Source of the DNA: a virus
Direction: 5' to 3' (one strand)
IMG/VR virus record: IMGVR_UViG_3300018081_000014
Location: 1-29,589 of that record
DNA: 29,589 nt
Shown: positions 1-29,589 of the stretch, piece by piece
Position numbering within the stretch: the first letter of the stretch is position 1
Layout: each line of letters begins with the position of its first letter
The notes under the pieces: model-generated
What the model was told of the DNA's origin: nothing
Database searches by the model: none
What the model saw: the letters and a program-made list of their open reading frames with translations, nothing else
Translations under genes and position numbers: made by a program

Positions 1-48
1 CCGGCGGCCGCCCGGTATCGCATACCGCGCTACCAGGAAGGAGCAGCA

Positions 49-207
49 ATGGCACAGCTTCGCATCATCATCTATCCCGAGCGCGAGGAGGACACAAGCG
101 ATCTGACCGACGCGCTCGGTGAGTTTCTACGCAGCCTAAGTGCCGAGCACCCGGAGATTCTCGACGACCATGAAGACCGAGGCTGGACCCTCGAGGTAGC
201 CGCGTGA
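49..207 (+). CDS. Small acidic protein of unknown function (52 aa)
   Basis: Not recognised. The ATG is chosen because AGGAAGGAG ends five bases upstream; the frame stays open to the left edge, so a longer form cannot be excluded. The protein starts with a short hydrophobic strand (LRIIIYP) and continues as an acidic, probably helical segment ending in WTLEVAA. The length and strand-helix-strand look suit a small phage accessory protein. The stop overlaps the GTG of the next gene (GTGA), so the two are probably translationally coupled. Whether bases 1-48 hold the end of another gene cannot be decided. Confidence 0.6.
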   Translation: MAQLRIIIYPEREEDTSDLTDALGEFLRSLSAEHPEILDDHEDRGWTLEVAA

Positions 208-386
208 AGCACGCACTACTGCGCGTGCGGAACACCGCGCTAGACAGGGCGCGCTCGGAGGACGACTACCGAGCGGCCCTGTCCGCCGCGATCGCCGCGG
301 GGCACAGCTACGCCGAGCTCGCACGAGCGGCCGGAGTCAGCCGCCAGGCGATCCAGCAGCGCGTGGCCCGCGATCGCCGGCCCTAA
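204..386 (+). CDS. Small helix-turn-helix DNA-binding protein (60 aa)
   Basis: The second half (residues about 36-54) reads YAELARAAGVSRQAIQQRV, a textbook helix-turn-helix: a first helix with Ala/Leu spacing, the turn AGVS, then a recognition helix rich in Arg and Gln. The N-terminal half is a predicted helix (LLRVRNTALDRARSEDDY). The GTG start overlaps the previous stop by four bases. Small HTH proteins of this kind are usual phage transcription regulators, but target and sign of regulation are not visible. It lies directly upstream of the only good promoter I see, at 406-434, so it could act there; that is inference. Confidence 0.75.
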   Translation: MKHALLRVRNTALDRARSEDDYRAALSAAIAAGHSYAELARAAGVSRQAIQQRVARDRRP

Positions 387-405
387 GCGACCCCGGGGGG
401 TGCTC

Positions 406-434
406 TTGACAGACGGCCCGCGGCGGGTTAGTGT
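406..434 (+). promoter_or_regulatory. Sigma70-type promoter for the left-arm operon, probably leaderless
   Basis: TTGACA (406-411), a 17-base spacer, then TAGTGT (429-434). It lies in the only real gap of the left arm (387-443). The expected start of transcription, about 7-10 bases past the -10 box, falls at 441-444, at or next to the ATG at 444, and no Shine-Dalgarno sequence precedes that ATG. The first mRNA gene is therefore probably translated from a leaderless transcript, which is common in Actinobacteria. Confidence 0.7.
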
Positions 435-443
435 AGTCCGCGG

Positions 444-608
444 ATGTCCAAGGACGCGAGGCTATTGAAGCTCTCCACCTATCTCCCGCCGGCGGAAGCC
501 GCCAGGGTCGCAGAGCTCGCCGAGCGCAACGATCGCAGCGTGGCGGCTGAGCTCCGTATCGCGATCCGCCGGCATCTCGACTTGATCGCGCGGGCTCGCC
601 GGCGATGA
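444..608 (+). CDS. Ribbon-helix-helix (CopG/Arc-like) DNA-binding protein (54 aa)
   Basis: The protein has the ribbon-helix-helix layout: a short beta strand (RLLKLSTYLP, residues 6-15), helix A (PAEAARVAELAERN), the turn DRS, and helix B (VAAELRIAIRRHLDLIARAR). Such proteins bind operators as dimers through the strand. It is the first gene after the promoter at 406-434 and starts at or within a few bases of the predicted transcription start, so it is probably made early and from a leaderless mRNA. Autoregulation is a reasonable guess but no operator repeat is evident. Its TGA overlaps the next ATG (ATGA). Confidence 0.75.
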   Translation: MSKDARLLKLSTYLPPAEAARVAELAERNDRSVAAELRIAIRRHLDLIARARRR

Positions 609-820
609 ATTGGTTTGAACCCTTCGAAGCGGACAGACGAGCAGCACTCGAGCTGACGCTGGACGCGCCTCAATCCTCGAGCCCGTCAGATCAGACGGTC
701 CGTCTGCGCCAGAGGCAGGAAGTAGCTCGGGGGCGGGGCGCGTCGAGCGCCAGCGGCACAAGTTCGGGCGCGGGACGGGCCGCCGACCCGCGCCCGATGT
801 CTACGGAGAAGGAAGCATGA
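605..820 (+). CDS. Hypothetical protein, disordered C-terminal half (71 aa)
   Basis: Not recognised. The N-terminal 20 residues contain an aromatic start (MNWFEPFEADRRAALEL); the rest is rich in Ser, Gly, Ala and Arg and looks disordered. The main support is context: its ATG overlaps the previous stop and its stop overlaps the next ATG, both as ATGA, like the genes around it. An opposing minus-strand reading frame over 462-761 exists but would break the operon. Confidence 0.55.
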   Translation: MNWFEPFEADRRAALELTLDAPQSSSPSDQTVRLRQRQEVARGRGASSASGTSSGAGRAADPRPMSTEKEA

Positions 821-1119
821 GCGAGCGCGAGCTACGGGACGCTGGCCGGCTGATCGCATCGCCCGTATCTATCGACGTGGCGCGGGCGGAGCGCGGCCGC
901 AAGCTAGGCGAGATGATCGACGAGCTACGCGACGAGCTCGAGGAGATCAAGGCCGACCGCCGGCGCGTTCTCGATCGCGTGCTGTGTGGCGATCTCGCCG
1001 AAGCTCGAGTAGCGCAGGAGTTTGCCGCCGCGGTCGACGAGGCCTGGATCGCCAAAACCGAGGCCAACATCGCCGCACTCGAGCAAGTACAGCGCGATGT
1101 CGAGGGCCAACCGTTTTGA
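817..1119 (+). CDS. Coiled-coil hypothetical protein (100 aa)
   Basis: Residues about 22-100 are almost entirely charged amphipathic helix (KLGEMIDELRDELEEIKADR and onward), consistent with a two-helix coiled coil. There are no catalytic motifs; the single Cys is in VLCGDL. Start and stop overlap the neighbours by four bases (ATGA on the left, TTGA on the right). Function unknown; small coiled-coil proteins are typical of actinophage early regions. Confidence 0.7.
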   Translation: MSERELRDAGRLIASPVSIDVARAERGRKLGEMIDELRDELEEIKADRRRVLDRVLCGDLAEARVAQEFAAAVDEAWIAKTEANIAALEQVQRDVEGQPF

Positions 1120-1301
1120 AACGCGTGAGCTGCCACAAGATCCGCTACCGCGACCGGATTGCCGCGCTGATCGCGCTCGCGGAGGCGGACCGCGCAGCGA
1201 GTCGCGGAAAGTCGCAGCGCGACGAGGTTCGCGCCTACCGATGCCCGAGCTGCGGCGGCTGGCATCTGACATCACGGCGGGCACAGGAGGCGAGCGCGTG
1301 A
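1116..1301 (+). CDS. Zn-ribbon microprotein with CPSCGGWHLT motif (61 aa)
   Basis: A basic helix is followed near the C-terminus by YRCPSCGGWHLTS. The Cys-x2-Cys knuckle plus the trailing His and the earlier CH pair (VSCHKI, residues 5-6) could bind one zinc. Proteins with a C-P-x-C-G-x-W-H-L-T motif are common small phage and actinobacterial proteins of unknown role. The TTG at 1116 is preferred because it overlaps the previous stop as TTGA; GTG at 1125 is an alternative that would lose the start of the CH pair region. Confidence 0.7.
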   Translation: MKRVSCHKIRYRDRIAALIALAEADRAASRGKSQRDEVRAYRCPSCGGWHLTSRRAQEASA

Positions 1302-1480
1302 AGTGCAAGCGCCGACGCTGCAACAAGCGAGCCGGCAAGCTCCCGCCGAAGCCGCAGGCAGGCGTGCCACGGGCCTACTACGAGCTCGACCCCTACTGCT
1401 CGAGGAAGTGCGCCGAGCTAGACAACGGCATCGAGCCTCCCGCGGGGATCTACACCCGTAACCACGAGGTCGGTGCGTGA
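1298..1480 (+). CDS. Small basic Cys-rich protein, possible Zn finger (60 aa)
   Basis: A Lys/Arg-rich start holds CKRRRC and a second pair follows as YCSRKC, so four Cys (about residues 3, 8, 34 and 38) could form one zinc site. AGGAGG at 1285-1290 lies seven bases before the GTG, and the GTG overlaps the previous stop. The stop overlaps the next GTG. Function is not known; the basic N-terminus suggests nucleic-acid binding. Confidence 0.65.
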   Translation: MKCKRRRCNKRAGKLPPKPQAGVPRAYYELDPYCSRKCAELDNGIEPPAGIYTRNHEVGA

Positions 1481-1938
1481 TCGTCCAGCTCACGGAGCTA
1501 GAGCTCGCACTCGCGACATTTGTTGCCGAGCAGCGCAATGCGGCGGGCCGGGCAGCGGGGGCCGACGCCGCGAAGTACGGATATAGCGGGAGCCAGTTCG
1601 ATCTCCATTTGCAGGGATGCCTGGGCGAGCTTGCTTTCGCCAAGGGCACCGGGCGCTATTGGTCCGGTGCCGGGTGCGACTATCACAGCGACGATGACGT
1701 AGGACACATTCAGGTACGCACGAGCAAACTCCCCCACGGCCACCTACTCGTCCGGCCGACCGAAGGCCACGAGGATAAGCCGTGGGTGCTTGTAGTCGGA
1801 GAGTTCCCGACGTTCCACGTCATCGGCTGGTGTTTTGGCCGGGAAGCCAAGCGCGAAGAATGGCTCCGTTCTCCGAACGGTCGCCCGCCGGCGTATTTCG
1901 TTCCGCAGAAATCACTTCGGCCCGTACTCGAGCGATGA
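1477..1938 (+). CDS. Phage protein, putative PD-(D/E)XK-like fold (153 aa)
   Basis: The layout recalls a family of phage proteins with a degenerate PD-(D/E)XK nuclease-like core. An early helix holds GCLGELAFAK (Glu at about residue 50). The strand pair GAGCDYHSDDDVGHIQVRTSK follows, where the usual E-x-K is replaced by Q-V-R with a following Lys. Then comes a beta-rich half (HLLVRPTEG, WVLVVGEFP, HVIGWCFGREAK) and the ending PAYFVPQKSLRP. I recognise the pattern from phage hypotheticals, but catalysis is unproven, because the acidic position of the E-x-K motif looks substituted. Start and stop overlap both neighbours. It precedes the RecE-like exonuclease. Confidence 0.65.
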   Translation: MIVQLTELELALATFVAEQRNAAGRAAGADAAKYGYSGSQFDLHLQGCLGELAFAKGTGRYWSGAGCDYHSDDDVGHIQVRTSKLPHGHLLVRPTEGHEDKPWVLVVGEFPTFHVIGWCFGREAKREEWLRSPNGRPPAYFVPQKSLRPVLER

Positions 1939-2819
1939 GCGAGCCCACCGGAATCTTCACGATGGCGGCCGCCGCCTACCACGCCGACCCGTGCGAGCAG
2001 CCGTCCTTGTCCTCGAGCATCGCGCACCTACTCGTTACGAGCTCGCCGCGGCACGCATGGACGGCGCACCCGAAGCTAAACCCGGCTTACGAACCCATCC
2101 ACGATGCGAAGTTCGACATCGGTAACGTGGCGCACGCGCTACTCCTCGAGGAGCGCGACCCGGAGGAGGCCGTTGTGCTCGTGCACGCCGATAGCTGGCG
2201 CACGAACGCGGCGAAGGAGCAGCGCGATCAGGCCTACGAGGAAGGGAAGACGCCGCTACTCGCGCATCAGGCCGAGGAGGTCGCAGCCATGATGCAGGCC
2301 ACGCGCGGGCAACTCGAGCAGATCGAAGCCGACCCGCCGCTATTCAAGGACGGCCGCGCTGAGCAGACGTTGATTTGGGAGGAGGACGGGGTGACGTGTC
2401 GCGCGCTACTCGACTGGCTGCGCGACGACCACGCCGCGATTGACGACTTGAAGACGACGAGCGCGAGCGCGAACCCGGAGAAGTGGACGCGGACCCTGTA
2501 CGCGATCGGCTCCGACGTGCAAGCGGCGTTCTATCTGCGCGGGCTCCGAGCCGTGGGGCAGCACCCAGGATGGACGGATCTGTCGGCGTTCCGGTTCGTC
2601 GTCCAGGAGACAGCACCGCCCTACGCGCTGAGCGTCGTATCGCTCGGGCCGGCGGCCCTCGAGATCGCGGAGTCCAAGGTCGAATACGCCATCTCGAAGT
2701 GGCGCGAGTGCCTCGAGCGTGACGAGTGGCCGGCCTACCCGACGAAGGTCTGCTACGCCGAGCTCCCCGCCTACGAGGAGCAACGTTGGCTCGAGCGAGA
2801 GGAAAGGGAGAAGGTATGA
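1935..2819 (+). CDS. RecE/lambda-Exo-like PD-(D/E)XK exonuclease (294 aa)
   Basis: Likely a 5'-3' double-strand DNA exonuclease of the RecE C-terminal type. Motifs in order: GNVAHALLLEE (His67), AEQTLIWEEDGVTCRALLDWL (Glu143, Asp160), the catalytic strand IDDLKTT (Asp171 and Lys173), then the helix DVQAAFYLRGL (Gln196) and FVVQETAPPYALSVV. This is the His-Glu-Asp-x-x-K-Gln order known for RecE-like nucleases, and the length fits. The ATG overlaps the previous stop (ATGA). It sits three genes before a RecA/Sak4-like ATPase, an arrangement typical of phage recombination modules. It would chew DNA ends to give 3' single strands for annealing or strand exchange. Confidence 0.85.
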   Translation: MSEPTGIFTMAAAAYHADPCEQPSLSSSIAHLLVTSSPRHAWTAHPKLNPAYEPIHDAKFDIGNVAHALLLEERDPEEAVVLVHADSWRTNAAKEQRDQAYEEGKTPLLAHQAEEVAAMMQATRGQLEQIEADPPLFKDGRAEQTLIWEEDGVTCRALLDWLRDDHAAIDDLKTTSASANPEKWTRTLYAIGSDVQAAFYLRGLRAVGQHPGWTDLSAFRFVVQETAPPYALSVVSLGPAALEIAESKVEYAISKWRECLERDEWPAYPTKVCYAELPAYEEQRWLEREEREKV

Positions 2820-3109
2820 GCTACGCGACCCATATCCACTGCGCCAACTGTGGCATCGAGTTCTGCCTGCCGATCGAAGTGAAACGCGCCCGGCTCGAGG
2901 ATCACGGGAGCTTCTACTGCCCGAATGGGCACGTCAACTACTACCCCCAGGAGACAGCCAAGGAGCGCGAGATCCGCCAGCTAAAGCAGCAGCTTGAACA
3001 GACTCAATGGCTGAGAGACAGCAAGCAGCGCCGTATCGACGCGCTCGAGCGCGAGGTTCGCTCGCTGCGCTCGAAGCTGGCATGGGCACGAAAGAGGGAG
3101 GCGGCATGA
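2816..3109 (+). CDS. Zn-ribbon plus coiled-coil protein (97 aa)
   Basis: The N-terminal 45 residues form a zinc ribbon: HCANCGIEFCLP gives the first Cys-x2-Cys knuckle and FYCPNGH the second Cys/His pair, followed by VNYYPQ. From about residue 47 to the end it is a continuous charged helix (EREIRQLKQQLEQTQ and onward), a coiled coil. The ATG overlaps the stop of the exonuclease gene. Small ribbon-plus-coil proteins next to phage recombination genes are known but their role is not; an accessory or DNA-binding role is a guess. Confidence 0.75.
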   Translation: MSYATHIHCANCGIEFCLPIEVKRARLEDHGSFYCPNGHVNYYPQETAKEREIRQLKQQLEQTQWLRDSKQRRIDALEREVRSLRSKLAWARKREAA

Positions 3110-3360
3110 AAGCGAAGGTCTATCTGCGCGTGGCGCGTGGCCCGCGCGGTCCGAAGGTCGCGGCGACGATCACTCCGAATTACGCTCCGCTCATGGTCGG
3201 CTCGCCCGGCTACAACGAGCGGGCACTTCCGACAGTCGCGTTTGCGATCGCGCTGGACATCCCCGAGGAAGTCCTAGCGCACGCCGAGCAGGTGATCGCT
3301 GAGCTCGAGGTTCCTGCGGAGCGCGCGCTGATCGCGGCAGTGGTGGAGGAGGAAGCATGA
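3106..3360 (+). CDS. Hypothetical protein between exonuclease and ATPase genes (84 aa)
   Basis: Not recognised. The first half is beta-like and basic (KVYLRVARGPRGPKVAATITP), the second half helical and acidic (IPEEVLAHAEQVIAELEVP, ending EEEA). AGAGGGAGG just upstream is a good ribosome site for the ATG at 3106, which overlaps the previous stop; upstream in-frame ATG codons from 3007 would overlap the previous gene deeply and are rejected. Its place inside the recombination module hints at an accessory role. Confidence 0.65.
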   Translation: MKAKVYLRVARGPRGPKVAATITPNYAPLMVGSPGYNERALPTVAFAIALDIPEEVLAHAEQVIAELEVPAERALIAAVVEEEA

Positions 3361-4409
3361 GCTTCGAGTTCAGACCCGGCAAGCGTGAGAACGTCCCGCT
3401 ACTGATCGGCGTGGCCGGCGGGACGGGCTCCGGCAAGACGATGAGCGCGATGCGGCTGGCGAAGGGTCTGGCCGGCGGAAAGAAGTTCGCCGTGATCGAC
3501 ACGGAGGCTGGCCGCGCGCTGCACTACGCGGATATGTTCGAGTTCGGCTACGAGCCGCTGGCCCCACCGTTCCGGCCGGAGCGGTACGGAGCGGCGATCA
3601 AAGCGGCCGACGCCGCGGGCTTCCCCGTGATCCTCGTCGACTCCGTGAGCCACGAGCACGCCGGCGACGGCGGCCTACTCGACTGGCACCAGGAGGAGCT
3701 CGAGAGGATGGGCGGCGGAGAGAACGCGAATCTGCGCGCCTGGATCAAGCCGAAGATGGCACACAAGGATTGGGTCCAGGAGCTCTTGCAGCTCCGCTCC
3801 CACTTGATCCTCTGCTTCCGCGCCGAGCAGAAGGTGGAAATGCGGAAGGACGACAAGGGCAAGTGGCAAGTCGTTCCGAAGGCGTCCCTCGTCGGACTCG
3901 ATGGCTGGGTCCCGATCGCGGAGAAGTCGCTCCCCTACGAGCTGACGATCTCGTTCCTGCTCACGGCCGACAAGCCGGGCATCCCGCAGCCGATCAAGCT
4001 GCAGGAGCAGCACAAGCCGTTCGTCCCTCTCGATCGCGAGATCAGCGAGGAGACAGGCCGGCTGCTCGGAGAATGGGCTCGAGGCTCGGGCTCCCCTGCG
4101 GCGGAGCCTGAGCCACCGTTGTCGGAGGGGATGGCCGATAGAGGCTCGGCTGAGTCACCAGCGGAAAACCTCGCCGCTCAATCAGGTGACTCCCCCTCCG
4201 AGAGCGGCGAGCAAGCCGAGCTACTGCCCGAGAGCCTGAGCCCGGAGGAGTTCCGCCGGCTGGTTGCGAGCGAGTTCATTCCGCCGCAGAGGATTGCCGC
4301 GATCGGCCGGCAGCTATACCCCGGCCGGCACTCGAACGATCTGAACGAGAAGGAGCTAGCCGAGCTCTGGCGCGCGCTCAAAGGTGATCTCGCGTCGGTG
4401 CAGTTCTGA
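3357..4409 (+). CDS. RecA/Sak4-like AAA ATPase (350 aa)
   Basis: A P-loop NTPase. Walker A is GVAGGTGSGKT (residues 18-28, Lys27), Walker B VILVDS (91-96) followed by SHEH. The core ends near residue 245. A Pro/Ser/Glu-rich linker follows (about 248-302) and then a small helical C-terminal domain (LSPEEFRRLVASEFIPPQRI and onward). Phage ATPases of this size beside a RecE-like exonuclease are usually Sak4-like single-strand annealing or RecA-core proteins, which fits the context. A more general phage AAA family assignment is the safe alternative. The ATG overlaps the previous stop and the TGA overlaps the next ATG by one base (TGATG). Confidence 0.8.
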   Translation: MSFEFRPGKRENVPLLIGVAGGTGSGKTMSAMRLAKGLAGGKKFAVIDTEAGRALHYADMFEFGYEPLAPPFRPERYGAAIKAADAAGFPVILVDSVSHEHAGDGGLLDWHQEELERMGGGENANLRAWIKPKMAHKDWVQELLQLRSHLILCFRAEQKVEMRKDDKGKWQVVPKASLVGLDGWVPIAEKSLPYELTISFLLTADKPGIPQPIKLQEQHKPFVPLDREISEETGRLLGEWARGSGSPAAEPEPPLSEGMADRGSAESPAENLAAQSGDSPSESGEQAELLPESLSPEEFRRLVASEFIPPQRIAAIGRQLYPGRHSNDLNEKELAELWRALKGDLASVQF

Positions 4410-4660
4410 TGAGAGACCCAGTAATCAAAGGGGCGATCGCGCTCGAGCAGCTCACGAAGGACGTGGAGCAGCTCGCTCAGAAGGTCGCCCGGCAGGACGA
4501 GCTCATCGAGGCCTTGACCGACTGGCGAACGAACACGAGCTATGTCTTCGGCCGGCTCGCACGCGAAGCCGAGCAGGAGCAAGATCGCGAGCGGCGGCGG
4601 CGTAACAACTTCTGGAAGACGCTCATAGGCGAGCTGCGAACGGCTCGAGGGCCCGTCTGA
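4409..4660 (+). CDS. Coiled-coil hypothetical protein (83 aa)
   Basis: Residues 8-75 are one long amphipathic helix with regular Leu/Val spacing (LEQLTKDVEQLAQKVARQDE), interrupted by DWRTN, then a strongly basic helix (RERRRRNNFWK). No catalytic motif. TGATG overlaps with both neighbours show tight coupling to the ATPase upstream and the ribbon-helix-helix gene downstream. Function unknown. Confidence 0.65.
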   Translation: MRDPVIKGAIALEQLTKDVEQLAQKVARQDELIEALTDWRTNTSYVFGRLAREAEQEQDRERRRRNNFWKTLIGELRTARGPV

Positions 4661-4851
4661 TGCCGCAGAAGCCGCTACCGGGCGATCAGTGCGCGCCGGT
4701 CAAGAACGGGAGTGGCAAAGAGGGCTACGTCCGCCTGCGCACCGACATAACGCCCCGCATGAAGACGGCGCTCGTTCGCGAGGCCGCCCGGCGGGGAGTG
4801 AGCTGCACGGAGGTCGTCCGGCAGGCGCTTGCGAGAGAGCTGTCGGCGTGA
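4660..4851 (+). CDS. Ribbon-helix-helix (Arc/MetJ-like) DNA-binding protein (63 aa)
   Basis: After a flexible 20-residue start, YVRLRTDIT is the DNA-contacting strand. PRMKTALVREAARRG forms helix A, the turn is VSCTE, and VVRQALARELSA forms helix B. This is a complete ribbon-helix-helix fold of usual length, expected to bind DNA as a dimer. It is the second such protein in the left arm (the other at 444) but they are not near-identical, so they probably read different operators. It could help switch from early to later expression; that is inference. Confidence 0.75.
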   Translation: MPQKPLPGDQCAPVKNGSGKEGYVRLRTDITPRMKTALVREAARRGVSCTEVVRQALARELSA

Positions 4852-5210
4852 ATGAGCCCGAGAAGCTGCTCGCGCCACTCCATCTGACCGCCGGCCAGCA
4901 CGCGCTCGCACTCGCTGCGTGGAAGGAGAACCCCGAAGGCGTCGAGCGATGCGCTACGGACGCGCTCGCCAAGGGCCATGCGCCGGGCGCGCTCTTTGCC
5001 ACCATGCTCGCGAGCGGCGAGCACAAGCGCGAGCCGAACGGCACGAGCGGCAAGCGCATCACCGGCTGGCGCTGGGTCCGAGGCTCGCACAGCGGGCGCT
5101 ACGTCGAAGACCCGAAGGGCACGGACAACCCGCCGCCCGGCTATGACACGACGACGAAGGGCGGAGCTCGAGAGACTCGCGAGATCGAGCGCGTGGAGGT
5201 TTGGTTTTGA
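4848..5210 (+). CDS. Hypothetical protein (120 aa)
   Basis: Not recognised. The N-terminal half is helical (LHLTAGQHALALAAWKENP, then ALAKGHAPGALFATMLASGE). The second half has aromatic strands (GWRWVRGSHSGRYV) and a Gly/Thr-rich tail ending VEVWF. The GTG overlaps the previous stop (GTGA) and the stop overlaps the TTG of the nuclease gene (TTGA). Upstream in-frame starts from 4689 lie inside the previous gene and are rejected. Confidence 0.65.
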   Translation: MNEPEKLLAPLHLTAGQHALALAAWKENPEGVERCATDALAKGHAPGALFATMLASGEHKREPNGTSGKRITGWRWVRGSHSGRYVEDPKGTDNPPPGYDTTTKGGARETREIERVEVWF

Positions 5211-5509
5211 GCGAGACCCTCCCGATCTACGAGAAGGATCTTGCGACCTATGTCCGCGACACGGCCAAGCTCTTTGGCTGGCGGCGTTACCACACTTGGC
5301 TCGCGAAGCACTCGCCAGCGGGGTTCCCTGACGAGGTTCTCGTTCGCCGTGGGCGGCTGATCTTCGCAGAGCTCAAATCCGACAAGGGCAAGCTGAGCGC
5401 CGAGCAGGAAGCATGGCTCGAGGATCTGCGTCGTGTGGCGATCGCGAGAGTCGAGGTCTACGTCTGGCGCCCGTCCGATATGGCCCGGATCGCGGAAATC
5501 CTGCGGTGA
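5207..5509 (+). CDS. VRR-NUC domain nuclease (100 aa)
   Basis: The whole protein is a stand-alone VRR-NUC domain (PD-(D/E)XK superfamily). Glu9 (YEKDL) is followed by GWRRYHTW, GFPDEVLVRRGRLIF (Asp42), AELKSDKGKLSAEQ (Glu55, Lys57, Gln67) and the ending YVWRPSD. All catalytic residues expected for the family are present and the length is usual for phage versions. Such proteins cut branched or nicked DNA and often work with phage helicases or recombinases, consistent with the RecE-like and Sak4-like genes upstream. TTG at 5207 is chosen because it forms TTGA with the previous stop; TTG at 5201 would add two residues. Confidence 0.88.
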   Translation: MSETLPIYEKDLATYVRDTAKLFGWRRYHTWLAKHSPAGFPDEVLVRRGRLIFAELKSDKGKLSAEQEAWLEDLRRVAIARVEVYVWRPSDMARIAEILR

Positions 5510-5634
5510 AGAAGATCAGCATGGTTCGGCTCGACTTCACAGACGGCGACTGGATTGGCTGGCCCATTCGCAGACGGCGCGACTGGATCAAGGCACTTCG
5601 CGTGCTCTGGCGATACCGGAAAGGCACGCGGTGA
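5506..5634 (+). CDS. Very small basic protein (42 aa)
   Basis: Not recognised. The sequence is short, basic and Trp-rich (DWIGWPIRRRRDWIKALRVL). The GTG overlaps the VRR-NUC stop as GTGA and its own stop overlaps the next GTG the same way. It is annotated because it is needed to keep the unbroken chain of coupled genes. Function unknown. Confidence 0.5.
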   Translation: MKKISMVRLDFTDGDWIGWPIRRRRDWIKALRVLWRYRKGTR

Positions 5635-5813
5635 AGTCGCGCACGCACAAGGTCGGCCGCGGCAACGTCGGAACGGGTGAGCTCGCGCACGAATGGGCGC
5701 ATCTCCTCGCCCAGGCGATCGCAGAGAGGCGAGTCGTTGTCGAGGATCCCGGCACGGAGCACGGCCGGGCGCTCGTGCGAACGCTCGGCGCTGTGATTCG
5801 GAAGAAGCGATGA
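5631..5813 (+). CDS. Small hypothetical protein (60 aa)
   Basis: Not recognised. A basic, Gly-rich N-terminus (KSRTHKVGRGNVGTG) is followed by a helix (ELAHEWAHLLAQAIAERRV) and a second helix ending in KKR. The HEWAH stretch superficially recalls a metal site, but there is no HExxH order and no third ligand. GTGA overlap with the previous gene, ATGA with the next. Confidence 0.55.
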   Translation: MKSRTHKVGRGNVGTGELAHEWAHLLAQAIAERRVVVEDPGTEHGRALVRTLGAVIRKKR

Positions 5814-5929
5814 GCCGCTGGTGTCCGAAATGCGGCTCGCTGCTCGAGAAGTCTGAGGTCCGGCTAGGCAAGTGTTTCCCGTCCTGTCTCGCCAAACTGC
5901 AAGCCAAGTGGAAGGAAGGTCCGAAATGA
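5810..5929 (+). CDS. Zn-ribbon micropeptide (39 aa)
   Basis: The protein opens with WCPKCGSLLEK, a Cys-x2-Cys zinc knuckle, and has a second pair in KCFPSC, so one four-Cys zinc site would account for most of it. It is below the length many gene finders accept, but ATGA overlaps on both sides support it. Role unknown; it is the fourth small Cys-rich protein in this operon (after 1116, 1298 and 2816). Confidence 0.6.
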   Translation: MSRWCPKCGSLLEKSEVRLGKCFPSCLAKLQAKWKEGPK

Positions 5930-6150
5930 CGATGTACGGCGTACTCCGAGTAGTCGAACAAGCCGGCGTGATCGAGGCCTACCAGCCCGTAGGCGTCTTC
6001 GAAGCAAAAAGCGCGCGAGAGGCAGTCGCGAAGAACGTCGAGCTCGCCGGGAAGTACGTTGCCATCCCGACCCGCTCGCTGAGTGCCTACGTGGCGAAGC
6101 CGGTCGAGCGTCCGAAGTTCCAGGTCAGCGGCGGCGGCGGCGGGGAGTGA
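5926..6150 (+). CDS. Hypothetical protein (74 aa)
   Basis: Not recognised. It reads as an alpha/beta domain: strand YGVLRVV, strand YQPVGVFEAK, helix SAREAVAKNVEL, strand KYVAIPTRSLSAYV, then a flexible tail ending in five Gly and Glu. Small phage proteins with the pattern of a strand followed by a SAREAV helix are common, without assigned function. The ATG overlaps the previous stop; its stop overlaps the GTG of the secreted hydrolase gene. Confidence 0.6.
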   Translation: MTMYGVLRVVEQAGVIEAYQPVGVFEAKSAREAVAKNVELAGKYVAIPTRSLSAYVAKPVERPKFQVSGGGGGE

Positions 6151-6686
6151 AGGTCGCACTTGCGCTACTCGTCCTGCTCTGTAGTGCCGGCGCAGTCGCC
6201 ATCGTGGCAACCGCGGGGGAAGACCCCCCATCGCCCGAGCTCGTGGCCGCGCGCGACACGATCCGCTATCTCGCCGGCCAGAACATGATGCTCCGCGATC
6301 GGCTGGCGAAGGCGCAGAAGCACCGGAAGCATTACCGCCTCGGCTACCTAAAGCGCGGCCGGCTCATTCACGTTCTGAATAAGCGAATCGCGAATCTCGA
6401 TCGCGTGGCACGGCACGGCTTCGACTACCCGCACTTGCTCCAACTCGCGGCGATCGCGCACGGCTACTCGAGCTCCACGCTCGAGCGCAAGGCCCGCTGC
6501 GAGTCCGTCAACTTCACCGACTTCTACAACGAGGACTCGCACGCGTCAGGCGTCTTCCAGTTCCTCCCGTCAACGTGGCGAGGAACGCCCTACGGCCGCT
6601 TCAACATCTTCGATCCGTTCGCGAACGTCCTAGCCGGCGCCTGGATGCACGCTCGAGGCCGCGGCGGGGAGTGGGTCTGTCGGTGA
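6147..6686 (+). CDS. Secreted transglycosylase/lysozyme-like protein (179 aa)
   Basis: The start KVALALLVLLCSAGAVAIV is a signal peptide or membrane anchor. A charged helical spacer follows (about 30-90). The C-terminal domain has RKARCESVNFTDFYN (Glu119 the probable catalytic acid), SHASGVFQFLPSTWRGTP and ANVLAGAWMHARGRGGEWVC. This is the order of small goose-lysozyme/transglycosylase-like domains found in actinobacteria and their phages. Cys118 and Cys178 could form a disulfide outside the cell. It would cleave the glycan strands of peptidoglycan. It lies in the left arm, away from the amidase and tail lysin, so it may be a host-wall-acting accessory protein rather than the main endolysin. 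Confidence 0.75.
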   Translation: MKVALALLVLLCSAGAVAIVATAGEDPPSPELVAARDTIRYLAGQNMMLRDRLAKAQKHRKHYRLGYLKRGRLIHVLNKRIANLDRVARHGFDYPHLLQLAAIAHGYSSSTLERKARCESVNFTDFYNEDSHASGVFQFLPSTWRGTPYGRFNIFDPFANVLAGAWMHARGRGGEWVCR

Positions 6687-7336
6687 GCAGACAGCAACCC
6701 AACAGTGATCTCGGCTTGATGCGCGAGATGGCCGATGCGGTAGACCAAGATCGCGGACACAGCAATTCGCTGCTTACCCAAATGCTTAGAGAGGCGGCTG
6801 ATGAGATTCGCGAGCTTCGAGAGGAAGTAGAGAGGCAACAAGAGACCTTCAAGCGAAACCTTCGGCTTGCAACGAAAGATTTGCGCGAGGAAGTAGAGAG
6901 GCTGAACAAGGCGTGGGAAAAGGACAATCTCTGTGGCGTCTGTCCTTACCGGAAGGCTACGCAAGCCGAGAATGCACGGCTTCGGGAGGAAGTAGAGAGG
7001 CTAAAGAGAGAAATCCAGAGATGGAAAGACGGGTACGACGTGGCTGCTTGTCGCGCTTTCCGGCGTGGAGAGGAAATAGAGAGGCTGAGGCAAAAGACTC
7101 TCGCCGACGAAGAACTACTGCAATTGCAACGCGGAACCAACGCGGAGCTTCGAGAGGGAGTAGAGAGGCTGAGGGAGGCGCACCGGAATTTGGCACAGCG
7201 GGTACAGAATCTCATCGAAGCCGTGCCCGCGGAATGGGATGGTGGAGATCTCGGCTATCTCATCGGAGACTTGGGCGACCCGGTTCTTGAAGCCGAGGCT
7301 GTGTGTTCCGAGTCCCCACAGGAGAAGAAGCCGTGA
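6683..7336 (+). CDS. Long coiled-coil protein built on a repeated LREEVERL unit (217 aa)
   Basis: Nearly all helix. The motif [LI]RE[EG][VI]ERL recurs at about residues 46, 68, 101, 129 and 157, and its DNA is almost identical each time (see the repeat feature). A CGVCPYRK knuckle sits near residue 84 between coil segments. The C-terminal 40 residues are acidic (EWDGGDLGYLIGDLGDP) and end SPQEKKP. The GTG at 6683 overlaps the previous stop. The stretch is visibly less GC-rich than its neighbours and uses GTA (Val) and AGG (Arg) in every repeat, suggesting recent repeat expansion or transfer. Function unknown. Confidence 0.7.
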   Translation: MSRQQPNSDLGLMREMADAVDQDRGHSNSLLTQMLREAADEIRELREEVERQQETFKRNLRLATKDLREEVERLNKAWEKDNLCGVCPYRKATQAENARLREEVERLKREIQRWKDGYDVAACRAFRRGEEIERLRQKTLADEELLQLQRGTNAELREGVERLREAHRNLAQRVQNLIEAVPAEWDGGDLGYLIGDLGDPVLEAEAVCSESPQEKKP

Positions 7337-7474
7337 AGTGGAGGCCTGCGAATACGACTGGGCAACTCCAATTTCGGTCAGAGCGAAGGGGAGAAGTGAG
7401 CCACATCTATCCAGAAGGATCAACCTGCTGGTACGTGGAGCGCGAGCGTGAACTCCAGGAGGAAGTAGAGAGGC
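6821..7474 (+). repeat. Six copies of a 16-bp coding repeat GAGGAAGTAGAGAGGC
   Basis: Copies at 6821-6836, 6887-6902, 6986-7001 and 7459-7474 are identical; 7070-7085 and 7154-7169 have one change each. All encode E(E/G)(V/I)ER plus the first base of Leu. The first five are in one gene, the sixth in the next. Spacings between the first five are 66, 99, 84 and 84 bases (22, 33, 28 and 28 residues), that is two and three hendecads and then twice four heptads. Confidence 0.85.
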
Positions 7475-7635
7475 TAAGGAAGACGCTGGAGCTTATTGCC
7501 GACCCCGATTACACACACGTGGGTCAATTAAAAGACGAGGCGATGCGTACCCTGGCCGAGTCTCCACAGGAGGAGAAGCCACATCGGGTATCTCCCTACT
7601 CACCCCCGAACCCTGGGCGCGGGACGCCCGACTAA
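7333..7635 (+). CDS. Coiled-coil protein, partial paralogue of the preceding gene (100 aa)
   Basis: A short aromatic N-terminal part (SHIYPEGSTCWYVERERELQ) leads into one LQEEVERLRKTLELI helix whose DNA matches the repeat of the upstream gene. Then come DPDYTHVGQLKDEAM and TLAESPQEEKP, matching the upstream protein's ending SPQEKKP. Both genes therefore share a coil unit and a C-terminal cassette, pointing to duplication. The tail after residue 82 is Pro-rich. The GTG overlaps the previous stop (GTGA). Proteins with this short core plus one coil are frequent in phages and have no known function. Confidence 0.65.
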   Translation: MKWRPANTTGQLQFRSERRGEVSHIYPEGSTCWYVERERELQEEVERLRKTLELIADPDYTHVGQLKDEAMRTLAESPQEEKPHRVSPYSPPNPGRGTPD

Positions 7636-7655
7636 TTGTCTCCACAGGAGGAGAA
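7561..7655 (+). repeat. Direct repeat TCTCCACAGGAGGAGAA carrying a ribosome-binding site
   Basis: The 17 bases at 7561-7577, coding near the end of the 7333 gene, recur exactly at 7639-7655, where they form the strong Shine-Dalgarno of the gene at 7659. A shortened version lies at 7312-7327 at the end of the 6683 gene, just before the GTG at 7333. In two cases the repeat precedes a start codon; the middle copy no longer does. Confidence 0.8.
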
Positions 7656-7658
7656 AGC

Positions 7659-8075
7659 ATGAAGCACTACATCATCATCACGGCACTGATCGCCGCGCTC
7701 GTCGGCACCTACGCCGGCAGCGCGATCTCGAGCTCCGACACGAGCACAACGCTACGGAGCCGGATCGGCCAGCTCGAGAGGCAGGTCCGCGTGCTGCGCG
7801 CGAACGACGGGGCAATGCGCCAGTCGATCGGCGTTACCGCGTCACGGGTAACGGACGTTGAACACGAGCTCGACGAGTGTTTCAAGACCGTCATCCCGAT
7901 TACGCGCTACACGAACTACTGGAACGGAGATCCGCCGTTCTACACGAGCGCGCTCGACTGGACTGCGGTTGGCGGGCAGGTTCACTTTTGGGCTCAGGCC
8001 GTCGACGCGAGCTGCGTCGTGACTTTCAAGCACAATGGCCGTGACGGTCGGAAGGCAATAGGAAGTAGGAGGTAG
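7659..8075 (+). CDS. Exported or membrane-anchored protein (138 aa)
   Basis: The first 25 residues (YIIITALIAALVGTYAGSAI) form an N-terminal membrane anchor or signal peptide. Residues about 30-65 are a coiled coil (SRIGQLERQVRVLRANDG), then a beta-like domain with Tyr/Trp (ITRYTNYWNGDPPFY, VHFWAQAVDASCVV) and a basic end. Two Cys (ECFK and ASCV) could pair outside the cell. AGGAGGAG lies 6-13 bases before the ATG, the best ribosome site in the arm. Function unknown; the context with the next exported gene suggests a pair acting at the cell surface. Confidence 0.7.
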   Translation: MKHYIIITALIAALVGTYAGSAISSSDTSTTLRSRIGQLERQVRVLRANDGAMRQSIGVTASRVTDVEHELDECFKTVIPITRYTNYWNGDPPFYTSALDWTAVGGQVHFWAQAVDASCVVTFKHNGRDGRKAIGSRR

Positions 8076-8078
8076 AGG

Positions 8079-8489
8079 TTGAAGCGCATCGCGATCATCC
8101 TGGCCCTGGCTCTGGCGCTATTCAGCGCCGGCGCACTTGCACCAACCCCGGAGCCGGCGGTCAGGGACGCCGTTGCCTGGGGATCGTCCGTGGAAGCCGT
8201 CGCCTGGGGCAGCGTCATCCAGCTAGTAGCACCACAGGACGCTGCGGCTGCACCCACCCCGAACATCGACATGAGCGTAGACCCTGGTGGCGGTGGCGGT
8301 GCTTTCAACTGCGATTACGCCCATTGGGGCTGGTGGGCATACATCCACATGGCGGATGGTTCTTATCGCTGGTGGAAGTGCGTGATAATGACCCAACAGG
8401 GGTTCCCGCCGGGAACCATCGCTAACTATGGTTGGGGATGGATGAACGGCGGGCCGTCGAGTCTGCCGTTTTGGTCCTGGTGTCCGTGA
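8079..8489 (+). CDS. Secreted Trp-rich protein with AVAWGS repeat (136 aa)
   Basis: The start KRIAIILALALALFSAGALA is a clear signal peptide. A short repeat follows, DAVAWGSSVEAVAWGS (residues about 31-46), which resembles the WGS/WGN-type tails found in some exported bacterial proteases, and then an Ala/Pro linker and a Gly run. The last 65 residues are strikingly aromatic (YAHWGWWAYIHMADGSYRWW) with three Cys. This looks like a compact secreted domain. The TTG start is set by AGGAGG at 8067-8072, six bases upstream. It is the last gene of the left operon. Role unknown; cell-surface modification or exclusion are possible guesses. Confidence 0.7.
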   Translation: MKRIAIILALALALFSAGALAPTPEPAVRDAVAWGSSVEAVAWGSVIQLVAPQDAAAAPTPNIDMSVDPGGGGGAFNCDYAHWGWWAYIHMADGSYRWWKCVIMTQQGFPPGTIANYGWGWMNGGPSSLPFWSWCP

Positions 8490-8506
8490 AAAAACTATTC
8501 GCCTGG

Positions 8507-8529
8507 CAGGGGTAAGAAAAGCACCCCTG
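8507..8529. terminator. Small hairpin between the two arms
   Basis: CAGGGGT (8507-8513) and ACCCCTG (8523-8529) form a 7-bp perfect stem with a 9-base A-rich loop. Read on the minus strand it follows the larger hairpin and its loop reads as a T-rich tract, so it may strengthen termination of the late operon. It has no U run on the plus strand. Confidence 0.5.
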
Positions 8530-8530
8530 G

Positions 8531-8574
8531 AAACGGAGCGGCTCCCTCGGGCACCGGGGGTGCCGCTCCGTTTT
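8531..8574. terminator. Bidirectional rho-independent terminator
   Basis: AAACGGAGCGGC (8531-8542) pairs perfectly with GCCGCTCCGTTT (8562-8573), followed by one more T. The stem serves transcripts from both sides: the left operon ends at 8489 and the minus-strand stop TAA occupies 8575-8573. A competing inner stem, GGCACC (8550-8555) with GGTGCC (8559-8564), overlaps the 3' arm. This is the boundary between the two gene blocks. Confidence 0.88.
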
Positions 8575-8824
8575 ACTTCTCGTCGTACTCGCGCGGGAAC
8601 GCTTTGCGGCTCGGCCAGTGAGCGAACGCGAAGTGAATGATCCCGACGAATAGCGCGCCGGCCACGAGCAGCGCGAAGATTCCCCAGCGGCTCGAGGTCT
8701 GCCAGATCGTCCAGCTCAGTGTGTTCCACGGGCAGCCGGGCCAGAAGACGGCAAGGAGCTCGGCGGTGAGCGGGACGCAGAGGATCGGGACCCACCACAG
8801 AACGCTCTGCCAGTAGGGACTCAC
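8573..8824 (-). CDS. Membrane protein with two TM segments, holin-region (83 aa)
   Basis: Two hydrophobic helices are clear: SVLWWVPILCVPLTAELLAV (residues about 7-26) and GIFALLVAGALFVGIIHFAF (about 42-61), with a polar end (SRKAFPREYDEK). It is the last gene of the late operon and its stop lies in the terminator stem. The GTG at 8824 overlaps the stop of the upstream gene (GTGA); a start at 8857 would overlap more. Size and two TM helices allow a holin or antiholin role, but several genes here could fill it. Confidence 0.65.
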   Translation of the reverse strand: MSPYWQSVLWWVPILCVPLTAELLAVFWPGCPWNTLSWTIWQTSSRWGIFALLVAGALFVGIIHFAFAHWPSRKAFPREYDEK

Positions 8825-9057
8825 AGAAGAATCCGAGTGGCGGTCAGTGGGTCGCACGCCTTGGCGAGCTTGAGCGCGTCATGCAGGGCGATGTCAATCC
8901 GGCCGGCGAGCGCCTCGGCGTCCTCGAGGTCGAAGCCGGCTCGGAGCAGCTCCCCGATCCGCCAGTCGAGGATGCCGTAGTCGATGGCGTGACGGTACGG
9001 CGGCGAGCACTGCTCACACGGACAGGCAGGCCGGTGAGCGTTGGCGGAGCCGAACAT
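8821..9057 (-). CDS. Small soluble protein with Cys cluster (78 aa)
   Basis: Not recognised. It starts MFGSANAHRPACPCEQCSPP, with a Cys-x-Cys-x2-Cys cluster that may bind metal, followed by helices (GILDWRIGELLRAGFDLEDAEALAGRIDI). ATG at 9057 is preferred as it follows the previous stop by one base; TTG at 9078 would add seven residues including one Cys. Unlike its neighbours it has no membrane helix. Similar short Cys-rich proteins are frequent at the ends of actinophage late regions. Confidence 0.6.
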   Translation of the reverse strand: MFGSANAHRPACPCEQCSPPYRHAIDYGILDWRIGELLRAGFDLEDAEALAGRIDIALHDALKLAKACDPLTATRILL

Positions 9058-9058
9058 C

Positions 9059-9253
9059 TCACGCGCGCAACCCGACAAGGAACTTGACCGCCGTTGGCGT
9101 GAAGGCGACGAGGATCGCGACGTAGCCGATCGTGTCGATGTCGGTGACGCCGGCCATCTTGCAGATCAGCACGGCCGCCGCCATCGCCGGCGGAGTCGCG
9201 ACTTCGGCGGGATTGCGTTGGAGGAAGTTGCCTTCGGGATCGTGTGCTCGCAT
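9059..9253 (-). CDS. Small membrane protein (64 aa)
   Basis: A polar start (RAHDPEGNFLQRNPAEVATP) is followed by a hydrophobic helix (AMAAAVLICKMAGV) and a second (TIGYVAILVAFTPTAVKFLV). The ATG at 9253 overlaps the upstream gene's stop as TGATG; upstream in-frame starts lie inside that gene. Two weak TM segments near the lysis genes make it one of the holin candidates, without direct evidence. Confidence 0.65.
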   Translation of the reverse strand: MRAHDPEGNFLQRNPAEVATPPAMAAAVLICKMAGVTDIDTIGYVAILVAFTPTAVKFLVGLRA

Positions 9254-9570
9254 CAGTTTTCCTCCGGTTTCGTCTGTGCCTTGCACTTCGCCTTGAGCGT
9301 GTCGATGCTCTGATTGAACTTCTCCCAACTAGCCGCTTGCTGAGGCGTCTGCCCCGGCTGGAGGAAGGGCCGGAAGATCTCCCTCACGCCTTCATATGTC
9401 CGGCGGCAGGAGTCCACGCGGCTCTGCTGAATCTCCGCGATCCGGTTCTGATTCTCCGCTGCGAGGTCCCGGGTTGACGAGTAGAGATAGGTGTTCGCCA
9501 CGACCGAGAGCAGGAGCGCGATGACTGCTAGGTGCTCCCAGGCCCAACGCATCGCTTGCCTGTGCGGCAT
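9253..9570 (-). CDS. Membrane-anchored lysis-region protein (105 aa)
   Basis: One N-terminal membrane helix (HLAVIALLLSVVANTYLY, about 13-30) is followed by a charged helix (STRDLAAENQNRIAEIQQSR), the stretch RVDSCRRTYEGVREIFRPF and a helical tail with a second Cys. The layout, one TM plus an outer coiled domain with an S-C-R-R-T-Y-E motif, is familiar from proteins near the endolysin in actinobacterial phages, where function is unassigned. TGATG overlaps at both ends. A role as second lysis membrane protein is plausible. Confidence 0.65.
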   Translation of the reverse strand: MPHRQAMRWAWEHLAVIALLLSVVANTYLYSSTRDLAAENQNRIAEIQQSRVDSCRRTYEGVREIFRPFLQPGQTPQQAASWEKFNQSIDTLKAKCKAQTKPEEN

Positions 9571-9662
9571 CAGTGAATCCAGCCGACGACGAAGATGGCG
9601 ATGACGACGGCCAGAATCAGAATCGACACGCCCAGGTTGGCGGCGAGGAGTTTTCGCAGCAT
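9570..9662 (-). CDS. Single-TM micropeptide (30 aa)
   Basis: After MLRKLLAAN the protein is one hydrophobic helix (LGVSILILAVVIAIFVVGW) ending in IH. ATG at 9662 is used because longer in-frame versions overlap the upstream gene and give an arginine-rich, non-biological N-terminus. The stop overlaps the next ATG (TGATG). With its basic N-terminus and one TM it resembles minimal phage membrane peptides that modulate lysis; function is not shown. Confidence 0.55.
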   Translation of the reverse strand: MLRKLLAANLGVSILILAVVIAIFVVGWIH

Positions 9663-9667
9663 CCCGA

Positions 9668-9859
9668 CTACCCGTTCCGCCGCAGTCGGTCGACGGTTCT
9701 TGCGAAGGGGAAGCAGATGAGGCCCACGATTACCGGGATGAACTGAGGCGGGACGTTCCCGCCCAGCGATCCGTAGATCGCGAGAATCAGGCCTGTCATG
9801 GGCGCGATTACCCACTCGAACCACCAGGCCCATCTCAGTCGTCCATCTGGCTCAGACAC
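9668..9859 (-). CDS. Two-TM protein, best holin candidate (63 aa)
   Basis: It lies four bases downstream of the endolysin stop. A polar start (MSEPDGRLR) is followed by a TM helix (WAWWFEWVIAPMTGLILAIY), a short Gly/Pro turn (GSLGGNVPPQ), a second TM (FIPVIVGLICFPFA) and a basic end (RTVDRLRRNG). Two TM segments, a positively charged C-terminus and position beside the amidase fit a class II holin. The gene starts at GTG 9859. The neighbouring small membrane proteins could also contribute. Confidence 0.65.
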   Translation of the reverse strand: MSEPDGRLRWAWWFEWVIAPMTGLILAIYGSLGGNVPPQFIPVIVGLICFPFARTVDRLRRNG

Positions 9860-9863
9860 ACGT

Positions 9864-10583
9864 CTAGAGATCCACTCGGTCGATCGTGATCCGCGCCGGC
9901 TTGTGCTCCGAGATGTTCCACTCGGTCAGCATCACGCCGGGCTCGGTCGTGCGCGCCCATCGCTTGATCCGCACGCCGGCATTGTTGAAGACCCGCACGT
10001 CGTAGACCGCGTGCGCCGGCGCGTCGGGCTCGAGGGCCGCCTGCACGTCATGGCGGAAGTTCGGCAGGTCGTTCGCGAGCACGCCGGGGCAGTCGGTCGG
10101 GAAGAACTGGCGGTGCGGGAAAATCTGCGTGGCTGCGAAGCTGCCCTCGCGACAGAGCCACGCGAAAAGCCAGATCGCCGCTTCGCGCTGGATCGGCGTC
10201 ATCGGCTCGGCGCCGTTGTGTTCGATCTCTACGCCCGGCTGGCTGTTGTGCTTGGGGCAATGGGCCGAAACCACCATCCCCCCGCGCATCACGGCCGCGA
10301 CCGAGCCGTGCCGTCCCTCGAGGATGTAGCCGCCGCGCGTGACGAGGAAGTTGTGGCCCGAATCGTTCCAGTCGCGGTCGTTCATATGGAAGTTCTGGAT
10401 GCCGCGCGCGTAAGCGCACGACTCCGCATACGTTTCGCCCGGCTCGAAGTTCGGAACGTGGCCGGCTGTGTGATGGAAGATCGCCTGGCTGGGCTTGCCG
10501 GCCGCGACGATCGCGCCCTTGGCCGGCTTGGCTCGCCACTCAGAGCAAGGGATGATTCGGAATGGTCGCGGTGCAGGGCTCAT
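9864..10583 (-). CDS. N-acetylmuramoyl-L-alanine amidase endolysin (239 aa)
   Basis: An Amidase_2/PGRP-type zinc amidase that would cut the bond between muramic acid and L-alanine in peptidoglycan. IFHHTAGH (His37/His38) supplies the first zinc ligand, FPHRQFFPTDCPG the second and third (His157 and Cys165), and SGHNFLV (about 75-81) matches the conserved strand region, with His in place of the usual Tyr. The last 50 residues form a separate small beta domain (VYDVRVFNNAGVRIKRW) that may bind the wall. No signal peptide is present, so release needs a holin, consistent with the membrane genes downstream. ATGA overlap with the tail lysin gene. Confidence 0.9.
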   Translation of the reverse strand: MSPAPRPFRIIPCSEWRAKPAKGAIVAAGKPSQAIFHHTAGHVPNFEPGETYAESCAYARGIQNFHMNDRDWNDSGHNFLVTRGGYILEGRHGSVAAVMRGGMVVSAHCPKHNSQPGVEIEHNGAEPMTPIQREAAIWLFAWLCREGSFAATQIFPHRQFFPTDCPGVLANDLPNFRHDVQAALEPDAPAHAVYDVRVFNNAGVRIKRWARTTEPGVMLTEWNISEHKPARITIDRVDL

Positions 10584-11581
10584 CGTTTCTCATCCTTTCG
10601 TGGATCGCCGTGGTGACGAGCGTAGTGCAAGTGCGCCACGCCGTTCGCCGATCCTGAGTAGCCGATGATCTGGCCGGCTTTTACGCGCTGGCCCGCCTTG
10701 ACCGTGAGCCGCGACAGGTGCGCGTAGTAGAACTCGTCGCCGCCGCCGATGACGTAGACGCGCTGGCCGGCGAAGCGTCCGCTCTTGCCGAGCGTGCCGA
10801 TCTTCGTGCCGATCCTGCCGTCAACGCGCGCTCGGATCGGAGTCCCGACCGGCATCGCTAGATCAATCGCGTTGTCGGACTGCCAGTCGCCGAGTGTGTG
10901 CGTGCCGTGGTACGGGGTTCCGATGACCTTGCCGGCGTAGCCGCCGAACGCGACCGGCCCGCCAGCATCGGGCTGACGGGCCGGGTCGATCTGCGGTGCG
11001 GCAGATGGCACCACTGTACCGCGCTGCATCGACGGAGCTCCCGCGATCAGCTTCATCAACGCCTGCGGGTCGTTCGGGTTCCGCTTCGGGTCTAGAAACG
11101 CCGTCGCGAACGCGCGACTCGTGTCAGGAGGCTTGATATAGACGCTATTTGACTGCGTGCCGTCCTGAACGGGTGCTGCGCTAGGCGGGATACCCCCGGC
11201 GCTCGGAGCTCCTGCAGCGCCTCGCAGGAGCTTCTGAACCTCACTTGCGCGCTCGTCGTAGCGGCCGGGGAACGCCGAACGCTGGACGGCCTGCGCGAGC
11301 TGGCCGGGAGTACCGCGGAAGCCCTTGGCTGTAAGAGCTCGAGCGTGAGCGAGGAACTGGCGGATGTCCGTGGCCGCCGACTCGGACGCCGGCCCCCATC
11401 CCTGCGAGGGCCGCTGTTGTAGGACTCCCTCCGAATCGCGGTCGCCGTAGTTGACGTTGCGGAAGTTGGCTTCGACGGCCATCGCCTCGAGCAGCGCCTT
11501 GAGCACGATCACCGAACCGCCGCGCGCGAGCCGGCGAGCGAGCGAGATGTTCTTTCGCTGCTCGGATGTGTACGTCGACAT
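10580..11581 (-). CDS. Two-domain virion lysin: lysozyme-like plus M23 peptidase-like (333 aa)
   Basis: The N-terminal domain (about 10-110) has ALLEAMAVEANFRNVNYGDR and GVLQQRPSQGWG, a pattern of transglycosylase-like domains in actinophage tail lysins (Glu37 the likely acid). A Pro/Ala linker follows. The C-terminal domain is M23-like: GDWQSDNAIDLAMPVGTPI, ARVDGRIGTKIG, FYYAHLSRLTVKAGQRVKAGQ and ending HLHYA. The second motif (HLH) is intact, but in the first the usual H-x3-D reads D-x3-D, so one zinc ligand appears replaced. It probably opens the wall during DNA entry. It follows the large internal protein gene (TGATG) and precedes the endolysin. Confidence 0.82.
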   Translation of the reverse strand: MSTYTSEQRKNISLARRLARGGSVIVLKALLEAMAVEANFRNVNYGDRDSEGVLQQRPSQGWGPASESAATDIRQFLAHARALTAKGFRGTPGQLAQAVQRSAFPGRYDERASEVQKLLRGAAGAPSAGGIPPSAAPVQDGTQSNSVYIKPPDTSRAFATAFLDPKRNPNDPQALMKLIAGAPSMQRGTVVPSAAPQIDPARQPDAGGPVAFGGYAGKVIGTPYHGTHTLGDWQSDNAIDLAMPVGTPIRARVDGRIGTKIGTLGKSGRFAGQRVYVIGGGDEFYYAHLSRLTVKAGQRVKAGQIIGYSGSANGVAHLHYARHHGDPRKDEKR

Positions 11582-14500
11582 CAGCGCGGGAGGGTCGGCA
11601 GGTCGTAGCCCTTGTCGCGAAGGATCTGCTTCGCCTCGGCGAGCGCGTCACCGTAGAGGTCGTCGAAGTACCAATCGGACAGGTGGCGGAGCTCGCGCTC
11701 GACGAGGTAGTCGCGCTCCGTGTGATGCGCCCACTCGATCGCCTTCGTTGCCGCGGCCTTGGGAATGACCTTGCGATCGCGGAGGAAAATCACGTCCGCC
11801 TCGAACCGCTCGCGCGTATCGTCCGCGCCCATCTTCTGCCGGTTCTCATAGCGGGCGGTGCGAACCTCGAGCGCCTTAGTGAGCTGCGGCGTCAGACCCT
11901 TCCCGAGCCCCGTCTTTCTGATCCCCTCGGCCATCAGCTCGCCGTACTCGTCGTGCTTGGTCTTGACCTTCGCCAGCTTGCTCTGATTCGAGTACGTCTG
12001 CATCCCGAAGCCGAAGCCGATGAGCCCGGCGCCACCGACCGACAGCGGGACGCTGCCCGTGTCGCGGTAGAGGTCGGCCACGTCTTGCGCAATAAATGGC
12101 GTGATTCGTTGCAGCATCGCCTTCTTGATCTCGAACGGCTTGCCGGTGAAGTCGGTGCCCTTGAAGAAGTCGTAGACGAACGAGGGCGGCGGAGCGAACT
12201 TGCTGACTGCGAACCGCTCGGCGATGTCCTTCCGGCTCAGCTCGCCGAGGCCTGGCCCGAGGTTCATGATCTCCCCGGTTGACGAACTGACGATCTGGCC
12301 GCTTGTGAGCTGTCCGACGAGCCGGACGTACTGTTGGAATCCGCCGAGCAGGTCGAGTCGTGTGTTGCCGAGCTTGAGCTTCGCGAAGTCGGCGTTGCGC
12401 GGATCGAGGTTGACCTTCGCGCCGGCGTAGGCGCCGAGCCCGAGGACGACGGACGCCGCGCTCATCAGCCGAAGCATCGACTTGAGCGCCTGCTTGCGCG
12501 CGTAGGGCTCGAGCCGGATGTACCACGTCGGATCGAGGAAGTTGATCCTCGAGGCCATCAGCCGCGGCGAGAAGAAGATCGCGTTCAGCGCCGGCGCCCA
12601 CTCCTCCGCCCGCCCGAGACTGCCACGCCCGGTCGAGGAGTTGACGTACTTCGCGATCCCACGCAGGAACTTGCCGTCCTCCACGTTGACGCCCTCGGCC
12701 CGCGCGGTCTCGAGCAGGCTGTCGAAGACATCCGCTCGCATCTTGTTGAGGAAGCCGACGTAGCCTCGAGCCGAGGCCCGTACCGGTGGAAGCTTCTCTG
12801 CGATGCTCGAGGCGAACTGCTCCTCGCGCGTCGAGAGGTCGGTGAGGTCGGTGAGCTTGAGTCCGCTTTCGCGGTAGATGTCCGCGTTCGGCCGCGAGGC
12901 GAGGTCGTCCATGATCCCCTGGTAGGCCTTCTCGCTTCGGGCCGCGCGGATCATCGGCCGGAAGTTCTTAGCGAAGATTTTCGGATGTCCGGCGCCGGCC
13001 ACGAGCCCCTGCCGGAACGGAGCCGAAAGGTCAAACGAAGCCATCAGCGATCGCGGTGCGTTGATCGCGTGAATCGCGGCCTGCCCGAACCGCTGCATCT
13101 TGGACATCCGCGCGATCTCCTCGGCGTCCTCTCCGAAGACCGTGCGTAGCAGCTTGATCTGCGACTTCTGCGGCGTCCGGCCGTGCTCGAAAGCATTGAG
13201 CAGCGCGTCCTGCGCCCGCCGCTTCTCATAGAACCGAAGGTCGGGGTGTTCCTGGACCGTGCGAAAGAGCTGGTCGAGATCACCCTGCGTCAGCTTGCCC
13301 TGGCGCAAGTGCTCGAACTGCACCTTCGGCATCTCGCCGCGGAGCTCCGCCCCCGCCGCCCGATAGCCGGCCACGCCGCCGCCGGCAGCCTGCTCGGCCC
13401 CTGCCGCCTTCGCGACTCGTGTCTGGCGCTCCTCGCGGTAGAGACCCTGCTGAGCAGCTCGGCGAGCTCGCGCCGGCCCGAGCGCCTCGCGCACCCTGGT
13501 CTCCGGCGCGAGCTGAGCCGCTTCGGGGATCTCGATCTTCGGAGCCGGAGCTGCTTGCGTTGCAGCCTTCGCAACCGGCAAGTCGAACGCCGACTCGGCC
13601 TGCGCGTTGACCGCCGCGCGCAGCGCCTTGCGCTCCGCCACCATCTTCGCGACGGGGTGAGCGGGCATCTTCTCGGCGAACGCCTCGAGCGCGTCCTCGG
13701 CTTGCTGGCGCGCCTCCTCGTTCACGGTCTTCAACTTCCCGTGCCGGACGCCGCCCTTGAGTCGATTACGCCGCACGTTGCGAAAAGAGGTCTCGAGCCG
13801 CACGGACTTCGGATCCGGTTTGAACATCGGCATCGTCTGAGCGACCCGCTTCTCGTACTCCTTGTCGAGCTCCGCGAGCCGCTGGCTCGAAGCTTCGAGA
13901 TCGAGCTTCGCGGTAGGGAGATCGACCTTCTCGGCCGCCTTCGCCGCGACGGGCGGAGCAGCGCGCGAAATCTTCGCCGCGCCGGCGCCCGCGATCTTCC
14001 GCGCCCCCTTCGCCAGCGTCGGTGTCTTGTACGCAGCCTCAGCGGCCGCTCGAGCTCCGCCCCGTCCGAGCCCTGCGCGCAGAGCCCCGAGGCCGGCCAC
14101 GGCTGCCTTCGCCCCGCGGATCGGTCGAAAGAGCGGGAACGCAGTCGCGGCGTAGAGAGCCTTGTCCCTCGCGCCGAGCTCACCTGCCGGCCCGGCGAGC
14201 ATCGAGAACACCCTGCCCTGAGGAGACTTGTCGCCGTAGACACGGCTCGCCTTCTCGGCGATGTCGAAGACGCCCGACTGCTCGAGCGCCATCTCGAGCC
14301 CGCGCTTCCGGGTCGCCTCGGCTTCCTTGCGCGTCGGCGGCTTGAACTTCGGCCCCTTCGTCGCCTTCGGCCCGCGCACGTTCTGGCGAGCGACCGCGGC
14401 CTGCCGGCGGCCCATCTCGCGCTGCGATGCGCCGGCGAAGCCGTGCTCGCGGAGCTCGCGCTCGTTGCGCTTCGCGACGGCCGTCCGCCGCTGAGTCGAT

Positions 14501-14697
14501 GCCGCCTGGTCGCGCCGTTTCTCGCGCCCGGAGTCGGCCGGCCCGAGCTTTACGGACTTCGGAAGTTCCGTTTGCGGTCCGGACCGCTTTTTCGCGGTCC
14601 GGACCGCACGGGGCTTTTTCTTCTTCGGCGGTGCGTAGACCGTCCGCCCGTGCGCCGTGACGGTCGGGATCGCGTAGACCGGCTTCTTGCGTGGCAT
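11581..14697 (-). CDS. Large putative internal/ejection protein (1038 aa)
   Basis: The longest gene in the window. The first 130 residues are strongly basic (KKKKPRAVRTAKKRSG), about 150-480 are Ala/Glu-rich helix, and the C-terminal 500 residues are a folded helical part. That part holds HAINAPRSLMASFDLSAPF, YVNSSTGRGSLG, LNAIFFSPRLMASRINFLDP, a hydrophobic stretch (AASVVLGLGAYAGA) and LLGGFQQYVRLVGQL. The N-S-S-T-G-R-G and F-F-S-P-R-L block is one I associate with very large polyvalent or ejection-type phage proteins. Position after the fibres and before the tail lysin, and length, fit an internal virion protein that enters the cell with the DNA. The alternative, a siphovirus tape measure, is less likely as no tail-tube or tail-assembly gene is present. 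Confidence 0.65.
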   Translation of the reverse strand: MPRKKPVYAIPTVTAHGRTVYAPPKKKKPRAVRTAKKRSGPQTELPKSVKLGPADSGREKRRDQAASTQRRTAVAKRNERELREHGFAGASQREMGRRQAAVARQNVRGPKATKGPKFKPPTRKEAEATRKRGLEMALEQSGVFDIAEKASRVYGDKSPQGRVFSMLAGPAGELGARDKALYAATAFPLFRPIRGAKAAVAGLGALRAGLGRGGARAAAEAAYKTPTLAKGARKIAGAGAAKISRAAPPVAAKAAEKVDLPTAKLDLEASSQRLAELDKEYEKRVAQTMPMFKPDPKSVRLETSFRNVRRNRLKGGVRHGKLKTVNEEARQQAEDALEAFAEKMPAHPVAKMVAERKALRAAVNAQAESAFDLPVAKAATQAAPAPKIEIPEAAQLAPETRVREALGPARARRAAQQGLYREERQTRVAKAAGAEQAAGGGVAGYRAAGAELRGEMPKVQFEHLRQGKLTQGDLDQLFRTVQEHPDLRFYEKRRAQDALLNAFEHGRTPQKSQIKLLRTVFGEDAEEIARMSKMQRFGQAAIHAINAPRSLMASFDLSAPFRQGLVAGAGHPKIFAKNFRPMIRAARSEKAYQGIMDDLASRPNADIYRESGLKLTDLTDLSTREEQFASSIAEKLPPVRASARGYVGFLNKMRADVFDSLLETARAEGVNVEDGKFLRGIAKYVNSSTGRGSLGRAEEWAPALNAIFFSPRLMASRINFLDPTWYIRLEPYARKQALKSMLRLMSAASVVLGLGAYAGAKVNLDPRNADFAKLKLGNTRLDLLGGFQQYVRLVGQLTSGQIVSSSTGEIMNLGPGLGELSRKDIAERFAVSKFAPPPSFVYDFFKGTDFTGKPFEIKKAMLQRITPFIAQDVADLYRDTGSVPLSVGGAGLIGFGFGMQTYSNQSKLAKVKTKHDEYGELMAEGIRKTGLGKGLTPQLTKALEVRTARYENRQKMGADDTRERFEADVIFLRDRKVIPKAAATKAIEWAHHTERDYLVERELRHLSDWYFDDLYGDALAEAKQILRDKGYDLPTLPR

Positions 14698-14700
14698 CGG

Positions 14701-15753
14701 CTACCCGTCAGGGTTGAGGCCGGACGCCGACTCGGTCTTCTTCTCGTCCTTCTTGGGAGCCTTCTTGTTCTTGTAAACGTCCCTCGAGCGGAGCGGAAGC
14801 CACATCCGGCCGCCTTGCTTCGAGAGGATCGGCCGGCCGTGCTTGTCGACGTAGTACCCGCGAGCTCGCGACTGCGCCATATCGACCTGGCTGCCCGTCT
14901 GCGCTGCCCGCTCCGTCGCTCGCTTGTTGGCGTTGCGCTGCTGGATCTGCGTGCGCTCGGTCTGTGCCGCCTGCTGGTTCGCCGCCCGCTGGTTCGCGTT
15001 GCGCTGCTGGATTTGAGTCCGCCGTGTCGCCGCCGCCTGTTGCGTCTGAACCTTCTGCTGCCCCGCGATGATCTTCGCCTCGTCGAGCCCGTAGCCGCGC
15101 ATGGCGACGGCCTTGTTGAATTCGCGCGTGCGCGCTTCGCCGGCGGCCTGAGCGCCGAACGCGAGCCCGCGCGATCGGATGTCAGCCATCCCCTCGTCGA
15201 GCTCCTGCATCTTCCGGGCCTGCAGCTCGCGGATGCCCTGCAAGCCACTGAGCTTCGCGATGCCGGGGAGCGCAGATGCGTATTGCTCGCCGGATGCGCG
15301 GTTCGACGTGAGCTGACCGATCTCGGCTGCGCCGGTTGCGAAGCCCGCGGCCGACGCCCCCTGCCCCGTCTTGGCAAGCGCATCGGCGAGACCGGGGTTT
15401 CCTCCGCTCTGAGCGAGCCGAGCCCGAAGCGTGTCGGCGGCCCCCTGGCCGGCCGCGGCGAGCCGGTCCGCGACTTGAGTGTTGAGCGCGGATTGCTGGC
15501 CGATCGAGCGGTCGTAGATCCCGCCGACCTGCCCCTGGTATGACATCAGGCTGCGGGCGAGCTCATCGCTAACGCCGGCGATGTTGCGCGCGCCGGCGGC
15601 CGCTCGAGCGTTGAGCGATCGCGTCAGCTCGGCCGCGAGCGGGTTCGTGTAGGCGAGCGTGTCCTTACTGATCTGCGCGCGGATCGTCTTCGGCCCGAGC
15701 GGCAGAAGCGGATCGCGGATGACTGGCGGGCGCCTGCGGCGTGGACGTGGCAT
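14701..15753 (-). CDS. Putative internal virion protein with Gln/Arg-rich repeat (350 aa)
   Basis: Mostly helical, rich in Ala, Gln and Arg. The basic start (MPRPRRRRPPVIRDPLLP) is followed by long helices (about 40-230), then a 22-residue tandem duplication around RTQIQQRNANQRA and RTQIQQRNANKRA (about 244-279), and a Lys-rich C-terminus (YKNKKAPKKDEKK). It forms a block with the 15753 and 11581 genes, all without enzyme motifs, as expected for podovirus internal or ejection proteins. Overlaps the upstream gene by one base (TAATG); three bases separate it from the next start. Confidence 0.6.
   Translation of the reverse strand: MPRPRRRRPPVIRDPLLPLGPKTIRAQISKDTLAYTNPLAAELTRSLNARAAAGARNIAGVSDELARSLMSYQGQVGGIYDRSIGQQSALNTQVADRLAAAGQGAADTLRARLAQSGGNPGLADALAKTGQGASAAGFATGAAEIGQLTSNRASGEQYASALPGIAKLSGLQGIRELQARKMQELDEGMADIRSRGLAFGAQAAGEARTREFNKAVAMRGYGLDEAKIIAGQQKVQTQQAAATRRTQIQQRNANQRAANQQAAQTERTQIQQRNANKRATERAAQTGSQVDMAQSRARGYYVDKHGRPILSKQGGRMWLPLRSRDVYKNKKAPKKDEKKTESASGLNPDG
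14922..15022 (-). repeat. Imperfect tandem duplication (66-bp period) in the 350-aa protein gene
   Basis: The segments around 14922-14954 and 14988-15020 share long identical runs, for example GTTGCGCTGCTGGAT at 14932 and again at 14998, exactly 66 bases apart. They encode two successive RTQIQQRNAN units, spaced 22 residues, a multiple of 11 as in hendecad coils. Confidence 0.75.
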
Positions 15754-16469
15754 TACTGCTCCCTCAATCCTGGCCGACGCTGCGGAGGTCGACGTGGAGG
15801 CTGCGGCCGGATCGTCCTAAGTGCCGCCCTGATCCCTCCCGGCTGCGCGCGAGCCGCTGCTGTGACCGGGAGATCGCCGAGCCGTTCCCGCAACCGCTCG
15901 GCCGCGTCCTCGCGCGCGCGCGCGTCCTCCTCGTCGGCGTTCAGAAGTGCGGAGCGGAGCCCGCCCTCGATGTCACTGCCCCGCTTGCGGTAGGCGCCCT
16001 CGGCGCTCGCGCGCGCCTCGAGGAGTGACTTGGAGAGATCGGCCTGCCGGGTATCGCGCGTCGACGAGTAGAAAAGGTTGCTCGGGTTGAGCGACTCGTC
16101 GAGTTTGCCGGGCGCCTTTTGCTCCTGCTCGGCGAGCTTGGCGCGGACCGAGAACGGGTTAGTGTCGCCGGCGGCACCGAAGCCGAACTCGATGTCGAGC
16201 TCCGAGCGGAGCCGTGTTGCCTCGGCCTGCGCGTCCTGCCGGCGCATGGTCTGTAGCGCGGCGATCCGCTGCAGGATCGGGTCGGTAGAGAAGTCGAAGG
16301 GATTGACGCCCGGCTGGTCGCCTTCGAGGCCCATCGCGCCACGAAGCACGCCGACAGTATCGGCCGGCGGGGCGACTCCGCGCAGTGCGCCGGCGATGCC
16401 GCCTCGGCGGGCGGGCGGGCGGCGAGCTGGCCTGCGGCCGCCCTGTGGTGTCGGTTCGTCGTAGGCCAT
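15753..16469 (-). CDS. Putative internal virion protein (238 aa)
   Basis: Not recognised. An Arg/Pro-rich start (RRPARRPPARRGG) leads to an acidic, helical middle (DPILQRIAALQTMRRQDAQA, about 63-82), a possible strand region (NPSNLFYSSTRDTRQ), and a Glu/Arg helix (NADEEDAREDAAERL type), ending with a second Pro/Arg-rich tail. Basic disordered ends with a helical centre resemble the next two genes, so I group the three as candidate ejection proteins. One-base overlap (TAATG) with the next gene; the start follows the fibre gene's stop by four bases. Confidence 0.55.
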   Translation of the reverse strand: MAYDEPTPQGGRRPARRPPARRGGIAGALRGVAPPADTVGVLRGAMGLEGDQPGVNPFDFSTDPILQRIAALQTMRRQDAQAEATRLRSELDIEFGFGAAGDTNPFSVRAKLAEQEQKAPGKLDESLNPSNLFYSSTRDTRQADLSKSLLEARASAEGAYRKRGSDIEGGLRSALLNADEEDARAREDAAERLRERLGDLPVTAAARAQPGGIRAALRTIRPQPPRRPPQRRPGLREQ

Positions 16470-16473
16470 CTCT

Positions 16474-17052
16474 TTACCTCAGACCGTAGAGGGAGAATGT
16501 CGAATTCGCTACAAAGTTCACACCTGTATCCTGCAAAAGAGTAAGAGAGGTAATCGGGGCCGTGCTTTGCCACAACGAGCCTAAAACCCTTGTGTTGAGG
16601 TTTGCCCCGTCATAGCCTGTCATCACGCTTAGGGAGCGTTTCAATAGAGGGACCCTGTATGCGGGGAAGACCGTAAAAGAAGCCGAAGGGTTCCCTACGC
16701 CCCAGGCAACAGAGAATCTCGCTGACGTAACAGACGCAGCGCCCCCTGCATTAACCCCCGCCCCAATACCATCAATTTCCTCCCAAAAATAGCCGGTGCC
16801 TGAATCTCCGTTAGCCCTCCAACATGATCCCGTGGCCCCACTGGAACTCTCCTGGTTCGCAATCAGAAACAAATGGGAAAAGTCCTGCGGAACCTGGAAC
16901 GTGACTGAGGCAGCGGCGGCTAGGAGAGTCTGTGTATCGATCAACGCAAGAGGCAGAATGATCGACTTGCCAGTCTCCATAGCCTGAACGAATTGCGTAG
17001 CCCATTGATAGAGCTTCTTCGGGTCGGCGCTGGAAGGACGAGGGAGTGGCAT
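16474..17052 (-). CDS. Putative receptor-binding / fibre-tip protein (192 aa)
   Basis: A short helical start (DPKKLYQWATQFVQAMETG) precedes a beta-rich body (FSHLFLIANQESSSGATGS, then CWRANGDSGTGYFWEEIDG) and strands to the end (TFSLYGLR). The stretch S-H-L-F-L-I plus N-G-D-S-G-x-x-Y recurs at the tips of phage minor tail and fibre proteins with a jelly-roll fold. The local base composition is clearly less GC-rich than the rest of the arm. ATG 17052 overlaps the previous stop as TAATG; a longer start at 17100 would overlap more. Probably the host-contact protein, as the last of four appendage genes. Confidence 0.65.
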   Translation of the reverse strand: MPLPRPSSADPKKLYQWATQFVQAMETGKSIILPLALIDTQTLLAAAASVTFQVPQDFSHLFLIANQESSSGATGSCWRANGDSGTGYFWEEIDGIGAGVNAGGAASVTSARFSVAWGVGNPSASFTVFPAYRVPLLKRSLSVMTGYDGANLNTRVLGSLWQSTAPITSLTLLQDTGVNFVANSTFSLYGLR

Positions 17053-17828
17053 TAGGAGAAGGCCGTGATCCAGGCGTAATGGACGGAATGGCGATCCCAA
17101 AACACATCTCGGACGGACGGGTCGACGGTCATATGGATTTCGTGGTAGCTCCGCGGCGTGACGACTAGGTGAGCCTTGGTCATAGCCGGCGCGTGCTTAG
17201 AGAAGCCAATCCAGTAGAACGAAGTCCCGAGCCCGCCGCTGTAGTTGAGCGCCTGAATGGTGGTGGTGGCAATCGACGTTAGGGCGGTATCGCCGCTGTC
17301 TACGTTCTGAAAATTGAGCCGGAACTCCAACAGGGAGGAGTTGATGCCGAGATTGGCAGAAACGGTCATCAGGCCGCCGGCGTGAAGCAGCAAGTGGAAG
17401 CCCGCGTCGAAATACGCCTTGGCGTTCGGGATGAACCCGTTAGGCATAGTCGTCACGGGGAAACCCGCGCTGACCGACCAATCCCTGCTGTTGTCCGCGA
17501 CGTGATACGTGAGTACCTCGTGCTGGAAGATCAGAGGCTTCCAGTCCGAGATGAATAGATCGGGCTTGACTACCCCACTCTGGACGTGATCCCTGTTCGT
17601 GAGCTGAGCGATCTGGAAGGGAGTAGAGCCCAGCCGGATGAGCCCCAGCCGGCCCTCGTCCGGCGACAGCCCCGCGATCGTGGTTCCCGTCACCGTGGGG
17701 AAGTCGGCCGCGAGATTCGTATCGTCCAGGGAATTGACCACCGTTTCGATCTGAGCTCGGCGGTTGTTTACGTCGTCCGCGAGGACTTCCTCACCCGTGG
17801 TCGGATCGTCGACGGTAAGGCTAGGCAC
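17052..17828 (-). CDS. Fibre-like structural protein, third of three paralogues (258 aa)
   Basis: The N-terminus holds VNNRRAQIETVVNSLDDTNLAA, the anchor or trimer motif shared with the two upstream genes. The middle has PLIFQHEVLTYHVADNS and IPNAKAYFDAGFHLLLHAGG, matching FIPDFKAFYDAGLRPM in the 18525 gene. The rest is beta-rich. GTG at 17828 is chosen because it overlaps the upstream stop by eight bases; the ATGs at 17894 and 17891 lie deep in that gene. Likely part of a tail fibre or spike built from three diverged copies. Confidence 0.65.
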   Translation of the reverse strand: MPSLTVDDPTTGEEVLADDVNNRRAQIETVVNSLDDTNLAADFPTVTGTTIAGLSPDEGRLGLIRLGSTPFQIAQLTNRDHVQSGVVKPDLFISDWKPLIFQHEVLTYHVADNSRDWSVSAGFPVTTMPNGFIPNAKAYFDAGFHLLLHAGGLMTVSANLGINSSLLEFRLNFQNVDSGDTALTSIATTTIQALNYSGGLGTSFYWIGFSKHAPAMTKAHLVVTPRSYHEIHMTVDPSVRDVFWDRHSVHYAWITAFS

Positions 17829-18540
17829 TGACCCACCTGAGATAGGCGTTGAGCTGGCTGACAGTGCCGGTGCCGGTAGTGACGGCGACATCAACCACGA
17901 AGATCGCCGAGCCTCCCGTATCGGTCGGGACGGTCTGGATGTCGCAGGTGTGCCAGTCCGAAATCTTGTAGGTCGGGGTGGTGTTGTTGTGAGTAATCCC
18001 CGGCTCGAGGTACGTCGTATTGCCGAACCCGGCGCCAGCGGGAATCTCTACGATCCGCACCCGGACCTTGGTAGTGCCCCCTGCCGGCCCGGTCAGCTTC
18101 GCGCCGATCCAGACCTGCGGCCTGACGCCCGCGTTGTAGAGAGAGGCGTTGTTTGTGAGCCAAGCCTCGTTGATCTCCGTGTTGGCCGGAACGTCGACGT
18201 AGCTCGTGTTCGTGACTGAGAGGTCGGCCTGCTGGTGGAACCAAAGGACCGGAGCCGATACCCACTTCCCGAGCACGTCGTCGTAGATGAACCGGATCGT
18301 CTGATAGTTGGCCGGGCCGTTCATGTTCACTCTCAGTGCCGCGACCTTGCCCTTGCGGACCGCAAGGCCCACCAGCGAAGTCACGGGAACGGCGGTGACG
18401 GGGGAGAAGTTGCTTTTGTCCAGGTTCCCGTTCACCACAGCCTCGATCTCCGAGTGCATCGTGGCTTCATCGGACTCCACCGGCAAATAGGGGTTCGCGT
18501 TCCTGCGGGTGATCGCGAGAGCGGTCAATTCTGCCTCCAT
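17821..18540 (-). CDS. Fibre-like structural protein, second of three paralogues (239 aa)
   Basis: It carries SEIEAVVNGNLDKSNFSPVT near residue 30, then GKWVSAPVLWFHQQADLSV, NNASLYNAGVRPQVWIGAKL and GITHNNTTPTYKISDWHT, each with a counterpart in the 18525 protein (GKYVSDP, FVSQHEAT, AFYDAGLRPM, THNTDTATYKSVDW). Such beta-rich modules following an N-G-x-L-D-x-x-N-L anchor are typical of phage fibre and spike subunits. Its start overlaps the upstream gene by 16 bases. No catalytic residues are evident. Confidence 0.65.
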   Translation of the reverse strand: MEAELTALAITRRNANPYLPVESDEATMHSEIEAVVNGNLDKSNFSPVTAVPVTSLVGLAVRKGKVAALRVNMNGPANYQTIRFIYDDVLGKWVSAPVLWFHQQADLSVTNTSYVDVPANTEINEAWLTNNASLYNAGVRPQVWIGAKLTGPAGGTTKVRVRIVEIPAGAGFGNTTYLEPGITHNNTTPTYKISDWHTCDIQTVPTDTGGSAIFVVDVAVTTGTGTVSQLNAYLRWVSA

Positions 18541-19208
18541 CGCATTTCAAAGTACGAATCCGAGAACCCACAGCCCGTGGAGGTCACGCTGATTTGAACC
18601 TCCATGTAGGCGTGGGCATCAGTCGGGGCAGGAGAGATGGCGACGAAAGACCAATCGACAGACTTGTAGGTTGCGGTGTCCGTGTTGTGAGTCAGGGCCG
18701 GGCCGACGCCTACGGAGCTCCCCACCGTATCGTTGGCGGCGAACTCGAAGAACTCCACTCGGATTGAGCCGGTGACGGCGCCCGAAGGGTCGATCTTGCT
18801 GATCCCCGCCACCATCGGCCGCAGCCCCGCGTCGTAGAAAGCTTTGAAGTCGGGGATGAAGACCTTGGGCATGACGGCCGCGCTCATAGCTACGGGGCTC
18901 GCCGAAATGGTGGAGGTCGCCTCGTGCTGGCTCACGAAGAACTGCGGGTCCGAAACGTACTTGCCGATCGTCGCGTCATAGGTAACGAGCAGCCGAGATG
19001 AACCCGCTTGGAGCAGGCGGGTAGCCCCCGCCCTGGCAGGTTCCCCCGCAAGGGTCGTTACCAACTTGACGGGAGCGTTAGCGGCGAGGTTGGCGTCGTC
19101 GAGCGTGCCGTTGACGAGCGCCTCGAGGGCCGCCGCCGGCAGGTTGATAAGCGTGTCGCCGGAGATGGCCTGTGCCTGCTTGACGCGCGGGAGGTTGAGC
19201 GCGGGCAT
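18525..19208 (-). CDS. Fibre-like structural protein, first of three paralogues (227 aa)
   Basis: After MPALNLPRVKQAQAISGDT comes EALVNGTLDDANLAANAPV (about 29-47), the clearest copy of the motif shared by the three genes. A beta domain follows (SRLLVTYDATIGKYVSDPQF, then VFIPDFKAFYDAGLRPMV and RVEFFEFAAND) and ends SDSYFEMRWRQN. ATG at 19208 overlaps the nozzle gene's stop (TGATG). The position directly after the nozzle suggests the virion-proximal part of the tail appendage. Confidence 0.65.
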   Translation of the reverse strand: MPALNLPRVKQAQAISGDTLINLPAAALEALVNGTLDDANLAANAPVKLVTTLAGEPARAGATRLLQAGSSRLLVTYDATIGKYVSDPQFFVSQHEATSTISASPVAMSAAVMPKVFIPDFKAFYDAGLRPMVAGISKIDPSGAVTGSIRVEFFEFAANDTVGSSVGVGPALTHNTDTATYKSVDWSFVAISPAPTDAHAYMEVQISVTSTGCGFSDSYFEMRWRQN

Positions 19209-20713
19209 CAGGCATCCCCCAGCGGGATGAAGTCGTAGCGCACGCCGTAGAGGGAGAACGCGCCCTCCTCCTCCTGGCCGGCGCCGACGATAGTCGGCTT
19301 GTTGAATGAGATCGTCGAACTCTCCCGGACGAGGAACGAGGCCGACCGCACCGGCCCCCACGAGTAGAGATCCACGTACCCGTAGCCGCCGGCCGGGCCG
19401 TACTCCCCCGGAACGCCGCCGCCATAGAAGATCGGCGTCCCACCGACAGAGACCGAGCGAACGGCGCCGTCGCCACGCTGGAAGTCCTTGGAGATGTAGA
19501 AGTCGAAGTCGCCGCGCGCCGTGACCTTCGTCCTGCGGAGCTGCGCCAGCACGTCCCGCTCCGGTCGAATCCAGTGGCCGCGGAAATGAGCGGCGATCGC
19601 GGCCCCTCCGTCCGAGCCGCCCTTCTGCACTTTGCGGATCTGCGCCTTCGAGCCGACCGCAGCCGTGTGCGCGAGGAAGGTCTCCTCGATCGCGCCCTCG
19701 GAGCGGGCGAACGCGACGGCGCCGTAGGAGTGGGGAACCATCCAGCCGGCGACCGGATCGAACTCGATCGTCAGATCGTTCACGCTCGAGCCCACGCGAG
19801 AGAGTGAGATCAGGAACGTGTCATTCGTGATGCCGACCGTCCACCCGTCCCGGAGCGCGAGGTTGAGCATCGTCGGGCCAAAGAGCGGCCGGATCTTCGC
19901 CGACGCCTCCTCGAGCGCGTTGTTGCCGTCTGTGATCCAGATGCCCTCCTCGTTCACGCAACAGACGATCCCTTTGAGCGAGTTGACCGCCAGCGGGCCG
20001 GATGCTCCGTGGTTCGCGTCGATCGTCGTGTACGAGCCCGTGTTCGAGTCGTTGATCCTGTAGGTGGAGTGGTCTTTGAAGACGAGCAGGTTCCCGATCG
20101 GCGCAGCGATGGCTGCCCTCAGAAACGCCGTGTCCTTGTCCCGGATGTTGACCGAGTTGGGGTAGGCGTTGCCGACCGCGGGGTTCGAGAAGCCCAGGAT
20201 CGAGGAGACGCCGGAGCCCGTCCAAAACCTGTTCTGCCAGACTGCACCGAAGGTTGCAGGGCCAGCAACGGCGGCAGTGATACTGCCAGACCCAGTATAG
20301 GTCTGCACTCCTTCTGACCCTACGGCTGAAATAAACACGACCGCATCGGCAGTTCCGTCGCGAAAGTCCGCAATCGTTCTACGGGCGGCAGAAGGGAACG
20401 CGTCCACTGGCCCAGTCCTAGTGATCTCCGTCCAGGTTCCAATTGCTGTCCGCCGCCACAGTTTCGTGCCAGTCTGCAGGAGGAACTGCCCGAGGAAGTT
20501 CGACCACCCGAGATTGGCCGGCGCGGCGTTGTTGAGCGAGCCCTGCGCTTCCGCTTCGTTGCCGAGCCGCTTCACAGCCGCACCCCGCTCCGTCAAGATC
20601 ATGTTGAGCATGTCAGGCGACTCGTTCGGGGCGAGCTCGGTCGCCTCGGCGATCAGGTTCAGGCCGCCGGCGAAGTCGTGGAACTCGCGCTTCTCGAGCT
20701 TACCCGCCGGCAT
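19208..20713 (-). CDS. Tail nozzle / tail-tube-like beta-propeller protein (501 aa)
   Basis: The start (KREFHDFAGGLNLIAEATEL, PNESPDMLNMILTERGAAVKRL) is the usual opening of podovirus nozzle-type proteins: F-x-G-G-L-N, then N-E-x-P-D-x-x-N, then a K-R-x-G turn. The middle reads as beta-propeller blades (IAAPIGNLLVFKDHSTYRI, GIVCCVNEEGIWITDGNNAL, TNDTFLISLSRVG). The C-terminal third is a beta domain with many aromatics. It lies directly after the adaptor gene (14-base overlap) and before the fibres, the order known in short-tailed phages. It would form the end of the tail channel. Confidence 0.75.
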   Translation of the reverse strand: MPAGKLEKREFHDFAGGLNLIAEATELAPNESPDMLNMILTERGAAVKRLGNEAEAQGSLNNAAPANLGWSNFLGQFLLQTGTKLWRRTAIGTWTEITRTGPVDAFPSAARRTIADFRDGTADAVVFISAVGSEGVQTYTGSGSITAAVAGPATFGAVWQNRFWTGSGVSSILGFSNPAVGNAYPNSVNIRDKDTAFLRAAIAAPIGNLLVFKDHSTYRINDSNTGSYTTIDANHGASGPLAVNSLKGIVCCVNEEGIWITDGNNALEEASAKIRPLFGPTMLNLALRDGWTVGITNDTFLISLSRVGSSVNDLTIEFDPVAGWMVPHSYGAVAFARSEGAIEETFLAHTAAVGSKAQIRKVQKGGSDGGAAIAAHFRGHWIRPERDVLAQLRRTKVTARGDFDFYISKDFQRGDGAVRSVSVGGTPIFYGGGVPGEYGPAGGYGYVDLYSWGPVRSASFLVRESSTISFNKPTIVGAGQEEEGAFSLYGVRYDFIPLGDA

Positions 20714-21317
20714 AGGTCGCTCCCCAAAACTCCGGCGCGTCCTTGACAGCGACGAGGTACTCCCGGCGCATCGAAGCGATCCCCTGCGCCACCACGTTGT
20801 CCTGCAAGGAGCCCGTGGGATCCTGCTGGTTCGACTGCCCGATCGACATCGCGGCCGCGACCTGGACCCAGTGGTAGGCCGGCGGAATGGCGGAAACATC
20901 GGAGTCGCCCGACAGATTTGTGTAGTGCTTCTCGTAGAGCAGAAACAGATTCTCGTTCGCCGCCGCCAGAGGCCCGACTTGGAGACCGACGCTTGAGACT
21001 GTGTACGACTCGGGGCTTGCCTGCACTCCCGTAGCGAGAGACTCCCTGTAGAAATCGTGGAACGCCGCGGGTGCGTAGTAGGCCAGCCTCTCGCCTCGGA
21101 TCGTCCAGATGCCGACGACGGCGCCTAGGTCAGAAGGCTCCCCGGTTAGGTTGTTGTCACCCACGGTCGAAGTCAGGGTCGCCTCACCCTTTTTGAACGT
21201 CCACGAGGCGGAGTCCCAAATCAACGCGCCGGCGAGGTTGAGCCAACGCTTGACGTTCGGCCGGTCGTTCTCGGCGAACCGCTCGAGCACGGCGTTCTGC
21301 ATCTCGAGGTAGGTCAC
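20700..21317 (-). CDS. Head-to-tail adaptor (podovirus gp4/gp11-like, 205 aa)
   Basis: MTYLEMQNAVLERFAEND, then KRWLNLAGALIWDSASWTF matches the N-terminal helices of podovirus adaptor or tail-tubular-A type proteins. The middle is beta-like (LGAVVGIWTIRGERLAYYAP), then SPESYTVSS, NENLFLLYEKHYTNLSGDSD, and a helical C-terminus ending EFWGATYAGG. The W-x-F segment, the Y-x-x-x-x-x-L-S-x-D-S-D motif and about 200 residues are usual for the family. It would form the ring below the portal and recruit the nozzle protein encoded next. GTG start, five bases after the previous stop. Confidence 0.75.
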   Translation of the reverse strand: MTYLEMQNAVLERFAENDRPNVKRWLNLAGALIWDSASWTFKKGEATLTSTVGDNNLTGEPSDLGAVVGIWTIRGERLAYYAPAAFHDFYRESLATGVQASPESYTVSSVGLQVGPLAAANENLFLLYEKHYTNLSGDSDVSAIPPAYHWVQVAAAMSIGQSNQQDPTGSLQDNVVAQGIASMRREYLVAVKDAPEFWGATYAGG

Positions 21318-21322
21318 TGGCC

Positions 21323-21745
21323 CTAACCCCCCCTCCGCGCACGCCGCAGATGGATGCCGCGGTGAAAGAGTGGTAGGCGCCTGCCGGCGATCCGCGGCTC
21401 AATGTCGGCCGCGATGTCCTGCATCGCCTCCCCGAGCTCGACCCGTTCCTTCTCGGCCCGTTCCTCGTTCAGGCGCGCGTAGTCAGGGAACTCCGGGCCG
21501 CCGCGCGGGCGCTGAGACTTGACCCGCTCGATCAGGCCCGAGGAGAGCGGCAACGGCTCGCCGCGCTCGTCGCGCCAGTCGCAAAGAGTCAGCGGCGGAA
21601 GATCGCCGCGCTCATAGAGAACGCGGTAGAGCTTCTTCCCGCGCTCGAGCTCCCAGCTCAGAAAGAGCCGAGAGTCAATGCGACCGAGCTCTGCGTCAAT
21701 TGCACGGAAGTCGGCCGCCTGCTCAACGACGTAGAGGCCAGCCAC
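21323..21745 (-). CDS. Phage head-region protein of unknown function (140 aa)
   Basis: MAGLYVVEQAADFRAIDAEL leads to a beta part (RLFLSWELERGKKLYRVLYE), then TLCDWRDERGEPLPLSSGLI and a long charged helix (LNEERAEKERVELGEAMQDI). The D-W-R-D-x-x-G-x-P-x-P-L-S motif is one I recall from small proteins encoded after major capsid genes, without assigned function; head completion is a guess. GTG at 21745 is chosen since it lies just after the hairpin at 21761-21797; longer in-frame starts would cross that hairpin and the capsid gene's end with an Arg/Ser-rich, non-protein-like sequence. Confidence 0.65.
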   Translation of the reverse strand: MAGLYVVEQAADFRAIDAELGRIDSRLFLSWELERGKKLYRVLYERGDLPPLTLCDWRDERGEPLPLSSGLIERVKSQRPRGGPEFPDYARLNEERAEKERVELGEAMQDIAADIEPRIAGRRLPLFHRGIHLRRARRGG

Positions 21746-21760
21746 CCCAGGGCTCCGAGG

Positions 21761-21797
21761 AAGTGGCCGGCGGGGAGCCGAAACCCGCCGGCCACTT
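21761..21797. terminator. Strong hairpin downstream of the major capsid gene
   Basis: AAGTGGCCGGCGGG (21761-21774) and CCCGCCGGCCACTT (21784-21797) form a 14-bp perfect stem with a 9-base loop, 20 bases after the capsid stop on the minus strand. There is no long U run on the minus strand, so it is probably a partial terminator or an mRNA 3'-end stabiliser that keeps capsid message above that of downstream genes. Confidence 0.75.
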
Positions 21798-21816
21798 TTG
21801 GAGGAGCTTCTTTCGG

Positions 21817-23076
21817 CTAGCTCGCCCGGTTGAGGTTCTGCCAGCGGACGATCTGGCGACACTCGTGAGCTCCGAGCTGCCAATCGTCAACCAACCATGC
21901 CTCTACGTTTCGCGAGCGGCTCGTCGCCGTGCCGAACCGCTGCCACATAGAGCCGGTGAGCTCGTCCCAATCGGGACCCTTCGTGTAGCCGTACATCTGC
22001 AGGACTTCCTTCGTGACGCCGGTGAGGGCTCCGCGCTGGTGATCGAAGTCTCCGATCAGGGTCATCCCGTTGTACGTCGGCCCCTCGAACCCGGTGTCCA
22101 GCTTGCCCCGCGTGGGAGCAAACCTCATTTGGTTGTAGAAGCTCGACTGATACAGAAGGATGACTCCGGGATCGCCGACGATGAAGTCGACGTTCTCGAG
22201 GTCGGTGCGCTCGCCGAGGGTCAAGATCCCGGCGTCGAGGATGGAGAGATCCGGGTCGGCCGCCGACGTGAGACCGTTGCGTCCGTCCGTTCCCTGCCAC
22301 CACTCGTTCGGCCCCTTCGCGATGTCCTCGAAGGTTCCGGTGACGGCGCCGATCTGCTGCAAGCCCTGGCCCGCGTTGAAGATTGGGCCGGCCGCCACGG
22401 AGTCCTGGATGTAGATCGCGCAGGTGGCCGTGAACGTCAGCGAGCCCGAGCCGCCGCCGAAGGCGCCGGTCAGGAACGTGACAGTCGCCACCGTGCCGTC
22501 CGCCGCCAGCGTCACGGAGTCGATCTTGCGCTTGAGCCCCTGCGTGACAGGGGAGCCCGTGGCCGGCTCGATTACGTCGACGATGCGACCCTTGTAGAGC
22601 TGCCGGCGAGCAGCTCCGGGATCGAGAGTCGCAGTCAGCGACGTGCCGCCGCCGGAGACATCGGCGAGCTTGCCCGTGCCTTCGCCGTTGAGCTGCTCGT
22701 TCGCGGTCCGGGCCATCGACTCGTTCGCCCGCTGAGCCTTCGACGCGACGGCCTTCGCAGCCGAGTTGTCCTCGGTCTGCTTCATCAGCTCCGGGGAGAT
22801 CGAGACCGGGAGCGCCTGGTGCGCCATGCGGATGTGCGCCTGGCTCGTGTCGTCGACCTGCGGGATGGTGACGTTGCCACCCTCCGCCAGCATGTGCGTG
22901 CCCTGCAAGGGCGCGGCGAAGATCGGCACTCGGACTTGGTTGCCCGAGAAGTTCTTGCGCGACGTGTCGCGCTGTAGCTCCGTGAGCAGCACACGGCCTT
23001 TTGGATAGGCCTTCTGTAGTGGCCCTCGGAGCTCGTACAGGAGGTCAGTCCAGCCAGTTGTGAGCTGGTCAGCCAT
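21817..23076 (-). CDS. Major capsid protein (419 aa)
   Basis: Start MADQLTTGWTDLLYELRGPL, then GRVLLTELQRDTSRKNFSGN, RVPIFAAPLQGTHMLAEGGN and HQALPVSISPELMKQTEDNS. This is the N-arm, E-loop-like and long-helix order of HK97-fold capsid proteins. Later parts include ILDAGILTLGERTDLENVDF, ILLYQSSFYNQMRFAPTRG and the ending CRQIVRWQNLNRAS. Length, a good ribosome site (AAAGGAG on the minus strand), the preceding acidic scaffold gene and the hairpin just downstream all fit. No N-terminal prohead protease or long propeptide is evident. Forms the icosahedral shell. Confidence 0.88.
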   Translation of the reverse strand: MADQLTTGWTDLLYELRGPLQKAYPKGRVLLTELQRDTSRKNFSGNQVRVPIFAAPLQGTHMLAEGGNVTIPQVDDTSQAHIRMAHQALPVSISPELMKQTEDNSAAKAVASKAQRANESMARTANEQLNGEGTGKLADVSGGGTSLTATLDPGAARRQLYKGRIVDVIEPATGSPVTQGLKRKIDSVTLAADGTVATVTFLTGAFGGGSGSLTFTATCAIYIQDSVAAGPIFNAGQGLQQIGAVTGTFEDIAKGPNEWWQGTDGRNGLTSAADPDLSILDAGILTLGERTDLENVDFIVGDPGVILLYQSSFYNQMRFAPTRGKLDTGFEGPTYNGMTLIGDFDHQRGALTGVTKEVLQMYGYTKGPDWDELTGSMWQRFGTATSRSRNVEAWLVDDWQLGAHECRQIVRWQNLNRAS

Positions 23077-23099
23077 GTGTGCGTGTCTCCTTTCGGGGT

Positions 23100-23795
23100 T
23101 TACCTGAGACCGTTACGTGCGGACCAGGCGTCGGTTGCCGCCATGATTGACTCGGGCTCCTCGCGGAGCGACACGCCTTCGGCTGACGGAGGGCCGGGCG
23201 GCGGAGCGCCGGAGAGCCTGCCGAGCTCGGCGTTGCGAGCCTGGTAGCCGGCCTGGTGCGCGGTCTTGATTGCGCCATGCACGATGTCGCCGGCCTGGCG
23301 CAGCGCGGCCTGTACGGCGCGCTGAGATCCCTGCCCGAACCGCTCCTCGAGCTCGGGCACGAGTGCGAAGGCGATCTGGCGGGTGAGGTTTTCGGCCTGT
23401 ACCTCGGAGTCCTCGGGCAGCAAGGCCTGAGCTTCCGAGATCGCCGGGACTTGTCCGATGAACCCATCGATCGTCTGCTGGTTCTGATGCTCCCGGAACG
23501 CTTCGACGGTCGGCTCGATCTGCGAGAAACGCTGGTCGATCCGCTTGTCGAATCGCTGGTCGATCAGTTGTAGGAAGGCCGGGTCGATCCCTTCCGCGGA
23601 CGGATCGTCCTGCTCGTCGTATTGGCCCGCCTGCTCGAGCATGGAGCCGATCTGCTCGGAGGCCGCGCGAGCGACCGCATCCTGGAACTCGGGCGCGTCG
23701 TAGTCGAACGCCGGCGCGTCGGTCTCGGGCGCGTCGGTAACGTCGCCCGGATCGGGATCGGTCTCGCGTGGATCGTCTGTGAACTCGGTGTCCAT
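23100..23795 (-). CDS. Scaffolding protein (231 aa)
   Basis: The first 85 residues are very acidic with many Asp, Glu and Pro (PRETDPDPGDVTDAPETDAP), followed by helix with a short repeat (IDQRFDKRIDQRFSQIEPTV) and long Gln/Glu-rich helices to about residue 190. The C-terminus is short and mixed (EEPESIMAATDAWSARNGLR). An acidic, helical, repetitive protein encoded just upstream of the major capsid gene is the standard position and composition for a phage scaffold. AGGAGG lies just before the ATG on the minus strand. It would be lost from the mature particle. Confidence 0.85.
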   Translation of the reverse strand: MDTEFTDDPRETDPDPGDVTDAPETDAPAFDYDAPEFQDAVARAASEQIGSMLEQAGQYDEQDDPSAEGIDPAFLQLIDQRFDKRIDQRFSQIEPTVEAFREHQNQQTIDGFIGQVPAISEAQALLPEDSEVQAENLTRQIAFALVPELEERFGQGSQRAVQAALRQAGDIVHGAIKTAHQAGYQARNAELGRLSGAPPPGPPSAEGVSLREEPESIMAATDAWSARNGLR

Positions 23796-23818
23796 TGTTT
23801 CTCCTCCTGCTCCTCGTG

Positions 23819-24151
23819 TTACTTGTACGGCGAGGCGATCGCCTCGACCACGATGCTCTGCGCCGAGAGGTTCGTCGCGTTCGAGATTTCCGCGCCAGAT
23901 GCCACGTCCCGAACGCGCAGCTTCGGCGCTGTGTATTCGTTCGCCGCCGGGATGTATTCGACCGCGTGGCCGGCCGGCGTGGTGACGCCGACGCCGAGCA
24001 GCGCGCTCAGCCGGTTGCCGATGCCGAGGATGGCGAGCGGCACCGTGTCGCCGTTCGTCGCGTAGGACGACGAGAGGCTGATCTGGACGATGGTCGAACG
24101 CCCGTAGGGCCGGACATTCTTCTTCTTGATGACGGCTGTGCAGTTGCCCAT
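23819..24151 (-). CDS. Small beta-rich structural protein, capsid-associated candidate (110 aa)
   Basis: Short basic start (MGNCTAVIKKKNVRPYGRST) then strands (TIVQISLSSSYATNGDTVPL, ILGIGNRLSALLGVGV, YIPAANEYTAPKLRVRD) and a final segment SIVVEAIASPYK. The G-D-T-V-P-L turn and length recall head decoration or stabilisation proteins, which are often encoded beside scaffold and capsid genes. AAGGAG precedes the ATG. Function is inferred from position only. Confidence 0.6.
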   Translation of the reverse strand: MGNCTAVIKKKNVRPYGRSTIVQISLSSSYATNGDTVPLAILGIGNRLSALLGVGVTTPAGHAVEYIPAANEYTAPKLRVRDVASGAEISNATNLSAQSIVVEAIASPYK

Positions 24152-24170
24152 AGGTCGTCTTCTCCTTGGG

Positions 24171-24428
24171 TTAGATGAGGTCGATCGCCCCGCGGGTAAA
24201 GCCGCCGCTCACGATCTCGACGTGCAGGCCGCGCGGGAAGTGGAGCGGCTTCGGGTACGCCTGTGACGCCGAGCCCGTGACCGGAACCTGGACTTGGAAC
24301 ATCGGCGCCGACGCATCGCCGTTGCAGAACTCCACGATCGTCGCGGTGGACGCGGAGAGATGCCAGCTTGCGAGCTTGTGCCCTTCGCCGGCCACCACGG
24401 GCCGGTCGGCGGTGAACGTGTAGAGCAT
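24171..24428 (-). CDS. Small beta-rich protein, possible capsid or appendage component (85 aa)
   Basis: Reads as a compact beta sandwich: MLYTFTADRPVVAGEGHKL, STATIVEFCNGDASAPMFQV and LHFPRGLHVEIVSGG. The order S-x-A-T-x-V-E-F then G-L-H-V-E-I is a pattern seen in small phage structural proteins. The ATG lacks a clear ribosome site; 28 bases separate it from the annotated stop of the repeat protein gene, but it abuts exactly a TAG in another frame (see findings). Function unknown. Confidence 0.6.
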   Translation of the reverse strand: MLYTFTADRPVVAGEGHKLASWHLSASTATIVEFCNGDASAPMFQVQVPVTGSASQAYPKPLHFPRGLHVEIVSGGFTRGAIDLI

Positions 24429-24456
24429 CTACTTATACGGGGGACGGACGGCCGGG

Positions 24457-25083
24457 CTAACGCTCGTGCTTGCCGGGGTGATTCGGGCGCCACTCCTGCC
24501 CCGTCGCGACGAACGGGTTTTTCTCCGCCAGCACGTTGTCGGCGAGCCCGAGCACGTCGGCGATGTGAAGGTCGAATCCGAAGTTGAGCGCGTCGGCCAG
24601 AGCGACCGGATCGGCGAGATGGATGTCTCGAGCGAAGGCGAGCGCGTCGACGAGCGGGACGGTCTCCGCGATCCCGAGCCCGCGCTCGAACGTGAGCGCG
24701 TCGGAGAGGGAGAGGGTGTCATTGATCGTGATCCCCTTGCCTGTCTCCGTGGACGCGTTGTCGGCGAGGCCAACCGCATCGTTGATCGTGAGCTCGAGCC
24801 CACGCGAGGCAACGATGTCATCGGTGATCGGGACGGCGGTCTCGTCAATGTGGATCTCCCGGTTGAACTTCGTGATCGCGTCAACGAGCGCAACTACACC
24901 CTCGTCCAGATGAATGTCGCGGCCGAAGCTCAGCGCGTCAGAGAGGGCAAGCGTGTCGGCTGGATGGATGTCGCGCCCAAAGGAGAGCGCGTCCGAGAGA
25001 GCGAGCGTATCGTCGATCGGCACTTGCCAATTGGTGCCGGCAGCCGCCGTCGACGGCCGAAAGAGGGTGAGCAAACCCCCCAT
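24457..25083 (-). CDS. Tandem-repeat structural protein, consensus xDTLALSDALSFGRDIH (208 aa)
   Basis: After 22 residues (MGGLLTLFRPSTAAAGTNWQ and VP) the protein is nine tandem units of 18-21 residues: DTLALSDALSFGRDIH twice, then diverged forms such as DEGVVALVDAITKFNREIH, INDAVGLADNASTETG, INDTLSLSDALTFERGLG, AETVPLVDALAFARDIH and ADPVALADALNFGFDLH. Each unit has D at the start and an L-x-D-x-L core, suggesting a stacked strand or solenoid rod. The last 17 residues are different (FVATGQEWRPNHPGKHER). ATG directly abuts the upstream TAG. A virion surface fibre or spacer is plausible from the neighbours; no family is recognised. Confidence 0.7.
   Translation of the reverse strand: MGGLLTLFRPSTAAAGTNWQVPIDDTLALSDALSFGRDIHPADTLALSDALSFGRDIHLDEGVVALVDAITKFNREIHIDETAVPITDDIVASRGLELTINDAVGLADNASTETGKGITINDTLSLSDALTFERGLGIAETVPLVDALAFARDIHLADPVALADALNFGFDLHIADVLGLADNVLAEKNPFVATGQEWRPNHPGKHER
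24517..25017 (-). repeat. Nine tandem coding repeats of 54-63 bp
   Basis: Units encode 18, 18, 20, 21, 20, 18, 18, 18 and about 16 residues. The first two units (24910-25017) are the closest at protein level, with 16 identical residues, yet differ at many third positions, so the array is old enough for silent drift. No identical spacers or palindromes are present, so it is not a CRISPR array. Confidence 0.85.
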
Positions 25084-25842
25084 CTAGCCCTGCGTTGGGT
25101 AGTAGCCTGCGCCGACGTAGGGGTAGGGGTCCTCGGCCGCTCCGCCGGCGGCAGGGGGATGGATGGCGATACACCATGCTGTCCAGCCAGTAGGGGTCGC
25201 GATCCCCGTTGCTACCGCACCCGGATCTTCGCTGGCAGCGTTCAACTGCCGGTCACCGATCTTCATCTGGACGTTGGTCGTCGCCGCGCCGGCCGTGCCG
25301 CTAGTAGCGTCGGAGCGGTCTGTGTAGTTCGTCGCGGGGGTCTTAGAAGTAGGCTGCTCGCCGTCCCACATACCGACCCAAAGCCAGAGGTAATCCTTGG
25401 CTCCCCCGGTCGGCGTGCAAGCCGTGGGGTCGACGTTCTGAGAAACCGCTACGGCGACCGTGCTGCTCTGCGGAGCTCGGGTGGCGGGATTCTCAGCGCC
25501 AGTGATGCTCGCTGTCTCCGCGACGAACTTGAGCGTAGCGCCGTGGGTGACGGTGATCGACGTGCCGCCTTCGGTGCCGGCCGCGAGAGTATCCCGGTAG
25601 CCCCAAAAGCTCACGTCATCCGAGGCATCGGAGGAGTCCTGAACGATCGTCCATCCGCCGCCGGTAATGGCGATCGCGCCGGCTCCTGCGCAACGCCCAG
25701 CGATGAAAAGCAGCGAACCCGCCGAGACAGTTGCGGGCAGGTTTACAACGTGGCTGCTGGCGGCAGTCGCACCGTTGACGGCCGCTCCGCCGTTGACATC
25801 ATCTGCGGCCGGGCGGAAACTTTCGATGGCCGGAAAGGCCAT
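25084..25842 (-). CDS. Beta-sandwich (jelly-roll-like) structural protein (252 aa)
   Basis: The pattern is that of phage surface proteins with a jelly-roll fold: LPATVSAGSLLFIAGRCAG, ITGGGWTIVQDSS, DDVSFWGYRDTLAAGTEGGT, ITVTHGATLKFVAETASITG, YLWLWVGMWDG, and a late strand GWTAWCIAIHPP. The end EDPYPYVGAGYYPTQG is Tyr-rich. Its TAG abuts the ATG of the repeat protein. Such proteins decorate heads or form appendages; which one here is unknown. Confidence 0.65.
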   Translation of the reverse strand: MAFPAIESFRPAADDVNGGAAVNGATAASSHVVNLPATVSAGSLLFIAGRCAGAGAIAITGGGWTIVQDSSDASDDVSFWGYRDTLAAGTEGGTSITVTHGATLKFVAETASITGAENPATRAPQSSTVAVAVSQNVDPTACTPTGGAKDYLWLWVGMWDGEQPTSKTPATNYTDRSDATSGTAGAATTNVQMKIGDRQLNAASEDPGAVATGIATPTGWTAWCIAIHPPAAGGAAEDPYPYVGAGYYPTQG

Positions 25843-26061
25843 TTAGTCCGGCGTGGCAGTTGCCGTTACGAGATAGCGGCCGAGTGCGGCCGCGGGCATT
25901 ACCCACAAGTGGGTGCCGTTGGTCAAGCTCCAAGCTCCAAGGGCGGCCGCTACTGCCGCTTGCTCGCTGATGGCATCGACGCGAAAAACGTCTAGCGCGG
26001 TGACGAGGCCGAGCGGCGGAACATCCCCTCCGCGCGGGTAGATGACGAGATACTGAGCCAT
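25843..26061 (-). CDS. Small hypothetical protein (72 aa)
   Basis: Not recognised. MAQYLVIYPRGGDVPPLGLV starts with a strand, then FRVDAISEQAAVAAALGAW forms a helix, then strands TNGTHLWVMPA and RYLVTATATPD. The strand-helix-strand layout with an 'A-x-S-E-Q-A-A-V' helix resembles small phage proteins that accompany fibre genes. Its TAA abuts the next ATG. A good ribosome site (GGAGG) precedes its own ATG. Confidence 0.6.
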   Translation of the reverse strand: MAQYLVIYPRGGDVPPLGLVTALDVFRVDAISEQAAVAAALGAWSLTNGTHLWVMPAAALGRYLVTATATPD

Positions 26062-26070
26062 GACTCCCTC

Positions 26071-27249
26071 CTAGATTTCGTAGTACCAAACGGTGATCGT
26101 GAGCGGGTTGATCGCCGCAGAGGTCGTCAGGTGGATCTCCTCGTCCACGGCTCCGATGAAGGGGACCGCGGGCGAGAGAACCACGCCGGGCTTGAGAGTC
26201 GCCGAGGGGGCAAACTCGCCGTCGAAGATGGCCTTGTCCGTTCCCCGTGAGTAGGTCGTGTCAGCGTTCGCCCCGAACCAAACCTGGACCGCGCCGGCCA
26301 CTGTCCCGCCAACCTGGATCTGAACGCAGGTGACGACGAGCTTCTTGCCGGACGTGACGGTGAGAACGTCCGAGCCGGTCTGCGTCGTCGTCGTCTGGAC
26401 GGTCTTGGAGAGAAGGGTGTAAGGCGCGCCGTCGACCGCCGCATGGAGCTGCGGGGCGCTCATCATCGCCCCGCGCTTGGTCAGCCACGCAAAGACCGCA
26501 TCGCCGTCTGTCGAGACTTCGGTCGGAGCCGCCGACGAGGCCCGGCCGCCGACCGTAACGGGGTTGTCGGCTACCGCGGCGTCACTCGCCGCCATCCCGC
26601 CGACACGAACATCGTCCTGCGCTACGTCGAGGTTGCGGATGTCGAGGTCGACCGCATCAACTGTGAGCGAGCTGGCGCCATCGTCGACCGTGAGCGAGCC
26701 GCCGTTGTCATCGACGGAGACAGGCTCGTTCTCAATACGGACGAGCCGGGTGCTATAGGTCGCGATGCTGGCGAGGGCGATCGAGCCTGACGTAAACGCC
26801 GAGCAGCGGACGCGGAAGTGGGAGTAGCCCGACGTACCGATCGTCCAGTTGCCGATCGCCGTCGCGCTCGAGTCGATCGACCCGTCCGAAGCGTCGATCG
26901 CGCCAACGGAGAAGTAGTCCGTGCCGCCGTCGACAGAAGCCTCGAACTGAACCGTGCCAACGAACGTGCCCGAGATCTCGAAGCCGACAGCCCCGCGGCC
27001 TTGCAGGACGATCGTAAGCGCCTGCCCTGTCCCGGTGAGGCTCGCCGACTGCGAGGCCGGCGCCATATGGTTGTTGACGATCCCGCCCTGGACCTGCAAG
27101 CCGCTCGAGTCCGCCACGATCGGCGTGCGTGAGCCGTCCGCCGATTGCGCAAGCTTGACGATCTGGACGTGCTTGCCGGATCCGTCGTCGTCGGTCGCGA
27201 CGTTGTAGTCGGTCAGCGAACCGTTGTCGACAAGAATGTCGTCAGTCAT
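26071..27249 (-). CDS. Multi-domain beta-rich structural protein (392 aa)
   Basis: N-terminal part with D-rich turns (VATDDDGSGKHVQIVKLAQS), a beta domain around ALTIVLQGRGAVGFEISGTF and VQFEASVDGGTDYFSVGAID, then a D-rich linker with a short repeat (SLTVDDGASSLTVDAVDLDI) and a C-terminal beta domain (KKLVVTCVQIQVGGTVAGAV). The V-S-V-D-D-N-G-G-S-L-T-V-D linker is a sequence I associate with phage structural proteins. Probably an appendage or head-fibre component encoded between portal and capsid genes. Confidence 0.65.
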   Translation of the reverse strand: MTDDILVDNGSLTDYNVATDDDGSGKHVQIVKLAQSADGSRTPIVADSSGLQVQGGIVNNHMAPASQSASLTGTGQALTIVLQGRGAVGFEISGTFVGTVQFEASVDGGTDYFSVGAIDASDGSIDSSATAIGNWTIGTSGYSHFRVRCSAFTSGSIALASIATYSTRLVRIENEPVSVDDNGGSLTVDDGASSLTVDAVDLDIRNLDVAQDDVRVGGMAASDAAVADNPVTVGGRASSAAPTEVSTDGDAVFAWLTKRGAMMSAPQLHAAVDGAPYTLLSKTVQTTTTQTGSDVLTVTSGKKLVVTCVQIQVGGTVAGAVQVWFGANADTTYSRGTDKAIFDGEFAPSATLKPGVVLSPAVPFIGAVDEEIHLTTSAAINPLTITVWYYEI

Positions 27250-27252
27250 CGC

Positions 27253-27759
27253 TTAGCCGATCGTGACGGTCCAGGTGATCTTGAGCGTGTCGAGCGCGCC
27301 CTTGTCGATCAGCGTGTAGACCGCGCGGGCGAGCATCGTGCCGGCCGAGGCCGCGTTGAAGATCCCCGCTTCTCGGAGCGCCGAGTTGGTCCCGTCGCCT
27401 GCGGCCCAATCGCCAACGTAGGTGATGACGTTGCCGGCGTCGATCGCGGACGTGAGCGCGTTGCGGTCGATCGCTGCGCCGAGCGTCGTGTCGCCGGCGG
27501 CCGGCGCGGTCGAGCTCGTGCCGATCTCCATCCAGCCCATCGCGGCCCCGCCGGGTGACGTGGAGAGCCGGTCGGCGATGTGGTTCTTGCCGGCGGTGAC
27601 GACGAGGTTGTCAACCTCGCGGGTTTCCTTGAGCTCGCCGTCAGGGCCGAATAGTTCGACGAGAACGTGGCCGCGGATCGGAACGTCGTCCTCGAGGACT
27701 CTCCCCCGGCCTACGCTCAACGCGATCTCATCGGATACCGGAACGATGTCCTCGATCAT
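27253..27759 (-). CDS. Phage structural protein, putative fibre/tail accessory (168 aa)
   Basis: The body has GHVLVELFGPDGELKETREV, NLVVTAGKNHIADRLST, MGWMEIGTSSTAPAAGDTTL, TYVGDWAAGDGTNSALREAG and the ending LKITWTVTIG. This order (G-x-x-x-E-x-x-x-x-N-L-V-V-x-x-G, then I-G-x-x-x-x-A-x-x-x-x-x-T-x-L, then E-A-G-I-F-N) is a recurrent pattern in phage appendage proteins. ATG overlaps the portal stop by four bases. Which virion part it belongs to is not shown. Confidence 0.65.
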   Translation of the reverse strand: MIEDIVPVSDEIALSVGRGRVLEDDVPIRGHVLVELFGPDGELKETREVDNLVVTAGKNHIADRLSTSPGGAAMGWMEIGTSSTAPAAGDTTLGAAIDRNALTSAIDAGNVITYVGDWAAGDGTNSALREAGIFNAASAGTMLARAVYTLIDKGALDTLKITWTVTIG

Positions 27760-29589
27760 GGCTTTTTCTCCTTTGCCTTTGCCTTCTGTTGCTGGTCTTG
27801 AAGCTCGAGCTGGCGCGCGTGCTCTGATTCGGCGGCCTGCTCACCGGCCTGCGCCTCCTGCTGGCCGACCGCATCCTCGAGGTTGGCCTGAGACTCCGCC
27901 TCCTCTTTCGCGGCGAGCGTAGCGAGCAGGTCGGCGAGCTGCATGGTCTCGGCGATGTGCGCCTCGAAGATGTGCCAGGTCTCCTCGTCGTAGGCCATCT
28001 CCGCCTCGATCTGCGCCTCACGGTGAATCGGGATATGGACGGCCGGGTCGTCGTACTCGAGCGGCTTCGGGAGGTCGCCGGCGAGCATCCGCGAGTTTTC
28101 CCAGCGCGCCTTCTGCGTCTGAATGTCCTTCTGAGACTCCGGGAAGTCGAGCGGCTTGCCCGCCTCGAGCGAGCCCTTGAGCCAGCCCAGGTCGAGATTC
28201 GGTGGCTGCCCTGTGGCGGCTGCCTCCTCCTTGTCGGCGCGCCAGAGATCCATCACGAGCTGGATTGAGGCTGCGTCCGAGCGCGGCTTCGCCGAGTCCG
28301 AGAGCTCGGTCAGGAAGAACTCCGGCAGCTTCTCGGCCTGGAACTGGATCGCCTCGGCGTGGCCTTCCTCCCCGGCGATCGCCATCAGCTTGTCCTGCGG
28401 CCAGTAGTTGCGGATGTCATAGACCGAGAGCTCGGTCAGAGTCGCGACGGCGCCCTGGAAATCCTCGAAGATCGGGTCGAGCTTGACGCGATCCTTCTCG
28501 GCGCGCAGGTTGAGCTCGGCGAAGGTTGTCTCGCGCGTCGGCGCCTCCCCGGTCGAAACGGCGTGAATCCCCATCGCCGTTTGCAGGTCCTCCTTGAGTC
28601 CGTCCTTCGAGCGCCAGAGCGACTCGTGGACGGGCACGCCGGAGACAGCCTGTGGCGCGGGGGTTCCGCCAGACTGATACCGGACTACCTCGAGCGGCGT
28701 TTCGGTCTGCTTGATGTTGGACTGCTCGTCGGCGAGGACATACGGCTGGCCGCGGTCGATCGTGATCGCCTCTTGCTGCAGCCGCTTGTTGTATGTCCGC
28801 TGGATGCCCTTGCCGGGTTCGATCAGCCCGCGCCCCCAAAAGCGGCCCTCGATCCGCCAGTAGTGGAAGTAGACGATGCCCGAGTGGTAGTCACTGTTCG
28901 GGCGCTTGTAGGGGAGCTCGAGCCGCGGCTCCTCGAGCAGCTTGTCGCCAGCGTAGGTGATGACGCGGCCGCGCGCGTACTTCGTCGACGGCCGCTCGAA
29001 GTAGGTGATCTTCGCGACGTAGCCATCGAGCTTCCCCGGCGAGCCGGTGTCGGAGTCAGGCTCGTTCTCGAAGCCAACCTCGATCGTGTCTTTGATCCCG
29101 AGTTGCTCGAGCGCGGCGAGTGGTTCCTCTTTCAGACCCTTCGCGCGATCGCCGTACCGTTCGATCAGCTTGTCGATCGAAACGGCTTCGACGATCGCTT
29201 CCCACGGAAAGAGCTCCTCGTCCTCTACGCTCGGCGGCACGAGCAACGCGAAGACGGAGCGTGGATGCCAACAGATCCGGCCCTCGCGAATCGCCCGGAG
29301 CTGCGGCCGGCGGCCTTCGACCGCCTCCTCGGCCATGTACGCCCGCGCCTTCTCGCCGTCGTAAACCGCCTGCCCGTCCTTGACAGGCATCTCGCCGAGC
29401 TCCTTGCCCACGGTCGGATCGAAGTAGCACTGGATCGCGGCGGTGCCGTCGATAATCAGCTTGCGCTTGATCTGCGCGAGCTTGTCAGCCGCTCGCCACT
29501 CGTGATCCCAGCCATAGGCAGCGCCGAGTTGGCGGTCTTCGCGAAGTCCTCCGAAGGGATGTCCTCGCGGCGAAAGAGGAGATTCCGGC
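27756..29589 (-). CDS. Portal protein, 5' end outside the window, probable frameshift near 29528
   Basis: The in-frame part runs to the right edge, beyond a GTG at 29411 that is internal. Portal features: KLIIDGTAAIQCYFDPTVGK (clip entry), ARGRVITYAGDKLLEEP, HSGIVYFHYWRIEGRFWGRG, QRTYNKRLQQEAITI (long helix), GTPAPQAVSGVPVHESLW and MGIHAVSTGEAPTRETTFAE, then a helical C-terminus very rich in Gln, Glu and Ala (about the last 80 residues). Between about 29530 and 29589 the annotated frame turns Pro/Arg-rich, while another frame reads LLFRREDIPSEDFAKTAN. This suggests a one-base deletion in the sequence. The portal is the DNA channel at one capsid vertex. Confidence 0.85.
   Translation of the reverse strand, partial: PESPLSPRGHPFGGLREDRQLGAAYGWDHEWRAADKLAQIKRKLIIDGTAAIQCYFDPTVGKELGEMPVKDGQAVYDGEKARAYMAEEAVEGRRPQLRAIREGRICWHPRSVFALLVPPSVEDEELFPWEAIVEAVSIDKLIERYGDRAKGLKEEPLAALEQLGIKDTIEVGFENEPDSDTGSPGKLDGYVAKITYFERPSTKYARGRVITYAGDKLLEEPRLELPYKRPNSDYHSGIVYFHYWRIEGRFWGRGLIEPGKGIQRTYNKRLQQEAITIDRGQPYVLADEQSNIKQTETPLEVVRYQSGGTPAPQAVSGVPVHESLWRSKDGLKEDLQTAMGIHAVSTGEAPTRETTFAELNLRAEKDRVKLDPIFEDFQGAVATLTELSVYDIRNYWPQDKLMAIAGEEGHAEAIQFQAEKLPEFFLTELSDSAKPRSDAASIQLVMDLWRADKEEAAATGQPPNLDLGWLKGSLEAGKPLDFPESQKDIQTQKARWENSRMLAGDLPKPLEYDDPAVHIPIHREAQIEAEMAYDEETWHIFEAHIAETMQLADLLATLAAKEEAESQANLEDAVGQQEAQAGEQAAESEHARQLELQDQQQKAKAKEKKP

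Follow-up and report, generated by a model that had tools for sequence, protein, structure and literature searches.

What part does a protein built largely from one short tandem repeat play within a block of viral structural genes? The question was raised by a fragment, 29,589 bases long, of uncultured viral DNA (IMG/VR class 'linear'), referred to here as the window, in which an earlier sequence-only reading had singled out a protein, here called P0001, as a possible rod or spacer on the particle. We found its reading frame at exactly 24457-25083 and on the minus strand (the strand had not been given), which is also the strand of the late genes. From the portal gene onward, the minus-strand order is a phrog_5417 protein, ORFs of 392, 72 and 252 residues, P0001, ORFs of 85 and 110 residues, a probable scaffold and the major head protein.

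27756-29588, minus strand: portal protein, P22-like (Pfam PF16510, E 4.7e-9; phrog_156), truncated by the window end
27253-27759, minus strand: phrog_5417 partner gene, with a weak match to phrog_4176 'tail fiber protein' as well
26071-27249, minus strand: 392-aa ORF without a family match
25843-26061, minus strand: 72-aa ORF of unknown function, abutting the next gene (TAA/ATG) in the same frame
25084-25842, minus strand: 252-aa partner, probably a beta-sandwich domain, without a family hit
25081-25086, minus strand: TAG/ATG junction, with the repeat gene starting in frame directly behind the stop codon of the upstream gene; in locus L070 both parts form one chain
24457-25083, minus strand: repeat protein P0001, 208 aa, ATG start, TAG stop
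23819-24151, minus strand: 110-aa ORF, characterized by location and by similarity to genes of loci L003 and L004
23100-23795, minus strand: acidic 231-aa ORF just before the capsid gene, a probable scaffold by position and composition
21817-23076, minus strand: major head protein (phrog_14242, E 1.8e-12)

The earlier placement of the protein in a virion region found support: in the window it lies between the portal and major capsid genes, and in relatives directly after the capsid gene. Several neighbors have counterparts elsewhere. The 252-residue protein is 37% identical to the product of the gene immediately before the array gene in L029, the major head protein is 37% identical to that of L070, where it is located just before the repeat module, and the first 44 residues of the 110-residue ORF are 40% identical to post-portal genes of L003 and L004, which have a related portal. 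The place of the 392-residue ORF is taken in L090 by a gene of unknown family without sequence similarity to it. The portal relatives (L002-L005) have the portal in common, and three of them also the capsid gene, and the module is absent from them; a scan of viral contigs with the window capsid protein gave no relative, the capsid homologues having come via other loci. The genes of 72, 252 and 208 residues (24457-26061, minus strand) all lie in one frame, with TAA/ATG and TAG/ATG junctions and single stops between them. Elsewhere on the same strand (17052-19211), three adjacent genes carry a fiber-like N-terminal motif (NGNLDxxNF, NGTLDDANLA and NSLDDTNLA, respectively) and are probably tail fiber paralogues.

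P0001 itself comprises a short N terminus (MGGLLTLFRPST...), a nine-unit array and a short charged C-terminal tail, with the array accounting for 164 of its 208 residues (79%).

24520-25011, minus strand: tandem array, residues 25-188, nine units of 17-21 aa, the last partial
24724-24783, minus strand: the only 20-aa GKG unit of the P0001 array (NDAVGLADNASTETGKGITI); seven close relatives likewise have a single copy each

The units start at residues 25, 43, 60, 80, 101, 121, 139, 157 and 175 and measure 18, 17, 20, 21, 20, 18, 18, 18 and (partial) 14 residues; the nine tandem repeats described earlier were thus recovered, at lengths of 17-21 rather than 18-21 residues, and the consensus quoted for them, [IL]xDTLALSDALSFGRDIH, closely matched some of the units only. 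The self-alignment score of the protein was 261 (196 without unit 1), whereas 60 shuffles averaged 31.5 (s.d. 6) and never exceeded 55. The core motif [DEN]x(h)x(h)xD was present seven times; 2000 shuffles contained it 1.2 times on average and at most 6 times. Units 1 and 2 were identical at 16 of 16 residues yet differed in 9 of 16 codons, all silently, so that they do not represent a fresh copy; this is the pattern expected from purifying selection and agrees with the selection on the protein that had been proposed. Consistently, the G+C content at codon position 3 (0.83) was coding-like, as in the neighboring genes.

We scanned 2.9 million viral contigs with a degenerate DNA pattern for two consecutive units. 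This yielded 41 stretches, about 25 of which were judged by eye to be true arrays, the remainder being low-complexity frames; L007-L009, L013, L035, L037, L044 and most of L048-L063 were set aside as ALPDTLALPDT- or SVSDTVSVSD-type low-complexity reading frames. A related-locus search of viral contigs with P0001 itself gave no match, because the back-translated peptides of a divergent repeat were too specific. Arrays were carried by about 25 or more uncultured viral contigs, at about 9 to 27 or more copies: 9 in the window and in L047, 10 in L030, about 13 in L041, 16-18 in L016 and L018, about 21 in L029 and 27 or more in L021. Even the close relatives L016 and L018 were distinguished by a 22-residue insertion, which corresponds to about one unit. 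This comparison lends support to the earlier idea that the protein is tunable in length. Eight of the best relatives matched P0001 with E values from 1e-8 to 2e-32, and an alignment of P0001 with the array stretches of 14 relatives had nine invariant Asp columns and seven nearly invariant ones. The frame thus recurs in relatives, and no match to a non-repeat fold emerged, these being the two points on which the sequence-only reading had staked itself.

Searches of Pfam, NCBIfam and the PDB sequences of solved structures with P0001 gave no family match. PHROG 12240, of unknown function, was matched by residues 42-189 (E 7.9e-5), a weak match of a kind whose profile scores are inflated by repeats and which covered only profile positions 9-133 of the full-length 387-position architecture; relatives matched the same profile better, down to an E value of 3e-16. 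The claim that the protein belongs to no named family was therefore nearly right, PHROG 12240 being the one weak exception. PHROG 12240 and the array of Methanosarcina virus MetMV (E 1.6e-14) share the D-x-h-x-h-x-D type of repeat with P0001, which is a short array on its own, whereas the MetMV array has a second domain similar to the KPP25 structural protein ORF005. Among 50,697 named phage records, several family members used as queries gave marginal matches only (MetMV and one Synechococcus phage), searches with five other family arrays gave none or one marginal match, and a literature search found no paper on the repeat. Nearly absent from named phages and recurrent in uncultured ones, the repeat has apparently escaped study.

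The anatomy of the unit became clear from 70 family units of 18 residues. Position 1 was D in 64 and E in 6 of these, position 7 was D in all, as required by the search motif, and position 13 was R in 38. Large hydrophobic residues occupied positions 3, 5, 9, 11, 15 and 17 (63-99%), the even positions held chiefly A, S, T or G, and Gly was confined to position 14, where about half of the units had it. The 18-residue unit of the relatives is three hexads of the form [D/D/R]-x-h-x-h-x; positions 9 to 18 lie outside the search motif, and the hexad pattern there is therefore independent of it. The 20-residue units have two extra residues in the third hexad. In L047, L030 and L070, the hydrophobic alternation was reached by 0 of 500 shuffles; in P0001 it was modest (10 of 500 shuffles at period 2 and 2 of 500 at period 6), and by the same shuffle test it was absent from the more distant L090 protein.

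The array also keeps regular company. The phrog_5417 gene of the window is 64-76% identical to genes upstream of the repeat proteins in L018, L030, L041 and L029, and the layout of a phrog_5417 gene followed by an array gene is present in the window (27253-27759 and 24457-25083). When we scanned with the phrog_5417 gene alone, ignoring the repeat, 80 loci were obtained, 15 of which contained arrays or array-like repeats by a criterion that 0 shuffled ORFs reached. Arrays were present in five of the eight most similar loci, and of the remaining three, two break off no more than about 1.2 kb from the phrog_5417 gene. Conversely, among the loci obtained through the repeat, about 11 carried phrog_5417. 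The array usually follows a lectin-/jelly-roll-like domain or a separate gene in that position. In most close relatives it forms the C-terminal part of a chain that starts with another domain, probably a beta-sandwich, which in L030 is Laminin_G_3-like (E 1.5e-4, short of the curated cut-off). Preceding the fused protein of L070 is a polysaccharide-lyase-like gene (PF14099, E 4.3e-6, just under the curated cut-off). The window, L029, L074, L067 and L090 encode the array on its own, as a separate gene.

We therefore favor, with a probability of roughly 0.58, the reading that P0001 is the shaft part of a virion appendage, a solenoid rod made of three-sided beta-solenoid turns and associated with a glycan-binding partner. 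Each 18-residue unit would form one turn, the hydrophobic residues at positions 3, 5, 9, 11, 15 and 17 would fill the core, and Asp, Asp and often Arg (positions 1, 7 and 13) would stand at the three corners, stacked into ladders. Small residues (A, S, T or G) would occupy the alternate outward positions, and the units of 20-21 residues would accommodate a loop at one corner. The rise of a beta-solenoid is about 0.48 nm per turn, so that nine turns would give a rod, presumably rigid, of roughly 4-5 nm, and a longer one in relatives with more units. In the particle, the rod would cooperate with a beta-sandwich protein that probably binds glycans, encoded here by the separate upstream gene and in many relatives forming the N-terminal domain of the same chain, while the phrog_5417 partner would be a likely fiber-base or adaptor protein. 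With the glycan-binding partner at one rod end, fused or separate, whole turns could be added or lost, altering the reach and leaving both ends unaltered; the solenoid fold of P0001 itself, its presence in virions, the glycan ligand and the polarity of the rod are putative in this scheme, while the repeat, the hexads of the relatives, the partner association, the domain fusions and the changes in copy number are observed.

Where such a shaft would be attached is suggested by gene order. In nine loci (L067, L068, L070, L072, L073, L075, L076, L077 and L090), phrog_5417 is preceded, at a distance of no more than about 2.5 kb, by a major capsid gene. Genes for the head protease, terminase and portal come after the array gene in L030 and, by eye, in L047 as well, and in the window the module sits between portal and scaffold. 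These neighbors favor a head appendage, for which we consider the odds to be somewhat better than even. An appreciable though smaller chance attaches to the alternative that the protein belongs to a tail fiber or receptor-binding complex, as a mobile host-recognition cassette that sits in the head block here. BcepGomr, HHTV-1 and phiAxp-1 carry their phrog_5417 homologues downstream of the tape measure gene, surrounded by tail genes, which speaks against a firm assignment to the head; moreover, phrog_4176 carries the name tail fiber, the N-terminal domain of L024 matches the minor tail proteins phrog_553 and phrog_2106, the modules of L113, L032 and L017 are tail-located by appearance, and the KPP25 protein resembled by a domain of the MetMV array protein is annotated as structural and lies near a putative tail protein. 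However, the closest relatives of the partner gene have the module after the major capsid gene, the L030 module precedes the head protease and terminase genes, and the window possesses other fiber-like genes (17052-19211), well after the capsid gene.

The predicted fold draws mainly on a relative. AlphaFold2 modeling of P0001 as a monomer, a check that had been proposed earlier, gave a mean pLDDT of 46.7 (15-sequence alignment) and one long strand per unit, and the model was not folded. In contrast, the fused protein of L070 (468 aa, 12 rows) reached a pLDDT of 65-84 over most of its array, with strands at 352-354, 357-360 and 364-366, at 370-372, 375-378 and 382-384, and at 390-392 and 395-398. 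This array is predicted to be a three-stranded solenoid with an 18-residue period, and its three strands per turn agree with the hexads. Over 118 residues, P0001 and the L070 array are 47% identical (E 2e-25); another alignment runs on into the L070 linker. The likening of the repeats to stacked solenoids thus finds agreement in the hexads of the 70 units and in the L070 model but not in the model of P0001 itself. When random sequences are repeated perfectly, AlphaFold2 predicts spurious beta-solenoids with confidence, a bias that may matter only for near-perfect repeats (PMC11795689); since the units of this family are imperfect, the worry is lessened, not removed, and we regard the L070 model as evidence rather than proof. 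Foldseek found no significant solved structure for the L070 model, its best rows including carbohydrate-binding modules at E values of 0.2 or worse, probably via the N-terminal domain. Structure matches in a viral library, despite good E values, had large rmsd and TM-scores no higher than 0.2 and were discarded, and a profile match to the Hap autotransporter passenger (E 0.005), which hints at a beta-helix, was too weak to use.

It is possible, if somewhat unlikely, that the array is instead an obligate trimer or another oligomer of beta strands and not a monomeric solenoid, which would still make it a shaft. Phage fiber shafts are usually trimers, and a low-confidence model with one long strand per unit is what would be expected for a chain that needs partners; the alternation of hydrophobic residues is strong as well (period-2 power of 62.8 versus 0.9 in L047 and of 6.2 versus 0.9 in P0001). 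On the other hand, the L070 array attains its confidence and its regular three-strand period when modeled alone, and three corner hexads directly account for a unit length of 18.

We also considered P0001 as a cut-off piece of a larger lectin-repeat protein, with the TAG at 25084-25086 being real, a sequencing error or read through. The upstream and repeat genes abut in one frame, and L070 has both parts in one chain, in whose linker an internal MGG...DWEVPIDDTL aligns with the P0001 start MGG...NWQVPIDDTL, so that the two genes of the window match one fused L070 protein in layout. The 252-residue protein has no direct similarity to the L070 N-terminal domain, and the correspondence of that half is therefore positional only. 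A split gene appears improbable in view of the separate repeat genes of L029 (ATGA overlap, other frame), L074, L067 and L090, the last of which starts MSLLLLFR, like MGGLLTLFR in P0001. Furthermore, the preceding gene pair abuts likewise, and abutting genes are thus not unique to the TAG/ATG junction, on either side of which the codon composition is coding-like. Finally, a flexible, ion-binding or glycosylated surface tether, to which the many Asp residues, the S/T-rich alternate positions and glycosyltransferase genes near the module in L029, L071 and L046 might point, is very unlikely, given that the regular hydrophobic core positions and the predicted solenoid speak against disorder and that no glycosyltransferase was recognized in the annotated part of the window.

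Returning to the solenoid shaft, we compared it with known systems. The three hexads and 18 residues per turn predicted in L070, and lacking in the P0001 model, recall the left-handed beta-helix; the family hexad [D/R]xhxhx nevertheless differs from [LIV]-[GAED]-x2-[STAV]-x in placing D or R where a small residue is needed, and a search of P0001 for the Pfam hexapeptide (Hexapep) gave no match. The RTX calcium-binding beta-roll is built of GGxGxDxUx nonapeptides, whereas the array sequence contains no GGxG, and the triple beta-spiral shaft, trimeric with a repeat of about 15 residues and a conserved Gly/Pro turn, differs from the 17-21-residue period of P0001. Similarly, the delta head fiber of Orsay virus is a pentameric beta-bracelet with an 8-residue strand-loop period (PMC7565637); it resembles the proposed rod in being a repetitive beta shaft with strand-loop periodicity that projects from the capsid, but not in the length of the period. 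Phage fiber and decoration modules with carbohydrate-binding domains are alike in having a lectin- or polysaccharide-lyase-like domain beside the shaft and appendage genes within the structural block, and differ in that the shaft repeat of this family is without a described fold. Repetitive beta shafts as such are known from phage particles, and the repeat of P0001 lies outside Pfam and NCBIfam. If the proposed reading holds, a rod joined to glycan-binding domains and kept beside a conserved partner would offer a clear illustration from nature of phages adjusting, through the count of 18-residue turns, how far a surface appendage extends, and a compact rod whose length is set by its turns would be a possible building block for protein design.

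Exactly one GKG unit of about 20 residues was present in each of P0001, L070, L067, L030, L047, L029, L018 and L016, with GKG followed by [V/I/T/S][T/S][I/V][N/D/A]D; L074, otherwise similar, was without it. The position of this unit within the array is variable. Arrays grow and shrink yet keep one such unit, which suggests a particular role, for example as a joint or a binding site. A bolder version of the solenoid reading, doubtful when taken as a whole, would make the repeat a new three-sided beta-solenoid class with Asp-Asp-Arg ladders, serving as the shaft, variable in length, of a head fiber that displays glycan-binding domains in many uncultured phages and possibly in archaeal viruses, with the conserved GKG turn as a fixed hinge, joint or binding site.

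Some further observations concern the surroundings of the family. The glycosyltransferase genes near the array gene (GT group 1 and family 2) lie on its downstream side in L029 and L046 but separate it from the partner gene in L071; their products could act on the S/T-rich outward positions of the array. In the window, an amidase gene (PF01510) and an M23 peptidase gene (PF01551) lie side by side at 9864-11581 on the minus strand and likely encode lysis or cell-wall entry enzymes. A contig of Firmicutes bacterium CAG:791 (L050, positions 1-1471) has overlapping frames with dense SLADAL-type six-residue repeats, which may be a hexad-only relative or a low-complexity artifact. Three of the phrog_5417 loci (L140, L142 and L143) encode, just upstream of phrog_5417, large proteins with divergent D-rich repeats of the type DTFDMADxxVLEPGxRP, perhaps a distant branch. 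In the chromosome of Actinomadura sp. WMMA1423 (L061), within a probable prophage, a phrog_5417 homologue (29%) adjoins an array protein in which the array follows another N-terminal domain, and the host group of the repeat family may thus include actinomycetes.
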